The position numbers were made by a program, and so were the translations under genes. The notes beneath the pieces were generated by a model. The model was given only the letters and a program-made list of their open reading frames with translations, had not been told where the DNA came from and made no database searches. Shown here in pieces: positions 1 to 64,000 of a stretch of DNA of 64,000 bases (its first letter is position 1; each line of letters starts with the position of its first letter). This stretch comes from Stenotrophomonas sp. 24(2023) (GTDB taxonomy: Bacteria > Pseudomonadota > Gammaproteobacteria > Xanthomonadales > Xanthomonadaceae), in the NCBI RefSeq assembly GCF_030913365.1, contig NZ_CP133160.1, forward strand, positions 3,262,001-3,326,000, in the 5' to 3' direction.

Positions 1-974
1 GCACGCACCGCCACTTCAAAACCATCCCAGCCACCGGGCACGCGCAGCCCCGGGCGCTCGGCAATGCCGCGGGCGAGCAGCGGTTCCTCGCCGAGGGCGG
101 CATGCACCTGCTGCAGATCGGCATCCAGGTCGAACACGCGGCGCACCCGCCGCACGATGTCCGGAATCAGGCGCGGGTCGACCACGCCCAGCTGCAGGCG
201 CAGTTCGGGGCGCTTGGGGTCGGCGCTGACCCGCAGCAGGGTGGGGCGTTCGGGCGTGCCCAGCACGCGCTGGTAGCTGTCCTCGCCGATCAGTTCGATG
301 CCCGGCAGGCTGCGTTTGCGCAGGAAGGCCAGCATGCGCGGGAAATCCAGCGGTGGCCGGTAGCCCAGCCGCAGGACCAGGCCGCCATCGTCGGCGGCCA
401 GCGGCCGGTGCTGCCGGCGCAGGGCGGTGGGCGGCATGCCGCAGCCCTGCAGGAACGCCGTGTTGAAACGACGCAGGCTGTTGTAGCCCGCCGCCAGGGC
501 GACATCGGTCACCGGCAGCGTGGTCTCGGTCAGCAGCTGCTTGGCCAGCAGCAGGCGCAGGGTGGCGTGGATCTGCCCGGGCGTGGCACCGAGATGTTCG
601 ACGAACAGCCGTTGCAGCTGGCGCGCGCTCAGGCCGATCTTCGCGGCCAGCGCGGCGGCCGGCTGTTCCTGCAGGAAGCCGCTGTGGATCAGTGCCAGCG
701 CACGCTGCACGGCCTGCCCGGCCAATGCCTGCTGTGCCTGCGGCGCAAGTTCGGGGCGGCAGCGCAGGCAGGGCCGGTAGCCTGCCGCCGCCGCCGCCGC
801 CGCGCTGGGGTAGTAGGTGATGTTGCGCGGCTTCGGGGGCGGGGCCGGGCACACCGGGCGGCAGTAGATGCCGGTGCTGCGTACCGCGGTGAAGAACACG
901 CCGTCGAAACGCGCATCGCGGGCCAGCCGGGCACGGTCGCAGGCGGCGGTATCCAGGGCGGGTTGAGTGTCCAT
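1..974 (-). CDS. Ada-AlkA fusion: DNA-3-methyladenine glycosylase with Ada regulatory half (3' end off window)
   Basis: Alkylation-damage repair and response protein; the frame runs off the left edge after about 324 codons. Residues 1-80 are an Ada metal-binding domain. Its four cysteines fall at C38, C42, C69 and C72, the same numbering as E. coli Ada, where C38 takes the methyl group from phosphotriesters. An AraC-type helix-turn-helix follows (about 90-185), then an AlkA N-terminal domain (LGYRPPLDF, about 195), then the beginning of the HhH-GPD glycosylase domain (PGLRVPGGWDGFEVAVRA). The catalytic aspartate would lie beyond the edge. ATG at 974 opens with MDTQPAL. I see no O6-methylguanine transferase domain before the glycosylase part, so this is the AlkA-type fusion rather than classical Ada. 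It is transcribed away from the GTAG repeats on its right. Confidence 0.88.
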   Translation of the reverse strand, partial: MDTQPALDTAACDRARLARDARFDGVFFTAVRSTGIYCRPVCPAPPPKPRNITYYPSAAAAAAAGYRPCLRCRPELAPQAQQALAGQAVQRALALIHSGFLQEQPAAALAAKIGLSARQLQRLFVEHLGATPGQIHATLRLLLAKQLLTETTLPVTDVALAAGYNSLRRFNTAFLQGCGMPPTALRRQHRPLAADDGGLVLRLGYRPPLDFPRMLAFLRKRSLPGIELIGEDSYQRVLGTPERPTLLRVSADPKRPELRLQLGVVDPRLIPDIVRRVRRVFDLDADLQQVHAALGEEPLLARGIAERPGLRVPGGWDGFEVAVR

Positions 975-1047
975 GGCGCCAGTCTAGGCCTGCCCGCCGG
1001 CAGATACTCGCCGGATCCGGACATGGATGCCGGGCCGCACCGCCGTG

Positions 1048-1135
1048 GTTGATCCACGCCATGCGTGGCGGTGCCCCTGTAGATCCACGCCATGCGTGGA
1101 TGGGGCTTCCCCGTAGATCCACGCCATGCGTGGAT
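1048..1135. repeat. Three tandem GTAG (SMAG-like) palindromes
   Basis: Three near-identical 22-23 bp units lie in a row: about 1048-1070 (without the GTAG head), 1079-1101 and 1113-1135. Each has the stem ATCCACGC / GCGTGGAT around CAT; the second and third start with GTAG and are 34 bp apart. The pattern fits the SMAG class of REP elements known from Stenotrophomonas maltophilia. They fill the gap between the divergent alkA-like gene and the lipoprotein gene. Confidence 0.85.
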
Positions 1136-1205
1136 GGCTGGCCCCGGCTCGCTCCGAGGTCAGAACCGGTTCAGTGCCGGTGCCTGAATGCGTGCCTGTG
1201 GCGGG

Positions 1206-1211
1206 TAGACT
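1206..1211 (+). promoter_or_regulatory. Possible -10 box (TAGACT)
   Basis: TAGACT lies 31 bases before the lipoprotein ATG at 1243. The same hexamer precedes the genes starting at 2497 (box at 2462-2467) and 12329 (box at 12293-12298), at similar distances. I see no convincing -35 box, so this is a recurrent pattern rather than a proven promoter. Confidence 0.3.
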
Positions 1212-1242
1212 GTGGTTCTTCCCGTTCGATGCCGGTTGCCCG

Positions 1243-2439
1243 ATGTCCTCCCGATTCCGCTGGTTGCCCCTGTTGTGCCTGGCCCTGGCGGGCTGCAGCC
1301 AGTTGGAGAACCCGGGCAACGTGACCGCGGCTGACAAGGCCACCCGCGCACCGGCCAGCGATGGCGAGAACATGGTCTCGATCAACGCGGCCGACGCCCC
1401 GCCACCGGCGCCGGCACCACCGCGCAGCCGCGCCGACCGGCCCTGGCCGGCCGCGACGCTGGAAAACGGCCGTGCCTGGGTGACCTGCACCACCGATTAC
1501 ACCGGCGACGCCGGCGACGGCGCTGAACTGGACGGCCTGGCGCGTGAGCAGATCCAGCAGGCGCTGGCCCCCTGTGCCGAGCGTGGCCTGCTGCGCGTGC
1601 GCTACAGCGGCAAGATCAACCCCGGTTTCACCGAAATGATGTGGCGCCTGGCGGTGGTGGCCGATGCGCTGAAGATCCACAAACGCATCCTGGACCTGGA
1701 CTCCAGTGGTGGCCAGGTGGAATCGGCCATCGTGGCCGGGGACAGCATCGGTGAATCGGGCTGGACGATCTGGGTGCGTGAAGGCTCGATCTGCCACAGT
1801 GCCTGCGTGTTCGTGCTGGCCGCCGGTGACAACCGCCTGGTGTCGGGCAAGGTCGGCATCCACCGCATGATGCGCATCAGTTCCAAGGCGACCTCGCGGG
1901 CCGAGCTCAACCGCGAGCTGCACGAGGTCTATGACAACGTGAAGGATTACCTGCAGCGCAACGGCGTGGCCGTGGGCGTGGCCGACCTGATGATGACCGT
2001 GCCCAACCGCAGCCTGCGCCTGCTCAGCGCCGAGGAGCTGCGCCAGTTCGGCCTGGATGGTACCAACGCCGTGCAGGACGACCTGGAGCGGATCAAGCAG
2101 ATGCGCGCCTGCGGCGATGACTTCGTGCAGCGCAAGGATGCCTTCCTGGTGGCCTTCGACCAGCAGTGCAAGCGCGATGGCGTGGACATGGAATCGATCA
2201 ACAGCTGCGGCCAGGCATTGAAGCAGCGCTTTGGCTTCCCCGATGCGGTGTGCCCGGAGGAAAGCCCGCTGTCGGAAATCGATGTGGCCACCCTGCCACC
2301 GGCACCGCCGGTGCTGGCGCCGGTGTCGGCGCAGCTGCCCGGCCAGGCCGGGGGCGACGCCGAACCGGCAACGGCGGCCGAAGGGGCTGCTGCCGAAGCG
2401 GCACAACCGGCGCGCGAAGCGCCGGCGCGCACGCGCTGA
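1243..2439 (+). CDS. Lipoprotein with ClpP/crotonase-like fold (COG3904-type)
   Basis: Predicted envelope lipoprotein of 398 aa. The start at 1243 (MSSRFRW) gives a lipoprotein signal with lipobox LALAGC and the modified cysteine at residue 18. The core (about 90-300) has the pattern of the COG3904 periplasmic proteins distantly related to ClpP-type proteases: a GG turn (SSGGQ, about residue 153), a SxCHSACVFVLAAG segment (about 180-193), and a conserved GIHR. The segment around SAC resembles the serine-nucleophile strand of ClpP folds, but the catalytic residues cannot be assigned from sequence alone. The tail after about residue 345 is Ala/Pro/Glu rich and probably disordered. The next gene, on the same strand, also encodes an exported protein. 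Function unknown. Confidence 0.7.
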   Translation: MSSRFRWLPLLCLALAGCSQLENPGNVTAADKATRAPASDGENMVSINAADAPPPAPAPPRSRADRPWPAATLENGRAWVTCTTDYTGDAGDGAELDGLAREQIQQALAPCAERGLLRVRYSGKINPGFTEMMWRLAVVADALKIHKRILDLDSSGGQVESAIVAGDSIGESGWTIWVREGSICHSACVFVLAAGDNRLVSGKVGIHRMMRISSKATSRAELNRELHEVYDNVKDYLQRNGVAVGVADLMMTVPNRSLRLLSAEELRQFGLDGTNAVQDDLERIKQMRACGDDFVQRKDAFLVAFDQQCKRDGVDMESINSCGQALKQRFGFPDAVCPEESPLSEIDVATLPPAPPVLAPVSAQLPGQAGGDAEPATAAEGAAAEAAQPAREAPARTR

Positions 2440-2496
2440 CGAGGTACTCACCGCGCTGGCGTAGACTGCGCGCACCTGTGTCCTCTGGTGCTGCCC

Positions 2497-3033
2497 ATGA
2501 AGCGATCGGCCCTGCTGCTGTTCCTGTTGTTGCCACTGCCGTTGCCGCTGCTGGCGCAGACCCTGCCGCCGCCGGCGACGCCGGCCCCGGCCCCGGCGCG
2601 TCCCGCACCGACGGCTGCCCCGGCACATCCGGCACTGCCCCCCGCACAGCAGGCCCAGGTGCAGAAGCAGGATGCCGAGATGAGCGCCGCCGGGCTGCGC
2701 GTGGCGCAGATGGTCGATGGCCACCGTGCGGCGGAACTGTGGGAGGGCGCCTCGGCGGTGGCGAAGAAAGCCGTGAACAAGGCCGCCTTCATCGGCCAGC
2801 TGGATACCGATCGTGGCCGCCTGGGGGCCCTGGTCGGCCGCGGTGAGCCCAGCGTCACCCGGGTCAAGTACGGCGCCGGTGCGGCCGTGCCGGAAGGGCT
2901 GTACATCAACGTCAGTTTTCCGACCCGGTTCGCCAACAGCGCCCAGCCGGTGCGCGAGCTGGTGTCGTTCCGTTTCGATGAGGACAAGGTCTGGCGCCTG
3001 GCCGGCTACAGCGTGCGCGCGCCCGGCCCCTGA
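2497..3033 (+). CDS. Exported DUF4019-type protein
   Basis: Protein of 178 aa. A signal peptide (MKRSALLLFLLLPLPLPLLAQ) is followed by a Pro/Ala-rich linker (about 25-55) and a compact domain with the pattern of DUF4019 proteins (WEGAS, ending in VWRLAGYSV). ATG at 2497 is preferred to an upstream GTG at 2488 because it gives a clean signal peptide. It lies 57 bp after the lipoprotein gene and 12 bp before the MAPEG gene. The role is unknown; it probably acts in the periplasm. Confidence 0.65.
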   Translation: MKRSALLLFLLLPLPLPLLAQTLPPPATPAPAPARPAPTAAPAHPALPPAQQAQVQKQDAEMSAAGLRVAQMVDGHRAAELWEGASAVAKKAVNKAAFIGQLDTDRGRLGALVGRGEPSVTRVKYGAGAAVPEGLYINVSFPTRFANSAQPVRELVSFRFDEDKVWRLAGYSVRAPGP

Positions 3034-3045
3034 AGGAGGACAGTC

Positions 3046-3435
3046 ATGGCAACCGAACTGACGATGCTGGCGTGGGCGGCGCTGCTGGGTTTCGTCTACA
3101 TCTTCGCCGCGACGGCGGTGGTCACCCGCGAGCGGGGCATGAAGTGGAACGCGTCCGCGCGTGATGCGCCCACGCCGCCATTGAGCCCGCTGGCCGGGCG
3201 GTTGGCGCGGGCACAGGCCAATTTCCTGGAAACCTTCCCGTTCTTCGCTGCTGCCGTGGTCGCGGTGGTGGTGGCCGGTCGTGGCAGCGACAGCACGGCG
3301 CTGGCCGCGCAGGCCTACGTGTGGTCGCGCCTGGTCTATCTGCCGCTGTATGCGCTGGGTGTTCCGTACCTGCGCAGCCTGGTCTGGCTGGTCTCGTTGG
3401 CCAGTATCGTGGTGCTGCTGGCCGCGCTGTTGTGA
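3046..3435 (+). CDS. MAPEG family membrane protein
   Basis: Protein of 129 aa with four hydrophobic segments (about 6-24, 60-78, 82-102 and 108-128), the layout of the MAPEG family (membrane-associated proteins in eicosanoid and glutathione metabolism). The stretch RLARAQANFLETFPFFAA (about 48-65) is the typical bacterial MAPEG signature, with the conserved RA.N..E. A strong Shine-Dalgarno sequence (AAGGAGGA) precedes the ATG. The bacterial members mostly lack a proven substrate; glutathione-linked detoxification is inferred only from the family. Confidence 0.85.
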   Translation: MATELTMLAWAALLGFVYIFAATAVVTRERGMKWNASARDAPTPPLSPLAGRLARAQANFLETFPFFAAAVVAVVVAGRGSDSTALAAQAYVWSRLVYLPLYALGVPYLRSLVWLVSLASIVVLLAALL

Positions 3436-3515
3436 CTGCTGCCTGATCAGGATCAAGGACAGCCTGGAGGCCGGCGCTATGCTGGCCCGGACTGATCCGA
3501 TGGCAGGAGGCGCGC

Positions 3516-4694
3516 ATGCGCAGGATGGATGTGGTGGTGGTCGGTGCCGGGCCGGCGGGGCTGTGCTTTGCCCGCGGCCTGGCCGCTGCCGGCCTGCAGG
3601 TGGGGCTGGTGGACACCCAGCCGCGGCAGGCGCTGGCGCAGGCTGCCTTCGACGGCCGTGAAATCGCGCTGACCCATGCCTCGCGTCAGTCGCTGGAAGC
3701 CCTGGGCATCTGGCAACGCCTGCCGGACGCCCAGATTTCCGAACTGCGTGCCGCGCGGGTGATGGACGGGGCATCGCCGTTCGCGCTGACCTTCGCCAGC
3801 GGCCAGCCGCAGGGACAGCCGCTGGGCTGGCTGGTGCCCAATCACCTGATCCGGCGCGCGGCCTGGGAGGCCGTACAGGGCCAGGCCGGGGTGACCGTGC
3901 TGGACGGGCGCCGGCTGGAGGCACTGCAGGCCGATGCCCAGGGCCACGTGCTGCAGCTGGACGACGGCAGTACGCTGCACGCCCGCCTGCTGGTGGCGGC
4001 CGACAGCCGTTTTTCCGCTACCCGCCGGCTGCTCGGCATCGGCGCGCAGATGCGCGACTTCGGCAAGTCGATGCTGGTTTGCCGCATGCAGCTTGAACGT
4101 GATCACCACCACACAGCGTGGGAGTGGTTCGGCTATGGCCGCACGCTGGCGCTGCTGCCGCTGGACGATGGCCAGGCCTCGGCGGTGGTCACCCTGCCGG
4201 CACGGCAGGTCGCGTCGTTGCTGGCGATGGACGAGGCGGCCTTCGGCGAAGCGATCACTGGTTTCTTCGAGCACCGCCTGGGGCGGATGCAGCCCGTGGC
4301 CCGGCCACAGGCTTACCCGCTGGTGGCCGTGTATGCGCACCATTTCGCCGGTGAGCGCTGCGCGCTGATCGGTGATGCGGCCGTGGGCATGCACCCGGTC
4401 ACTGCACACGGGTTCAATCTGGGCCTGGCCAGCGCGCAGCGCCTGGCGACGGCCATCGCAGCACAGCAGGGCCGGGGGGCGGACATTGCTGCGGCCGGGG
4501 TGCTGGCGGCCTACCAGCGCGGCCACCGGCTGGCCTCGCGGCCGCTGTACGAGGCCACCAATGCCATTGCCAGCCTGTATACCGACGACCGTGCGCCGGT
4601 GCGCCTGCTGCGCGCGGCCGGGTTGCGCGTGGCGCAGGGCGTGCGCCCGTTCCGGCAGCTGATCGCCGCCCACCTGACCCAGCGGGTGGCCTGA
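3516..4694 (+). CDS. FAD-dependent ubiquinone-type hydroxylase (UbiH/UbiF/UbiM family)
   Basis: Aromatic-ring hydroxylase of 392 aa from the UbiH/UbiF/UbiM/VisC group, which adds hydroxyls to the ubiquinone ring using FAD and NADPH. The N-terminus has the Rossmann FAD site VVGAGPAG (about 7-14). The second FAD motif, GDAAVGMHPVTAHGFNLGL, lies at about 285-303, with the GD and HP residues typical of the family. Length is normal. A UbiM-like role (5-demethoxyubiquinol hydroxylation) is my best guess, but other members act at C1 or C6 of the ring and sequence alone does not separate them. It stands alone between the MAPEG gene and a convergent S4-domain gene. Confidence 0.8.
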   Translation: MRRMDVVVVGAGPAGLCFARGLAAAGLQVGLVDTQPRQALAQAAFDGREIALTHASRQSLEALGIWQRLPDAQISELRAARVMDGASPFALTFASGQPQGQPLGWLVPNHLIRRAAWEAVQGQAGVTVLDGRRLEALQADAQGHVLQLDDGSTLHARLLVAADSRFSATRRLLGIGAQMRDFGKSMLVCRMQLERDHHHTAWEWFGYGRTLALLPLDDGQASAVVTLPARQVASLLAMDEAAFGEAITGFFEHRLGRMQPVARPQAYPLVAVYAHHFAGERCALIGDAAVGMHPVTAHGFNLGLASAQRLATAIAAQQGRGADIAAAGVLAAYQRGHRLASRPLYEATNAIASLYTDDRAPVRLLRAAGLRVAQGVRPFRQLIAAHLTQRVA

Positions 4695-4744
4695 ACCGGC
4701 GCCGGGTGGGGAGGGCGGCATGCACGGGCGGGGGGCGTGCCTGT

Positions 4745-4966
4745 TCAGCCGGCGGCCAGTACCCGGATCTGGCTGTCGTTGAATTCCACCACCTGGCCCG
4801 CACGGATCTTGCAGGCCTTGCGCAGTTCGACCTGCCCGTCCACCTGTACCAGCCCTTCGCTGATGACCATCTTGGCCTCGCCGCCGCTGGTGACCAGGTC
4901 GGCCAGCTTCAGCAGCTGCTTGAGTTCGACGTAGTCGCCGTCGAGGTCGAATTCGAGGATCTGCAC
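4745..4966 (-). CDS. S4-domain RNA-binding protein (YbcJ-like)
   Basis: A 73-aa protein that is essentially one S4 RNA-binding domain: LKQLLKLADLVTSGGEAK (about 15-32), then GLVQVDGQVELRKACKIRAG. It matches the small YbcJ-type S4 proteins. The start is taken as GTG at 4966, with AGGA upstream; this removes a non-conserved N-terminal stretch and gives the normal family length. It probably binds structured RNA, such as rRNA. It is divergent from deaD, an RNA helicase, across 244 bp. Confidence 0.8.
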   Translation of the reverse strand: MQILEFDLDGDYVELKQLLKLADLVTSGGEAKMVISEGLVQVDGQVELRKACKIRAGQVVEFNDSQIRVLAAG

Positions 4967-5064
4967 GGGGGGTTCCTGGCACAGGGGACTGGAAAAGGGC
5001 GCCCATTGTGCGCTAGGGGACGCCTGAACGGGGTTTCTGTACACAGTATTCAGCAAGGCTGCGG

Positions 5065-5070
5065 TATACT
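5065..5070 (+). promoter_or_regulatory. Probable deaD promoter -10 (TATACT) and long leader
   Basis: TATACT at 5065-5070 is the best -10 box in the 244-bp divergent gap; the -35 is poor. If used, it gives a deaD leader of roughly 135 nt ending in a pyrimidine-rich stretch (about 5152-5165) before the Shine-Dalgarno. Long structured leaders are usual for cold-inducible csdA/deaD genes, so post-transcriptional control is plausible. The GC-rich palindrome AGGGCGCCCT just before the T-rich run could act as an attenuator. Confidence 0.4.
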
Positions 5071-5210
5071 CCCGCTTTGGCTGAGCCACGCTCCGCTATT
5101 AGAACGAGCAGCGCCAGGGCACGCGACGGAAAGGGCGCCCTACGCGCACACATTTCCTTTTTATTCGCCTGCCACGTTCCCGCTACGTGGCGGTGCCTTC
5201 GGAGTTCCCC

Positions 5211-7154
5211 ATGTCCCAAGATTCCCAAGCGCAGCTGCAGTTCGCGCAGCTCGGCCTGTCCGAGCCCGTGATGCAGGCCGTCAGCGCCATCGGTTACGAA
5301 ACCCCTTCGCCGATCCAGGCCGCCACCATCCCGGCGATGCTGGAAGGCCGCGACGTGCTGGGCCAGGCCCAGACCGGCACCGGCAAGACCGCTGCCTTCG
5401 CCCTGCCGGTACTGTCCAACATCGACCTGCAGCAAAGCAAGCCCCAGGCGTTGATCCTGGCCCCGACCCGCGAACTGGCCATCCAGGTCGCCGAGGCGTT
5501 CCAGTCCTATTCCTCGAAGATCCCCGGTTTCCGCGTGCTGCCGGTGTACGGCGGCCAGCCGTACGGCCAGCAGCTGTCGGCCCTGCGCCGCGGCGTGCAC
5601 GTGGTGGTGGGCACCCCCGGCCGCGTCATCGACCACCTGGACCGCAGCACGCTGGACCTGTCCGAACTGAAGACCCTGGTGCTGGACGAAGCCGATGAAA
5701 TGCTGCGCATGGGCTTCATCGACGACGTCGAAGCCGTGCTGAAGAAGCTGCCGGAGCAGCGCCAGGTGGCCCTGTTCTCGGCCACCATGCCGCCGCAGAT
5801 CCGCCGCATCGCGCAGACCTACCTGCAGGACCCGGTGGAAGTGACCATCGCGGCCAAGACCACCACCTCGGCCAACATCCGCCAGCGTTACTGGTGGGTG
5901 AGCGGCATGCACAAGCTCGATGCGCTGACCCGCATCCTGGAAGTGGAGCCGTTCGATGCGATGATCATCTTCGCGCGCACCAAGGCCGGCACCGAAGAAC
6001 TGGCCAGCAAGCTGCAGGCCCGTGGCCTGGCCGCCGCCGCCATCAACGGTGACATGCAGCAGGCGCAGCGCGAGCGCACCATCGCCATGCTGAAGGAAGG
6101 CAAGCTGGACATCCTGGTGGCCACTGACGTGGCGGCCCGTGGCCTGGACGTGGAGCGCATCAGCCACGTGCTGAACTACGACATCCCGTACGACACCGAA
6201 AGCTACGTGCACCGCATCGGCCGTACCGGCCGTGCCGGTCGCAGCGGCGAGGCGATCCTGTTCGCCACCCCGCGCGAGAAGGGCATGCTGCGCCAGATCG
6301 AGCGGGCTACCCGCCAGCCGATCGAAGAAATGCAGCTGCCGAGCGTGGAAGCGGTCAACGACAACCGCATCAACAAGTTCACCACGCGCATCACCGAAAC
6401 CCTCGGTGCCGGCGGCCTGGACTTCTACCGCCAGCTGCTGGAGCGGTTCGAGAACGAGCAGAACGTACCGGCCATCGAAGTGGCAGCCGCGCTGGCCAAG
6501 ATGCTGCAGGGCGATACCCCGTTCCTGCTGCAGGCACCGGTGCGCGCCCCGCGTGAAGAGCGTGCCCCGCGCGAGCGTTTCGACCGTGGCGACCGCCCGG
6601 AGCGTGGTGACCGTTTCGACCGCAACGAGCGCGGCCCGCGCTTCGAACGCGGCCCGCGCCGTGAAGAAGGCGAGGGTGGCTTCGAGCAGCGTCCGCGCCG
6701 TGACGTGCCGCCGCGTGGTGCGCCGGACCAGGGCATGGAGACCTACCGCATCGCGGTGGGCCACCAGCACGGCGTGAAGCCGGCCAACATCGTCGGCGCC
6801 ATCGCCAACGAAGCCGGCCTGGAAAGCCGCTACATCGGCCGCATCGACATCCACGACGATTTCTCGCTGCTGGACCTGCCGGCGCAGATGCCGCAGGACG
6901 TGCTCAGCCACCTGCAGAAGGTCTGGGTGTCCGGCCAGCAGCTGCAGATGCGTCCGCTGGCCCCGGGCGAGGACGTCAACCCGGCGCCGCGCCCGTTCAA
7001 GCCGCGCTTCGACAAGCGTGGTCCGGGTGGTCCGGGCGGCCATGGTGGCCCGGGTGGCCCGCGCCGCGGTGGCCCGGGTGGCCCCGGCGGCGACCGTGAA
7101 GGCCGCCCGCCGCGCCGTGATGGGTTCAAGCCGCGCGGCCCGCGCAGCTACTGA
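5211..7154 (+). CDS. deaD: ATP-dependent DEAD-box RNA helicase DeaD/CsdA
   Basis: RNA helicase of 647 aa for ribosome assembly and mRNA remodelling, often cold-induced. Motifs appear in order: the Q-motif region (GYETPSPIQ), Walker A AQTGTGKT (about 53-60), PTRELA, VLDEADEML (about 158-166), SAT (about 190) and HRIGRTGRAGR (about 333-343). A DbpA-type RNA-binding domain follows at about 510-585 (IGRIDIHDDFSLLDLP). Before that domain is an Arg/Asp/Glu/Phe-rich linker of repeated DRxxRG-like units. The C-terminus is an arginine-glycine-proline tail (about 590-647). ATG at 5211 has GGAG eight bases upstream; an in-frame GTG at 5187 is less likely. A strong terminator follows. Confidence 0.96.
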   Translation: MSQDSQAQLQFAQLGLSEPVMQAVSAIGYETPSPIQAATIPAMLEGRDVLGQAQTGTGKTAAFALPVLSNIDLQQSKPQALILAPTRELAIQVAEAFQSYSSKIPGFRVLPVYGGQPYGQQLSALRRGVHVVVGTPGRVIDHLDRSTLDLSELKTLVLDEADEMLRMGFIDDVEAVLKKLPEQRQVALFSATMPPQIRRIAQTYLQDPVEVTIAAKTTTSANIRQRYWWVSGMHKLDALTRILEVEPFDAMIIFARTKAGTEELASKLQARGLAAAAINGDMQQAQRERTIAMLKEGKLDILVATDVAARGLDVERISHVLNYDIPYDTESYVHRIGRTGRAGRSGEAILFATPREKGMLRQIERATRQPIEEMQLPSVEAVNDNRINKFTTRITETLGAGGLDFYRQLLERFENEQNVPAIEVAAALAKMLQGDTPFLLQAPVRAPREERAPRERFDRGDRPERGDRFDRNERGPRFERGPRREEGEGGFEQRPRRDVPPRGAPDQGMETYRIAVGHQHGVKPANIVGAIANEAGLESRYIGRIDIHDDFSLLDLPAQMPQDVLSHLQKVWVSGQQLQMRPLAPGEDVNPAPRPFKPRFDKRGPGGPGGHGGPGGPRRGGPGGPGGDREGRPPRRDGFKPRGPRSY

Positions 7155-7174
7155 TCCCTGATCGCGGTTCCTGA

Positions 7175-7207
7175 ACGACGCCAGCCTCCGGGCTGGCGTC
7201 GTCGTTT
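7175..7207 (+). terminator. Rho-independent terminator of deaD
   Basis: A perfect 12-bp stem (ACGACGCCAGCC with its complement, 7175-7186 and 7191-7202) closes a TCCG loop 20 bp after the deaD stop and is followed by CGTTTCC. The U-run is short, but the hairpin is very stable. Confidence 0.8.
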
Positions 7208-7315
7208 CCGCAGGCCATGCGTGAAGACCTGCGGTGAAGGTTCCGCCGGCCGCTCCGGCTTCGCGCGGCCAACACATTGCCCGTCCTAGGCTGAACCGGT
7301 TCCACAGGAGGTCGC

Positions 7316-9757
7316 TTGGCGCATTCGGGGGGATCCGAGATGGGTAGAAGTGGCAGGAACAGCAGTGACCGGCGGGTGCCGATGCCACAGGGGCTGGGCA
7401 TCCGTTTCGTGCTGCTCACCGGCATGGCGATCGGGCTGGTCGCGCTGTCGGCGCTGATACAGGAACTGCAGGCGGCCTCCACTGCCTGGATCGCGGGCCA
7501 GAGCCACTGGTCACGCGGCCAGCAGGAGGCGACCTTTGCCGTATCGCGTTACCTGACCGCCGGCGACGCCCGCGATCTGGCCTCGGCGCGGCGCGCGCTG
7601 GACGTGCCGCTGGGTGACCTGCAGGCACGCCTGGCGCTGGAGCAGGGCACGCCTGATGTCGCCAAGGCACGCGCGGGTTTCCTGCGGGGCGACAACGCGC
7701 CGGCCGATGTGCCCCGGCTTGTCTTTTCCTTCCGCTACGCTCGCAACCTGGGGGCGTTCCGCGAAGCCACCTGGCTGTGGCGGCAGACCGACCGTGACCT
7801 GCTGGCGATGTCCTCCCTGATCGATACCCTGCAGGCCCGCCACGGGCAGTCGGCGCTGGGCGCGGCCGAGCGGCAGGCCTACCTGCGCCAGCTGCAGCAG
7901 CTCGACAGCCGGTTGCAGGCACAGGCCAGCACCTTCACCCGCGCGCTGCTGCGCATGGCGACCCTGGTGCGCATCGCCACGCTCGTGGTCGGTGGGGCGT
8001 CGGTGCTGTTGATCACCCTGGTTGCAGTGGGCCTGGCGCGGCGGGTCGGCAAGAACCTCACCGAACATGAAAGCCGCTTCCGCGCAGCGTTCTACCAGGC
8101 CAACGTGGGCATGCTCAAGTTCGGTGCCGATGGCCGGATCATCGAGGCCAACCAGGCCATTGCCGACATCCTTGACCAGCGCCGCGAGGAACTGCTGGGC
8201 ATGAACCTGCAGGACCTGCTGATGGAGGGCGAGGTGGTGTTCGACGAGCAGGGCGGCATCGACTGGTCGCGGCAGCTGCGCCCGGCCGAGCTGCGCTTCC
8301 GCCGCCGCGATGGGCAGCTGGTCTGGGGGCGCTGGAGCGGGACGGCGGTGAGCGGTCCCCACGGCGGGCTGTCGGTGTTTTCCATCATCGAAGATGTCAG
8401 CCAGAACCATGCGCTCGTGCGCGAGATCGAACATCACGCCAGCCATGATCCGCTGACCGGCCTGATCAACCGGCGCGAAGTGGAGCGGCTGCTGGAACAG
8501 GCGCTGCTGCAGGTACGCGGTGACGGCGGCCGGCACGCGCTGTGCTATGTCAACCTGGACCACTTCAAGCTCATCAACGACAGCTTCGGCCACGCTGCCG
8601 GTGACCAGATGCTGCGTGCCTTCGCCGAATACCTGGTCGGGGCGGTACGCGATGGTGACTGGGTGGGACGGCTGGGGGCGGACGAGTTCGCCCTCTTCCT
8701 GGCCCAGGCCAGCCAGGAGGAAGCCAAGCGCGTGCTGACCCGGGTCATCCGCCATCTGGGCCAGGCCAGTTTCCCGGCCGCCGGTGACAGCCCGCAGCTC
8801 AGCTGCAGCGTCGGCATCGTGGAAGTGACCGACGAGGCACCGGACGTGAACTGGTTGATGAGCGCGGCCGACAGCGCCTGCTATGCGGCCAAGCAGGCCG
8901 GGCGCAACCGGGTCCACTGCTTCAACGAGAACCGCCTGGCACTGGAGGAACGGCGGCTGCAGGCCGAGCAGCTGCAGCGGGTACGCCAGGCGATGGCCGA
9001 CAACCGCCTGCTGCTGTTCGCCCAGCGCATCGCCAAGGTGGGCGACCCCGGTTATCTGCACTACGAGGTGCTGGTGCGCCTGCGTGATGCCGATGGCGCG
9101 CTGCATGGCCCGGGCCAGTTCATGGGCGCGGTGGAGCGCTATGGCCTGGCCGTGGCGCTGGACCGGCACGTGCTGTCGCTGCTGTTCCGCCACCTGCAGG
9201 TCTGCCCGGCGCACGTGCAGCGGCTGGGGCTGTGCAACGTCAACGTGTCGGCCCAATCCATCGCCGATCCCAGCTTCCTGGCGTTCGTCTGCGACCTGCT
9301 GGAGCGCAACCGCGCCGTGGCGGCCAAGCTGTGCTTCGAGATCACCGAAACGGCGGCGATCAGCAACCTGGCCCAGGCGCGTGCGTTCATCGAAGCGGTG
9401 AAGGCGCGGGGCTGCCGGGTGGCGCTGGATGATTTCGGCTCGGGCCTGTCGTCGTTCTCCTACCTGCGGCAGCTGCCGGCGGACATGCTGAAGATCGATG
9501 GTGTGTTCGTGCGCGACATGGAAAGCGATCCGGTCAGCCGGGCGACGGTGCATGCCATCACCGAAGTGGGCCTGGAGCTGCAGCTGGACGTGGTGGCCGA
9601 ATGGGTCGAATCCGATACCGCTGCGGCCGAACTGGTGGCGCTGGGGGTGCAGGGCCTGCAGGGCTATGCCATCGAGCGGCCGCAGCCGCTGGAGCGGCTG
9701 ACCCTGTCCCTGCTGCGTCCGGTACGCCAGGTCATGCCCGGTGGCGCCGCCGGCTGA
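7316..9757 (+). CDS. Membrane PAS-GGDEF-EAL c-di-GMP enzyme
   Basis: A 813-aa bifunctional-type c-di-GMP protein. TM1 (about 28-48), an extracytoplasmic region (about 50-215), TM2 (about 217-240), PAS (about 250-365), GGDEF (about 370-530) and EAL (about 560-800). The GGDEF signature is GADEF rather than GG(D/E)EF, with an RxxD inhibition site (RDGD) exactly five residues upstream. The EAL signature reads EVL, but the metal-site residues look kept: NVSAQS, EITETA, LDDFGSGLSS, LKIDG. Net phosphodiesterase activity is therefore likelier than synthesis, which remains inference. The TTG start at 7316 follows a strong AGGAGGT; an ATG at 7340 is the alternative. It opens a run of c-di-GMP genes. 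Confidence 0.88.
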   Translation: MAHSGGSEMGRSGRNSSDRRVPMPQGLGIRFVLLTGMAIGLVALSALIQELQAASTAWIAGQSHWSRGQQEATFAVSRYLTAGDARDLASARRALDVPLGDLQARLALEQGTPDVAKARAGFLRGDNAPADVPRLVFSFRYARNLGAFREATWLWRQTDRDLLAMSSLIDTLQARHGQSALGAAERQAYLRQLQQLDSRLQAQASTFTRALLRMATLVRIATLVVGGASVLLITLVAVGLARRVGKNLTEHESRFRAAFYQANVGMLKFGADGRIIEANQAIADILDQRREELLGMNLQDLLMEGEVVFDEQGGIDWSRQLRPAELRFRRRDGQLVWGRWSGTAVSGPHGGLSVFSIIEDVSQNHALVREIEHHASHDPLTGLINRREVERLLEQALLQVRGDGGRHALCYVNLDHFKLINDSFGHAAGDQMLRAFAEYLVGAVRDGDWVGRLGADEFALFLAQASQEEAKRVLTRVIRHLGQASFPAAGDSPQLSCSVGIVEVTDEAPDVNWLMSAADSACYAAKQAGRNRVHCFNENRLALEERRLQAEQLQRVRQAMADNRLLLFAQRIAKVGDPGYLHYEVLVRLRDADGALHGPGQFMGAVERYGLAVALDRHVLSLLFRHLQVCPAHVQRLGLCNVNVSAQSIADPSFLAFVCDLLERNRAVAAKLCFEITETAAISNLAQARAFIEAVKARGCRVALDDFGSGLSSFSYLRQLPADMLKIDGVFVRDMESDPVSRATVHAITEVGLELQLDVVAEWVESDTAAAELVALGVQGLQGYAIERPQPLERLTLSLLRPVRQVMPGGAAG

Positions 9758-9857
9758 GCGCGGCGGCCAGAAACTACACGTCTGCGCCACGTTGCGCTGC
9801 GATAATGCCGGTGAACGGTGCGCACGGGGCGCGTCCGCAGCACTGGCAGGAAGTGGC

Positions 9858-11516
9858 GTGGGCAGCAGGCAGTGGCGGTACGAAACGTGGGGTGTGCTGG
9901 CGGTGCTGCTGCTGTGCCTGATCCTGCCCTGGCTGGGCCATGCGGCCCAGGCCGGCCGTGGCTACCTGCTGGTCGGGGCGGCCACCGATGAACCCACCCC
10001 GCAGCGCGCCTGCACGCCGCAGATGCTGGCCGGCCCGCGCCAGCAGGCGCTGGTGCCGGCCCCGGCCGGGGGCTGGTCCGGCCAGCCCCAGGCGGTGGAT
10101 GTCTTCAATGTCTTCGCCGGTGAAGTGCAGCTGCGCCATGGTGACCGGGAGGTCTGCGGCACCATGCACGACGCGCGTACCCGCGATTCACGCTTCCGCG
10201 CCGGCGTGGGCATGGTGGTGGTGCCGCCGGCCGGCAGCGCCGAGCCTGTCCTGGTGTCCTGGCAGACGCCGCTGAAACCGGGCTGGGTACCGACGCTGCG
10301 GCTGGGGGCACCCAGCCCGGTGCAGCAGAATGACACCGCCCGGCTGCTGGTCCGGGCCGCCTGCGTGGCGGTGGCGCTGGCCCTGGCGCTGTCGGCGCTG
10401 ATGGCCTACCTGTCCACGGCCGACCGCAGTTTCCTGGCCTACATCGGCGGCACGGCGGTGATCGTGCTGTGGCAGGCCACGCTGGGCGGGCTCAGCGGCT
10501 ATCCGGAACCCTGGCTGCCGGTGGGCAATGACAGCGTGGTGTGGGTGGTCGGGCTCAGCGCGGCCGTGCTGGCCTTGCTGTTGCCGGCCCTGTGGCGGCT
10601 CAACGGCGGCGACCGCCTGCTGCCGGGGCTGCGCTGGGCGCCGCGCGCGCTGCAGTGGGCGCTGCTGCTGCTGGCGATGGCCACGCCCTGGCTGCAGCGG
10701 GGGCCCCTGGCGCTGCTGGTGAGCGTGCTGCAGGCCGGATTCGTGATCGGGTGCGTGGTGTCGCTGCTGGCCGGGATCTGGGCGCGGCTGCGCGGCGATC
10801 GCTGGGCACTGACCGGACTGGCGGCGCTGGGGCCGTTGCTGGTGCTGATCGGGGGCGAGGCCTGCGCGCTGGACTGGCTGGTGGAATACCAGGTGGAGGC
10901 CATGCAGCTGTCGGTGACGTGGGTGCTGATGATGGCCGCCTACGCCTTGAACCTGCGGTTGGGCCGGCTGCGCCAGCAGCGCGATGAACTGCGCCAGCTG
11001 GCCGACACCGACGGGCTGACCGGGCTGCCCAACCGGCGCGCCGGCCTGCGCCAGCTCAGCCACCTGCTGGAGGCCGCCCGTCGCGAGGGCACGCCGCTGG
11101 CCATCGGTTTCCTGGATATCGACCTGTTCAAGGACATCAACGACCGCCATGGCCATGAGATCGGCGACCAGGTGCTGGTGGCCGTGGCCCGTGCGCTGCG
11201 CGCATCGGTGCGCGCCCAGGACGAGGTGGTGCGCATGGGCGGCGAGGAATTCCTGCTGCTGATGCCGGGGTTGCCGGGCGAGGCCGCCACGGCCCGCCTG
11301 GAGCGGGTCCGCCAGCGTATCGCCGATGCCGGGCGCAGCCTGCAGGTGGAAGGGCTGGCGTTCACCGCCAGCATCGGCCTGGCCCAGTGGCGCGGCAGCG
11401 GTGACGACCTGGCCGCGTTGCTGCGGCGCGCCGACCACGCCATGTACGCCGCCAAGCGGGAAGGCCGCAACCGGGTCCATGACGGTGAACGCGACGACCC
11501 CGTTGCAGCGGCATGA
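9858..11516 (+). CDS. Seven-TM diguanylate cyclase
   Basis: A 552-aa membrane sensor-cyclase. GTG at 9858 is chosen (AGGAAG upstream); it gives an N-terminal hydrophobic export segment (about 10-27), then an extracytoplasmic domain to about 155, seven hydrophobic helices (about 160-370), a short coiled linker and a C-terminal GGDEF domain. The layout resembles 7TMR-DISM receptors. The active site GGEEF is intact (about 460), and an RxxD inhibition site (RAQD) lies five residues upstream, so it should make c-di-GMP under product feedback. A GATAAT at about 9801-9806 could be its -10. The signal is unknown. Confidence 0.85.
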   Translation: MGSRQWRYETWGVLAVLLLCLILPWLGHAAQAGRGYLLVGAATDEPTPQRACTPQMLAGPRQQALVPAPAGGWSGQPQAVDVFNVFAGEVQLRHGDREVCGTMHDARTRDSRFRAGVGMVVVPPAGSAEPVLVSWQTPLKPGWVPTLRLGAPSPVQQNDTARLLVRAACVAVALALALSALMAYLSTADRSFLAYIGGTAVIVLWQATLGGLSGYPEPWLPVGNDSVVWVVGLSAAVLALLLPALWRLNGGDRLLPGLRWAPRALQWALLLLAMATPWLQRGPLALLVSVLQAGFVIGCVVSLLAGIWARLRGDRWALTGLAALGPLLVLIGGEACALDWLVEYQVEAMQLSVTWVLMMAAYALNLRLGRLRQQRDELRQLADTDGLTGLPNRRAGLRQLSHLLEAARREGTPLAIGFLDIDLFKDINDRHGHEIGDQVLVAVARALRASVRAQDEVVRMGGEEFLLLMPGLPGEAATARLERVRQRIADAGRSLQVEGLAFTASIGLAQWRGSGDDLAALLRRADHAMYAAKREGRNRVHDGERDDPVAAA

Positions 11517-11550
11517 AGCGCGCGGGCAGCCAATGCCGGATAATGGCGCG

Positions 11551-12273
11551 ATGACGATCCGACTCAACAAGTTCATCGCCGATACCGGCTTCTGTTCCCG
11601 CCGCGAGGCCGACCGCCTGCTGGCCGCCCGCCGCGTCACCGTCAACGGCCACCCGGCCGGTACCGGTGCGGTGGTCGGCGAGGGCGACAAGGTGCTGGTG
11701 GATGGCCAGCCGCTGCAGGCCCGCCAGGCACGCAAGCCCGGCAGCCGCCGCCATGTCTACATCGCGCTGAACAAGCCGGTGGGCATCACCTGCACCACCG
11801 AGAGCACGGTCAAGGGCAACATCGTCGAATTCGTCGGCCACGAGCAGCGCATCTTCCCGATCGGCCGCCTGGACAAGGATTCGGAAGGGTTGATCCTGAT
11901 GACCTCCAACGGCGACATCGTCAACCAGATCCTGCGCGCCGAGAACGGCCACCAGAAGGAGTACCTGGTGGCGGTGAACAAGCCGGTGACCGACGAGTTC
12001 CTGCGCGGCATGTCCCGTGGCGTGCGCATTCATGACCAGATGACGCTGCCGTGCCGCGCCACCCGCATCGCCAAGTTCGGCTTCCGCATCATCCTGCAGC
12101 AGGGGCTGAACCGGCAGATCCGCCTGATGGCCGCTGAATTCGGCTACCGCGTCACCCAGCTGCGCCGCGTGCGCATCGACAACATCAAGCTCGGTGCGCT
12201 CAAGCCGGGCCAGTGGCGCAACCTGACCGAACAGGAACTGCACGGGTTGCTGCCGCGGCAGCAGGACTGGTAA
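11551..12273 (+). CDS. rluF: 23S rRNA pseudouridine synthase RluF
   Basis: A 240-aa RsuA/RluB/E/F-family pseudouridine synthase; RluF modifies U2604 of 23S rRNA. The N-terminal S4 domain (RLNKFIADTGFCSRREADRL, about 3-22) is followed by the catalytic domain with GRLDKDSEGLILMT (about 108-121), whose Asp is the nucleophile. NRQIRLMAAEFGYRVTQLRR (about 190-209) is the family's C-terminal signature. The preceding ATG at 11533 would add six residues. A GATAAT element lies just before the chosen start. It lies between two GGDEF genes but has no evident link to them. Confidence 0.9.
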   Translation: MTIRLNKFIADTGFCSRREADRLLAARRVTVNGHPAGTGAVVGEGDKVLVDGQPLQARQARKPGSRRHVYIALNKPVGITCTTESTVKGNIVEFVGHEQRIFPIGRLDKDSEGLILMTSNGDIVNQILRAENGHQKEYLVAVNKPVTDEFLRGMSRGVRIHDQMTLPCRATRIAKFGFRIILQQGLNRQIRLMAAEFGYRVTQLRRVRIDNIKLGALKPGQWRNLTEQELHGLLPRQQDW

Positions 12274-12328
12274 CCGCGGCGCCGGGTTCGGCTAGACTTC
12301 GCAGTGACCTGCCGGAACATGACGCTGC

Positions 12329-13399
12329 ATGATCAAGCCCGACAAGCCCGCCAACGAAGCCGAGCGCCTGCAGGCGCTGTACCGTTACCGCATCCTCGAT
12401 TCCGAGCGCGAAAAATCCTTTGACGACCTGGTGGTCATCGCCAAGGCCCTGTGCGGCACGACGATGGGCGCGGTGACCCTGCTCGATACCGAGCGGCAGT
12501 GGTTCAAGTCGATCCAGGGCATCGACGCGGCGGAAAACCTGCGCAGTGAATCGATGTGCGGCCATGCGATCCTCACGCCGCACGAGATCATGGTGGTGGA
12601 AGATGCGCTGGAAGACGTGCGCTTCCACGACAACCCGGTGGTGGTGGGCGACCCGCATGTGCGCTTCTACGCCGGGGCGCCGCTGATCAGCAGCGACGGC
12701 CTGCCGCTGGGCACGCTGTGCGTGTTCGATGCGCGCCCGCAGCACCTGGACCCGGACAAGGCCGAGGCGCTGGCCGCGCTGTCACGCCAGGTGATGGTGG
12801 TGATGGAACTGCGCCGCTTCGCGCTGGACCTGCAGCAGCACATGCATGAACGGGCCGACTACGAACGCCTGCTGTCCGAGTACCACGATGTGCTGCTGGC
12901 GCAGAACGCCGACCTGGCCGAGCAGAGCCGCACCGATGCGCTGACCGGCCTGCCCAACCGCCGCGCGATGGCGGTTGCGCTGGAAGAGGCGACCACGCCG
13001 GTGGATGGCGCGGCGCGTGCGGCGTGCGTGGCGCTGGTGGATATCGATCACTTCAAGAACATCAACGATTTCCAGGGCCATGCCACCGGCGACCGGGTCC
13101 TGGCGGAACTGGGCGTGCTGCTGCGTTCGCATTTCGCCGGCCATGGCCTGGCCGCACGCTATGGCGGCGAGGAATTCGTGGCGCTGATGCCGGGCACGGG
13201 CCTGCACGAGGCCGAGCTGCAGTGCGAGTTCCTGCGCATGGCGGTGGCCGAGCTGCCGCTGGGGTTCCCGGTGACGGTCAGCATCGGCGTGGCCGCGCAC
13301 CGGCCCGGCGACAGCATCGACCAGACCCTGGCCCGTGCCGATGCCGCGCTTTACCGCGCCAAGGCCGGTGGCCGCAACCGGGTCGAGCGGGCGGTCTGA
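12329..13399 (+). CDS. Cytoplasmic GAF-GGDEF diguanylate cyclase
   Basis: A 356-aa soluble protein: GAF domain (about 20-165; LLDTERQWFKS, MCGHAIL, FYAGAPL), a short helix, then GGDEF (about 195-355) with an intact GGEEF (about 278). No RxxD inhibition site lies five residues upstream (AGHG is found there), so unlike the two cyclase-type neighbours it should escape product inhibition at that site. No membrane segment. A TAGACT box lies 31-36 bases before the ATG. GAF domains of this layout often bind small molecules or sense redox; the ligand cannot be read here. Confidence 0.88.
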   Translation: MIKPDKPANEAERLQALYRYRILDSEREKSFDDLVVIAKALCGTTMGAVTLLDTERQWFKSIQGIDAAENLRSESMCGHAILTPHEIMVVEDALEDVRFHDNPVVVGDPHVRFYAGAPLISSDGLPLGTLCVFDARPQHLDPDKAEALAALSRQVMVVMELRRFALDLQQHMHERADYERLLSEYHDVLLAQNADLAEQSRTDALTGLPNRRAMAVALEEATTPVDGAARAACVALVDIDHFKNINDFQGHATGDRVLAELGVLLRSHFAGHGLAARYGGEEFVALMPGTGLHEAELQCEFLRMAVAELPLGFPVTVSIGVAAHRPGDSIDQTLARADAALYRAKAGGRNRVERAV

Positions 13400-13469
13400 C
13401 CTGCGGTCGCACGCCCTGCGACCACGGCGGGTGAACATGCCGGGGTCTTGAACGCAGGAACCGGCGCGC

Positions 13470-14630
13470 ATGCTGCAGACCCTGGCCATCGCCCATTACC
13501 GCTCGCTGCACGGCCTGGTGTTGCCGTTGCAGCCGCTGAACGTCATCACCGGCGACAACGGCAGCGGCAAGTCCAACCTGTACCGCGCACTGCGCCTGCT
13601 GGCGGAGACCGCGCAGGGGGGCGTCGCGGCATCGCTGGCCCGGGAAGGCGGACTGGGCTCGGCGCTGTGGGCCGGGCCGGAGGCGCTCGACCGGCGCGTG
13701 GCCGATGGCCGCATCCCGCTGCAGGGCGGGCCCCGGCAGGCCCCGGTGGGCCTGAAGCTGGGGTTTGCCACCGCCGAATTCGGCTATGCCGTGGACCTGG
13801 GCTATCCGCCCCCGATGCGTTCGGCCTTCGCACTGGACCCGCAGATCAAGGCCGAGGCGATCTGGGCCGGGCCGTTCCTGCGCAGCGCCAACGCCCTGGT
13901 GGAGCGGCACGGGGCCCGCGTGCGCCGACGCAGCGGCAACCGCTGGGAGGGCATGGAGGAGGGGCTGTCGCTGTTCGAGAGCCTGTTCACCCAGGTTGCC
14001 GATCCGCAGCGCATGCCGGAAACACTGCTGCTGCGTGACTACATCCGGCGCTGGCGCTTCTATGACCATTTCCGCAGCGACGCCGATGCGCCGGCACGGC
14101 AGCCGGCGATGGCCACGCGCACGCCGGTGCTGCATCACGATGGCCGCGACCTTGCCGCTGCCTGGGTGACCATCCTGGAAATCGGCGACCCGCAGGCCCT
14201 GGCCCACAGCGTCGAGGATGCCTTCCCCGGCGCGGCCGTGGGATATGAGGAACATGACGGGCGGCTGGTGCTGCGCTTCCACCAGCCTGGCCTGCTGCGC
14301 CCGCTGTCGATGGCCGAAGTGTCCGATGGCACGTTGCGCTTCCTGCTGCTGGCCGCTGCCCTGCACACGCCACGGCCGCCACCGCTGCTGGTGCTCAACG
14401 AGCCGGAAACCAGCCTGCACCCGGACCTGCTGCCGGCGCTGGCGCGGCTGATCGTGGCCGCCAGCGCACGCAGCCAGGTCTGGGTGGTGTCCCATGCCAG
14501 CCGCCTGATCGCCGCGCTGGAACAGGCGCCGGGCTGCCAACGCCTGCACCTGCACAAGGAACAGGGCCGCACGCTGCTGGCCGGCCAGGGCCTGCTCGAC
14601 GCCCCGGCATGGCACTGGCCAGCCAGGTAG
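13470..14630 (+). CDS. RecF/OLD-like AAA ATPase (COG4637 type)
   Basis: A 386-aa ABC/SMC-class ATPase of the predicted-ATPase group COG4637. Walker A is GDNGSGKSN (about 28-36), the ABC-signature region is about 285 (MAEVSDGTLRFLLL), Walker B is LLVLNEPETSLHP (about 304-316) and the H-loop is WVVSHASRL. It lacks the C-terminal TOPRIM nuclease of OLD proteins, and no partner nuclease is adjacent, so a defence role is not supported. It may act in DNA maintenance. The TAG stop is part of the GTAG head of the SMAG-like repeat that begins at 14627. Confidence 0.8.
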   Translation: MLQTLAIAHYRSLHGLVLPLQPLNVITGDNGSGKSNLYRALRLLAETAQGGVAASLAREGGLGSALWAGPEALDRRVADGRIPLQGGPRQAPVGLKLGFATAEFGYAVDLGYPPPMRSAFALDPQIKAEAIWAGPFLRSANALVERHGARVRRRSGNRWEGMEEGLSLFESLFTQVADPQRMPETLLLRDYIRRWRFYDHFRSDADAPARQPAMATRTPVLHHDGRDLAAAWVTILEIGDPQALAHSVEDAFPGAAVGYEEHDGRLVLRFHQPGLLRPLSMAEVSDGTLRFLLLAAALHTPRPPPLLVLNEPETSLHPDLLPALARLIVAASARSQVWVVSHASRLIAALEQAPGCQRLHLHKEQGRTLLAGQGLLDAPAWHWPAR

Positions 14631-14682
14631 ATCCACGCTTTGCGTGGATGATGTTCCGGGTAATGCCACGCCCTGCGTGGAT
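14627..14682. repeat. Two GTAG (SMAG-like) palindromes
   Basis: Unit one (14627-14649) reads GTAG then ATCCACGC..GCGTGGAT. Unit two (14660-14682) is a variant starting GTAA. They lie between the convergent ATPase and EamA genes. The first overlaps the ATPase stop codon; the second ends five bases before the EamA stop. Confidence 0.85.
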
Positions 14683-14686
14683 GTGC

Positions 14687-15634
14687 TCACTCGGCGACGT
14701 TGCGCGCCTCGGCGGTGCCCAGGATTTCCGGGTGCTGCACCGGCTTGCGGCGGTTCAGCAGCGGGTGCAGGAACACCGCGCCGACGATGATCGCCACGCC
14801 CAGGTAGAACCACGGCGTCACCTCGTGCTGCTCGCGCAGCAGCACCACCGCCAGCAGCACGGCATACACCGGCTCCAGGTTGGTCACCAGCTGCACGGTG
14901 TAGGCGCTGAGGTGGCGCAGGGCCACCAGCGCCAGTGCGAACGGCAGCAGCGTGCAGGCGCCGGCCAGCACCAGCAGCAGGATGCCGTCATGCAGGCTTG
15001 GTACCACCCACAGCGGGCTGGCCAGCGCCGGCAGCAGGAACGGCATCAGCGGTGCCAGCAGGGTCAGGGTCAGGGTGCCGGCGCCCAGTTCCAGCGCGGT
15101 CACCGTCAGCGGGTCGGCGTGGCTGACCATGCGCTTGTTGAGCGAACCGAACACCGCCACCAGCAGGGCTGACAGCGCGCCCACCAGCACGCCCAGGCGC
15201 ATGCCATCGGGCACGCCGCCGACCACCAGCGCCACGCCGGGCAGCACTGCCACGCCGAAGGCCAGTTCGCGCAGCTGGAACGGCCGCTTGGCCACCCACG
15301 GTTCGATGATGGAGGTGAACACCGGGGCCAGCGCGATGCAGGTGGCCGCCACCGAGGCATTGGCCAGCTTCACCGCGCCATAGAACGTCAGCCAGTGCAG
15401 GGCCACCAGCGCACCGATGCCGGCATAGCCGGCCACCACCGGCAGCGGCAGCGTGCGCAACCCGCGCCAGACCCGTGGCAGCAGGGCCAGCATCGCCACC
15501 ACCAGCAGCATGCGCCACCACACCAGCGGCAGCGCGGGCAGGGTGATCAGCTTGCCGAGAATGGCGGTCACGCCCCACAACAGGACGCAGAAATGGATCT
15601 GCCACAGGGCTTTGCGGGTATCGGGGCTGCTCAT
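14687..15634 (-). CDS. EamA/DMT-family transporter
   Basis: A 315-aa inner-membrane protein with ten predicted helices forming two EamA repeats (about 10-145 and 155-290), the layout of drug/metabolite transporters. Signatures include FCVLLWGVTAILGKL near the N-terminus and NLEPVYAVLLAVVLL (about 255-269), the conserved motif of the second repeat. ATG at 15634 (MSSPDTRKALW) gives a proper first helix. The substrate cannot be predicted; relatives export amino acids or metabolites. It converges with the ATPase gene across the GTAG repeats. Confidence 0.88.
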   Translation of the reverse strand: MSSPDTRKALWQIHFCVLLWGVTAILGKLITLPALPLVWWRMLLVVAMLALLPRVWRGLRTLPLPVVAGYAGIGALVALHWLTFYGAVKLANASVAATCIALAPVFTSIIEPWVAKRPFQLRELAFGVAVLPGVALVVGGVPDGMRLGVLVGALSALLVAVFGSLNKRMVSHADPLTVTALELGAGTLTLTLLAPLMPFLLPALASPLWVVPSLHDGILLLVLAGACTLLPFALALVALRHLSAYTVQLVTNLEPVYAVLLAVVLLREQHEVTPWFYLGVAIIVGAVFLHPLLNRRKPVQHPEILGTAEARNVAE

Positions 15635-15718
15635 CCGCCTATTGTGCGGCAAGGGCGCCACCCACGGGCAGGGCCCAGCGCATCGCGGCATGGCCGCCCG
15701 CATGGACCGGGGCGCGCC

Positions 15719-16159
15719 TCACTGGCCGGCGTCGGCATGCCAGGGGTCGTAGCTGCCGAACCACCACAGGTAGCCTTCCGGGTCGGCACAGGCGTAACCG
15801 CGCCCGCCATAGGCCTGGTCGGCGATGTCGATGACGATGCGGGCACCGGCCGCCATGGCCCGCGCGTAGTGGGCATCCACATCGGTGACGATCACGCAGG
15901 CGCTCTGGGTCTGGCGGCCGCCGATCTCGCCGGGCAGCACCGCCAGCTTCGACCACGCGCCACTGCTGCTGGCCGAGCCGAGCATGATCATGCCGTGCCC
16001 CCAGGTCAGCTGGGCATGGTGCACGGTCGGGCCATCGGCATACACCGCCTGGACGTGGAAGCCGAACGCCCGCTGCAGCCAGTCGATGGCCGCCCGCGCA
16101 TCGTGGTAGCGCAGGCAGGGAATGATGGTGGAACCGTTGCGGTGGCCGTTCTCGTCCAT
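15719..16159 (-). CDS. VOC-family (glyoxalase/bleomycin-resistance fold) protein
   Basis: A 146-aa protein with the paired beta-alpha-beta-beta-beta units of the vicinal oxygen chelate superfamily: IIPCLRYHDARAAIDWLQRA at the start and ADPEGYLWWFGSYDPW at the end, the latter typical of the YdfO/glyoxalase-like PhnB subgroup. Possible metal ligands are H(HAQL) and E(DPEG). The function could be resistance, isomerisation or dioxygenation; no context helps. It is divergent from a serine hydrolase gene. Confidence 0.82.
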   Translation of the reverse strand: MDENGHRNGSTIIPCLRYHDARAAIDWLQRAFGFHVQAVYADGPTVHHAQLTWGHGMIMLGSASSSGAWSKLAVLPGEIGGRQTQSACVIVTDVDAHYARAMAAGARIVIDIADQAYGGRGYACADPEGYLWWFGSYDPWHADAGQ

Positions 16160-16269
16160 GGCACCCCTCCTATGGCACAGGGCAGCGTGCGCGTGCGGTG
16201 GTTACCATCGTGCGAACCCCCGGTGACGGCCTGCACAGCGCCGCCACCCCTGATTGGAGACACTGCTGG

Positions 16270-17829
16270 ATGAAGACCTGGATCGGAGGCGCCATGCTGC
16301 TGGCCTGCGCGACGATGGCAAGCGCGGCGACCCCGCCGCCGCTGCAGGACCTGGATGCGACCGTCGAGCGCGTGCGCGCGCAGTTCGACGTGCCGGGCAT
16401 CGCCGTGGCCGTGGTCAAGGACGGGCAGGTCGTGCTGGAGCGCGGCTGGGGCGTGCGTGAGCTGGGCAGGGAGGCGCCGGTAACGGCCGATACCCTGTTC
16501 GCCATCGCCTCCAACACCAAGGCCTTCACCGCGACCTCGCTGAACCTGCTGGCCGAAGAGGGCAAGCTGAAGATGGACGACAAGGTGATCGACCACCTGC
16601 CGTCGTTCCGCATGTCCGACCCGTTCGTGACCGGGCAGATGACGATCCGCGACCTGCTCTCGCACCGCAGCGGCCTGAGCCTGGGCGCCGGCGACCTGCT
16701 GTTCTGGCCGGCCACGGCCTACAGCAATGCCGAGGTGGTGCAGCGGCTGGGCCAGGTGCCGTTGAAGGGGGGCTTCCGCGAGCGCTATGCCTACGACAAC
16801 ATCCTGTACGCGGTCGCCCAGCAGGTGATCGAGAAGGTGTCCGGGATGAGCTACGCGCAGTTCCTGCAGACGCGCATCTTCGACAAGGTCGGCATGGCCG
16901 GCACCCGCTACAACGCCGACCACCTGCTGCCGGGCGATGCCGCTGCGGTCGGCCACGCCAAGTACGATTTCAAGGACCTGCGCACCGTTGCACCGCTGAC
17001 CTGGTCCAACAACGCCGGTGCCGGTGGCATCTATTCCAGCGCCCATGACATGGCGCGCTGGATGCAGGTGCAGCTGGCCGAAGGCGCACTGGCCGACGGC
17101 AGCCCGCTGTTCACCGCCAGGACCCAGCAGCAGATGTGGCAGATGATCACCCCGCAGGCGATCCCCGCACCGAGCGTGCCGGAGCTGGCCCCGGCGCGTG
17201 CCAACTTTGCCGGCTATGGCGAAGGCTGGAGCCTGAGCGACTACCGCGGCCAGAAGCTGGTCTGGCACACCGGCGGCTGGCCGGGCATGGTGTCGCGGCT
17301 GACGCTGGTGCCGGGCGAGAAGCTGGGCGTGGTGGTGCTGACCAACCAGGAAGTGGGGGCCGCGTTCAACGCGATCACCCTGAGCGTGCTGGACGCTTAC
17401 CTGGGCGGCGAGAAGCACGACTGGGTGGCCGCCTATGCCAAGGCCGTGGCCAAGGGCCAGGACAAGGCCGACGAAGCCTGGGCCAAGCACAAGGCCGAAC
17501 GGGATGCGCGCAGCACCCCGTCGCTGCCGCTGGCCGGGTATGCCGGCACCTACCGCGACCGCTGGTACGGTGACATGGCCGTCAGCACTGAAGGCAAGGG
17601 CCTGCGCCTGCGCTTTGCCAAGACCGCGCAGCTGGTCGGCCGCCTGGAACACTGGCAGCACGACACCTTCATCGTGCGCTGGGATGACCGCTCGCTCAAC
17701 GCCGATGCGTTCGTGAACTTCAGCCTGGACCCGGACGGCAAGGTGCGCGAGGTGCGCCTGCAGCCGATCTCGGACCTGACCGATTTCAGCTTCGATTTCC
17801 AGGACCTGCTGTTCACCCCGCTCAAATGA
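16270..17829 (+). CDS. Periplasmic beta-lactamase-family serine hydrolase with C-terminal lipocalin-like domain
   Basis: A 519-aa exported hydrolase of the class C beta-lactamase/DD-peptidase fold. The signal peptide is MKTWIGGAMLLACATMASA. The three active-site motifs are SNTK (about 80-83, Ser nucleophile and Lys base), YDN (about 176-178) and HTGG (about 336-339, in place of KTG). A second domain after about residue 400 has the DUF3471 pattern (AGYAGTYRDRWYG). Such proteins are usually peptidases or esterases, not antibiotic-resistance enzymes. ATG at 16270 is chosen because it begins the signal peptide. A second family member starts at 22513. Confidence 0.86.
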   Translation: MKTWIGGAMLLACATMASAATPPPLQDLDATVERVRAQFDVPGIAVAVVKDGQVVLERGWGVRELGREAPVTADTLFAIASNTKAFTATSLNLLAEEGKLKMDDKVIDHLPSFRMSDPFVTGQMTIRDLLSHRSGLSLGAGDLLFWPATAYSNAEVVQRLGQVPLKGGFRERYAYDNILYAVAQQVIEKVSGMSYAQFLQTRIFDKVGMAGTRYNADHLLPGDAAAVGHAKYDFKDLRTVAPLTWSNNAGAGGIYSSAHDMARWMQVQLAEGALADGSPLFTARTQQQMWQMITPQAIPAPSVPELAPARANFAGYGEGWSLSDYRGQKLVWHTGGWPGMVSRLTLVPGEKLGVVVLTNQEVGAAFNAITLSVLDAYLGGEKHDWVAAYAKAVAKGQDKADEAWAKHKAERDARSTPSLPLAGYAGTYRDRWYGDMAVSTEGKGLRLRFAKTAQLVGRLEHWQHDTFIVRWDDRSLNADAFVNFSLDPDGKVREVRLQPISDLTDFSFDFQDLLFTPLK

Positions 17830-18002
17830 CCCATGGCGGGGGGCGCTAGCGCCGTTCACCGCGATCGCTGGCGCCGGCCCATGGCCGGCGCGCGCGCAGC
17901 GTGGTTGTGGAGGGAACCGCCGGATACGGCACAGCGCAACCGGCACGCAGGGCACACACCGGCCATGGGATAATCGCCGCGCTGATCTGGCGAGGGAATG
18001 CG

Positions 18003-19835
18003 ATGTTCCGTTGGTTTGAATCCCTGATTCCGGTGTTTCCGCCGATCGATGGGCGCATGCCGCCCCGGCGCGTGGCCGCGTTCTACCTGCACTACCTGCG
18101 CCCGGTGTGGCCGGTGCTGCTGGCCACGCTGGTGGCCGGCCTGCTGCTGGCGCTGGTGGAAGTGGCGATGTTCGATTTCCTCGGCCGCATCGTCGACATG
18201 GTCGCCGAACAGCCCGGGGCCGGTTTCTTCCAGCGCCATGCCAACGAACTGGGCTGGATGCTGTTCATCACCGTGATCGCCCGGCCGGTGCTGGTCGGCC
18301 TGCACAACCTGCTGGTCAACCAGGCCATCGTGCCGGGCCTGAGCAACCGCTCGCGCTGGCTGATGCACAACTACGTGGTGCGGCAGAGCCTGTCGTTCTT
18401 CCAGAACGATTTCGCCGGCAGCATGGCCAACCGGGTGATGCAGACCGGTACCTCGCTGCGTGAATCGGCCGTGCAGATGGTCGATTCGCTCTGGTACATC
18501 GTGGTCTACACCGGTACCGCGCTGTACCTGTTCGCGCAGGCCGACTGGCGCCTGATGGTGCCGCTGATCCTGTGGCTGGCCGCCTACGTGGTCATCATGT
18601 GGTACTTCGTGCCACGCGCGAAGGAGCGTGCCTGGATCGCCTCGGAAGCACGCTCGAAGGCGATGGGCCGCATCGTCGATGGCTATACCAACATTCCCAC
18701 GCTGAAACTGTTCGCCCAGGGCGGGCGTGAACAGGCCTACGTGGCCGAGTCGATCCAGGACCTGGCGGTCAAGCACCGCGCGCAGACCCGGGTGACCACC
18801 GGCATGGACCTGACCATCGCCATCGTCAACGGCTTCCTGATCGCCGGCACCTGCGGCCTGGCGCTGTGGTTGTGGAACGGCGGGCACATCACCGTCGGTG
18901 CGATCACCCTGGCCACCGGCCTGGTGATCCGCATCCACAACATGTCCGGCTGGATCATGTGGACGATCAACGGCATCTTCGAGGACATCGGTACGGTGCA
19001 GGATGGCATCACCACCATCGCCCAGCCGCTGACCGTGCAGGACCGCGAGGATGCGGTGCCGCTGCGGGTGACCGAAGGTGGCGTGCGCTTCGAGCACATC
19101 CACTTCCATTACGGCAAGAAGGGCGGGGTGATCGCCGGGCTGGACCTGGCGGTGAAGCCCGGTGAGAAGATCGGCCTGGTCGGGCCTTCCGGTGCCGGCA
19201 AGTCCACGCTGGTGAACGTGCTGCTGCGCCTGTACGACCTGGAAAGCGGGCGCATCCTGATCGATGGCCAGGACGTGGCCCATGTCACCCAGGAGAGCCT
19301 GCGCCAGCAGATCGGTGTGGTCACCCAGGACACCTCGCTGCTGCACCGCTCGATCCGCGACAACCTGCTGTACGGCCGCCCCGATGCCAGCGAGGATGAA
19401 CTGCGCGCGGCCGTGGCCAAGGCGCGTGCGGACGTGTTCATCGATGCACTGGTGGACGGGCAGGGGCGGCGTGGCTACGACGCGCACGTGGGCGAGCGCG
19501 GGGTCAAGCTGTCCGGCGGCCAGCGCCAGCGCATCGCCATTGCCCGCGTGCTGCTGAAGGACGCGCCCATCCTGGTGCTGGACGAGGCCACCTCGGCGCT
19601 GGATTCGGAAGTGGAAGCGGCCATCCAGGACAGCCTGGAACAGCTGATGGCCGGCAAGACGGTGATCGCCATTGCCCACCGCCTGTCCACCATCGCGCGC
19701 ATGGACCGGCTGGTGGTGATGGACCAGGGGCGCATCGTCGAAACCGGCAGCCACGCCGACCTGATCGCTGCCGGTGGTCTGTATGCCCGGTTGTGGGCGC
19801 GGCAGACCGGCGGCTTCGTGGCTGCCGAGCAGTGA
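18003..19835 (+). CDS. ABC exporter, fused membrane and ATPase domains
   Basis: A 610-aa half-transporter of the MsbA/multidrug type. Six membrane helices (about 30-330) carry the type IV exporter fold. The nucleotide-binding domain has Walker A GPSGAGKST (about 394-402), the Q-loop (VVTQDTSLLHRSI), signature LSGGQRQR (about 502-509), Walker B ILVLDEATSALDSE (about 520-533) and H-loop IAHRLS. It probably works as a homodimer exporting a lipid, drug or peptide; the substrate is unknown. ATG at 18003 has GAGGGAAT upstream, and GATAAT at about 17970-17975 is a candidate -10. A histidine phosphatase gene follows after 58 bp. Confidence 0.9.
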   Translation: MFRWFESLIPVFPPIDGRMPPRRVAAFYLHYLRPVWPVLLATLVAGLLLALVEVAMFDFLGRIVDMVAEQPGAGFFQRHANELGWMLFITVIARPVLVGLHNLLVNQAIVPGLSNRSRWLMHNYVVRQSLSFFQNDFAGSMANRVMQTGTSLRESAVQMVDSLWYIVVYTGTALYLFAQADWRLMVPLILWLAAYVVIMWYFVPRAKERAWIASEARSKAMGRIVDGYTNIPTLKLFAQGGREQAYVAESIQDLAVKHRAQTRVTTGMDLTIAIVNGFLIAGTCGLALWLWNGGHITVGAITLATGLVIRIHNMSGWIMWTINGIFEDIGTVQDGITTIAQPLTVQDREDAVPLRVTEGGVRFEHIHFHYGKKGGVIAGLDLAVKPGEKIGLVGPSGAGKSTLVNVLLRLYDLESGRILIDGQDVAHVTQESLRQQIGVVTQDTSLLHRSIRDNLLYGRPDASEDELRAAVAKARADVFIDALVDGQGRRGYDAHVGERGVKLSGGQRQRIAIARVLLKDAPILVLDEATSALDSEVEAAIQDSLEQLMAGKTVIAIAHRLSTIARMDRLVVMDQGRIVETGSHADLIAAGGLYARLWARQTGGFVAAEQ

Positions 19836-19893
19836 TCGTTCTCCCGGGATCAGCTGCGTTTCCTGGAGAAAGAGCGCTGATTCCTGCCCCTTC

Positions 19894-21150
19894 ATGGATA
19901 CCCGCATGACCCGATGCCTACGCCCGCTGCTGCTCCTGCTTGCCCTGGGTGCACTGTCTGCGCCGGTGGCCGCCGCACCCGCGGCATCGCCTGTCGACGG
20001 CGCACAGCTGGAACAGGTGGTCCTGCTCAGCCGCCACAACCTGCGCGCGCCGCTGGTGGAGGGCGGCGTGCTGCAGCAGGCCACGCCGCATGCATGGGCG
20101 CACTGGGAGGTTCCGGCCGGTGAACTGACCACCAAGGGCGGCGTGCTGGAGGTCTACATGGGCCGCTACCTGCGGCAGTCGCTGGTCGCCGATGGCCTGC
20201 TGCCCGCGCAGGGCTGCCCGTCGGTGGGCAGCGTGCACGCCTACGCCAACAGCCTGCAGCGCACCCAGGCCACCGCCCAGTTCTTCCTGGCCGGTGCGTT
20301 CCCGGGCTGTGCGGTGGCGGTGGAGCAGCGCATGCCGCTGGGCACGATGGACCCGGTGTTCAATCCGGTCATCCGACGCGACGATGCGGGTTTCCGCGCG
20401 CGCGCGCTGAAGGCGATGCAGCGGGCCGAAGCCGCACTGCCGCTGGCCCCGTCGCTGGCCGAACTGGAGCGCATCAGCGACTACCCGCAATCGCCGGCCT
20501 GTGCCGGCCGCGCGGCCTGCCACCTGTCCGGCGAGCGCACGCAGTTCAGCGTGGTGCCTGGCAAGGAGCCGGCCGCGCGCGGTGCGCTGTCGCTGGCCAA
20601 TGGCATGGTCGATGCGATGCTGATGGAGCATTACCAGGGCGTACCAGCCGCACAGACCGGCTGGGGCCGGCTGCAATCACCAGCGCAGTGGCAGGCGCTG
20701 GCCGTGCTGCGCAATGGTTACCAGGACATCCTGTTCGGCACGCCGGAAGTCGCGCGGGAGGTGGCCGCGCCGTTGCTGGCCCATCTGCAGGGGGTGTTCA
20801 CCGATCCGCAGGCGCCCAGGGTGACGTTGCTGGTGGGGCATGATTCGAACATCGGTTCGCTGCTGGCCGCGCTGGGTACGGCGGACTACACCTTGCCGGG
20901 CCAGTACGAGAAGACCCCGATCGGTGGCCTGCTGCGCTTCGAGCGCTGGCGGGTGCGCCGTTCGGGGGAGGTGCGGATGCGGCTGGTGTATGTGTACCCG
21001 ACCACGGAGCAGCTGCGTGATGCCGTCGCGCTCGATGCCGCTCACCCACCGGGGCAGGTGGTGCTGCAGCTGCCCGGCTGCGATGGCGGCACCTGCCGCT
21101 GGGCGGATTTCATGCAGCGCATCGCAGCCAGCCAGGTGCCTGCGCATTGA
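19894..21150 (+). CDS. Periplasmic histidine-type acid phosphatase (Agp/AppA-like)
   Basis: A 418-aa secreted phosphatase of the branch-2 histidine phosphatases (glucose-1-phosphatase and phytase relatives). The signal peptide ends near APVAAAP. The catalytic motif RHNLRAP (about 46-52) contains the phospho-accepting histidine, in the pattern RHGxRxP with N for G. The proton-donor motif is GHDSN (about 315-319), where HD is the family signature. Cysteines in CPSVG/AFPGC, CAGRAAC and CDGGTC could form disulfides. The start is ATG 19894; ATG 19906 (MTRCLRP) is equally possible, and neither has a good ribosome binding site. It probably releases phosphate from sugar phosphates or phytate. Confidence 0.86.
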   Translation: MDTRMTRCLRPLLLLLALGALSAPVAAAPAASPVDGAQLEQVVLLSRHNLRAPLVEGGVLQQATPHAWAHWEVPAGELTTKGGVLEVYMGRYLRQSLVADGLLPAQGCPSVGSVHAYANSLQRTQATAQFFLAGAFPGCAVAVEQRMPLGTMDPVFNPVIRRDDAGFRARALKAMQRAEAALPLAPSLAELERISDYPQSPACAGRAACHLSGERTQFSVVPGKEPAARGALSLANGMVDAMLMEHYQGVPAAQTGWGRLQSPAQWQALAVLRNGYQDILFGTPEVAREVAAPLLAHLQGVFTDPQAPRVTLLVGHDSNIGSLLAALGTADYTLPGQYEKTPIGGLLRFERWRVRRSGEVRMRLVYVYPTTEQLRDAVALDAAHPPGQVVLQLPGCDGGTCRWADFMQRIAASQVPAH

Positions 21151-21189
21151 AGCAGCCGCATCCACGCACATCCCCGCACGCGATACCCG

Positions 21190-21212
21190 GTAGATCCACG
21201 CCATGCGTGGAT
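21190..21212. repeat. GTAG (SMAG-like) palindrome
   Basis: A single 23-bp unit, GTAG plus ATCCACGC-CAT-GCGTGGAT, lies between the convergent phosphatase and polysaccharide lyase genes. It is identical to the units at 1079 and 1113. Confidence 0.85.
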
Positions 21213-21281
21213 GAACCACCGCGATAACGGCATCACCCGCACCACGCACCTTCGGCACGCCTATGCGGGCCTACCGCATGG

Positions 21282-22283
21282 TCACCCCGCTACCGCGCTG
21301 CGCACGATGCCCTGGCGCGCCATCAGGCTCAGGTCACCCCCCATGCGCGGGTCGTGGAACGGTGCATGGGCATGCGCTGCCTCGTACAGGCCGGGATCGC
21401 CAGAACTCAGGCGATAGAACTCCACCCAGCCACTCGGACGCAGCGGTTCCTGCGCCACGCCGGCCTGTTCGTCGAACCAGCGCGTATCGCGGCTGCCTTC
21501 GATCACCCGCCGTGCCAGCCGGTCGATGGCGTGGTGGTTTTCCGCGTACCAGTCCTGGCCGCGCAGCCGGCCCAGTTCGGCCATCATCACCAGCGGGGCC
21601 AGCGCATAGTCGTGGTAGTGCAGGGCACGCTGGCGGCGGGCCATTTCCAGCGGCAGGCTGCCGTCGGCCCCGATCGCATCGGCGCCGCTGCTGTAGGCCG
21701 CGTGGCCGGCGCGCCACAGCGCCTCGTCATGGGTGGCCAGCCCGGTGGCCAGGACACCCAGCCCTCCCCAGTAGTAGTGGTTGTTGCGCTTGCGCTTGGG
21801 GTTGTCCCAATAGACAAGGTTGGCGCGGGCGATCTGCTGCAGCCACGGGGCGATGATGGCCCGTTGCCGTTCGTCGGCCTGGTCGAGCACCTTCAGGTAG
21901 GCCATCGCGACGGCACCGAGCATCCATTGCCGCATGTAGAACGACTGGTCGTTGTTGACCCGGATCATCTGCCCGAGCATGGCGTGGTCGTTGGCCCAGC
22001 CGGCCAGCCAGGTGAGCGTGCACTGCGCGGCGGCGCGATCACCGTTGCGCAGGTAGTCGTCGCTCATCCGCGCCACATCGGCGGCATAGCGGTCCAGCGG
22101 CGCGGTGGCCTCGCGGTTCTGCTGCTGCAGTACCGGGTCGATGATCGATGACGCCTTGTCGGTGTAGTAGCCCATCGCGCGGATATCGGGCTGGCCGTGC
22201 GGTGGCGGCGGGCAGGACCAGGCCGCCTGGGCGGCAGCCAAGGCGACCGTCAGCAGGCTGAGGCGGATCAGGGGGGAATGCAT
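21282..22283 (-). CDS. PL5 polysaccharide lyase (alginate lyase family, Smlt1473-like)
   Basis: A 333-aa periplasmic lyase of the AlgL/PL5 fold, an alpha/alpha barrel. A signal peptide (about 1-23) ends at AWSC. Family motifs are NNHYYWGG (N168, H169) and ARRQRALHYHDYALAP (R216, Y223). These fit, with an offset of one, the active-site residues I recall for Smlt1473 of S. maltophilia, a lyase reported to cleave alginate, polyglucuronate and hyaluronan at different pH. No alginate biosynthesis genes are adjacent, so it more likely acts on external or host uronates than on the cell's own alginate export. The assignment to family is firm; the substrate is inference. Confidence 0.85.
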   Translation of the reverse strand: MHSPLIRLSLLTVALAAAQAAWSCPPPPHGQPDIRAMGYYTDKASSIIDPVLQQQNREATAPLDRYAADVARMSDDYLRNGDRAAAQCTLTWLAGWANDHAMLGQMIRVNNDQSFYMRQWMLGAVAMAYLKVLDQADERQRAIIAPWLQQIARANLVYWDNPKRKRNNHYYWGGLGVLATGLATHDEALWRAGHAAYSSGADAIGADGSLPLEMARRQRALHYHDYALAPLVMMAELGRLRGQDWYAENHHAIDRLARRVIEGSRDTRWFDEQAGVAQEPLRPSGWVEFYRLSSGDPGLYEAAHAHAPFHDPRMGGDLSLMARQGIVRSAVAG

Positions 22284-22512
22284 GGAAAACCTGGCGGAGA
22301 AGGGAGCGGCGTTGCGAACGATGCGCCCGGATTCGTTTGCCGTGTGTGACGCCCGCTGCAGGCGCTGTGCCTTGGTTCAGCGGGGCATGCCTGCAGTCTC
22401 CGGGCACCTGTCGTGCATCCTGCGGCTACACTCGGCAGCGCAGTGCGTGCCTGCGCCGTTCCTTGCGGCGGTGTGGCCGCCGGGCTGCCCCTCCCTCGTC
22501 CAGGAAGACACC

Positions 22513-24012
22513 ATGAAGCACCGTGCAGGAAAGGCCATCAGGCGTGCAGCCGCGTTCGCGGCACTGCTGCTGCCGATGGCGGCAGTGGCCGACGAGCAAC
22601 CGTCAGCGCTCGACAGGGAGGCGCGCATCGCCCGCGTGGAGCAGGGCCTGTCACCGCGGATCGTGGTCGCCGGGGTACCCCGCCAGCGCATGACCCTGCC
22701 CGAGCGCATGGCCTTCCATGGTGTGCCGGCCGTGGGCATTGCGCTGGTTGACCAGGGGCGCGTGCAATGGGCGCGCACCTATGGCGTGCGCGATGCGGCC
22801 GGGCAACCGCCGGCCACGGCCGCAACCCTGTTCCAGGCGGGATCGATCAGCAAGACGGTCAGTGCGCTGGGTGCCTTGCGGCTGGTCGAGCAGGGCCGGC
22901 TGTCGCTCGATGCCGAAGCAAACGCGCAGCTGCAGCACTGGAAGATTCCGGACAATGCTTTTACCCAGGGCCATCCGGTGACCCTGCGCGCGCTGCTCAA
23001 TCATGCGGCCGGCACGAATGTGCACGGTTTCGAGGGCTACCCTCGCGGGGCACCAGTGCCGAACCTGCTGCAGGTGCTTGACGGTGTGCCGCCGGCAACC
23101 TCGCCGGCGGTGCGGGTGGAGGCCACGCCGGGAACCGCCTGGACCTATTCGGGCGGCGGCTACAGTGTGGTCCAGCAGCTGATGGTCGAGGCCGGCGGGC
23201 AGCCGTTCGCAGCGCTGATGCAGTCGCTGGTGCTGGCGCCGCTGCAGATGCGTGACAGCACGTTCGAGGTGGCGCTGCCCGCAGCGTGGCAGGCGCGCGC
23301 CGCCTCTGGCCACCATGGCGATGGGCAGGTCGTGCCGGGTGGCTGGCACGTGTATCCCGAATCGGCGGCGGCAGGCTTGTGGAGTACCCCTGCGGACCTG
23401 GCCCAGGTGGTGGTCGACATTGCGCGTGCAGGGGAGGGCACCTCCGGCACGGTGCTGTCGGCGGCAATGACACAGGCGCTGCTGCGCCGTGGCCTGGGCC
23501 AGTATGGGCTGGGCGTGTATGTCGAAGGCATCGGGGCCGGGCGCAGTTTCGCCCACTCCGGCGGCACCGATGGCTTCCGCGCACAGCTCTACGGTTATAC
23601 GCATACCGGCCAGGGCATCGTGGTGATGACCAACAGTGACAACGGCGCGGCACTGATCGACGAGATCCTGGTCAGCGTGGCGGCCGAGTACGGCTGGCCG
23701 GAATTCCAGATCGTGGAAAAGCGCGCGCTGGCCTCCGATGCGGCGGCCAATGCGCGGTTTGCCGGCCAGTACCAGCTAGTCGGCAAGCCTGCCCACGTGA
23801 TTGCCGAGGGGGAGCACCTCTACCTGCAGAGCGATGTCTTTGGCCGCCAGCGCATGGAACTGCACGCAGAATCACCGACCCGCTTTTTCGCCACCGCGCA
23901 GGACATGACGGTCGAGTTCGCGCCTGGCACCGGGGGTGAGGTGCCGGGCTTCGTGCTCATCCGTGGTGACAGCCGGTATCCGGCCCAGCGCGTGCAGCCG
24001 GGCAACCGCTAG
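22513..24012 (+). CDS. Periplasmic beta-lactamase-family serine hydrolase
   Basis: A 499-aa exported protein of the class C beta-lactamase superfamily. The signal peptide is about 1-26 (ending AVADEQ). Motif 1 is SISK (about 115-118), motif 2 reads YSG (about 214; Tyr kept, Asn replaced) and motif 3 is HSGG. A C-terminal beta domain starts near residue 415 (RFAGQYQLVGKPAHV). ATG at 22513 follows AGGAAG. It differs from the hydrolase at 16270 in motif 2 and in its C-terminal domain, so they are not a recent duplication. Peptidase or esterase activity is likely; resistance is not indicated. Confidence 0.85.
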   Translation: MKHRAGKAIRRAAAFAALLLPMAAVADEQPSALDREARIARVEQGLSPRIVVAGVPRQRMTLPERMAFHGVPAVGIALVDQGRVQWARTYGVRDAAGQPPATAATLFQAGSISKTVSALGALRLVEQGRLSLDAEANAQLQHWKIPDNAFTQGHPVTLRALLNHAAGTNVHGFEGYPRGAPVPNLLQVLDGVPPATSPAVRVEATPGTAWTYSGGGYSVVQQLMVEAGGQPFAALMQSLVLAPLQMRDSTFEVALPAAWQARAASGHHGDGQVVPGGWHVYPESAAAGLWSTPADLAQVVVDIARAGEGTSGTVLSAAMTQALLRRGLGQYGLGVYVEGIGAGRSFAHSGGTDGFRAQLYGYTHTGQGIVVMTNSDNGAALIDEILVSVAAEYGWPEFQIVEKRALASDAAANARFAGQYQLVGKPAHVIAEGEHLYLQSDVFGRQRMELHAESPTRFFATAQDMTVEFAPGTGGEVPGFVLIRGDSRYPAQRVQPGNR

Positions 24013-24033
24013 GCCCGGTCTGGTCCTGCGAAA

Positions 24034-24062
24034 ACGGCCCGGGAATCCCGGGCCGTCGCTTT
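24034..24062 (+). terminator. Rho-independent terminator
   Basis: An 11-bp perfect inverted repeat (ACGGCCCGGGA, 24034-24044, with its complement, 24046-24056) lies 22 bp after the serine hydrolase stop and is followed by CGCTTT. AAAA on the left side could also serve the convergent DUF885 gene. Confidence 0.75.
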
Positions 24063-24066
24063 CATG

Positions 24067-24086
24067 CGCATCCACGCAGCGCGTGG
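24067..24086. repeat. Degenerate SMAG-like palindrome
   Basis: GCATCCACGC/GCGTGGA stem without a GTAG head, 12 bp before the DUF885 stop codon. Confidence 0.5.
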
Positions 24087-24097
24087 ACCGGTTGCCG

Positions 24098-25906
24098 TTA
24101 CTGGATCGGCTGGTCGAGCATCAGCTGGCGTGCGAAGCGCACCGGCGGTGCGCCGTAGGACAGCATCTGGTCGTGGTAGGCCTTCAGGTTGAACGCGTCG
24201 CCCAGCTTGTCCTGCATGGCCTTGCGGGTGTCGAAGTGTTCCTGCGCGCCCACGAAGTAGGTCGGCAGCTGCGCGGAGGTCAGCTGCGCGCGCACCCACT
24301 TGCCGGCCGCTTCGCTTTCCTGCTGGAACGCATCGTGGGTCATCAGGTGCATGGCCTGTTCGCGGCTCCAGTTGTCCACGTGCACGCCCTGGTCCAGGAT
24401 CGCGTTGGAAATGGTGCGCAGGTAGAACTTCAGCTGCACCAGGTGGAACAGCGGATCGTTGTTGAGGTAGCCCTGCTCCTGCATCATCCGCTCGGTGTAG
24501 ACCGCCCAGCCTTCGGCGAACAGGCCCGAACGCAGCACGGCGCGCAGCGTGGAGGGGAACTTGGCCGAGTGCCAGCCCTCCAGGTAGTGGCCCGGGGTGC
24601 CTTCGTGGATGCTCAGCAGGTGGATCATGCGCGAGTTGTATTCGCGCAGGAACGAATCGACCTGCTTGTCGTTCCAGTCATCCGGAATCGGCGAAACGGC
24701 GTAGAAGGTCTTCAGGTTCTTGTCCAGCGGGCCCGGCGAATCGCAGTAGGCCACGGCCACGCCACGCTGGAATTCGGGCATCAGGATGATGTCCACCGGC
24801 GCGTCGGGCAGGGTCACCAGGTCATGCTCGCGCACGAAGGCGGTGGACTGTTCCAGTGCGGCCTTGGCATCGTCGACCACCTTGTCGCGTGCCGGCTTGT
24901 CGGCGTAGGCCAGTTCCAGTGCGGCCTCGATCGCCTTCTGCTGCTGCTCGTCGGTCGGCTGCGCCGGCATCGGCGGGGCACCCGGCTTGTCCTTCAGCAC
25001 GGTCTGCGCGATACCGTACATGTCGGCGCGCACGCGCTTGAGTTCGGCACGGGCACGCTCGCCGATCTCCTGGCGCGACAGCGAGGAATTGAGCGCGAAC
25101 TTCAGCTTCTGGTCGTACTTTTCCGCGCCGATGCGGAAATCGCCCTTGGCGTTGGGCACCAGGGTCGTGTCCAGCCACTGCTGCTGTTCGTCCACGGCCT
25201 TCTTCAGGCCATCGATGGCGGCCTGCAGGCGCTGCTGGTCGGCCTGCGGCAGTTCACCGATGTGCGGGGTGATGAAGGTCTCGACGATGCTGAGGATGCC
25301 CTTGTTCTGCTTGGCCACCGTCTCGGCGTGGATCTTCGGCACGCGGGCCGGGTCCAGGTTGGCGCGGGCCTGGGCGAAGATCGCCGGGATCTTCTCCATG
25401 CGTGCGGTGGCCGACTTCAGGCGCTCGGGCAGCGGTGCGAATTCGCGCGCCATCAGGCCGTACAGCGCACTGCCGGCGATGCCGTTGTAGACCTGCGGGT
25501 CCCATTTGCCGGACTGCAGGACCTCGGCGGTCCAGATTTCCTGCTCCAGCTGGTTGCGCAGGATGGCGGCGTCCACCTGGTTCTCGCGGCCCAGCTTGGC
25601 CACGTCGATCTTGCCCAGTTCGCCCAGCAGCGCCTTGTAGGCGGCGACCGTCTTCTGCTGGCCGGCGGCGCTGAGGTCGTCGATCTCGCTGTCGTAGCGG
25701 TGGTCGCCGATCTGCGTGGCGCTGACCGGGGACAGCTGCATCCAGGTGTCCAGCGCGCGCTTGGACAGGTCGGCAAAAGCCGTATCGGCCGCCGGGTCAC
25801 CGGCCTGCTGGCCAGCGGCGGGAGTGGCGTCGGATGTCGGGGCGTTGGCCGGCTGGCAGCCGGCAAGGGCGGCGACCAGGGCGAGGGCAAGCAGATGCGG
25901 GCGCAT
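24098..25906 (-). CDS. DUF885-family lipoprotein, putative zinc metallopeptidase
   Basis: A 602-aa envelope lipoprotein. The signal is MRPHLLALALVAALAGC with the lipobox cysteine at residue 17, so ATG 25906 is the start. The rest is one DUF885 domain. A HEGTPGHYLE motif near residue 433 resembles the HExxH zinc site (here HEGTPGH), followed by EGWAVYTERMM, whose Glu could be the third ligand. These features are shared with carboxypeptidase-like DUF885 proteins. It probably degrades peptides at the periplasmic face; the substrate is unknown. Convergent with the serine hydrolase, divergent from the GFA gene. Confidence 0.82.
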   Translation of the reverse strand: MRPHLLALALVAALAGCQPANAPTSDATPAAGQQAGDPAADTAFADLSKRALDTWMQLSPVSATQIGDHRYDSEIDDLSAAGQQKTVAAYKALLGELGKIDVAKLGRENQVDAAILRNQLEQEIWTAEVLQSGKWDPQVYNGIAGSALYGLMAREFAPLPERLKSATARMEKIPAIFAQARANLDPARVPKIHAETVAKQNKGILSIVETFITPHIGELPQADQQRLQAAIDGLKKAVDEQQQWLDTTLVPNAKGDFRIGAEKYDQKLKFALNSSLSRQEIGERARAELKRVRADMYGIAQTVLKDKPGAPPMPAQPTDEQQQKAIEAALELAYADKPARDKVVDDAKAALEQSTAFVREHDLVTLPDAPVDIILMPEFQRGVAVAYCDSPGPLDKNLKTFYAVSPIPDDWNDKQVDSFLREYNSRMIHLLSIHEGTPGHYLEGWHSAKFPSTLRAVLRSGLFAEGWAVYTERMMQEQGYLNNDPLFHLVQLKFYLRTISNAILDQGVHVDNWSREQAMHLMTHDAFQQESEAAGKWVRAQLTSAQLPTYFVGAQEHFDTRKAMQDKLGDAFNLKAYHDQMLSYGAPPVRFARQLMLDQPIQ

Positions 25907-26024
25907 CGGGCGGTCCTGTACGGGGAACAATCCGGCGAGCATAGGCGCTTGGGCCCGGAATGTCCCCCTGCCATAGGATTACCATGGCCACAGACAGGGA
26001 CCACCCGCCCAGGAGGGAAGGCAC

Positions 26025-26381
26025 ATGCAGTACGAAGGAAGCTGCCATTGCGGCAGGATCGCATTCACGGTGGAGGCCGAAGCGCCCATCCACGACGTGC
26101 TGGACTGCAACTGTTCGCTGTGCCGGCGCCGCGGCGGCCTGCTGTGGTTCGCGCCCCGCAGCGCCTTCCACCTGGCCACCGATGCGGCGGACGTGGGCAC
26201 CTACCAGTTCCACCAGCACCACATCGACCACCACTACTGCCGCGCCTGTGGCATCGCCCCATACAGCGAGGCGGTCGATCCACGCAGTGGCCAGCCGATG
26301 GTGGCGGTGAACGTGCGGTGCCTGCCGGCGGTGGATCTGGCCACGCTGTCGGTGACGGCGTTCGATGGTGCCAGCCGATGA
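26025..26381 (+). CDS. GFA/CENP-V-type zinc-binding protein
   Basis: A 118-aa single-domain protein of the glutathione-dependent formaldehyde-activating (GFA) family. Zinc-ligand cysteines appear in the usual pattern: CHCG (about 8-11), CNCSLC (about 28-33) and YCRACG (about 71-76). Although named for formaldehyde-glutathione condensation, most members have no proven reaction. ATG at 26025 follows a GGAGG sequence. Its stop overlaps the ATG of the next gene (ATGA), so the two are translationally coupled. Confidence 0.88.
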   Translation: MQYEGSCHCGRIAFTVEAEAPIHDVLDCNCSLCRRRGGLLWFAPRSAFHLATDAADVGTYQFHQHHIDHHYCRACGIAPYSEAVDPRSGQPMVAVNVRCLPAVDLATLSVTAFDGASR

Positions 26382-27190
26382 GGGCGGTGCTGATGCCGGG
26401 GCTGCGCGCAGGCCTGCTGGCAGCGGTGGTGGTGGTGGCCGGCTGCGCCAAAGGCGTGCCGCCCGCCGCCGGCCTGCCGGCGCCGATGGCGGCGATCAAG
26501 CAGGGCAAGGACCAGTTCCTGGCCTATGAACACGAGGCGCGCGTGGAACTGGAGGGCAGCCGCATCGGCCCGCGCCTGCAGGCCCTGGCCGAGGCCTGCC
26601 AGAAGGCACGGTTCGGCGACTGCACGTTGCTGGACATGAATGAAGGGGATTACACGCCCCGCCCGGGCACCGTGCGCCACGAAGCGCAGATCCGGGTCCG
26701 GCTTGCCCCTGCGGGCGTGGCGCCGTTCATCGCGTTGGCCGGCAGCGATGGGCGCATCGCCAACCGGTCCACGCAGGCCGAAGACCTGGCCGTGGCGGTG
26801 GCCGACACCCGCCGCACGCAGGACCGCCTGCAGCGCGAATATGAAAAGCTGTCGGCCCTGCAGCAGCGCGCGGACGTGAAGGTGGCCGACCTGCTGGCCA
26901 TTTCGCAGCGCATGTCGGAAATCGAATCCGGCCTGGAAGCGGCCAACCGCGATGCAGCCCAGCAGCGCCGGCGCATCGATACCCAGCTGGTGACGGTGAA
27001 GCTGGAACCGCCATCGGCCGAAAGCGGCCGCAGCGAGATCGGTGAGGCGCTGCGTGATTTCAGTGGGGTGTTCACCACCAGCGTGGCCTTCGTCATCCGT
27101 GCCGTGGCGGCGCTGATTCCGGTCGGTGGGGTGCTGGCGTTGCTGGGCTGGGGTGCCCGCGCGCTGTGGCGGCGCCGGCGTCGGGCATGA
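26378..27190 (+). CDS. DUF4349-type lipoprotein with C-terminal membrane helix
   Basis: A 270-aa predicted lipoprotein. The signal MRAVLMPGLRAGLLAAVVVVAGC has the lipobox cysteine at residue 23. Residues about 125-205 are rich in heptads (LQREYEKLSALQQRADVKVADLL) and form a probable coiled coil, the DUF4349 hallmark. A hydrophobic helix (about 238-258) and a basic RRRRR end follow. The protein would therefore be held at both ends in the envelope. Function unknown. It overlaps the GFA gene by four bases, although the two products have no obvious shared task. Confidence 0.75.
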   Translation: MRAVLMPGLRAGLLAAVVVVAGCAKGVPPAAGLPAPMAAIKQGKDQFLAYEHEARVELEGSRIGPRLQALAEACQKARFGDCTLLDMNEGDYTPRPGTVRHEAQIRVRLAPAGVAPFIALAGSDGRIANRSTQAEDLAVAVADTRRTQDRLQREYEKLSALQQRADVKVADLLAISQRMSEIESGLEAANRDAAQQRRRIDTQLVTVKLEPPSAESGRSEIGEALRDFSGVFTTSVAFVIRAVAALIPVGGVLALLGWGARALWRRRRRA

Positions 27191-27218
27191 TCGGCGGGCC
27201 GCCGGCGTGCCCGGCGGC

Positions 27219-27512
27219 TCAGCCTTCGTCGGTTTCGTATTCGACGAACACGTCCAGTTCCAGGGCCAGCTCCTGCACCGCGTCGCGCACTTTCTGCGCG
27301 GTGTAGGCGTTGCCCACTTCCACTTCCAGCTCATGGATGCCCGGGCCGATGTCGTCGGACAGCCCCGCCGAGCTGGAGTCATCGTCGTCCATGTGCGGCA
27401 TGAGGTCGTCGGTTTCCTCGACATGCTCGATGCCGTCCAGCCCCAGCAGCAGATCGCTGATGGCGCGTGCATCGTCTTCGGTACCGGTGATTCGCAGTCG
27501 CAGCAGGGACAT
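27219..27512 (-). CDS. Small acidic hypothetical protein
   Basis: A 97-aa protein starting MSLLRLRITG at 27512. The first 25 residues look like a ferredoxin-type beta-alpha-beta start (SDLLLGLDGIEHVEE). The middle is strongly acidic (HMDDDDSS, about 44-51), and the end (VRDAVQELALELDVFVEYE) is a helix-strand. This suggests a small alpha/beta protein of ACT or BON-like shape, but I recognise no family. It sits alone, convergent with the lipoprotein gene 28 bp away, and is followed by the LysR gene on the same strand. Confidence 0.6.
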   Translation of the reverse strand: MSLLRLRITGTEDDARAISDLLLGLDGIEHVEETDDLMPHMDDDDSSSAGLSDDIGPGIHELEVEVGNAYTAQKVRDAVQELALELDVFVEYETDEG

Positions 27513-27580
27513 GGCGGCAGATCGTGGTGGGAACGCCTGCAGCCTAGCCAGCCGGTGGCAAAGGCCGGGTGAGGACCGGT

Positions 27581-28525
27581 TCACGGCGATGTCGGCGGGC
27601 GTCCGAGCAGGCTGGCCGGCAGCGCCGGCACCGGCGCGCGATCGTCCTGCGCCTGCTCCAGCAGCCAGTCGATGAACAGCCGTGCCGCCGGGCCGGGCGG
27701 CTGGTCTTCGGCATGCACCACGTAATAGGCGTAGCGCGCCTTCATCGCCGGCCCCGGCAAGCGCACTACTTCGTAGCGCTGCAGGTAGGGCTGGGCGATG
27801 TGCGTGCGCGCCAGCACAGCGCCCATGCCGTACACCGCTGCGCGCATGGCGTCGGTACTGTCGGAGAACGTGTGGGCCTGCGGCAACGGCGAAGGCGCGC
27901 GCAGGCGCGCATGGCGGAACCAGTCGCGCCAGCCCTGCGGCGACAGGTCGGCCAGCAGCGGCAGTTCGCTGATGCCGGCCGGATCCTGCAGGGCTTCCAC
28001 ACCCGGCAGCGAGGGCGAGGCGACCGGGAACAGTTCGTCATCCATCAGGTGCTGTGCATGCAGGCCCGGCCACTGGCCCATGCCGTAGCGGATGCCGACC
28101 TGCGGCCCGTTCTCGTCATAGCGGTCCAGCCCGCTGCCGGTATGCAGTTCGATGTGTATGTGCGGATGCCGCTGCTGGAACCGTGGCAGGCGGGGCACCA
28201 GCCAGCAGTACGACAGCGAGCGCAGGGTGGCCACGCGCAGCGGCACGCTTTCCGCATCGGGCTGCAGGTGGTGGGCCACTGCGGCGACATCGGCGAAGGC
28301 CGCACTGGCCGCATCGGCCAACTGGCGGCCCTCGGCGGTCAAGCGCACGCCACGGGCGTGGCGCAGGAACAGGCGCGTGTCGAGCACCTCTTCCAGGCGG
28401 CGCACGTGGTGGCTGACCGCACTGGCGGTCAGGTTCAGCTCCTGCGCGGCCTGGGCGAAGTTCGCGTGGCGGGCGGCGACGGCGAATACCCCCAGCGCCG
28501 GCAGCAGGGAAGGGCGTAGCAACAT
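27581..28525 (-). CDS. LysR-family transcriptional regulator (GcvA-like)
   Basis: A 314-aa LysR regulator. The N-terminal winged helix-turn-helix (about 8-65) includes FAQAAQELNLTASAVSHHVR and TRLFLRHARGVRLTAEGR, typical of the GcvA branch. The C-terminal effector domain spans about 92-295. ATG at 28525 (MLLRPSLLP) is used. It is divergent from an EamA transporter gene across 138 bp, the usual arrangement of a LysR regulator with the exporter it controls, so regulation of that transporter by a small molecule is a reasonable inference. I could not pick out a clear T-N11-A site in the gap. Confidence 0.88.
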   Translation of the reverse strand: MLLRPSLLPALGVFAVAARHANFAQAAQELNLTASAVSHHVRRLEEVLDTRLFLRHARGVRLTAEGRQLADAASAAFADVAAVAHHLQPDAESVPLRVATLRSLSYCWLVPRLPRFQQRHPHIHIELHTGSGLDRYDENGPQVGIRYGMGQWPGLHAQHLMDDELFPVASPSLPGVEALQDPAGISELPLLADLSPQGWRDWFRHARLRAPSPLPQAHTFSDSTDAMRAAVYGMGAVLARTHIAQPYLQRYEVVRLPGPAMKARYAYYVVHAEDQPPGPAARLFIDWLLEQAQDDRAPVPALPASLLGRPPTSP

Positions 28526-28663
28526 GACAAGCCTCAAAGCAGATTTGTGGCTGGCAGCGATACTACGCGCTTGTGTGGCGGGCGTCGCGGGCCGATCCTG
28601 TGCGTCACGCAGAGGAGACTGGATGATGAACGGGCAGGCATGGGGCAGCGCGGGAGGTCGGGC

Positions 28664-29536
28664 ATGAACGCGGTGCCACACGCGCAGGAGCGCGACTGGC
28701 GCACGCCGCTGGAACTGACCCTGCTGGGCGCCATCTGGGGCTGTTCGTTCCTGTTCATGCGCGTGGCGGTGCCCTCGTTCGGCCCGTTCGCCCTGGTGGA
28801 GGTGCGGCTGGTGCTGGGCGCGCTGGTCCTGATGCCCTTCCTGTGGCGTGCCCGCGCCCAGTTTCCGGCGCGCCGCTGGCTGTGGCTGGCACCGATCGGG
28901 CTGATCAATTCCGGCCTGCCCTTCGTGCTGTTCGCCTATTCGGCCGAACAGGCCCCGGCCGCCATCGGTGCCATCTGCAATGCGATGACCGTGCTGTTCG
29001 CCGCGTTGATCGCTTTCCTGTTCTTTGGCGAGAAGATCGGCATGCGCCGCGCCGGCGCGCTGCTGGTCGGCTTTGCCGGGGTGGTGGTGCTGGCCACGGC
29101 CAAGGTGTCCGGGCTGAGCATCGGCATGGCGGTGGTGGCCGGTGCGGCGGCATCGTTGCTGTACGGCCTGGGCGTGAACCTGGTCAAGCGGCACATGACC
29201 GGCCTGCCATCGGCCGCGGCGGCGGCCGCCACGCTGGGTTGCGCTTCGTTGTGGATGCTGCCGCTGGCCATCACCCACTGGCCGCAGGCGGCGGTGCCGG
29301 GCAAGGCCTGGGCCGCAGCGATCGCGCTGGGCGTGGCCTGCACCGGGCTGGCGTTCCTGATGTTCTACCGCCTGATCGGCCGCATCGGCCCCTCGCGCGC
29401 CTCGACGGTGACCTACGTGATCCCGCTGTTCGGCGCGGCCTTCGCCTGGCTGTTCCTGGACGAGCCGGTGACCGTGCAGATGGTGCTGGCCGGCGCGTTG
29501 ATCCTGGGCAGCGTGGCGGTCAGCCAGAAGGGGTGA
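28664..29536 (+). CDS. EamA/DMT-family transporter
   Basis: A 290-aa membrane protein with ten hydrophobic helices in two EamA repeats (about 15-140 and 150-285). Motifs: LLGAIWGCSFLFMRVAVPSF near the start and STVTYVIPLFGAAFAWLFL (about 248-266) in the second repeat. ATG at 28664 has GGGAGG upstream; in-frame earlier starts give a non-hydrophobic extension. Probably a metabolite exporter under control of the divergent LysR gene. It is not closely similar to the EamA protein at 14687. Confidence 0.88.
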   Translation: MNAVPHAQERDWRTPLELTLLGAIWGCSFLFMRVAVPSFGPFALVEVRLVLGALVLMPFLWRARAQFPARRWLWLAPIGLINSGLPFVLFAYSAEQAPAAIGAICNAMTVLFAALIAFLFFGEKIGMRRAGALLVGFAGVVVLATAKVSGLSIGMAVVAGAAASLLYGLGVNLVKRHMTGLPSAAAAAATLGCASLWMLPLAITHWPQAAVPGKAWAAAIALGVACTGLAFLMFYRLIGRIGPSRASTVTYVIPLFGAAFAWLFLDEPVTVQMVLAGALILGSVAVSQKG

Positions 29537-29624
29537 GGTTTGCCGCACAACTGCACGGGTAGCGCCGTGCGCTGCCCGGCAGCGTCATTGATGCTTGCGC
29601 GCACGGCGGTGGATGTTGATCTGT

Positions 29625-29815
29625 GTCCGCCTTGGAGCGAGCCGAGCACCACAGGTCCGGCGAGGGCGAAGAGGCGCGGCTGTCTGAGCGTAGCGAGTTC
29701 CGCGCCGTCCCTCGACGGATCGAGGAGCGCAGGGAACCGGCGCGCAGCGCCGGCTCGCGGACGGCGGCGCGTTTCTTTTGGTTACTTTTCTTTGCGCGGG
29801 CAAAGAAAAGTGACA
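29625..29815 (+). repeat. Dispersed structured repeat, copy A
   Basis: This fills most of the 331-bp gap between the convergent EamA and cyclophilin genes (29537-29867). It is roughly three-quarters identical by eye to 35147-35329. It has three hairpins: 29673-29679 with 29700-29706; 29737-29743 with 29747-29753 (3-nt loop); and a perfect 12-bp stem, 29784-29795 with 29800-29811, around GCGG. The same three stems form in copy B with compensating base changes. The small open frames inside do not stay in register between the copies. The rest of the gap (29537-29624 and 29816-29867) shows nothing clear. Confidence 0.8.
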
Positions 29816-29867
29816 CCCATGAACGATGAAGTGCCTTCAGCACGCGCCAAGCGCGAAAACCGAAGCC

Positions 29868-30770
29868 TTACCGCACCGGCACCGGAATGTTGCACAGGTC
29901 GATATGCCCGGCCGGACGCTTGTAGAAATCATCCACCCGGTTGCGCCGTGCCTCGACCGTAGCGGCGAACGTCTTGGACTCGGTACGCAGCACCTGGATC
30001 GGTGTGCGCTCGGCCACCGGCACATCGCTGGCGCGCCGGATCGATACGATCGGCGTGCGCAGCGCCGGGTCGGTATAGAACCCCATCGGTGCCGGCCCGC
30101 GTGGAATCGCGCTGAGCAGTTCCATGCCCTTCAGCACGCGGCCGACCACGGTGATGTTGCGGTCCAGCTGGCGCGGCGACTGGCCGGTCACCACATACAG
30201 TTCGGCACCGATGCTGCTGTCTTCCTCGTTGTTGCGGCCCGCGCCCAGCGCGCCATAGCAGTGCGCCAGCCAGGCCTTGCCGGTCTTCGGATCCTGGCCG
30301 ACCGGGAAGCCGTCCACGAACCCGGTCTGCGGTGCCCAGCCATCGTGGTCGGGCAGCACGCTCACCTTCAGGCCGGCGCTGGCCCGCTCGAACTCGGCCG
30401 GCAGCTTGCGCGCGGCGCTGCCGAACGGCCGGGCCTTGGCCGCGTCATCGGCGTCGGCATCGCCGAACTGCACCACGAAGTTGTCCTGCGAGCGGTAGAT
30501 GCTGGTGCCGTCCCAGAAGTGCTCGTGGGCGAAGGTCTGGATGTTGGCGGCATGGCGCGGGGCGAACTGCGGCGCCAGTTCGATGATCACCCGACCGGCC
30601 GGCAGGTCCATGTACAGCAGGTTCTGCGGGTCCGGGGTGCGCCAGTCGGCGTCGATGGACGCGGCCAGGATCTGCTGCGGGCTGCGGTAGGGCGTGGCGG
30701 CGCTGGCCAGTACAGGCAGCAGGCAGGCCAGGGCGAGGGCGGTCAGGGCAGGACGATGACGGTGCGGCAT
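29868..30770 (-). CDS. Periplasmic cyclophilin-type peptidyl-prolyl isomerase
   Basis: A 300-aa exported protein. The signal peptide (about 1-24, ending LASA) precedes a cyclophilin domain (about 45-235). Family features are the N-terminal strand [22 protein letters not shown], the segment [20 protein letters not shown], and [16 protein letters not shown] near the end. The usual FH.R catalytic run appears as [13 protein letters not shown], with R and Q kept. Compared with classic PpiA (about 190 aa) it has extra insertions and a C-terminal extension of about 60 residues. It may assist outer-membrane or secreted protein folding. Confidence 0.85.
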
Positions 30771-30869
30771 GGGTTCCCCGGAACATGAACGAGCCCCGAT
30801 TCTGCGCGCACGCCCCGGTGGCCGCCAGCCGGGGATGACTAACGACACATTCGCTATACCGGACTTCGT

Positions 30870-30892
30870 ACTACTGTTGACTTCAACGTAGT
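30870..30892. promoter_or_regulatory. Candidate PadR operator
   Basis: An interrupted palindrome: ACTAC, one base, GTTGA, CT, TCAAC, GTAGT (30870-30892). It ends 12 bases before the padR-like ATG. PadR-type repressors usually bind such sites over their own promoter, and CTATAC at about 30854-30859 could be the -10 just upstream. Confidence 0.5.
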
Positions 30893-30904
30893 GGAGGGCC
30901 GGGC

Positions 30905-31270
30905 ATGTCCGAAGACGACATCCACCTGAAGAAGTTCCAGAAGGAACTCAGCGCCGGAACGGTATCGCTGGCCCTGCTGGCAGTGCTGGCGCGGGCGGGG
31001 GAGCCGCTGTATGGCTACCTCATCGCCAAGGAACTGGAGCGCGTGGGTGAGGGCGTGCTGAGCGGCAAGCAGAGCGCGCTGTACCCGGTGCTGCGCAACC
31101 TGGAAGGCGCCGGCCTGCTGGAAAGCCATGTCGAGCCGTCCAGCAGCGGACCGCCGCGGCGCTATTACCGCATCAATGAACGCGGCCGCCAGGTGCTGGT
31201 GCAGTGGCGCCAGGCCTGGCAGGCCACCCGCGATTCCGTCGATTCCGTGTTGGAGGGGGTACCGCAATGA
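30905..31270 (+). CDS. PadR-family transcriptional regulator
   Basis: A 121-aa winged-helix regulator of the PadR family. The DNA-binding part covers about 18-95: LALLAVLARAGEPLYGYLI, then the recognition region SGKQSALYPVLRNLEGAGLLES, then the wing PPRRYYRINERGR. A short C-terminal helix serves dimerisation, as in the PadR-s2 class. Its stop overlaps the ATG of the downstream membrane-protein gene (ATGA), so the two are co-transcribed. The palindrome before its start suggests autorepression. The signal is unknown; related pairs respond to envelope stress or cationic compounds. Confidence 0.9.
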   Translation: MSEDDIHLKKFQKELSAGTVSLALLAVLARAGEPLYGYLIAKELERVGEGVLSGKQSALYPVLRNLEGAGLLESHVEPSSSGPPRRYYRINERGRQVLVQWRQAWQATRDSVDSVLEGVPQ

Positions 31271-32256
31271 ACGACCCGAGCCCGGCAGGCACCGCCCTGC
31301 CCACCACCATTCCGCAGTACCTGGCACAGCTGCGCACGGCACTGGAGGGCGCCGACCCGGCCATGGTGCAGGATGCCCTGTACGACGCCGAGGAATACCT
31401 GCGCTCGGAACTGGCCGCGCAGCCGGGCCGCAGCGAGGCGGAGGTGATCGCCGATGTCGCCGGCAGCTATGGCGCGCCCGATGAAGTGGCCGAGATCTAC
31501 CGTGCAACCGAGATCACGGTGAACCGGGCGCTGCGCACGCCGCGTGCCGATACCGGGCCTGTCCTGCGCGCCGCCGCCGAGGCCAGCGGGGTTGCCCCGG
31601 CCGCGCCGCCGCCGGCACCGGTGCCGCGTTCGCTGCTGGCGCGCTTCTTCGGCGTGATGGCCGATCCGCACAGCTACGGCGCGCTGTTCTACATGCTGCT
31701 GTCGCTGGCCACGGGCATCTTCTTCTTCACCTGGGTGGTGACCGGCCTGTCGCTGTCGCTGGGCCTGCTGATCCTGATCATCGGCGTGCCGCTGACGGTG
31801 CTGTTCTTCGGCTCGGTGCGCGGGCTGGCACTGCTGGAAGGGCGCCTGGTGGAAGCGCTGCTGGGTGAGCGCATGCCACGCCGGCCGCGCTATACCGACC
31901 GCAGCCGGACCTGGTTGCAGCGCATCGGCGACATGTTCACCGACGGCCGTACCTGGCTGACCCTGCTGTACTTCGTGCTGATGCTGCCGCTGGGCACCGT
32001 CTACTTCTCCATCGCAGTGACGCTGCTGTCGCTGTCGCTGGGCTTCCTGTGGGCACCGGTGGCAGCACTGTTCAGTGGGGGTATCCCCGGGCTGTACATC
32101 GACGGCGTGAACGTTCTGCCGGGGGCGGTGTCACCGCTGTTCGGGCTGCTGGTGGCCGCAGTGGGGGCGGTGCTGCTGGTGCTGACGATGCATCTGGCGC
32201 GCGGGGTCGGCAAGCTGCATGCGCAGATCGCCAAGCACCTGCTGGTGCGGCTGTAA
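31267..32256 (+). CDS. Membrane protein with N-terminal HAAS/DUF1700-like domain
   Basis: A 329-aa protein co-translated with PadR. The N-terminal cytosolic part (about 15-85) has the pattern of HAAS-type domains (YLAQLRTALEGADPAMVQDALYDAEEYL, EVIADVAGSYGAPDEVAEIY). It pairs with PadR regulators in many bacteria. A linker follows, then about four to six hydrophobic helices in two sensor-like blocks (about 135-195 and 235-325). Its domain order suggests that the protein senses membrane state and modulates PadR, which is inference from the family. It carries no enzymatic motif that I can see. Confidence 0.8.
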   Translation: MNDPSPAGTALPTTIPQYLAQLRTALEGADPAMVQDALYDAEEYLRSELAAQPGRSEAEVIADVAGSYGAPDEVAEIYRATEITVNRALRTPRADTGPVLRAAAEASGVAPAAPPPAPVPRSLLARFFGVMADPHSYGALFYMLLSLATGIFFFTWVVTGLSLSLGLLILIIGVPLTVLFFGSVRGLALLEGRLVEALLGERMPRRPRYTDRSRTWLQRIGDMFTDGRTWLTLLYFVLMLPLGTVYFSIAVTLLSLSLGFLWAPVAALFSGGIPGLYIDGVNVLPGAVSPLFGLLVAAVGAVLLVLTMHLARGVGKLHAQIAKHLLVRL

Positions 32257-32277
32257 GCGGGAATCCACGCCTGGGGA

Positions 32278-32415
32278 GGTGCCAACCTTGGTCGGCACGA
32301 TCCCTCAGCGCAGGGGCGCTTGGCGGGCTTTGCTTTGGTAGGTGCCAACCTTGGTTGGCACGATCCATCAGGTACCGGGATTCAAGGTGGAGCGCCAACC
32401 ACGGTTGGCATCTAC
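32278..32415. repeat. GTAG repeats of a second sequence type, partly inverted
   Basis: Three units share a GCCAACC / GGTTGGC stem: 32278-32298 (one mismatch), 32338-32361 (with a GTAG head) and 32392-32415 (inverted, ending CTAC). The second and third face each other and could form one long hairpin. They fill the gap between the membrane-protein gene and the convergent PHA depolymerase. This looks like another SMAG subfamily, different from the ATCCACGC type. Confidence 0.75.
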
Positions 32416-32439
32416 CAGGGCGTACCGACCAAGGGCGGT

Positions 32440-33747
32440 TTACCCCGCCTTGCGGCGCAGCGGGGTGACGTTGCTCTTCTTCTTCGACACCTTGGCCACC
32501 GGTGCTTCGGCATGGGCGGCGAAGAAATCACGCACCTTCGGGTACACCACTTCGCGCCAGCGACGGCCGCTGAAGATGCCGTAGTGGCCTGCGCCTTCGA
32601 CAAGGAAATGTTCGCGGCGCGTGGCGTCGATGCCGGTGCACAGGGCCTGCGCGGCCTCGGTCTGGCCGACACCGGCGATGTCATCCAGCTCGCCTTCGAT
32701 GCTCAGCAGCGCGGTATCGCGGATGGCGGAGGGATCGACCTTCTCGCCGTTGACCACCCATTCCCCGCGCGGCAGCAGGAAGTCCTGGAACACCACCGAA
32801 ATCGTGTCCAGGTAGTACTTGGCCGGCATGTCCAGCACGGCGTTGTACTCGTCGTAGAAACGACGGTGGGCGTCGGCGTCTTCCAGGTCGCCCTTGACCA
32901 GGTCGGTATAGAAATCCCAGTGCGAGCTGAAGTGGCGGCTGGGGTTCATCGACAGGAAGCCGGCGTGCTGCAGGAAGCCCGGGTACACGCGGCGGCCGGC
33001 ACCGGGGTAGCCCGGTGGCACGGTGTGGATGACGTTGTTCTCGAACCACGACAGCGGGTTCTGCGTGGCCAGGTTGTTGACCGCAGTGGGGCTGCAGCGT
33101 GCATCGATCGGCCCGCCCATCATCACCAGCGAGCGCGGGGTGGGTTCGCCACGGCTGGCCATCAGCGAAACGGCCGCCAGCACCGGCACGGTGGGCTGGC
33201 AGACGCTGACCACGTGCAGGCGCTCCACGCCCAGGTGGCGGATGAATTCCTGGATGTAGGCTATGTAATCGTCCAGCCCGAACTCGCCTTCGCTGGCCGG
33301 TACCATGCGCGCATCGACCCAATCGGTCACATAGACGCGGTGGTCGCGCAGCAGGGTGCGCACGGTGTCGCGCAGCAGGGTGGCGTGGTGGCCGGACAAC
33401 GGCGCCACCACCAGCACGAACGGCTGGTTGAGCATGGTGTGCAGCTGGTCGGCTTCGTTGCTGTGGCGCTTGAAGCGCAGCAGCTTGCAGAACGGCTTGC
33501 TCACTTCCTCGTGCACGACGATCGGCACGCGCTCGCCCTCGACATCGATTTCGTTGATGCCCCATTCGGGCTTCTCGTAATCCTTGCCGATGCGATGGAA
33601 CAGCTCATTGACCGCCGCCAGCCGGTCAGCGCCGGGCATCTGCGACCACCAATGGTTCGGATTGGTGAAGAAGCGGGCGTTGGCCTGGGCCTGGTGCACC
33701 CACGGGGCGAGCAGGTTGCGGGTCAGTTCGTGCAGTTGATAGAGCAT
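32440..33747 (-). CDS. phaZ: Intracellular polyhydroxyalkanoate depolymerase
   Basis: A 435-aa alpha/beta hydrolase of the intracellular PhaZ family, which mobilises stored polyhydroxybutyrate. MLYQLHELTRNLLAPW at the start and SLVMMGGPIDARCSPTAVN in the middle are typical. The nucleophile elbow reads SVCQPTVP (Cys near residue 184 in place of Ser), as in PhaZ1-type enzymes. GHYGIFSG near the C-terminus contains the catalytic His. The basic tail (KKKSNVTPLRRKAG) is short. No phaC synthase is nearby. ATG at 33747 is chosen; a partial palindrome overlaps it. Confidence 0.88.
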   Translation of the reverse strand: MLYQLHELTRNLLAPWVHQAQANARFFTNPNHWWSQMPGADRLAAVNELFHRIGKDYEKPEWGINEIDVEGERVPIVVHEEVSKPFCKLLRFKRHSNEADQLHTMLNQPFVLVVAPLSGHHATLLRDTVRTLLRDHRVYVTDWVDARMVPASEGEFGLDDYIAYIQEFIRHLGVERLHVVSVCQPTVPVLAAVSLMASRGEPTPRSLVMMGGPIDARCSPTAVNNLATQNPLSWFENNVIHTVPPGYPGAGRRVYPGFLQHAGFLSMNPSRHFSSHWDFYTDLVKGDLEDADAHRRFYDEYNAVLDMPAKYYLDTISVVFQDFLLPRGEWVVNGEKVDPSAIRDTALLSIEGELDDIAGVGQTEAAQALCTGIDATRREHFLVEGAGHYGIFSGRRWREVVYPKVRDFFAAHAEAPVAKVSKKKSNVTPLRRKAG

Positions 33748-33770
33748 GACGACCGAATATGTATGGTCAT
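33746..33770. promoter_or_regulatory. Possible operator at the phaZ start
   Basis: ATGAC/GACC at the left and GGTCAT at the right, about ten bases apart, form an imperfect inverted repeat overlapping the phaZ ATG. It could be a repressor site. The evidence is weak. Confidence 0.3.
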
Positions 33771-33840
33771 ATGTTGCCGCGCAGCATAACGCATCCCGGC
33801 GTCCCACAGGTTAAGCCGGCTGAAAATAATGAATCCGGAT

Positions 33841-34431
33841 TCACATCCTTTCAAGGGCCGCCGCATCGCCTGCCAGGGCGGGGCCGAGCCAGCAGTGCGA
33901 CCCTGCCGGCTGCAGGCCGTGGCGACCCAGCTCGCGCCGGTACCAGCGCGCCGGGCGGGGCTGGAAGCCCTCGTGGTCGCCCTCGAAGTCATCCTCGGCG
34001 GCGAAGGTTTCCAGGAACGCCACGCCCCCGGTCAGCTCGGCCAGCCCGGCCAGGCCCGCACGCAGTTCGCGGTTGGGCACGTAGTGCATCACGTCCGAGC
34101 AGACCAGCAGGTCCACCGGTGCGCAGGGGCGCAGCCAGGCGAAATCCCCGAAACCGGCCAGGTGCAGGTTGCGGGTGCGTCCGTAGCGGCGCACAGCGTA
34201 CTCGCTGCTGTCAAAGCCCAGATACTCGACCTTCGGACGCAGCTTCAGCAGCGGTGCGCGCCAGGCGCCTTCGCCGCAGCCGATGTCCAGCACGCTGCGC
34301 ACCGGCCGCTCGAGGTAGTACTCGGCCGTGGCCACGGCCAGGGCCACCTTGCGGGCCAGGCGCGCGGCGCCACCGATGTCGGCGCGGCGGTACCAGCGCT
34401 GGAAATAGGCGGCGTCGTAGGTCTTGTCCAT
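33841..34431 (-). CDS. Class I SAM-dependent methyltransferase
   Basis: A 196-aa methyltransferase with the Rossmann SAM site VLDIGCGEGAW (about 49-59), the acidic end of strand 2 (LGFDSS, about 74-79) and motif IV (LLVCSDVMHYVP, about 108-119). ATG at 34431 (MDKTYDAAYF) is used; four extra residues come from an upstream in-frame ATG. The substrate is unknown, and the short C-terminal half leaves little room for a substrate domain. It lies downstream of phaZ's divergent region and runs the same way as phaZ, 93 bp away, probably with its own promoter. Confidence 0.82.
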   Translation of the reverse strand: MDKTYDAAYFQRWYRRADIGGAARLARKVALAVATAEYYLERPVRSVLDIGCGEGAWRAPLLKLRPKVEYLGFDSSEYAVRRYGRTRNLHLAGFGDFAWLRPCAPVDLLVCSDVMHYVPNRELRAGLAGLAELTGGVAFLETFAAEDDFEGDHEGFQPRPARWYRRELGRHGLQPAGSHCWLGPALAGDAAALERM

Positions 34432-34572
34432 GGGGCAGGGCACGCTGAAGGTGAAAACGGCGCCTATCGTACGGGGTCGCGGCGATGGGTGTGGCGATTG
34501 GTCGCGGCAGCCACCCAGGGGAGGCCTCTACTGCGACAATAGTCCCTTCCCGCCAGCCGCCGGAGCGAGCGC

Positions 34573-35028
34573 ATGCAGAGCTATTACTGGGTGAAGACCT
34601 TCCACATCGTGTTCGTGGTCGCGTGGATGGCGACGGTGTTCTACCTGCCGCGCATCCTGGTGAACCTGGCCGAAGCCGCCGGCCAGCCGGCGGTGGTCGA
34701 GCGCCTGCAGCTGATGGGGCTGCGCCTGTACCGCTTCGGTCATTCCATGTTCGGCCTGGCGGTGCTGCTGGGCCTGGTGCTGTGGCTGGGTTACAGGGTC
34801 ATCCCCGATTTCCCGACCATGGTCGCGCCCGGCGGCGCTGGCTGGCTGCACGCCAAGCTGGGGCTGGTGGTGGTGCTGCTGGCGTACTTCATCTGGATCG
34901 GGCGCCTGCTGAAGGGTGTGGGCAAGGGCAGGGCGCTGCCGTCGTCGCGCGCGCTGCGCTGGATCAACGAGATCCCGCTGCTGGCCTTCATTCCGATCGT
35001 GTGGCTGGTGCTGGCCAAGCCGTTCTGA
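34573..35028 (+). CDS. HemJ/CopD-like membrane protein, possible protoporphyrinogen oxidase
   Basis: A 151-aa integral membrane protein with four helices (about 5-25, 58-78, 90-110 and 128-148). The start WVKTFHIVFVVAWMATVFYL and the following LPRILV match the HemJ (UPF0093) signature, where the first-helix His binds heme; RLYRFGH and LHAKLGLVVVL carry the other conserved His and Lys. HemJ oxidises protoporphyrinogen IX in bacteria that lack HemG and HemY, and Xanthomonadaceae are thought to use it. Annotation pipelines may label it CopD family. It stands alone before a repeat-rich gap. Confidence 0.72.
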   Translation: MQSYYWVKTFHIVFVVAWMATVFYLPRILVNLAEAAGQPAVVERLQLMGLRLYRFGHSMFGLAVLLGLVLWLGYRVIPDFPTMVAPGGAGWLHAKLGLVVVLLAYFIWIGRLLKGVGKGRALPSSRALRWINEIPLLAFIPIVWLVLAKPF

Positions 35029-35040
35029 CAGTCTGTTATC

Positions 35041-35117
35041 CGTAGAGCCATGCTTGGCTCTACGGGGTCGCGTGATTCTTCGCCAAAGCAAAGGCATCCA
35101 CGCATGCGTGGATCTAC
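35041..35117. repeat. Two SMAG-like palindromes of different type
   Basis: 35041-35064 has a 10-bp stem, CGTAGAGCCA / TGGCTCTACG, with a TGCT loop. 35096-35117 is an inverted ATCCACGCATGCGTGGAT unit ending CTAC. They directly precede copy B of the long dispersed repeat. Confidence 0.75.
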
Positions 35118-35146
35118 TGGGTGCAGCTATGGCTTTTGATGTTCAG

Positions 35147-35329
35147 GTCCGCCATGAGCGAGCCGAGCATCGCAGGTGAAACAGGGGCGAAGAGGCGCCG
35201 ATGTCTGAGCGCAGCGAGTTCGGCGCCGTCCCCTGATTCACCGAGAAGCGCAGGGAACCGGTGCATAGCACCGGCTCGCGTTCGGCGGCGTGTTCTTTGG
35301 TTGCTTTCTTGCACGAGCAAGAAAGTAAC
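35147..35329 (+). repeat. Dispersed structured repeat, copy B
   Basis: Homologue of the element at 29625-29815, in the same orientation and again between convergent genes (the HemJ-like gene and accA). Hairpins: 35194-35201 with 35220-35227; 35258-35264 with 35268-35274 (ATA loop); 35304-35312 with 35317-35325 (ACGA loop). Stem two differs from copy A at one pair, C-G replaced by T-A, on both sides. Stem one differs on both sides too. The element ends about 11 bp before the accA stop codon. Confidence 0.8.
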
Positions 35330-35340
35330 GAGCCGATGAA

Positions 35341-36300
35341 TCAGGCGGCTTCGTACGTGCCGTAGCTGCGCAGGCGCGCGTAGCGCTGTTCCAGCAGCTG
35401 CTCGGTGGAAAGCTTTTCCAGCGCATCCAGTTCGTTCAGCAGCACGGCTTTCAGGCGCTTGGCCATCTGCGTCGGGTTGCGGTGGGCGCCGCCGGTGGGT
35501 TCACGCACGACCTTGTCCACCAAGCCCAGGCTCTTCAGGCGCGGCGCGGTCAGGCCGAGCTGTTCGGCGGCGTCCTTGGCCTTGCCGGCATCCTTCCACA
35601 GGATCGAGGCGCAGCCTTCCGGGGTGATGGTCGAATAGACGGCATATTCCAGCATGACGGTGCGGTCGCCCACGCCCAGCGCCAGTGCGCCGCCGGAACC
35701 GCCTTCACCGATCACGGTACAGATCACCGGCACCTTCAGCTCGGCCATTTCGATCAGGTTGCGCGCGATCGCCTCGGACTGGCCGCGCGATTCGGCGTCG
35801 ATGCCCGGCCAGGCGCCGGCGGTGTCGATCAGGGTCAGCACCGGCAGGCCGAAACGTTCGGCCATCTTCATCAGGCGCAGGGCCTTGCGGTAGCCCTCCG
35901 GCTTGGGCATGCCGAAATTGCGCTTGATCTTTTCCTTGGTGTCGCGCCCCTTCTGGTGGCCGATCACCATCACCGCGCGGCCGTTGATGCGGGCCAGGCC
36001 GCCCATGATGGCCTTGTCGTCGGCGAAGGCGCGGTCGCCGGCCAGTTCCTGGAACTCATCGCAGATGATGCGGATGTAGTCGGCGGTGTACGGGCGGGAC
36101 GGGTGGCGGGCCAGCTGCAGCACCTGCCAGGAGCTGAGGTTGCGGAAGATCTGTGCGGTACGCAGGCGCAGCTTGTCCTGCAGCGCATGCACTTCCGCCT
36201 CGACATTGACCGCCGGGCCAGCACTGGCGCTGCGCAGTTCCTGGATCTTGGCTTCCAGGTCGGCGATGGGTTGCTCGAAGTCGAGGTAGTTCGGATTCAT
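35341..36300 (-). CDS. accA: Acetyl-CoA carboxylase carboxyltransferase subunit alpha
   Basis: A 319-aa subunit of the carboxyltransferase that, with AccD, makes malonyl-CoA for fatty acid synthesis. Length equals E. coli AccA. Signatures: [18 protein letters not shown] near the start, [20 protein letters not shown] (about 110-129), [14 protein letters not shown] and [18 protein letters not shown] at 36300 starts MNPNYLDF. It follows dnaE in the same direction, as in E. coli, 105 bp downstream. Confidence 0.97.
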
Positions 36301-36405
36301 CGGAAGCCGTCGTGCTAAAGAAGGGGGGAAGTGTAGCCCAACGCAGGCAGATCCCCCGTACGCCCCTGTCTGGAGGCGCACGGCGGTACCCGGCCGGGTG
36401 GGGCC

Positions 36406-39400
36406 TCAGCTGGCCCAGGGCGGGCTGTAGCGGACCTTGAGGGTGCGTACGGCCGGGTCGGCGCGCAGGGCTTCCATCAGCCGTGAATCCACGCGCACGG
36501 CGCTGTCGCCGGATACATCCAGCATGCCGGCCACGCCGCCGGCGCTGCCCTGCAGCAGCAGGTCCAGGCGCAGCGGGGTCCGGCCCGGGCGATGGCGGTC
36601 GAGCAGGGCGTTGATGCGCTCCCACACGGGCCGCTCGCGGCGCAGGTCCAGGCGCAGCGACAGGCGCGTGGCGTAGTTGGCGCAGACCTCGTCGAAATCC
36701 CAGCACTGGCGGATGCGCAGCGCGTAGCCGCCGTTGAACTCGTCCTCGCGCAGGCCGCCCTTGACCACCAGGATGCGGTCCTTGGTCATCAGGTGGCCGA
36801 ATTCGGCCATGGCGTCGGAGAAGGCGCTGCATTCCACGCGGCCACGGCCATCCTCGAGCTGGATGAAGATCTGGCTTTCCCCCTTGCGGCGCACCCCGAC
36901 CACCTGGCCGGCCAGCACGGTCTGCACTTCCGGGCGCCAGCGCTTCTCGCCGCCGCCGCCGCTGTTGCTGTTGGCACTCCAGATCCTTTCCACCGCCCCC
37001 AGGTCGTTGCCGACCAGGTCGCGCACGTCATCGCGGTAGGGGTCGAAGGGATGGCCGCTGAGGTAGAAGCCCAGCGTGTCACGCTCGCCGCCCAGGCGCT
37101 GCAGCAGCGGCCATTCCTCGGCTTCGGGCAGGTCCAGCTGGATCGACACCGTGCTCGGGTCCGGGCCGCCGAACAGCGAGTTCTGGCCGGAGGCCCGCTC
37201 GCGCGCCATCTGGTCGGTGGCCTTGATCACTTCCGGCAGCTGCAGCATCAGCGAGGCGCGGTTGCGCCCCAGCTCGTCCAGCGCGCCGCAGTTGATCATC
37301 GCTTCCAGCGTGCGCCGGTTGAGCTTGGCCGAGCCGACGCGGGTGCAGAAATCCAGCAGGTCGGTGTAGTTGCCGGCCTTCAGGCGCTCGTCCACCACCG
37401 CTTCGCAGGCGCCCTGGCCGACGCCCTTGATCGCGCCCAGGCCGTACTGGATGGTGTCCGGCGTGACCGCTTCGAACATGAAGGCGGACTGGTTCACCTT
37501 CGGCGGCAGCACGGTCAGGCCGAGGTTGCGCACCTCGTCCAGGAAGCCGACCACCTTTTCGGTGTTGTCCAGGTCCGAGGACAGCGTGGCGGCCATGAAT
37601 TCGGCCGGGTAATGGCGCTTGAGCCAGGCGGTCTGGTAACTGACCAGCGCGTAGGCCGCAGCGTGCGATTTGTTGAAACCGTAGCCGGCGAACTTCTCCA
37701 TCAGGTCGAAGATCTCGTCGGCCTTGGGGCCGTCGACGCCGCCCTTGGCCGCACCTTCGCGGAAGATCTCGCGGTGCTTGGCCATTTCCGCCGGCACCTT
37801 CTTGCCCATCGCACGGCGCAGCAGGTCGGCGCCGCCCAGCGAATAGCCGCCGACGATCTGCGCCATCTGCATCACCTGCTCCTGGTACACCATGATGCCG
37901 TAGGTGTCCTTGAGGATGGCTTCGGTGCGCGGATCGGGGTAGATGATCTCTTCCTGCCCGTGCTTGCGCGCGTTGAAGGAGGGAATCAGGTCCATCGGGC
38001 CGGGCCGGTACAGCGACACCAGCGCGATCAGGTCTTCGAACCGGTCCGGGCGCGCGTCCTTCAGCAGGCGGCGCATGCCCGAGGATTCGAACTGGAACAC
38101 CGCGCCGGTGTTGCCGTTGGCGAAGATGTCCTTGTAGGTCGGTGCGTCGTCCAGCGGGATCTGCGCGATGTCCACCGGCGGAATGCCGGCGCGCTCGTGG
38201 CGCTTGTTGATCGCCTTGACCGCCCAGTCGATGATGGTCAGCGTGCGCAGGCCGAGGAAGTCGAACTTCACCAGGCCCACTTCTTCCACGTCGTTCTTGT
38301 CGAACTGGGTGACCGGGTTCTTGCCGCGGCCGTCCTCATCGTGTTCGGCGAACAGCGGGCAGAACTCGCTCAACGGCTCGGGGGCGATGACCACGCCGCC
38401 GGCGTGCTTGCCGGCGTTGCGGGTGAGGTCTTCCAGCTGCCGCGCCAGGTCGATCAGGTCGCGGACATCGTCCTCGCTCTGGTAGCGCTGGATCAGCTCG
38501 GGCGAGGCCATCTCGCTGTCCTTGCCTTCGCCCATCGCATCCTTCAGCGAAATGCCGAGGATGTTGGGGATCAGCTTGGCCACGCCGTCGACCAGGCCGT
38601 ACGGGAAGCCCAGCACGCGGCCGGAATCGCGCACCACCGCCTTGGCCGCCATGGTGCCGTAGGTGATGATCTGGCTGACCCGCTCGCGGCCGTACTTGCG
38701 TGCCACGTAGTCGATGACTTCGTCGCGCCGGTCCATGCAGAAGTCGATGTCGAAGTCGGGCATCGACACGCGTTCGGGGTTGAGGAACCGCTCGAACAGC
38801 AGGTTGTAGGGCAGCGGGTCCAGGTCGGTGATCTGCAGCGCCCAGGCCACCAGCGAGCCGGCACCGGAACCGCGGCCTGGGCCGATCGGAATGCCCTGCG
38901 CCTTGCCCCACTGGATGAAGTCGGCCACGATCAGGAAGTAGCCGGGGAAGCCCATCTTGATGATGGTGTCCAGCTCGAATTCCAGGCGGTCGCTGTAATC
39001 CTGCGCGGTCATGCCCGCGGCGATCGGGTTCTTCTCCAGGCGCGCGGCCAGGCCCTTGCGCGATTCGCTGCGGATCCAGCTGTCCAGCGTTTCATCGTCC
39101 GGCACCGGGTAGTCGGGCAGGAAGTAGGTGCCCAGGCGCATCTCGATGTTGCAGCGCTCGGCCAGCGCCAGCGTGTTGTCGATCGCATCGGGGATGTCGG
39201 CGAACAGCGCGCACATCTCCTCGGCCGATTTCAGGTATTGCTGGTCGCTGTAGTCACGCGGGCGCTTGGGGTCGTCCAGCACGCGGCCAGAGGCGATGCA
39301 TACGCGCGCCTCGTGCGCGCTGAAGTCCGACGGCGACAGGAAGCGCACGTCGTTGCTGGCGATCACCGGCAGGCCGCGCTGGCCGGCGGCCATCAGCGCG

Positions 39401-39987
39401 AACTGGTTGAAGGTTTCCTCGCCCTCACGGCCGGTGCGGGTCAGTTCCAGGTGCAGGCCATCGCCGAACACGCGCTGCCAGTCGGCCAGCTGCTGCTCGG
39501 CCAGCTCGTGCTTGCCGTCCAGCGCCAGGCGCCCGGCCAGGCTCTCGCGGCCGGCCAGGGCGAACAGGTTCGCGTTGCTGGCCTTGAGCCAGTCCGGGTG
39601 CACGGCCACGCCGCCTTCGGCGCGGTGGCCTTCCATCCAGGCGCGGGTGAGCAGGCGCGACAGGCTCAGGTAGCCTTCGCGGTCACGGCACAGCAGGGTC
39701 ATGCGCCAGGGGTCCTGGCCTTCCTCGGCGATCAGCACGTCGGCGCCGGCGATGGGCTTGATGCCCACGCCTTCGGCGGCCTTGTAGAACTTCACCAGCG
39801 CGAACAGGTTGTTCAGGTCGGTGACGGCCAGCGCCGGCAGGCCCAGCTCGACCGAACGCGACAGCAGGTTGGCCTGCTTGGCCTTCTTCGGGTCCGCCTG
39901 GTCCGGTTTGGCCGGCACGCGGATGGTCGAGTCCGCCAGCGAGAACTCGGTGTGGACGTGGAGATGTACGAAGCGGGAAGTGGACAT
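36406..39987 (-). CDS. dnaE: DNA polymerase III alpha subunit
   Basis: The 1193-aa replicative polymerase subunit. The N-terminal PHP domain begins HLHVHTEFSLADS (about 8-20). The palm carries two catalytic aspartates in PDFDIDFCMDRRDEVIDY (about 405-422). GPGRGSGAGSLVAW lies just before it, and KSHAAAYALVSYQTAWLKRH is the helix region beyond. Tandem HhH and an OB-fold (about 985-1070; VLAGQVVGVRRKGE) complete the usual order. Length is close to E. coli (1160), with a small insertion early on (PAKPDQADPKKAKQ). Upstream, 206 bp separate it from rnhB, so it probably has its own promoter. Confidence 0.98.
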   Translation of the reverse strand: MSTSRFVHLHVHTEFSLADSTIRVPAKPDQADPKKAKQANLLSRSVELGLPALAVTDLNNLFALVKFYKAAEGVGIKPIAGADVLIAEEGQDPWRMTLLCRDREGYLSLSRLLTRAWMEGHRAEGGVAVHPDWLKASNANLFALAGRESLAGRLALDGKHELAEQQLADWQRVFGDGLHLELTRTGREGEETFNQFALMAAGQRGLPVIASNDVRFLSPSDFSAHEARVCIASGRVLDDPKRPRDYSDQQYLKSAEEMCALFADIPDAIDNTLALAERCNIEMRLGTYFLPDYPVPDDETLDSWIRSESRKGLAARLEKNPIAAGMTAQDYSDRLEFELDTIIKMGFPGYFLIVADFIQWGKAQGIPIGPGRGSGAGSLVAWALQITDLDPLPYNLLFERFLNPERVSMPDFDIDFCMDRRDEVIDYVARKYGRERVSQIITYGTMAAKAVVRDSGRVLGFPYGLVDGVAKLIPNILGISLKDAMGEGKDSEMASPELIQRYQSEDDVRDLIDLARQLEDLTRNAGKHAGGVVIAPEPLSEFCPLFAEHDEDGRGKNPVTQFDKNDVEEVGLVKFDFLGLRTLTIIDWAVKAINKRHERAGIPPVDIAQIPLDDAPTYKDIFANGNTGAVFQFESSGMRRLLKDARPDRFEDLIALVSLYRPGPMDLIPSFNARKHGQEEIIYPDPRTEAILKDTYGIMVYQEQVMQMAQIVGGYSLGGADLLRRAMGKKVPAEMAKHREIFREGAAKGGVDGPKADEIFDLMEKFAGYGFNKSHAAAYALVSYQTAWLKRHYPAEFMAATLSSDLDNTEKVVGFLDEVRNLGLTVLPPKVNQSAFMFEAVTPDTIQYGLGAIKGVGQGACEAVVDERLKAGNYTDLLDFCTRVGSAKLNRRTLEAMINCGALDELGRNRASLMLQLPEVIKATDQMARERASGQNSLFGGPDPSTVSIQLDLPEAEEWPLLQRLGGERDTLGFYLSGHPFDPYRDDVRDLVGNDLGAVERIWSANSNSGGGGEKRWRPEVQTVLAGQVVGVRRKGESQIFIQLEDGRGRVECSAFSDAMAEFGHLMTKDRILVVKGGLREDEFNGGYALRIRQCWDFDEVCANYATRLSLRLDLRRERPVWERINALLDRHRPGRTPLRLDLLLQGSAGGVAGMLDVSGDSAVRVDSRLMEALRADPAVRTLKVRYSPPWAS

Positions 39988-40193
39988 GCCGGACCAGGTT
40001 GGAGCGCAGGGGCCCCGGGTGCGGACGCGGGATTCGTCGCCGGGGTCACGGAGCGCTGGAGTGCCCGGTCAGGGTAGCGAGGGGCGGGGGATGCGACAAG
40101 GACTTGACGGTACGCCGGTTTCACGAATCCCGCCGGGCCTGGCCTGGCGCTACCGGTGCGTGGGCGCGGCGCGGCGTCATGCCCGGCGGCGGT

Positions 40194-40838
40194 TCAGCCG
40201 ACGGTTGCCAGGCAGTCACGAACCGGGGCGAAGCTGCGCCGGTGTTCGGGGCAGGGGCCGTGCTGGCGCAGCGCAGCCAGGTGGGCCGGGGTGCCATAGC
40301 CCTTGTGCCGGTCGAAACCGTATTCGGGATGGCGGGCGTGCACCTGGTCCATGTAGCGATCGCGGCTGACCTTGGCCAGGATCGAGGCGGCCATGATCGC
40401 GCGGTCGATGCCATCACCGCCGACCAGGGCCTGCCCCGGCAGCACCAGCCCCTTGGGCACCACGTTGCCGTCGATGCGGGCCAGCTGGGCGGCGTGGGCG
40501 ACGGCGGCCACCACCTCGCGCATGCCCTGCAGGGTGGCCTGGTAGATGTTCAGGCGGTCGATGGTCGATGCATCGATGAGCACGACATGCCAGGCCAGCG
40601 CCCGTTCCTGGATGCGGTCGTACAGCTGTTCACGGCGTGCGGCGGTGAGCTGCTTGGAGTCATCCAGCCCGTTGATGCGTGGCTTGTCCGGATCGAATAC
40701 CACGGCGGCCACCGCGACCGGGCCGGCCAGCGGGCCGCGGCCGGCCTCATCCACGCCCGCCACCCGGTCGGGCACCGGTGGCGGGGGACAGCTGTCGAAC
40801 AGGGCCAGGCTGGCGGCGGCAGCCGCGCGCCGGCTCAC
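40194..40838 (-). CDS. rnhB: Ribonuclease HII
   Basis: A 214-aa RNase HII that cleaves the RNA strand of RNA-DNA hybrids, including single ribonucleotides in DNA. The catalytic acidic residues sit in [16 protein letters not shown] (DE), LDDSKQL and the later [11 protein letters not shown]. The start is GTG at 40838, overlapping the lpxB stop (GTGA), so it is translationally coupled. An upstream in-frame start would run deep into lpxB. It ends the lpxD-fabZ-lpxA-lpxB-rnhB block, in the same order as in E. coli. Confidence 0.95.
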
Positions 40839-42106
40839 GCCGTCTCCGGCGGCAGCGTGCGCAGCAGCAGGTCGGCCACGGCATCGGCGGCCCGTGCCGA
40901 GGCATTGCGGCGCAGGCGCTCGTGCAGCATCACGTAGGTGGCCTGGATGCCGGTCATGCGCTGCGGGTGGTCGAACCACTGCAGGATGGCGGCTGCCAGC
41001 TTGTCCGGGGTGCAGTCGTGCTGCATCAGTTCCGGTGCCAGGTCGGCGCTGGCCAGGATGTTGGGCAGCGCGAAGCGGGTGACCTTGATCAGGCCCAGTG
41101 CCTTGACCAGCCGGTAGGTCAGTTCGGCCACGCGGTAGCCGACCACCATCGGGCGCTTCACCAGCATGGTTTCCAGCGTGGCGGTGCCGGAGGCCAGCAC
41201 CACCACGTCGGCGGCGATCATCGCCGTGCGGGCCTGGCCATCGAGCACATGCGAATAGGCGACCGGCAACGCCGAGCGCGACAGTTGTTCATCGATCAGG
41301 CGGCGGCAGGCCGGATTGGCTGCCGGCACCACCACATGCAGCCCGGGAATGCGCTCGGAGACCTGCCAGGCGGCCTCGAAGAAGGCTTCGCCAAGCTTGG
41401 AGATCTCGCCCAGCCGACTGCCCGGCAACACCGCCAGTACCTTGGCGTTGGACGGCAGGCCAAGCGCGGCACGGGCCTGCTCGCGGTCGCTTTCCAGCGG
41501 GATGTCATCGGCCATCGGGTGGCCGACGAAGCGCGCGTCCACGCCATGCCGGGCGTAGATCGGTGGTTCCATCGGGAACAGGCACAGCACCAGGTCGGCG
41601 CTGGCACCGATCTTTTCCGCACGCTTCTCGCGCCAGGCCCAGACCGAGGGGCTGACGTAGTGCACGGTGCGGATGCCGCGCTGCTTGAGCCAGCGCTCGA
41701 TGCCCAGGTTGAAGTCGGGCGCGTCGATGCCGATGAACACATCCGGCTGCCAGTCCAGCGCGCGCTGGCGGAACGCCGAGCGCAGCTTGAGCAGGCGCGG
41801 CAGGTGGCGCAGCACTTCGGTCAGGCCCATCACCGCCAGTTCGCTGGCGTCGTGCCAGGTCTGGCAGCCGGCGTTGCGCATCTGGTCGCCGCCGATGCCG
41901 GCGAACTCGGCATTGGGGAAGCGGGCCTTCAGTTCGCGGATCAGGCCGGCACCGAGCAGGTCGCCGGAGGCTTCGCCGGCGACCAGGGCAATGCGCAGGG
42001 GCCGTTCACTGCTGACCCGGGGCTGCAGTGCACCGGCGCTGGCGGCAAAGGCGGCCAGCGGGATCACCTCGGCACTTGCCGGCGCCTGGCCCGAACCCTG
42101 GTTCAT
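40835..42106 (-). CDS. lpxB: Lipid-A-disaccharide synthase
   Basis: A 423-aa GT19 glycosyltransferase that joins UDP-diacylglucosamine and lipid X into the lipid A disaccharide at the inner membrane. Conserved features are [13 protein letters not shown] (about 44-56), SVWAWRE and PGSRLGEI, and the nucleotide-binding region GTATLETML. Compared with the family (about 380 aa), the N-terminus has roughly 35 extra residues of low complexity. The ATG is nevertheless fixed by overlap with the lpxA stop (ATGA). An internal start near residue 36 cannot be excluded. Confidence 0.96.
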
Positions 42107-42894
42107 CGCAGCAGGGGCCGCTCGGCGTGGTCGATGAAGTCCAGCATGGCCTTCACGTCATCACTGTCACGGGCCTGCTCGGCCAGCTGCTGCTTGGCAT
42201 CGGCCAGCGGCAGGCCCGCCACGTACAGGGTGCGGTAGGCGCGCTTGATGGCGGTGATGCGTTCGGCATCGAAGCCACGGCGCTTGAGGCCTTCGCTGTT
42301 GATGCCGCGCGGACGGCCCAGCGAATCGGTGCCGACCATGGTGAACGGCGGTACATCGCCATTGGTCAGCGCGCCCATGCCCAAGAAGGCATGCGCACCG
42401 ATGCGGCAGAACTGGTGGGCGCCGGCGAAGCCGCTGATGATCACGTAGTCGCCCACGGTCACATGGCCGGCCAGCGTGGTGTTGTTGGAAAACACGCAGT
42501 GGTGGCCGACATGGCAGTCGTGCGCCACGTGGGTGTAGGCCAGCATCCAGTTGTCATCGCCGACGGTGGTGATGCCGCCGCCGCCGCCGGTGCCGCGGTT
42601 GATGGTGACGAATTCGCGGATCACGTTGCGGTCGCCGATCACCAGCTCGGTGCGTTCGCCGGCGAACTTCTTGTCCTGCGGTTCGCCACCGATGGCGGCG
42701 TGGCCGATGAAGCGGTTGTCACGGCCGATCTTCGTCGGCCCATGGATGCTGCAGTGCGGGCCGATTACCGTGCCGGCACCGATTTCGACATCGGCACCGA
42801 TCAGGGTGAAGGCGCCCACCTGCACATCGTCGGCCAGCCGTGCGGACGGGTCGATGACCGCGGTGGGATGGATGCGTGGTGCGTTGTCAGTCAT
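42103..42894 (-). CDS. lpxA: UDP-N-acetylglucosamine acyltransferase
   Basis: A 263-aa first enzyme of lipid A synthesis, which transfers a hydroxyacyl chain from ACP to UDP-GlcNAc at O3. Left-handed beta-helix hexapeptides ([19 protein letters not shown]) fill the N-terminal two thirds. The catalytic His lies in [15 protein letters not shown]. The C-terminal helices ([15 protein letters not shown]) are standard. Overlaps lpxB by four bases; fabZ lies 18 bp upstream. Confidence 0.97.
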
Positions 42895-42912
42895 TCCTGC
42901 CTCCCTGGTAAC

Positions 42913-43371
42913 TCAGCCCTTGGCGCCTGCGCACATGACCTCGGCCGAGGCCACGACCTCGCCGTTGACCTTGGCTTCGCCGTAGTACCAGCCCATGTTG
43001 CGGATCAGGCGTTTCATCTGCACGTCCAGCATCAGCACATCGCCGGGGACGACCTGCTTGTTGAAGCGGGCGTTTTCGACCTTGACCATGTAGAACAGCT
43101 TGGACTGCGCGTCACGGCCGAGCGAGAGCTGGGTCATCACGCCACCGGCCTGGGCCAGGGCTTCGATGATCAGCACGCCGGGCATGATCGGGCGGCCCGG
43201 GAAGTGGCCCTGGAAGAACGGTTCGTTGATGCTGACGTTCTTCTGGGCCAGGATGCGCTTGGCCTCGATGTCCAGCTCGAGCACCTTGTCCACCAGCAGG
43301 AACGGGTAGCGGTGGGGGATCAGCTCCTGGATCTGCAGGACATCGATGGGGAGCTGCAGCGTGTCGTTCAT
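42913..43371 (-). CDS. fabZ: 3-hydroxyacyl-[ACP] dehydratase FabZ
   Basis: A 152-aa hot-dog-fold dehydratase of the fatty acid elongation cycle. Catalytic residues: His in [16 protein letters not shown] (about 50-65) and Glu in [11 protein letters not shown] at 43371 overlaps the lpxD stop (ATGA); in-frame starts further up lie inside lpxD. Its place between lpxD and lpxA reflects the shared pool of hydroxymyristoyl-ACP. Confidence 0.97.
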
Positions 43372-44390
43372 TCTTTCTCCTTGCCAGCAGCCAGGACGCG
43401 ACGTGCGAGGACGTCCAGCTGCTTGAAGCGCGCGGCGTTCTTGCGCCACGTGCGGTTGTCGGTCAACGGGGTGCCGGAGGAGTACTCGCCCGGCTCATGG
43501 ATGGAATTGCGCACCACCGACTTGCCGGTGATGACGACCTTGTCGCAGATCTCGAGGTGGCCGACCACGCCGACGTGGCCGCCGAGCAGGCAGTAGCGGC
43601 CGATCTTGGCGCTGCCGGCGATGCCGGTGCAGCCGGCGATGGCCGAGTGCGCGCCGATCTGCACGTTGTGGGCGATCTGCACCAGGTTGTCCAGGCGCAC
43701 GTCTTCGTCCAGCACGGTGTCTTCCAGCGCGCCACGGTCGACGCAGGTGTTGGCGCCGATTTCGCAGTCATCGCCGATGCGCACGCCGCCCAGCTGGGGC
43801 ACCTTGATCCACTTGCCGGCATCCATGGCCAGGCCGAAGCCATCGGCGCCGAGCACGGCGCCGGGGTGCACGCGTACGCGCTTGCCCAGCTTCACGCGGG
43901 TGACCAGGGTGACGCGGGCGATCAGTTCGCAGCCGGTGTCCAGCGAGCAGTCCTCGCCGATGATGCTGCCGGCGCCGATGATGCAGTTCTCACCGACCAC
44001 GCTGCGCGCGCCGAGGGTGACGAACGGGCCGATGTGGGCGCTGGCGGCGACCTGGGCGCTGGGATCGATGACGGCGCTGGGGTGCACGCCCGGCGGCCGG
44101 GTCGGCGCGATGTCGAACAGCGCGGCGATCTTGGCGAAGGTGGTGTACGGGTCCTTGGCGATCAGCGCGCTGCCGGGCGCGGCTTCGGCGTCGTCCGCGC
44201 GCAGCACGACCAGCGAGGCCTGGCTGCCTGACAGCTGGGCGCGGTAGCGTGGGTTGGCAAGGAAGGTCAGCTGGCCGGGGCCGGCATGGGCGAGCGTGGC
44301 CACGCCGTGGATGGCCACGGACGGGTCGCCGTGGACCTGGAGGCCAAACTGCTCGGCAAGTTGCTGGGCGGTGTAGGTAGGAGTATTCAC
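43368..44390 (-). CDS. lpxD: UDP-3-O-(3-hydroxyacyl)glucosamine N-acyltransferase
   Basis: A 340-aa acyltransferase for the third lipid A step. The N-terminal uridine-binding domain (about 1-100) is followed by hexapeptide repeats ([20 protein letters not shown]). The catalytic-His region is [20 protein letters not shown] (about 232-251). The start is GTG at 44390, giving [16 protein letters not shown], the family's N-terminus. In E. coli, skp lies just upstream after bamA; here 363 bp of repeats and hairpins separate it from bamA, and lpxD probably has its own promoter. Confidence 0.96.
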
Positions 44391-44460
44391 GGCGGGAGTT
44401 TACCGTGTGACGACAGTCCGGTCATGCGGGTGGGCCTGAGGCGCCTGATTGTGACGAGGG

Positions 44461-44566
44461 GGCTGGGCGGGGCTGCCTGTGCAGGACACGCCGTAAACCC
44501 ATCCATGGGGGCTCGTCCACGGCATCCATGCCGTGGACGGTCCTGCACAGGCAGCCCCGCCCAGCC
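44461..44566. repeat. Large inverted repeat with two nested hairpins
   Basis: Two perfect 27-bp arms (44461-44487 and 44540-44566) enclose 52 bp. Inside are two further hairpins, each with a CC apex: CCCAT-CC-ATGGG (44498-44509), and a 12-bp stem (44514-44525 with 44528-44539, core GTCCACGGCAT). The whole can fold as a three-armed RNA or cruciform. It belongs to the 363-bp gap between lpxD and bamA (44391-44753), where no gene is seen. A related element may be scattered in Xanthomonadaceae genomes; I cannot check that here. Confidence 0.85.
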
Positions 44567-44601
44567 TCGACGGTTCCCCGCCTCCCCAGGCCACACCAAC
44601 G

Positions 44602-44624
44602 AAAACGCCGGGCGATGCCCGGCG
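44602..44624 (-). terminator. Rho-independent terminator of bamA
   Basis: Stem CGCCGGGC (44606-44613) with GCCCGGCG (44617-44624), loop GAT, then TTTT on the minus strand (AAAA at 44602-44605). It lies 130 bp after the bamA stop, past several other hairpins. Confidence 0.8.
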
Positions 44625-44648
44625 CTTCGATACCCGTCTGGTGGAGAG

Positions 44649-44727
44649 CCCCCCTTCTGTTAAGGGGGGCGCGCCAATGGCGCGGGGGATAGGTGGTAGG
44701 TCGGGACCCGCTGCTTGCGTAGCAAGC
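44649..44727. other. Series of three hairpins downstream of bamA
   Basis: CCCCCCTT / AAGGGGGG with a CTGTT loop (44649-44669); CGCGCC / GGCGCG with an AAT loop (44670-44684); GCTTGC / GCAAGC with a GTA loop (44713-44727). They lie between the bamA stop hairpin and its terminator and may stabilise the 3' end of the message. Confidence 0.6.
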
Positions 44728-44734
44728 CGCGGCG

Positions 44735-44775
44735 CACCTTCGGTGGTCAGTTCTTAGAACTGGCCACCGAAGGTG
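44735..44775 (-). other. Hairpin with the bamA stop codon as its loop
   Basis: The last six codons of bamA and the 19 bases after its TAA are inverted copies: 44757-44775 pairs with 44735-44753, 18 of 19 positions. The three-base loop is exactly the stop codon (TTA on +, TAA in the message). Confidence 0.85.
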
Positions 44776-47117
44776 AATTGCAGGCGCTCGATCTTGTCGT
44801 TGTCTTCCTTCTTGAACGGGAAGGCGTAGCTGATCGAGATCGGGCCCACCGGGGCGCGCCACAGCAGGGCGACACCGGCCGAGGCACGCAGTTCGTTGGC
44901 CTTGAAGTTGTCCACGCCGTTGTACACGTTGCCGAAGTCCACGAAGGCCGACACGCGGGCCGACGGGCTGTCGAACAGGCGCGGGAAGTAGGCTTCGATC
45001 GAGCCGACGGTCTTCAGCGAACCACCCAGCGGCTGGCCTTCCGGATAACCGTTGGTCACTTCGCGCGGGCCCAGGGTGTTGTCTTCGAAGCCGCGCACCG
45101 AGTTGGTGCCGCCGGCGTAGAAGTTCTCGTAGAACGGCAGGCCCTTGGCAGTGACCGGACGCAGGTTGCCGTCCTTGTCCGGCACCATCGCGGTCTTGTC
45201 CTTGCCATAGCTGTCGCCGTAACCGACTTCGGCGCGGGTGTTGATCACCAGCGACGGCATGATCGGCCAGTACTTGCTGATCTGGTAATTCAGCTTGTAG
45301 TACTCGATGGTCGAGCCCGGCAGGGTGGTTTCCAGGCCCACGCGCTGGTAGGTACCGCGGGTCGGCATGAAATAGTCGTTGCGCGAGTCGCGTGCCCAGC
45401 CCAGCTCCGTGCGCCACGCGTGGAAGGTCTTGCTGCCCAGCACGTTGATGTAGTCGATGATCGACTGCGGGGTGGAGCCCGGGTAGGTGGTGATCTGGTT
45501 GCTGTCGATGCCGAACATCAGCGAGACGGTGTCGGTCTCGGTGATCGGCACGCCGAACACCACCTGCGCCGAACCATTGGTGCTGTTGTACTGCGCGGTG
45601 TTGAAGTCGGAGTAGTCCAGTTCGCGCCAGGACAGGTTGTAGCCCAGCGACACGCCGTCATCGGTGAAGTACGGGTTGGTGTAGCTGAAGCCGTAGCGCT
45701 GCAGGTAGCTGCTGCGCGAGGCTTCCACGGACACGCGGTTGCCGCCGCCCAGGAAGTTGTTCTGCGACAGCTGCACGGAGGTGGTCATGCCGAAGGACTG
45801 CGAGTAGCCCAGGCCGAACACGAAGCTGCCGGAGGTGGTTTCCTTGACGTTGTAGACCACGTCGACCTGGTCGTTGCTGCCGGTCACCGCCGGGGTTTCC
45901 ACGTCCACCGACTCGAAGTAGCCCAGGCGCTGCAGGCGGATCTTGGAGCGGTCGATGGCGGCCTGCGAATACCAGCTGTTCTCGAACTGGCGCATTTCGC
46001 GACGCAACACTTCGTCGGAGGTGCGGGCGTTGCCCTTGAACACGATGCGGCGCACCGACACGCGCGGGCCGGGCACGACCTGCATGTTGATGGCCACCGT
46101 GCGCTCGGCACGGTTGGTGGTCGGGATCGGGTTCACCTTGGCGAAGGCGTAGCCGATGTTCGACAGCGAGTTGGTGATGGTGTTGGAGCTGAACTCCAGC
46201 AGCGCGCGCGAGAAGGTGTCGCCGGAGCGCTGGATGACCATGCGCTCGACGTCTTCCTGCGGCAGGATCGTGTCGCCGGTGACCTTGATCTCGGAAATCT
46301 TGTACTGCTCACCCTCGGTCACGCCGGCGGTGAGGAACATGTCGCGCTTGTCCGGGCTGATCGACACCTGGGTCGAATCGACGCTGAAATCGACATAGCC
46401 GCGGTCCAGGTACCAGGAGTTCAGCTTTTCCAGGTCGCCGGACAGCTTTTCCTTGGAGTACTGGTCATCGCGGCGGTACCACGACGCCCAGTTGTGCTCC
46501 TTCGACTCCCAGGTATCCAGGATGTCCTCGGCGTTGAACTTCTCGGTGCCGACCAGGTTGACGTGACGGATCTTGGCCGCCTTGCCTTCCTTGATGGCGA
46601 TGGCGATGTCCACGCGGTTGCGGTCCAGCGGGCTCACCGTCGGGGTGATCTCGACGTTGTACTTGCCGCGGTCGTTGTACTGGCGGCGCAGTTCCTGGGT
46701 CACGCGGTCCAGGCTCAGGCGGTCGAACGTGCCGCCTTCGGTCAGGCCGATGTCGGACAGGCCCTTGAGCAGCTGCTCGGACTTGATGTCCTTGTTGCCG
46801 GTCACGGTCAGCTTGTTGATCGCCGGGCGTTCCTTGACCGTCACCACCAGGATGCTGCCCTGGCGGTCGATCTGCACGTCCTCGAAGAAGCCGGTCTTGT
46901 ACAGGGCGCGGATGGTCTCGCCGACCTTGTTGTCGGTCAGGGTTTCGCCACGTTCCACCGGCAGGTAGGTGAACACGGTGCCCGAGCTGATGCGCTGCAG
47001 GCCATCGACGCGGATGTCGCTGACAGTGAAGGGCTCGGCTGCCTGGGCCAGGGCGGGAGCGCCGGTGACGGCGGCGAGGGCGAGGGCCAGCAGGCGGCGA
47101 TTGGGGAGTCGCGTCAT
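44754..47117 (-). CDS. bamA: Outer-membrane protein assembly factor BamA
   Basis: A 787-aa essential Omp85 protein that inserts beta-barrels into the outer membrane. ATG at 47117 gives the signal peptide MTRLPNRRLLALALAAVTG..ALAQA. Five POTRA domains follow (about 28-430), starting FTVSDIRVDGLQRIS. The C-terminal 16-strand barrel includes NSVRGFEDN (the RGF motif of loop 6) and ends in the terminal Phe (FGGQF). Upstream is rseP, 74 bp away, as in other proteobacteria. Downstream lies a dense set of hairpins, one of which loops out the stop codon. Confidence 0.98.
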   Translation of the reverse strand: MTRLPNRRLLALALAAVTGAPALAQAAEPFTVSDIRVDGLQRISSGTVFTYLPVERGETLTDNKVGETIRALYKTGFFEDVQIDRQGSILVVTVKERPAINKLTVTGNKDIKSEQLLKGLSDIGLTEGGTFDRLSLDRVTQELRRQYNDRGKYNVEITPTVSPLDRNRVDIAIAIKEGKAAKIRHVNLVGTEKFNAEDILDTWESKEHNWASWYRRDDQYSKEKLSGDLEKLNSWYLDRGYVDFSVDSTQVSISPDKRDMFLTAGVTEGEQYKISEIKVTGDTILPQEDVERMVIQRSGDTFSRALLEFSSNTITNSLSNIGYAFAKVNPIPTTNRAERTVAINMQVVPGPRVSVRRIVFKGNARTSDEVLRREMRQFENSWYSQAAIDRSKIRLQRLGYFESVDVETPAVTGSNDQVDVVYNVKETTSGSFVFGLGYSQSFGMTTSVQLSQNNFLGGGNRVSVEASRSSYLQRYGFSYTNPYFTDDGVSLGYNLSWRELDYSDFNTAQYNSTNGSAQVVFGVPITETDTVSLMFGIDSNQITTYPGSTPQSIIDYINVLGSKTFHAWRTELGWARDSRNDYFMPTRGTYQRVGLETTLPGSTIEYYKLNYQISKYWPIMPSLVINTRAEVGYGDSYGKDKTAMVPDKDGNLRPVTAKGLPFYENFYAGGTNSVRGFEDNTLGPREVTNGYPEGQPLGGSLKTVGSIEAYFPRLFDSPSARVSAFVDFGNVYNGVDNFKANELRASAGVALLWRAPVGPISISYAFPFKKEDNDKIERLQFTFGGQF

Positions 47118-47191
47118 GTCACGTCCGGTTGGAAGGTCGATTTCATTGGTGCGGGATGCCGACGGTGTAGACGGCGACAACGTGGAAAAGT

Positions 47192-48550
47192 TCATCGCGG
47201 GACCAGGCCGAGGAGGTCGTTGTAGAACGCCAACCCCATCAGCCCGGCCAGCAGCGCCAGGCCGATGTACTGACCTGCGGCGATGGCACGCTCGCTCAGC
47301 GGGCTGCCCTTGACCAACTCAATAAGGTAATACAGCAGGTGGCCGCCGTCCAAGATGGGAATGGGCAGCAGGTTGATGATGCACAGGCTCAGCGACAGCA
47401 GGGCCAGGAACTGCAGGAACCAGTCCAGGCCACGTTTGGCCGACAGGTTGGCGACCCGGGCGATGGTCACCGGGCCGGAAACGTTCTGTAGCGAAGCATG
47501 TCCGGTGACGATGCGGCGCATCATCGCCAGCGAATCGGCCGCCATCCGGCCGGTTTCGCCCAGGGCGACCGGCAGGGCGCCGAACACCCCGTACTGCAGC
47601 ACGGTGTCGTAGGCCGGGGTGTAGCTTTCGGGGTAGCGGATGCCCAGCTGCCAGGTCGGCTGGCCCTTGCCGTCCTTGCCCTGCTGCGGGGTGACCTCCA
47701 GGGCCAGGCGTTCGCCACCGCGCAGGACATCGATCATGCCCGGCCCGCCACGGCGGCCCAGGGCCTGGATTTCGGTGGCCACCTGGTCGGCGCCGTCGAT
47801 GCGCTGGCCGTCGATGGCCACGATCAGGTCGCCGGGCTGCAGCACGCCGGCGGCGGCCGAACCCTCGATCACCCCGTCCACGCGCGGGGGCTGCTGCCAG
47901 AACTGCCAGCTCATGCCCGCCAGCAGGGGCACGCGGCGTTCGTCGAAACCGGCCGGCAGCTGCGACAGCGGCAGGGTACGGGTGCGCACCTCGTCGTTGG
48001 CGTCCATCACCTCGACGGTGACATCGCGCCGGTCCATCGCCGCGGCGGTCAGTGCCATGCTGGCCTCGCCGGCGGTGTTCACCGTGCGCGTGTCGATGCG
48101 CAGCACGCGGTCGCCGCCGTGCAGGCCGGCAGCCGCAGCGATGCCGGTGGTGCGGCCCAGGGTCGCCGAATAATCCTGCTTGCCCAGCACGAACATCGCC
48201 CACAGCAGCAGCACGCACAGCAGCAGGTTGGCCAGGGGCCCGGCAGCGACCACGGCGATGCGCTGCCAGACCGACTTGTGGTTGAAGGCCTGGCCGCGTT
48301 CATGCGGATGAACCTCCACTTCGCGTTCATCCAGCATCTTCACGTAGCCGCCCAGCGGTATGGCGGCAATGGCGAACTCGGTGCCGTGGCGGTCGCGGCG
48401 CGACCACAGCGGGCGGCCGAAGCCCACCGAGAAGCGCAGCACCTTCACCCCGCAGCGGCGCGCGACCCAGTAATGGCCGAACTCGTGGAAGGTCACGAGC
48501 AGGCCCAGGCTGACGATCATCCACCAGACCGAACCGAGGAAGTCAGTCAT
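47192..48550 (-). CDS. rseP: Site-2 intramembrane protease RseP
   Basis: A 452-aa zinc metalloprotease in the inner membrane that trims anti-sigma factors such as RseA and old signal peptides. The zinc site HEFGH is at about 22-26 and the third-ligand motif LDGGH at about 398-402. Two periplasmic PDZ domains lie between (about 110-300; GVLQPGDLIVAIDGQRI). Four membrane helices. It sits between bamA and dxr, the conserved order of envelope genes. Confidence 0.97.
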   Translation of the reverse strand: MTDFLGSVWWMIVSLGLLVTFHEFGHYWVARRCGVKVLRFSVGFGRPLWSRRDRHGTEFAIAAIPLGGYVKMLDEREVEVHPHERGQAFNHKSVWQRIAVVAAGPLANLLLCVLLLWAMFVLGKQDYSATLGRTTGIAAAAGLHGGDRVLRIDTRTVNTAGEASMALTAAAMDRRDVTVEVMDANDEVRTRTLPLSQLPAGFDERRVPLLAGMSWQFWQQPPRVDGVIEGSAAAGVLQPGDLIVAIDGQRIDGADQVATEIQALGRRGGPGMIDVLRGGERLALEVTPQQGKDGKGQPTWQLGIRYPESYTPAYDTVLQYGVFGALPVALGETGRMAADSLAMMRRIVTGHASLQNVSGPVTIARVANLSAKRGLDWFLQFLALLSLSLCIINLLPIPILDGGHLLYYLIELVKGSPLSERAIAAGQYIGLALLAGLMGLAFYNDLLGLVPR

Positions 48551-48599
48551 GGCAGCTCACGGTGGCAAGGTGGGACGTCGGCGTCATTCAGGCGGGAAC

Positions 48600-49790
48600 T
48601 CAGGCGGCGGCGATGGCGTTCAGGGTGAGCTGGCGGGCACGCTGGTCGGCGGACAGCAGGACCTCCAGTGTATCGGCAGGCTCGGCCGGCAGTGTTGACA
48701 GAGCGTTAGCGACCAGGGCCGGAATGGCAAGAAAACCGACGCGGCCCTGAAGAAACGCTGAAACCGCCTCTTCGTTGGCGGCGTTGAGCACCGCCGGTGC
48801 GGTCCCGCCGGCATCCATGGCCTGCCAGGCCAGGGCCAGGCAGGGGAAGGCGTCGGTGTCGGGCGCTTCGAAATCCAGCCGGCCCTGGGCCAACAGGTCC
48901 AGCCCGCCCACGCCGGCCTCGATGCGCTGCGGCCAGCCCAGGCCGACGGCCAGGGTGGTGCGCATGTCCGGCAGGCCCATCTGCGCCAGGGTGGAGCCAT
49001 CGATGAATTCGACCAGCGAATGCACCAGGCTCTGCGGGTGCACCAGCACCTGGATGCGCTGCGCCGGCACGTGGAACAGGTGGTGGGCCTCGATGACTTC
49101 CAGCCCCTTGTTCATCAACGTCGCCGAGTCGACCGAGATCTTCGGCCCCATCGACCACTTCGGGTGGGCCACGGCCTGCGCCGGGGTGACCTGTTCCAGG
49201 TCGGCGCGGCGGCGCCCGCGGAACGGCCCGCCGGAGGCGGTCAGCAGGATCCGGCGCACGCCGGCACCGTCCAGGCTGGCATCGCGCGAGCGCAGGCACT
49301 GGAAGATCGCGCTGTGCTCGCTGTCGATCGGGATGATCTCGGCCCCGGCCCGCTCGGCGGTGCGGGTCAGCAGTTCGCCGGCCAGCACCAGGGATTCCTT
49401 GTTGGCCAGCAGGATGCGCTTGCCGGCGGCGGCGGCGGCCAGGGTGGAGGACAGCCCGGCCGCCCCCACGATGGCGGCCACCACGGTGTCGCAGGCATCG
49501 CTGGCGGCCAGCTGGTCCAGCGCGGCACTGCCGGCATGGGGCTGGGTGGCCAGCCCGGCCGCACGCAGGCCGTCACGCAGGGCCGGGTAGAGCTGTTCGT
49601 CGGCAATGACCGCGTGCGTGGGCTGGTGCGTGCGGCACAGGTCCAGCAGCGCCTGGAGCTGGCGGCCCGCCGCCAGCACGGTGACCTGGAAGCGGTCCGG
49701 GTGGCGTGCGATCACGTCCAGCGCCGAAGCACCGATCGAGCCGGTGGCGCCGAGCACGGCGACCCGGCGCAGGTTCATTGCGGCATCCAT
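48600..49790 (-). CDS. dxr: 1-deoxy-D-xylulose-5-phosphate reductoisomerase
   Basis: A 396-aa NADPH enzyme, second step of the MEP isoprenoid pathway. NADPH site VLGATGSIG (about 12-20), NKESLV, and the metal/substrate stretch [30 protein letters not shown] is the signature, and NAANEEAV is near the C-terminus. ATG at 49790, or 49778 (MNLRRVAV), can start it; the first lies two bases after the cdsA stop codon. It feeds isoprenoid precursors to the neighbouring uppS. Confidence 0.97.
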
Positions 49791-49792
49791 GG

Positions 49793-50629
49793 TCAGAATC
49801 CGAAGATGGCCTTGCCCAGCGCGAACACCGGCAGGGCCGCCAGCACGCCGTCGACGCGGTCGAGCACGCCACCGTGGCCGGGAATCAGGTTGCCCGAATC
49901 CTTGGCACCGGCATGGCGCTTGATCAGGCTTTCGTACAGGTCGCCCAGTACCGAGGCGAACACGGCCACCACCGAGGTGACCAGCAGCCCGGGCAGGTGC
50001 GCGGTCTCCACGCCGGCCAGCCAGCCCAGGCCGAGGGCAACGGCCACGCCGGCCAGCAGGCCGCCGAACAGGCCTTCCCAGGTCTTGTTCGGGCTGATCC
50101 GCGGGGCCAGCTTGTGGCGCCCGAAGCGGCGCCCGGCGAAGTAGGCGCCCGAATCGGCCGCCCACACCAGCGCCAGCGCGGCCAGCAGCCACAGGTGGCC
50201 ATTGCCGGTGGTGGAATCGCCACCGGCATGGATCAGCACCAGCGAGGCCCACGCCGGCACGATGGCCAGCGTACCCGCCAGCAGCTTGAAGATGCGCGCC
50301 GGGCTGCCCGGCTGGGTGCCGAACTGGTAGAAGCGCAGCCACAGCAGGGCCAGCAGCCACCAGCCGACCCCCACCAGGGTGGCGATCTGGAACAGCACCA
50401 TGCTGCCGGCGTCGGCCCAGACCATCAGCACCATCAGCACCAGGTTCAGCACCAGCAGCACGGTACGGGCCAGCGTATCGTCCACCTCGGCCAGCTTCAG
50501 CCATTCCCACAGGCCGATCAGCAGGACGGCGGCAGCCGCGGCGGCCAGCCACTGGGTCGGCAGCAGCAGGATCGCGGCGATGGCAGCCGGCGCCATGATG
50601 AGCGCGGCAAGGACTCGGGTCTTGGTCAT
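49793..50629 (-). CDS. cdsA: Phosphatidate cytidylyltransferase
   Basis: A 278-aa membrane enzyme making CDP-diacylglycerol, the precursor of all phospholipids. Eight or so hydrophobic helices. The C-terminal CDS signature is [19 protein letters not shown] (about 240-258), holding the metal-binding acidic residues. ATG at 50629 overlaps the uppS stop by four bases (ATGA), so the pair is translationally coupled. Confidence 0.96.
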
Positions 50630-51393
50630 GGAATGGACGTCTCGGTGGCCAGGGCGGCGATCTGGGCGCTGGTCAGGCCGAAGCGGCGTTCGCGCCCGGC
50701 ATAGGCGTCAAGTGCCAACTGCAGCTGCGTGGCATCGAAATCCGGCCACAGCGCCTCGGTGAACCACAGCTCGGTGTAGGCCAGCTGCCACAGCAGGAAG
50801 TTGCTGATGCGGGTGTCGCCGCCGGTGCGGATGAACAGGTCCGGCGGCGGCAGGTCGGCCAGGGCGACGTGACGGCCCAGCAGGCTTTCGTCGATCTGTT
50901 CGGGCAGCAGGCGGCCGGCAGCCACCTCGGCGGCCAGCGCGCGGGCGGCATGGGCGATGTCCTGCCGTCCACCATAGCTGGCGGCGATGGACAGGGTCAT
51001 GGCCGTGTTGTCGGCGGTGCGCTGTTCGGCCAGCTGCATGCGGCTGACCAGCCCGGCACCGAAACGCTCGCGGTCGCCGATGAAGCGCACGCGCACGCCA
51101 CGGCGGTGCAGCTCGTCCACTTCGCGGTCGAGCGCGCCGAGGAACAGTTTCATCAGCGCATCGACTTCCTCCTGCGGCCGGCCCCAGTTCTCGCTGGAGA
51201 AGGCGAACAGGGTCAGCGCGGGGATGCCCAGTTCAAGGCAGCGCTCGATCGTACGGTTGACCGCGCGCGCACCGGCACGGTGGCCGATGATGCGGGGGCG
51301 GCGGCGCAGCTGCGCCCAACGCCCGTTGCCATCCATGATGATGGCAACGTGGCGCGGCAGCGCGGCCGGAAGAGGAGGCGGGACTGAAGGCAT
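50626..51393 (-). CDS. uppS: Undecaprenyl diphosphate synthase
   Basis: A 255-aa cis-prenyltransferase that makes the C55 carrier for peptidoglycan and O-antigen. [11 protein letters not shown] (about 17-27) carries the catalytic Asp. [15 protein letters not shown] (about 73-78) and [21 protein letters not shown] (split here as [12 protein letters not shown] and LLWQLAYTE) are the other conserved blocks. Its role in cell-wall supply links it to cdsA and dxr in this operon; frr ends six bases upstream of its ATG. Confidence 0.96.
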
Positions 51394-51398
51394 CGACT

Positions 51399-51953
51399 TC
51401 AGACCGACAGCAGTTCCTTTTCCTTTTCGGCGACGACCTTGTCGACGTCCTTGATGCTGGCATCGGTCAGCTTCTGGATGTCGTCTTCGCCGCGCTTCTT
51501 CTCGTCTTCGCTGATCGCCTTGTCCTTGACCAGCTTGGCCACTTCCTTGTTGGCATCCTGGCGGATGTTGCGGATGGCGATCTTGGCGCCTTCGCCTTCC
51601 TTCTGCACCTGCTTGACCAGCTCCTTGCGGCGCTCTTCGGTCGGCGGCGGCATGTTGATGCGGATCGCCGCGCCCAGCGTGTTCGGGGTGAACTCGTGGT
51701 TGTACAGGCCCTTCTCGATTTCCTTGATCATGCTCTTGTCGAAGGGCGTGACCAGCAGCGAGTGGGCATCGGCGTTGGAAATGGACGCCACCTGGTTCAG
51801 CGGGGTGCTGGCGTTGCCATAGGCGTTGACCGTCACGCGGTCCAGCAGGGCGGGGGTGGCACGCCCGGTGCGGACGGAGGTGAGGGTGTGCTTCAGAGCG
51901 TCGATGCTCTTGGCCATGCGCGTCTGCGCGTTGTTCTTGATGTCGTTGAGCAT
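51399..51953 (-). CDS. frr: Ribosome recycling factor
   Basis: A 184-aa protein that, with EF-G, splits the post-termination ribosome. MLNDIKNNAQTRMAKSI begins the first helix. RTGRATPALLDRV and VNAYG lie in the middle, and the C-terminal helical arm includes RRKELVKQVQKEGEGAKIAI. Length is standard. It sits five bases before uppS and 94 bp after pyrH, as in E. coli. Confidence 0.97.
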   Translation of the reverse strand: MLNDIKNNAQTRMAKSIDALKHTLTSVRTGRATPALLDRVTVNAYGNASTPLNQVASISNADAHSLLVTPFDKSMIKEIEKGLYNHEFTPNTLGAAIRINMPPPTEERRKELVKQVQKEGEGAKIAIRNIRQDANKEVAKLVKDKAISEDEKKRGEDDIQKLTDASIKDVDKVVAEKEKELLSV

Positions 51954-52047
51954 CGCCCGGGTCCTGGATGTAACTGGAATCGGGCGATTATAGGCGAATA
52001 CGGGACGACGCCGGGCCCGGAGCGGGCTGGCGTCGCCCGGACCCGGT

Positions 52048-52776
52048 TCAGGCCGGGTCGCGGCCCTGCACCAGGGTGCCGATATTGGAGCCGTGCAGGA
52101 TCTTCAGCAGCTCGCCCGGCTGGCCCATGTCGAACACGCGCATCGGCAGGTCGCTGTCGCGGGCCAGGGCGAAGGCGGCCGTATCCATCACTTCCAGGCC
52201 GCGGCGGATCACCTCGTCGTAGCTCAGGCTGTCAAAGCGCACGGCATCGCTGTACTTGTTGGGGTCCTTGTCGTAGACACCATCCACCTTGGTGGCCTTC
52301 AGCAGCAGGTCGGCGCCGATCTCGATGGCGCGCAGTGCCGCGCCCGAATCGGTGGTGAAGAACGGGCTGCCGACGCCGGCGGCGAAGATGACCAGGCGGC
52401 CCTTTTCCAGGTGGCGGATGGCGCGGCGGCGGATGTAGTCCTCGCACACGTCGTTGATCTTGATCGCGCTCATCACGCGGGCCTTGGCGCCCAGTTTCTC
52501 CAGCGCGTCCTGCATGGCCAGGGCGTTGATGACCGTGGCCAGCATGCCCATCTGGTCGCCGGTGACGCGGTCCATGCCGCCGGCGGCCAGGCCTGCGCCG
52601 CGGAAGATGTTGCCGCCGCCGATCACCAGGGCCACTTCGGCGCCGGCCTGCTGGGCTTCGATGACCTCACGGGCCAGGCGGTTGATGACCTTCGGGTCGA
52701 TGCCGTAGTCCTCGTCTCCCATCAGCGCCTCCCCGGAAAGTTTCAACAGGATGCGGCGATAGGCGAGCTTGGACAT
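52048..52776 (-). CDS. pyrH: UMP kinase
   Basis: A 242-aa hexameric kinase converting UMP to UDP, under allosteric GTP/UTP control in this class. [20 protein letters not shown] (about 7-26) includes the phosphate-binding loop. [12 protein letters not shown] and [20 protein letters not shown] follow, and YDKDPNKY lies in the C-terminal half. It is separated from tsf, its E. coli neighbour, by an HDOD-GGDEF gene. Confidence 0.97.
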
Positions 52777-52873
52777 GGGAACCTCGGGTGCGTGGAATCG
52801 CGGGGGATTCTACTGGCAAGTGGCCCCCGGCCAAAGTGTTTTGTGCATTGCAGCGCGATCGGGCGGCTGTCGT

Positions 52874-54412
52874 TCAGCCCAGTTCCACCCCGGCCGCGGC
52901 CGCCAGTTCGTCATGGCCCAGCTCGCCGGGGGAGCGGGCGATGACCCGGTTGCGGCCCAGGTTCTTGGAGCGGTACAGCACATCGTCGGCCGCGCGCAGC
53001 AGGTCGTTCACATCGGCAAAGCGTTCGTAACCGCCCTGGGTGGCCACGCCGGCGGAGAAGGTCACGAACAGCGGCCCGCCCTCCAGTTCGGCCATGGGCG
53101 TGGACACGATGCTGGCCAGCACGCGCCGGATCACGTCCAGGGCCACGTTCTCGGTGGTGTTGGGCAGCAGGGCCACGAACTCCTCGCCGCCGAAGCGCGC
53201 CACGGTGTCGCTGTGGCGCAGCTGCCCCTGCAGCTTGCCGGCGAACACGCGCAGCACCTCATCGCCGGTGAGATGGCCGTGGGCGTCGTTGATCTTCTTG
53301 AAGTCATCCAGGTCGATGAAGGCCACCGACAGCGGCCAGCCATGCCGGGCGGCGCGGTTGAATTCCTGTTCCAGCACCGCTTCGAGCTGGCGCCGGTTGA
53401 GGACGCCGGTCAATGCGTCGCGGTGGGCCTGGTCGGCCAGCCGCTTGGCGCGGGCTTCGAATTCGTCGGCGCGACGGCGCGCCTGCTCGGCATCCTGCAT
53501 TTCACGCAGGTTGCGCAGCGTGGCCAGTTCCTGTGCGTGGTCGATCAGTTCGCGCACCCGCAGCGGGGAATTGAGCCCGCTGTCAAACAGGCTGGCGATG
53601 TCCGGCAGGGCCTCGCTGATGCGGGCCAGCACCTGGTCGAAGCGGGCGCTGTCCAGGCCCAGCTGGGCATGCACCTGCTGCAGGGCGCATTCACGCGCAG
53701 CGTCGGCATCGTCGGCCAGCCAGATGTCGGCCACCGGGCCGGCCAGCTGCACGCAGGCCTGGAACGGGTCGCTGGCCGGTTCGCCATCCTCGCTGCGCTT
53801 GATGCTGTCCACCAGGTAGCGTGGCAGGCCCCACTGCTCGGCCACCCAGGCGCCGACATCGGCGTGGGTGCAGTCCAGTGCCTCGCGCTCGCGCGCGACC
53901 AGGGCCGTGTTGTCCTGGGCATCGCGCAGCAGGGGCAGGTAACGGTCGGGTTGTGTCTGTGCCAGGCACAGCACGCCGATGTCCTGCAGCAGGCCGGCCA
54001 GCATCAGCTCCTCCAGCCGGCGCAGGCCACGGGCCTGGCCCAGCTGGCTGGCCGCCAGTGCGCTGAGGATGCTGCGCCGCCAGGCGCGCTCGCGCAGGTC
54101 ATGGCTGTCGCCGCCATTGCCGACCAGGCCCTGGGTGACCGTGAAGCCCAGCGCCAGGCTCACCGTGGCGTTCAGGCCCAGCATGGTCAGCGCCTGGGCC
54201 AGGTTCTCGATGCGCCGGCGGCTTGCGTACAGCGGTGAATTGGCGATGCGCAGCATGCGCGCGCTGAGCGCCATGTCGATGGCGATGATGTCCGCGGCGG
54301 TGGCGATTTCCGCCTCCGGATCCTGCGCCAGCTCGATGATGCGCAGGGCGATCCCCGGCGGCGAGGGCAGGTTGCGGCACAGGGTCAGGGCGGCGGTCAG
54401 CTCGGGCGACAT
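52874..54412 (-). CDS. HDOD-GGDEF protein, probable diguanylate cyclase
   Basis: A 512-aa soluble protein. The N-terminal HDOD domain (about 8-215; LPSPPGIALRIIELAQDPEAE, then IANSPLYASRR and HADVGAWVAEQWGLPRYLV) is a degenerate HD-fold used for signalling. A short helical coil (about 295-335) leads to GGDEF (about 333-490). The site GGEEF is intact (about 405), and an RxxD motif (RHSD) lies five residues upstream, so it should make c-di-GMP with feedback. ATG at 54412 is chosen. It interrupts the usual tsf-pyrH adjacency. The stimulus is unknown. Confidence 0.9.
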   Translation of the reverse strand: MSPELTAALTLCRNLPSPPGIALRIIELAQDPEAEIATAADIIAIDMALSARMLRIANSPLYASRRRIENLAQALTMLGLNATVSLALGFTVTQGLVGNGGDSHDLRERAWRRSILSALAASQLGQARGLRRLEELMLAGLLQDIGVLCLAQTQPDRYLPLLRDAQDNTALVAREREALDCTHADVGAWVAEQWGLPRYLVDSIKRSEDGEPASDPFQACVQLAGPVADIWLADDADAARECALQQVHAQLGLDSARFDQVLARISEALPDIASLFDSGLNSPLRVRELIDHAQELATLRNLREMQDAEQARRRADEFEARAKRLADQAHRDALTGVLNRRQLEAVLEQEFNRAARHGWPLSVAFIDLDDFKKINDAHGHLTGDEVLRVFAGKLQGQLRHSDTVARFGGEEFVALLPNTTENVALDVIRRVLASIVSTPMAELEGGPLFVTFSAGVATQGGYERFADVNDLLRAADDVLYRSKNLGRNRVIARSPGELGHDELAAAAGVELG

Positions 54413-54547
54413 GTCGGGTCTTTCGGATTCCAGTAGGACAAGAATACCGAGGAATACATCACAGTCTTGGTGTCGTCTTCCTGCTAAGGACTGCGTCGTT
54501 CCCCAGTGGGGGAGTATCGGCCCGAATCGCTCACAACGCAAAAGGTA

Positions 54548-54579
54548 AAAAAAAGGAAGCCGCGCGGTGCGCGGCTTCC
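54548..54579 (-). terminator. Rho-independent terminator of tsf
   Basis: Stem GGAAGCCGCGC (54555-54565) with its complement (54569-54579), loop GGT. On the minus strand it is followed by a run of eight T (AAAAAAAA at 54547-54554). It lies about 30 bp after the tsf stop and closes the rpsB-tsf unit. Confidence 0.92.
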
Positions 54580-54610
54580 CCGGGTCATCCTGCAGCCGGA
54601 AAGGCTGGAA

Positions 54611-55489
54611 TCAGACCTGCATCGCCTTGGCGACTTCGGCGGCGTAGTCTTCCACCACCTTTTCGATGCCTTCACCGACGACCAGCAGCTGGAAGCCCGC
54701 CACGTCGCCGCCGGCAGCCTTGACCACCTGCTCGACGGTCTTGTCGCCGTCCAGCACGTAGCTCTGGCCGTACAGGGTCACTTCGCTGACGATCTTGTTG
54801 ATCTTGCCGCTGATGATCTTTTCCAGGATGTCGGCCGGCTTGGACTTGTCCTTCTCGGACATCTTGGCCAGTTCGATTTCCTTTTCCTTTTCCACGAAGT
54901 CGGCCGGCACATCGGCAGCCTTGTTGTGCGGCGGCTTCAGCGCGGCCACGTGCATGGCCAGGCCGCGGGCCAGCTCGACGTCGCCGCCGATCAGGTTGAC
55001 CAGGGCGCCGACCTTGCCGTTGGTGTGGACGTAGGCACCGACGTTGCCGGTGGTGTCGACCTTCACCAGGCGGCGGATCTGGATGTTCTCACCCAGGGTC
55101 TGCACGGCGGTGGCGCGGGCTTCTTCGACGACGCGGCCATCGGCCAGGGTGGCGGTCTTCAGGGCTTCGACGTCAGCAGCGCCGGAGGCCAGCGCGGCCG
55201 CGGCGACGGCGTCGACGAAGTTCTTGAAGTTGATGTCGTTGGCGACGAAGTCGGTTTCCGAGTTGATCTCGACCAGCACGGCCTTGCCACCGTCCTGGGC
55301 CAGGCCCAGGCGGCCTTCGGCAGCCACGCGGTCAGCCTTCTTGTCGGCCTTGGCGGCACCGGACTTGCGCAGGGCTTCAGCAGCGGCGTTGATGTCGCCG
55401 CCAGCTTCGGTGAGTGCCTTCTTGCACTCCATCATGCCGGCGCCGGTGCGCTCGCGCAGTTCCTTGACCAGGGAAGCAGTGATTTCCAC
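54611..55489 (-). CDS. tsf: Elongation factor Ts
   Basis: A 292-aa nucleotide exchange factor for EF-Tu. [20 protein letters not shown] is the N-terminal UBA-type domain, with the conserved [22 protein letters not shown] (about 80-88) contacts EF-Tu. [11 protein letters not shown] and the C-terminal module follow. Length is close to that of E. coli (283). It follows rpsB with 122 bp between them, which contain two hairpins. Confidence 0.97.
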
Positions 55490-55516
55490 GGGATTACCTC
55501 ACGAAAGAAAGGGGTT

Positions 55517-55600
55517 GGGCCGGCATGTTGGCCGGCCCATGTGACATCACCCTGTCACCCGCAGGTGGGGTGCAGGGAGGGTGGGCGCCAGGCGCCCACC
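55517..55600 (-). terminator. rpsB-tsf intergenic hairpins (possible attenuator)
   Basis: Two strong stems: GGGCCGGC / GCCGGCCC (55517-55538) and a 10-bp GGTGGGCGCC / GGCGCCCACC (55580-55600). Neither is followed by a run of T on the minus strand. In E. coli a partial terminator between rpsB and tsf sets the S2 to EF-Ts ratio; a similar role is inferred here. Confidence 0.5.
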
Positions 55601-55611
55601 GAGGGCCGGGA

Positions 55612-56424
55612 TCAGGCCTGGGCTTCGTCGGCCTTCTTGCCGCCAGCCTTCTTGGCCGGAGCGCGACGGGCCGGCTTGGCCTCTTCGCCTTCGGCGACGG
55701 CATCGGCGAACTCTTCTTCGCGCACCGAAGCGGCGTGCGGAGCAGCGGCCTTGCCTTCCAGCACGGCATCGGCGGCGGCGCGGGCGTACAGCTGCACGGC
55801 GCGGATGGCGTCATCGTTGCCCGGGATGGCGTAGTCCACCAGTTCCGGGTTGTAGTTGGTGTCGACCACGGCGATGACCGGGATGCCCAGCTTCTTGGCT
55901 TCCTTGATGGCGATGTCTTCGTGGCCGATGTCGATCACGAAGATGGCGTCCGGCAGGCGGTTCATTTCCTTGATGCCGCCCAGCGAGGCTTCCAGCTTGT
56001 CGCGCTCGCGGCGCAGGCCCAGCACTTCGTGCTTGACCAGCTTTTCGAAGGTGCCGTCGGTTTCACCGGCTTCCAGTTCCTTCAGGCGGGCAACCGACTG
56101 CTTGACGGTACGGAAGTTGGTCAGGGTGCCGCCCAGCCAGCGCTGGTTCATGAACGGCATGCCGCAACGCTCGGCTTCTTCCTTGATGGTTTCGCGGGCG
56201 CTGCGCTTGGTGCCCAGGAACAGGATGGTGCCGCGCTTCTGGGCAACGGACGAGATGAAGTTCATCGCGTCGTTGAACAGCGGGACGGTCTTTTCCAGGT
56301 TGATGATGTGGATCTTGCCGCGGGCGCCGAAGATGTACGGAGCCATCTTGGGGTTCCAGTAGCGGGTCTGGTGGCCGAAGTGGACGCCGGCTTCCAGCAT
56401 CTGACGCATGGTGACCTGGGGCAT
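55612..56424 (-). CDS. rpsB: 30S ribosomal protein S2
   Basis: A 270-aa small-subunit ribosomal protein. [19 protein letters not shown] is the family start; [31 protein letters not shown] and [15 protein letters not shown] follow. The last 35 residues form a lysine-alanine tail ([20 protein letters not shown]), longer than in E. coli. ATG at 56424 has the ribosome binding site CAGGAG. A leader of about 215 nt precedes it. Confidence 0.97.
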
Positions 56425-56643
56425 TGCAATACTCCTGATGGGGAACCTGCTGCATCCGCCCGCGGAAAGTGTGCGGGACGCGTGGATGCGCGGGGTTCCG
56501 GGGTTGGGCTTCCCTGTCATCTCCGTGGCCGAACCCCTTGGGAGGGGCACCCCGGCACGGATGGGGATGGCAGGTGTGGATTCACCGGTGACGTCCGGTG
56601 TGGACGGGCCCCTGCGGGCACGGGGCCTGCAGGAATCCGGTCG

Positions 56644-56673
56644 ATTATAGCCCGGCAGCGGCCGCCGGCGCAA
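56644..56673 (-). promoter_or_regulatory. rpsB promoter
   Basis: On the minus strand: -35 TTGCGC (56668-56673), 18-bp spacer, -10 TATAAT (56644-56649), a perfect -10. The predicted transcript starts near 56638, giving a leader of about 215 nt with several GC-rich stems, in keeping with S2 autoregulation. The -10 overlaps the TAA stop codon of the pilus chaperone gene at 56645-56647. Confidence 0.75.
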
Positions 56674-57352
56674 TTTGCCCGGCCGGGCGGGTCAGGACCG
56701 CCTCCACGCCGTCCTGCAGGCGGGCCAGGAAGCGCCCGCCGGCGTAGCCGTCGGCACGCGGCGGCAGGGCCCAGCGCCGCTGCCGCCCGGCCAGCACATA
56801 GCCGGCCAGGCCGGGCAGCAGCACGCTGCGCTGGCCATCGGCGGCCTCGTACATCAGTTCGCTCAGGCGGGCGTGCAGCGGGCCGGTGTTTTCCAGCCAC
56901 AGGCGCGGCGCCTGGCCGTCCGCGTCCAGCCGGGCCCGGACCTGGGGGGCGGTGGTGTAGGAGGGCAGGCCGCTGAACAGCGGCAGCGAATAGCGCGGCA
57001 GCCCGGGGCTGTCCGGTTCGAGCAGCACGCGGAACGCCTGCTCGCCGCCGGTTGCCGGCACCGCCGTGGGCGAGGGCAGCAGCCAGACCCGCTGCCGGGT
57101 ACCGGCAGGCAGGTCCAGCCGGGCGGGGCTGGCCAGCATCTGGTCGCTGTCATGCAGCCGCTCGGCGTCCAGCTGCTGGTCCCAGGCCAGCACGCGCAGC
57201 TGGCCCTGCCAGCGGGTGGGGCCGGGGTTGTACAGCCACAGTTCGGTGCGGTCCTGGCCGGGCGCGAGCTGCAGCGTGGTCGGCAGCAGTTCCAGCGCGG
57301 GCGCAGGCGCGGCCAGCAGCAGGGCCAGTGCCAGCAGCAGCCACCGCGCCAT
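56645..57352 (-). CDS. Second pilus chaperone-like protein
   Basis: A 235-aa exported protein with the PapD-like two-immunoglobulin layout. The signal peptide [19 protein letters not shown] begins at ATG 57352. Domain one (about 20-130) has [18 protein letters not shown] (strand A, the residues that donate a strand to pilins) and [21 protein letters not shown]. Domain two follows to the end ([15 protein letters not shown]). It is less well conserved than the first chaperone (61062) and could be a second subunit-specific chaperone. It overlaps the preceding small gene by one base. The rpsB promoter lies inside its 3' end. Confidence 0.78.
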
Positions 57353-57627
57353 CAGTAGATGGTGGTCAGCGGTACGCGCACCGCGTCGTCGCCTGCCAGG
57401 GCCGCAGAGGGGGCCAGTTCGCGCAGCTGCGCGGGCAGGCCGGGCGCATCGCTGCGCTGGCGCGGGACCGCGCACGGCCGGTCGCCGGCCGGGCAGCCTT
57501 CCACGACGGTCAGGCGGATCTGCAGGGGGTGTACGGCAGGTTCAGCCCCGGCCGGCAGGGCGGCGGCGATCAACGCCCCCATCAACAACGTACGTCGCAC
57601 CGGCCATCCGTCAGGCAGTCTGTCCAC
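57352..57627 (-). CDS. Small exported protein of the pilus operon, possible minimal pilin
   Basis: A 91-aa frame, or 82 aa from GTG 57600. VRRTLLMGALIAAALPAGAEP would be a signal peptide, so GTG 57600 is attractive; GTG 57627 is the far limit. The mature part begins PLQIRLTVVEGCPAG, like the first strand of spore coat U pilins (compare FNVTLIVTKACTI of the pilin at 61814), and ends VRVPLTTIY, like their last strand (TVTATITY). The central ~100 residues of a normal pilin are missing. Its stop overlaps the next gene's start. It may be a decayed pilin or a small periplasmic partner. Function unknown. Confidence 0.6.
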   Translation of the reverse strand: MDRLPDGWPVRRTLLMGALIAAALPAGAEPAVHPLQIRLTVVEGCPAGDRPCAVPRQRSDAPGLPAQLRELAPSAALAGDDAVRVPLTTIY

Positions 57628-57677
57628 TGCCCATTATCGGCCCATTGCCGGGCTTCTGTAGTGCCGGTGCGGGCCGC

Positions 57678-58709
57678 TCAGTAGGTGATGGTCACCTGCA
57701 CCCGGTCGGTATAGGTGCCGGCCGGGGGCTGGCCGGTGACCGGGCTGACCCGGCCATAGACGGTCACCTGCTGGGCGCTGCCGGTGCCGGTGTTGCCGTA
57801 GGTGTCCACGTTGAGCGTGTTGCCCCAGCGCTGGCTGCGGTTGGAGTCGCGGTACAGCTCGTAGGTGAGGTAGTAGTTGCTGTTGTTGATCGTGGTGCGC
57901 ATGCGGCGGACGGTGCCCAGGCTGTTCTGGCCGTTGTCCAGGCTGATCTGGTAGGCGGTGCGGCGCAGGCAGGTCAGGGTCAGGGTGGCGGTGCGGTCGA
58001 TGTTGCTGCTGATGCCGCCGGCCACGGTGCCGAAATCCAGGTCGGTGGTCAGGTAGCTGCCGCACTGCGGCAGCACGTTGGCAGTGGCGGTGAAGGTGCC
58101 CACGCCGCTGGCGCTGCCGGTACCCGATACCCCGGCCAGGCAGGTCGAGGGCATGGTGGCGTTGCCGATGATGGTTTCCCCGTAGGCCCAGTTGAGTACC
58201 ACGTTGGCGCCACTGAACGTGCGGCTGTAGTTGCCCGATGCCAGGGTCTGGTTGGCCGGGATCTGCGCCGACAGCTGGGTGGTCACCACGCCGCTGCCGC
58301 CCACCAGCGCCGGCACCGAATAGACCAGGGTCAGCTCCTTGGCCGGCGGCGTGCCGTTGGGGGTCAGGCCGGTGATCTGGCTGTAGCCGGTGTCGTTGTA
58401 CAGCTGGAAGTTCATCGTGTCGCCGTTGCCGTTGACCATCGTGCGCCACGGCGTGGTGGTGGTGCCGCCATCGCCATTGCCGATGCCCACGCAGACCCGC
58501 ACGGCGGCGTTGGCCAGCAGGGCCAGGGCCAATGTGTTGCAGGTGATGCGGATGTTGAGCGTGGCGTTGCTGGGGCCGGCAGCGGCATTGCTGATGGTGC
58601 CGAAGGGCAGGGCGGCATCGACCACCGCGCTGCAGGTGGTGGCCGCACGCGCCGGCTGAGCGGCCAGCAGGCCCGCCAGCAGCAGGGCAAGCAGCAGCAG
58701 GGCCCTCAC
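57678..58709 (-). CDS. Two-domain spore coat U pilus protein (tip-like, CsuE type)
   Basis: A 343-aa exported protein. The start is GTG 58709 with a signal peptide (about 1-22, ARAATTC). Two spore coat U domains follow: about 25-180 (CSAVVDAALPFGTISN) and about 190-343 (CGSYLTTDLDFGTVAG, ending DRVQVTITY). In the Csu pilus of Acinetobacter, the two-domain protein CsuE forms the adhesive tip with exposed hydrophobic loops; this gene has the matching length, domain number and position after the usher. Two-domain status and context are solid; the tip role is inference. GTGA overlap with the usher stop. Confidence 0.83.
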   Translation of the reverse strand: MRALLLLALLLAGLLAAQPARAATTCSAVVDAALPFGTISNAAAGPSNATLNIRITCNTLALALLANAAVRVCVGIGNGDGGTTTTPWRTMVNGNGDTMNFQLYNDTGYSQITGLTPNGTPPAKELTLVYSVPALVGGSGVVTTQLSAQIPANQTLASGNYSRTFSGANVVLNWAYGETIIGNATMPSTCLAGVSGTGSASGVGTFTATANVLPQCGSYLTTDLDFGTVAGGISSNIDRTATLTLTCLRRTAYQISLDNGQNSLGTVRRMRTTINNSNYYLTYELYRDSNRSQRWGNTLNVDTYGNTGTGSAQQVTVYGRVSPVTGQPPAGTYTDRVQVTITY

Positions 58710-61108
58710 GGCGCCACCTCCGGAATGCAGGCGATCGGTGCCGGCCGCACGCTGGCACCGCTGGCCGCGGCCTTCGGGGGCGCCGGCACCCGGATCCGGC
58801 ACGGCCCGTTGCTGGTGGTGATGTAGAGCACGCTGCCGGCCGGCACATCTTCCAGGTACAGCAGGCCGTCATACCCCACCGTGGCCTGGCGCCCGTCGGG
58901 CAGCAGCACCTCGCTGCCGACATCGAGCGGGGTACCGGCCATGTCTTGCAGTACCAGGTTCAGCACGGCGCGCGCGCGCAGGTTGAAGTTGACCTGCGCA
59001 CCGGCGCGCTGGCGCGGGGTTACCGCCGCCTCGACGCTGTCCGCGCGCATGTCCGCCGGCAGGTCCAGGGTGTCGATGGAGACCCGGTTGCGCTGCCACG
59101 ACAGTACCGGTGTCACCAGCAGCAGGCCGCGTGTGTCGGTCACGCCGATCAGGCGGTTCTCCAGCCGTACCGGCACGCCGGCCACGCCGTTGGTGCTGAC
59201 CACGGCGAAGGCGTCGGACACCTCGCGGGTGGCGAAGCCATGCCCCCCCATCCAGACCAGGCTGCCGCTGGCGCTGCCATAGGCATAGTTCAGCCCGGCC
59301 TGGCGTGATACGCCCAGTGAGTAGCGGCCGACATCGTTGAGCAGGCCTACTTCGGCCAGGCCGCCGACGTCGCCATCGCTCTGGCGCACCTGTGCGCGCC
59401 AGCCGATGCCGCCGGCACTGCCGTCGCCGGGCACCGGCCTGCTGACGTCGGCCACCCAGCTCTGCCGGTCGCCATTGCGCTGGGTGGACAGGCTGGCCTG
59501 GCGGTTGTCGCCGAGGTTGGCGTTGAGCGAGAGATAGACGCTGCGGTCGCTGCTGCGGTCCAGGTTCTGGTTGAGCGAGAGGTAGGCCGACCAGCGCTGG
59601 TTGAAGCTGCGCGACCAGAACAGGCTGGCATAGCGGTTGTCCTCGCCATCGGGGTAGCGCAGGCGCAGGTAGCTGGCGCTGAGCGAACCCAGTTCGCGCA
59701 GGTCCACGCCCACCGTGGCCTGCTCGCTGAGGTCCGGTGGCAGGTTGCCCTGCAGCGCGCCCAGGTCGCGGTAGTCGCCGTGGCTGCGCACGCTGCGCAG
59801 GTTGAGGTTGAAATGCCGGTTGTTCCAGCTGTAGCCCAGTGCCAGCTGCCCGCCGCCGAGCCCCTCATAGCGGCTGCGCGCATAGGCGGCATTGAACACG
59901 CCGGCACCGCCCAGCAGCCACCAGCCGCCGGCGCCGGCCTGGGCCAGGCCGCCGCCGCCCTCGGCGTGCACCTCGCCGGTGAAGCGGTCGCTGATGCCGC
60001 CGCGCCAGCTGGCATTGGCCACCGTGCGGCCGTCGTAGTCGAACGAATGGATGCCGAAGTTCTCGCGCAGCCGGCCCACGCCCAGCGACCAGTCCGACAG
60101 GCCTTTGGCCAGCAGCTGCTGGGTGCCGTAGAAGCTGAAATCCAGTGTCTGCATGCGGCCGAACGCATCGGTGACCACCACCTGGGCACTGCCGGTGCCG
60201 CTGATGCCGGGCTGGGCGGCCAGCTGGAACGGACCGATCGGCACCTGCCCGCTGTACTGGCGCAGGCCGTCCACGTACAGCTCGACGGTGGAGGGCACCA
60301 CCGCCTGGCCGAGGAAGGCCGGGGTGGGGGTCAGCACGCGGTAGGGCTGCAGGCCGTAGTTGCGGCCGATCTGCACACCGCCCATGCGTACCGGGCGGGT
60401 CCAGTCGACGAAGCCGCTGTAGAAATCGCCCACCTCCAGGGTCAAGGCCCGTTCCGGGAAGTCGAGCGTCCAGCGGGTATCCAGGCGCACGCTTTCGCCC
60501 CGCCAGCGACGGTCGCCGGACTGCTGGTAGCGGCGGCTGATGGCGGTGTTTTCCAGGGTGCCGTTGCCCAGCCCGAACACGCGCAGTTCCGAGCCCAGCG
60601 ACAGGTTGCCCAGCGAATCGACCTGGCTGGCATACACGTCGTAGTTGAGCAGCACGCCGGGAGAAGCGGTCGCGGCCGGTGGGCGGATCTGTGGCTGCGA
60701 CAGCTGCGTGGTCGGCAGGGTCAGCTGGTCCAGCGGGACATCCAGGGCCAGGGTCTGCAGGCGCGCGTCGTAGCGCACCACCACCCCGCTGATCTGGTCC
60801 AGGTACACCGGGGCCTGGCCGCTGGCGTTGAAGCCGAGCTGGCGCAGGACCTCCGGGCTGGCCTGCAGGCGCCCGCCCAGCAGCACGAACGGCAGCAGCC
60901 CGCGCGGGGTGCGGTTGAGCTGGACGTCCAGGTACAGGGTCTGGCCGGCGGTGAGGGGCGTGGGCGGTGGCAGCATCACATCGGCGGACACCCCGGAGAC
61001 ATCGGCCGCGTGGAGCGACGCGGGAGCCAGGGCTGCACCGAGCGCCGCGGCCATCACCGCCTCAGCGAGCCGGTGGCGGCGACAGGGGCGTCTGGTCCGA
61101 CTCGCCAT
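58706..61108 (-). CDS. Archaic-type fimbrial usher (CsuD-like)
   Basis: An 800-aa outer-membrane usher that threads pilus subunits. ATG at 61108 gives a long basic signal peptide (MASRTRRPCRRHRL..ASLHA). The N-terminal chaperone-binding domain (about 40-150) is followed by a 24-strand barrel (RVFGLGNGTLENTAISRRYQ). The plug region is about YVDGLRQYSGQVPIGPFQL (about 280-298), and C-terminal domains end at VAP (LRARAVLNLVLQDMAGTPLD). Its start overlaps the chaperone gene by 47 bp, indicating coupled translation. Archaic ushers go with spore coat U pilins, which matches this operon. Confidence 0.88.
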   Translation of the reverse strand: MASRTRRPCRRHRLAEAVMAAALGAALAPASLHAADVSGVSADVMLPPPTPLTAGQTLYLDVQLNRTPRGLLPFVLLGGRLQASPEVLRQLGFNASGQAPVYLDQISGVVVRYDARLQTLALDVPLDQLTLPTTQLSQPQIRPPAATASPGVLLNYDVYASQVDSLGNLSLGSELRVFGLGNGTLENTAISRRYQQSGDRRWRGESVRLDTRWTLDFPERALTLEVGDFYSGFVDWTRPVRMGGVQIGRNYGLQPYRVLTPTPAFLGQAVVPSTVELYVDGLRQYSGQVPIGPFQLAAQPGISGTGSAQVVVTDAFGRMQTLDFSFYGTQQLLAKGLSDWSLGVGRLRENFGIHSFDYDGRTVANASWRGGISDRFTGEVHAEGGGGLAQAGAGGWWLLGGAGVFNAAYARSRYEGLGGGQLALGYSWNNRHFNLNLRSVRSHGDYRDLGALQGNLPPDLSEQATVGVDLRELGSLSASYLRLRYPDGEDNRYASLFWSRSFNQRWSAYLSLNQNLDRSSDRSVYLSLNANLGDNRQASLSTQRNGDRQSWVADVSRPVPGDGSAGGIGWRAQVRQSDGDVGGLAEVGLLNDVGRYSLGVSRQAGLNYAYGSASGSLVWMGGHGFATREVSDAFAVVSTNGVAGVPVRLENRLIGVTDTRGLLLVTPVLSWQRNRVSIDTLDLPADMRADSVEAAVTPRQRAGAQVNFNLRARAVLNLVLQDMAGTPLDVGSEVLLPDGRQATVGYDGLLYLEDVPAGSVLYITTSNGPCRIRVPAPPKAAASGASVRPAPIACIPEVAP

Positions 61109-61814
61109 TGATCTTGGCCGTGATCTGGTCATTGTCACGATCGACCGTCGTACGCTCCAGCGGCCAGCGCATCACCTGGCCGGGCAGGACGTAGCCCAGC
61201 AGGCCCGGGTGGACGATGCGCGGCCGTTGCGCACTGCCCAGAGCCAGGTCGGCAATCTGCGCATAGCCATCGCCGGTGTTGCGGATTTCCACGCCGTGCC
61301 GGCCGTCGTCGAGGGTGACCAGCTGCGCCTGCAGCTGCGGCGCGAGGGTTGCATCACCGGCCGGCTGCACGAACACCGGGATCGAATAGCGCAGCACGAA
61401 CTGCATGCCGCTGGCGCGGGTGGACAGGTCCGGCACTTCATCGACGATCATCCGGTAGTGCAGTTGCCGGGCCGGTGCATCGGTCCCCTGGCGCATCACC
61501 CGCACCAGCTGCTGCTGGCCAGCGGCCAGGGTCTGCATCGGGGGGCTGGCGATCAGTTCCTCGGTGGGCAGCAGCTGCTCCTGCCCGTCCTGCTGCACCC
61601 AGCGGAACATGCGGACCTGCAGGGTGACGGGGGCGGTGCCGCTGTTGCCCAGCCACAACTCGGCGGCACGCTGGCGCGGCTCAAGCTGCAGGCTGGTCGG
61701 TGCGACCTGCAGGCTGGTGGCCGCCGCGGCGGTGGCCGCCAGGCCGAGGGTGAGCAGCAACGCCACGCCGGTGGCGCGCCACGGGCGAGGTCCGGCCATG
61801 CGCGCGGCCCCCAT
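61062..61814 (-). CDS. Pilus assembly chaperone (CsuC-like)
   Basis: A 250-aa periplasmic PapD-like chaperone. ATG at 61814, overlapping the pilin stop (TGATG); a later ATG at 61799 starts nearer the signal peptide (RATGVALLLTLGLAATAAAA). Domain one has LQVAPTSLQLEPRQRAAELW and the conserved Arg-rich strand, and LRYSIPVFVQP (about 145-155) is the F-G loop that fits archaic chaperones. LAAGQQQLVRVMRQG is the region holding the conserved Arg. Domain two ends near GQVMRWPLER. It should chaperone the upstream pilin and the two-domain tip. Confidence 0.87.
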   Translation of the reverse strand: MGAARMAGPRPWRATGVALLLTLGLAATAAAATSLQVAPTSLQLEPRQRAAELWLGNSGTAPVTLQVRMFRWVQQDGQEQLLPTEELIASPPMQTLAAGQQQLVRVMRQGTDAPARQLHYRMIVDEVPDLSTRASGMQFVLRYSIPVFVQPAGDATLAPQLQAQLVTLDDGRHGVEIRNTGDGYAQIADLALGSAQRPRIVHPGLLGYVLPGQVMRWPLERTTVDRDNDQITAKINGESDQTPLSPPPAR

Positions 61815-62344
61815 CAATAGGTGATCGTGGCGGTGACCGTATCCAGGTAGTTACCGGCTGCGGCGTTGTTGGTGCTCAGATTGGCGATCTGGCCATAGAC
61901 GATGTACGGCACTGCCAGGCCGGTGCCGATGCCAGCCTGGGTGTTGGTGCCCGTGGTCGAGCCCCACACCGTGTTGTGGGCGGCGTCCTGGTAGAGCTGG
62001 TAGCCGACATAGTTGCCGGTGGTGATCGCCGCGTTGGTGTTCTTCATCCGGCGGGTGGTGACGTCATTGGCCGTGCCGGCATTGGCGCCCGCGTTCAGGG
62101 CGATCGTGTAAGGGGTCAGCAGCGAGCACTGCGCGGTCACCGTGCCCTGGCCCAGGGTGGGCGTGGTGGCGGTGGACGCGGCGGTGCCGAAATCCACGTT
62201 GGTCGCCGCTGCCGCCGTGATGGTGCAGGCCTTGGTGACGATCAGGGTGACATTGAAGGTGGTGGTGTCGGCGGCCAGGGCCGGGCCGGTCACCAGCAGG
62301 CCGGCCAGGGCCCAGGCAAGCGGGGAACGAACGGCGGATCGCAT
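61814..62344 (-). CDS. Spore coat U domain major pilin (CsuA/B type)
   Basis: A 176-aa exported pilin and the first gene of the operon. ATG at 62344 has GGGAGG ahead. The signal peptide MRSAVRSPLAWALAGLLV..ALAA is followed by one spore coat U domain. Cysteines in KACTITA and AQCSLL would make the intramolecular disulfide; the C-terminal strand YLDTVTATITY completes the fold. As in the archaic Csu pilus, it lacks its own last strand and would be filled by its neighbour's N-terminal segment DTTTFNVTLIV. Only one rod-type pilin is seen, against three in Acinetobacter. Confidence 0.87.
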   Translation of the reverse strand: MRSAVRSPLAWALAGLLVTGPALAADTTTFNVTLIVTKACTITAAAATNVDFGTAASTATTPTLGQGTVTAQCSLLTPYTIALNAGANAGTANDVTTRRMKNTNAAITTGNYVGYQLYQDAAHNTVWGSTTGTNTQAGIGTGLAVPYIVYGQIANLSTNNAAAGNYLDTVTATITY

Positions 62345-62472
62345 GGACAACCTCCCTGACCCGAAGGTCTGTTGAACAGGGCGAAAACGGTGGATTCGTA
62401 CTGTTTTCCTGACAGTGGAGCCAGATTGGGCGTGCCCGCGTCAGGGAGTCGTGAGAATGGCGGGGTCTAAAA

Positions 62473-62488
62473 TGTGACGTTCATCACT
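62473..62488. promoter_or_regulatory. CLP/CRP-type binding site
   Basis: TGTGACGTTCATCACT matches the palindrome TGTGA-N6-TCACA at all but the last base. It lies 129 bp from the pilin ATG on one side and 92 bp from the map ATG on the other. In Xanthomonas and Stenotrophomonas the CRP homologue CLP uses this consensus and is released from DNA by c-di-GMP. Confidence 0.7.
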
Positions 62489-62579
62489 TTTTCATCTTCC
62501 TTGCCGGAATCGCGCATGGCTGGCCGCCGCTGGGGCGGCGTCCGTTCAGATTGCGTCCGGATCGGCGATAATGGCGGCC

Positions 62580-63356
62580 ATGAGCGTGAATCTGAAAACC
62601 CCGCAGGACATCGAGATGATGCGCATCGCCGGCCGCCTGGCCAGCGAAGTGCTCGACATCGTCACCCCCCACGTCAAGCCCGGTGTCACCACCGAGGAAC
62701 TGGACCGCATCTGCCACGACCACATCGTGAACGTGCAGGGCGCCATTCCGGCCAACGTCGGCTACCGCGGCTTCCCCAAGACCGTCTGCACATCCGTGAA
62801 CAACGTGATCTGCCATGGCATCCCCAGCGAAGGGAAGGTGCTCAAGGACGGCGACATCATCAACATCGACGTCACCGTCATCAAGGATGGCTGGCATGGC
62901 GACACCAGCCGCATGTACTTCGTCGGCACCCCGTCGGTGATGGCGCGCCGCCTGGTGGAGACCACCTATGAAGCGATGTGGCGCGGCATCCGCGCGGTGC
63001 GCCCGGGCGCGACCCTGGGCGACATCGGCCATGCCATCCAGAGCTATGCCGAAGGCGAGCGTTTCAGCGTGGTGCGCGAGTACTGCGGCCACGGTATCGG
63101 CAAGGTCTACCACGATGAGCCGCAGGTGGTGCATTACGGCCGCCCGGGCCAGGGCCTGGTGCTGCAGCCGGGCATGACCTTCACCATCGAGCCGATGATC
63201 AACGAGGGCACCCGCTACAACAAGGTGCTGCCCGATGGCTGGACCGTGGTGACCAAGGACCGCAAGCTGTCGGCGCAGTGGGAGCACATGGTCGCGGTCA
63301 CCGAGACCGGCGTGGACGTGCTGACCCTGTCGCCCGGCGAATCGCAGGTCGCCTGA
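62580..63356 (+). CDS. map: Methionine aminopeptidase, type I
   Basis: A 258-aa enzyme that removes the initiator Met. Start at MSVNLKTPQDIEMMRIAGRL (ATG 62580), which aligns with E. coli Map; an ATG nine bases earlier is possible. Metal ligands: D in IINIDVTV, D in GWHGDTSRM, H in CGHGIGKVYHDEPQ, E in TIEPMIN and E in QWEHMVAV. The glnD start follows three bases later. It is usually next to rpsB; here the pilus operon separates them. A GATAAT lies ten bases before the start. Confidence 0.97.
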   Translation: MSVNLKTPQDIEMMRIAGRLASEVLDIVTPHVKPGVTTEELDRICHDHIVNVQGAIPANVGYRGFPKTVCTSVNNVICHGIPSEGKVLKDGDIINIDVTVIKDGWHGDTSRMYFVGTPSVMARRLVETTYEAMWRGIRAVRPGATLGDIGHAIQSYAEGERFSVVREYCGHGIGKVYHDEPQVVHYGRPGQGLVLQPGMTFTIEPMINEGTRYNKVLPDGWTVVTKDRKLSAQWEHMVAVTETGVDVLTLSPGESQVA

Positions 63357-63358
63357 GG

Positions 63359-64000
63359 ATGCTGCCGGCGGGTTCACTGCTGGACGCGCCGGCCGAATCG
63401 CTCGACGATCCCGAATGGGCGGCTGCCGCACGGCAGGCGCTGCAGCAGGCCGATGCGCGCCTGTACCGCCGCTTCGACCAGGGCGACAACATCGAGCGGC
63501 TGATCGCGCTGCGCGCGCGTGCGGCCGATCACCTGATCCGCCTGGCCTGGCAGCGCTGCGTGCCGGCCGGCAGTGGCTTGTCGGTGTTCGCGGTGGGGGG
63601 GTACGGGCGGGGTGAACTGTTCCCGCGCTCGGACATCGACCTGCTGGTATCCGGTGATGCCCCCGCGCAGCTGGCCCATGAAGCCGGGCTGTCGCGCCTG
63701 TTCGCGCTGCTGTGGGACTGTGGCCTGCCGGTCAGCCATGCCGTGCGTTCGGCGGCCCAGTGCCAGCAGGCCGCCGCTGACCAGACCGTGCTGACCGCGC
63801 TGATCGAGGCCCGCCCGCTGGTGGCCGACGATACGGCCCGGCACGCGCTGCGGCAGGCGGTGGACGCCCAGGGCCTGTGGCCACCGCGTGCGTTCTTCCT
63901 GGCCAAGCTGGAGGAGCTGCGCAGCCGCCACCAGCGCTTCGGCGACACTGCCGACAACCTGGAGCCGGACCTGAAGGACGGCCCGGGTGGACTGCGCGAC
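63359..64000 (+). CDS. glnD: PII uridylyltransferase GlnD (3' end off window)
   Basis: The first 214 codons of the bifunctional [protein-PII] uridylyltransferase/uridylyl-removing enzyme that reports glutamine status. The nucleotidyltransferase signature GGYGRGELFPRSDIDLL (about 79-95) is complete, with the catalytic aspartates in DID. LEPDLKDGPGGLRD closes the visible part and is the next conserved block. ATG at 63359 lies just past the map stop (TGAGGATG, where GAGG may also serve as the ribosome binding site). HD and ACT domains would lie beyond the edge. Confidence 0.95.
   Translation, partial: MLPAGSLLDAPAESLDDPEWAAAARQALQQADARLYRRFDQGDNIERLIALRARAADHLIRLAWQRCVPAGSGLSVFAVGGYGRGELFPRSDIDLLVSGDAPAQLAHEAGLSRLFALLWDCGLPVSHAVRSAAQCQQAAADQTVLTALIEARPLVADDTARHALRQAVDAQGLWPPRAFFLAKLEELRSRHQRFGDTADNLEPDLKDGPGGLRD

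Follow-up and report, generated by a model that had tools for sequence, protein, structure and literature searches.

The stop codon of bamA in this genome sits in a near-perfect hairpin, which forms the 5' border of a non-coding element dispersed among the Lysobacteraceae (Xanthomonadaceae). The copies of this element share a conserved core, found within this family of bacteria, and on their 5' side, hardly ever on the 3' side, they carry hairpins whose arms are specific to each locus. We infer, with moderate confidence, that the inverted copy of the flank was made and re-made at the DNA level by replication template switching, with the stop codon incidental to it.

In the window (the whole 64,000-nucleotide stretch analyzed), the end of bamA and the bases just after its stop codon were found to be inverted copies of each other, as the original prediction had claimed. 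The arms pair at 18 of 19 positions, the single mismatch is C.A on the mRNA strand, and the loop is exactly the stop codon (Table 1). The stem across the stop had been expected to be very stable, and the 41 nt of H1 indeed fold as RNA to -30.1 kcal/mol (z -9.3), a value that 0 of 200 shuffles equaled. When ungapped inverted repeats spanning the stop were scored (match +1, mismatch -2) at gene ends predicted in the window and in 240 kb more of this genome, the bamA stop ranked first with 16, followed by 11, 8, and 8. A second control, which excluded bamA and permitted longer loops, covered 221 stops with a median of 4 and a maximum of 11, and 12 of them scored at least 8. The three further hairpins and the terminator expected within 135 bp were also located, the terminator-like stem being followed by four T. 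A stem of like sequence type lies at most ~50 nt after the bamA stop in several element-free relatives.

H1 is like the intrinsic terminators that reach into a gene end in having a GC-rich stem at the stop codon. It is unlike them in that its stem is followed by CGCCGCGG with no U run, and the terminator-like stem is separate and further downstream. A terminator scan of positions 44380-44800, in which five T in eight were demanded, found no terminator, and the 16 Rfam 15 matches on 44400-44900 were all under the gathering score of their family. Pfam was run for bamA, lpxD, and the M50 peptidase rseP, and the remaining gene names are a reading of the translations.

Table 1. Features at the bamA gene end and in the element behind it (window positions).
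Feature	Position	Strand	Remarks
bamA (813 aa)	44754-47195	-	Pfam Omp85 7.8e-88, POTRA 9.5e-69
bamA stop codon TAA	44754-44756	-	loop of stem-loop H1
H1 coding arm (end of bamA)	44757-44775	-	
H1 UTR arm	44735-44753	-	inverted copy of bamA end, 18/19
Second stem-loop H2	44708-44732	-	different-sequence hairpin at same place in several relatives
Conserved core of dispersed element	44635-44707	-	covariance model R1 match, 88.2 bits
C-rich unpaired linker of core	44684-44707	-	
Core hairpin HP3	44671-44683	-	GCGCC-ATT-GGCGC
Core hairpin HP4	44648-44670	-	GCCCCCCTT-AACAG-AAGGGGGGC
Terminator-like stem	44603-44627	-	then TTTT

A portion of the bamA UTR was found again elsewhere in the same genome, and the idea that the hairpin is unique to bamA was dropped for that reason. 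The element is laid out as a locus-specific stem-loop, often a second one, and then a conserved core of ~72 nt, which is made up of a C-rich linker, two GC-rich hairpins, and a CTCTCCACCAGA-like tail. From 23 sequences (19 bamA copies and four other copies of this genome) we built a covariance model of 72 positions, R1. With this model, whose E-values are rough, eight copies were found in this genome at E 0.01 or better, and 27 of 31 genus genomes had matches, with up to 24 copies per genome. Across the family, 82 of 149 genomes and 29 of 54 genera had matches at a similarly rough E of 1e-4, with at most 25 copies among the genomes listed. In the sample of the class, 3 of 185 genomes matched, all three of them Lysobacteraceae (Xanthomonadaceae), and the 20 listed from the 182 match-free genomes were all from other families. 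The core hairpins covary: in an alignment of 96 distinct copies that was fitted to the structure, 97.8% of cells were paired and 7 of 13 pairs had changed on both sides, a level reached in 0 of 500 shuffles. Regular tandem arrays were also observed, at L284 (G046), L303 and L283 (G089), and L262 (G002), with periods of ~116, 155, 125, and 148 bases.

The bamA end was matched in 90 of the 91 genus genomes searched (G037 gave no match), and 79 of the 90 alignments stop within 13 bases past the stop codon. We compared 89 of these 3' ends, from 88 relatives and the window; the remaining genome, G049, stands outside all counts, and it has the core and a bamA stop score of 14. Many relatives were found to carry an inverted copy of their own bamA end after the stop, in differing registers. 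The stop may be the loop (TAA, TAG, or TGA) or lie in the stem around the axis CAG-TT-CTG, the loop may be TTCTAA, or the arms may be split by a small extra hairpin. The last arrangement (class D, about 20 genomes) has an ungapped stem in which only six coding bases stand beside the stop. By R1, the core was present at the bamA ends of 70 of the 88 relatives and of the window, and absent in 18. A stop-spanning score of at least 8 was observed in 50 of the 71 ends with the core versus 0 of the 18 without (Fisher 2e-8), among which the top score was 7. In four of the 18, the stop is followed by a terminator-like stem in less than 50 nt. At the bamA end (44757-44780 in the window), more codons ending in A or T were seen in element-bearing genomes than in element-free ones.

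It had also been proposed that the UTR arm is matched to the codons of the coding arm, and across relatives this held in part. The inverted copy is not limited to one strain, the UTR arm has not freely diverged, and arms fit their own partners best. The bamA coding arm scored 21.3 with its own UTR versus 18.4 when swapped (sd 0.38; 0 of 2000 permutations; 59 distinct combinations, relatedness uncorrected), and own arms also beat swapped ones at pfkB (0 of 2000; 26 combinations, relatedness again uncorrected). These swap tests are inflated by relatedness, and they used element-present sets drawn by a pattern (for bamA, 67 with and 22 without) that misjudged divergent cores. Shuffles within classes of bamA reached the observed value 149 (A), 39 (B), 212 (C), and 1000 (E) times, each out of 1000, and shuffles within a single site reached it 340 times in 1000 for pfkB and 497 times in 1000 for argG, so most of these narrower tests fell short of significance. 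Compared to the window, G059 has three double changes in the bamA arms (CAA/TTG, TTT/AAA, and ACG/CGT). The six genomes that share this bamA UTR (G000, G009, G024, G033, G042, and G043) do not show selection for pairing. Their coding arms differ at synonymous sites and mispair, whereas their UTR arms hardly change.

To cover copies outside bamA, we took 60 regions, mostly the best-scoring listed matches plus five of this genome. Sixty copies were analyzed in 59 of the regions (L289 was too short, and L320 holds two), which by our own grouping represent about 21 sites, with many orthologs among them. We searched 80 nt on each side for a hairpin ending at most 8 bases from the core and compared it with 20 shuffles. 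The hairpin of the 5' flank beat all shuffles in 51 of the 60 copies, and that of the 3' flank in 4 of 60. At least one copy had a 5' hairpin beyond shuffles at 19 of the 21 sites; in 9 copies, the 5' hairpin was not beyond them. The 5' stems of the 60 copies are locus-specific, and the arm repeats the adjacent sequence in inverted form, as in quasipalindromes made by template switching.

A same-strand gene end (of at least 90 codons) was found within 135 nt of 30 of the 60 copies. A stop-spanning repeat of at least 8 was present in 21 of these 30 versus 12 of the 221 control stops (p 6e-13, with orthologs counted singly), and at least once in 10 of the 14 gene-end sites; the other 9 copies scored below 8. 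Examples include argG, a pfkB-like kinase, kup, mmsB, and a LysR gene. The argG hairpin reads GTCAACCGC-TGA-GCGGTTGAC in L279 and L285, and GTCAATCGC-TGA-GCGATTGA in L277 and L288. For the pfkB-like gene, we took ends from 70 of 90 genomes and could not parse 11 of them. By pattern, 29 genomes were core-free. Of these, 17 retain the right arm's end together with the first core bases, and at least two of the 17 have a divergent core. Because core presence and absence are blurred in this way, pfkB was not used as a clean contrast. In many genomes (L356, L281, L305, L280, and others), the inverted copy of the pfkB-like gene's own GGTTACGCG was seen to take in the TAA and the last residues. The element may therefore be the source of new C-terminal codons in this gene, whose ends varied among core-free genomes.

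Copies were also found at sites without a stop codon. Where the core is present at a tRNA site, the terminator palindrome reaches the CCA end over 24–27 bp with at most two mismatches, in species-specific sequences. This site was matched in 31 genomes and analyzed in 30 loci (none for G016; G015 ends at a contig edge). All 15 loci with the core, one of which (G008) has a weak core match at E 0.006, show the palindrome extended as far as the CCA end, versus 1 of 14 without it. The lone core-free case, G069, has bases resembling the core start, apparently a core remnant, and the remaining 13 of the 14 have a short terminator only. Before an HNH-type gene, the stem is 28–30 bp in six compared copies, and with the five distinct stems aligned from the outer end, 7 of 28 positions show at least two Watson-Crick types. 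Given the copies at the tRNA and in front of another gene, we gave up the idea that the hairpin is specific to stop codons.

The original prediction had treated the stem across the stop codon as the point. That emphasis is not supported in view of the equally good stop-free hairpins at these two sites and of the pattern of mismatches, which shows no bias by RNA strand. We counted 713 pairs in 38 distinct 5' stems. Of these, 680 (~95%) are Watson-Crick, and the others include 9 G.U and 14 A.C; G.U is not in excess in this comparison of 23 cells, which come from stems selected for their Watson-Crick pairing. Selection at the RNA level should favor G.U. Within a small sample of stems picked in that way, the lack of a G.U excess suits DNA-level copying.

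At mmsB, R1 identified the core in G015 only, among 26 orthologous loci. In the core-free genomes G065, G088, and G000, the gene end and TAA are followed by GCGAATGCG, and the stop is without a hairpin. In G015, the TAA and GCGAATGCG are separated by the element, which has a 12/12 inverted copy of the gene end, and the last codon is changed from AAA/AAG to CGG. The comparison is suggestive, and suggestive only, of a template-switch event. We also observed that the mmsB ends of L447 (G015) and L459 (G026) both read GACCGG TAA with a stop hairpin, and that G026 has no core behind it.

In the explanation we favor, the variable part of the element would be the stem-loop or stem-loops directly 5' of the core, with neighboring sequence as the outer arm and its inverted copy as the inner arm. 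A template switch at, or soon after, the arrival of the core would make the inverted copy, and later repeat switches would keep the arms alike. With copies located a few bases past the end of a gene, the sequence copied would be that gene's own end, and the stop would fall in the loop or the stem. The stop codon is thus probably incidental to the hairpin, and if the hairpin affects the bamA mRNA, that effect would be secondary. Several points count against template switching. The arms of the six UTR-sharing genomes were not re-matched when the coding arm changed, and the ungapped bamA stem of class D takes in few coding bases. A block to replication would be expected to work in either direction, whereas the copies are one-sided. 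Nine of the 60 copies have no 5' hairpin beyond shuffles, and 9 of the 30 near gene ends score below 8. At mmsB, the last codon of G015 has changed as well, and G026 has a related hairpin with no core. A wider reading, which we put forward tentatively, is that the element writes an inverted copy of whatever adjoins it 5', repeatedly in evolution and on that side only. It would then be a palindrome-maker that rewrites gene ends, able to supply last codons and stops and molding which codons are used in essential genes, bamA among them.

The alternative that fared best, although we consider it unlikely, is a selected RNA structure. The stem-loop and core would form a 3' UTR device (an exonuclease block, processing site, or Rho-type termination aid), and selection on the transcript would pair the arms and bend codon choice at the gene end. 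The better fit of own-partner arms, the covarying core hairpins, the very stable H1 stem, and the same-strand gene end that precedes 30 of 60 copies are all consistent with this, as is codon choice at the bamA end. GC3 in the last 8 codons is 0.757 with the element versus 0.910 without (0.870 versus 0.828 in the 20 codons before them), and codon -8 is CAA in 46 of 71 genomes with the element versus 2 of 18 without. However, G.U is not in excess over A.C in the stems, equally perfect hairpins occur before another gene at a site that no gene end enters, and the bamA UTR arm fails to follow the coding arm in the six closest genomes.

It is also improbable, in our judgment, that a mobile element requires the stem-loop as its functional end, in the form of a DNA hairpin recognized by a recombinase or single-strand transposase, where selection for mobility would keep a hairpin of any sequence. 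The dispersed copies and tandem arrays, the mmsB copy in just 1 of 26 orthologs, and the hairpins ending at most 8 bases from the core (a distance imposed by the search setting) would fit such an element. Many sites, however, recur across species, which argues that movement is not frequent, and the arms repeat the flank in inverted form and are not sequence that the element brought.

Some introns and insertion sequences insert behind existing hairpins, and the core might do the same, as the tRNA copy lies behind a terminator that is also found in element-free genomes. We regard this as very unlikely because a bamA stop hairpin of at least 8 was found in 0 of 18 core-free genomes, 13 of 14 core-free tRNA loci have only the short terminator, and the core-free mmsB loci of G065, G088, and G000 have no stop hairpin. 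Chance, or a coincidence of the FGGQF codons, is a negligible prospect: CAG TTC TGA contains a short palindrome, TCAG-TT-CTGA, as a possible hairpin seed, but the 0 of 200 shuffles, the control stops, and the recurrence at unrelated genes refute it.

Quasipalindrome template switching in E. coli reportedly involves inverted repeats and the homogenization of their arms. In yeast genes, the same process and arm homogenization occur also within coding sequence (excerpts of PMC8604942), and coding palindromes are described from Nematomorpha mitochondria (excerpts of PMC6649704). As far as these excerpts go, neither the E. coli and yeast quasipalindromes nor the Nematomorpha palindromes are the edge of a dispersed gene-end element, unlike the hairpins here. 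One template switch can make a perfect stem from adjacent sequence, and repeated switches can keep the arms complementary (excerpts of PMC8794818). The hairpins in that partial text are in RNA genes, whereas ours are tied to a dispersed element and recur on one of its sides at unrelated loci.

REP elements are found close to the ends of genes, and those of the GTAG class can provide a neighboring ORF with its stop codon (excerpts of PMC3733652 and PMC2817692). By the same partial accounts, our element resembles REP/BIME (the GTAG and CGTC superfamilies, RAYT-linked) as a short, dispersed, palindromic non-coding repeat near gene ends. REP/BIME stems, however, have a family-wide sequence and a GTAG-type head, whereas the 5' stem here is locus-specific and complementary to its neighbor. 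REP/BIME also usually exceed 100 copies per genome, compared to 8 in this genome and 24–25 at most among the genomes listed. No GTAG- or CGTC-type head was seen by eye in the core alignment, and the element differs from REP/BIME in both head and copy number. In the open-licence PMC literature, at the level of titles and the starts of abstracts, we found no description of an element edged by an inverted copy of its neighbor.

A second dispersed repeat was observed at 44461-44566 of the window, with a conserved center, ACGCCGTAAACCC.TCCATGGGGGCTCG, between 27-bp arms. Its copies in L211 (at 12983) and L213 (at 691) have wholly different arms, pairing at 24 of 26 and 27 of 27 positions, and a further match to the center, in L209, is without arms. 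This repeat has the same signature of a conserved core and a locus-specific palindrome.

The observation made at bamA is right, and it is larger than first noted: it belongs to a family-wide element with a neighbor-templated palindrome on one side, the proposed manner of copying being template switching. Covariation between arms is normally taken as proof of a selected RNA structure. The element and its matched element-free sites allow a natural test of whether copying of DNA is enough by itself to create and maintain long covarying stems, coding sequence included. They also add a family-wide repeat for annotation in the Lysobacteraceae, a group with plant and hospital pathogens, in which unusual codons and stop positions at the ends of several genes may be due to the element.
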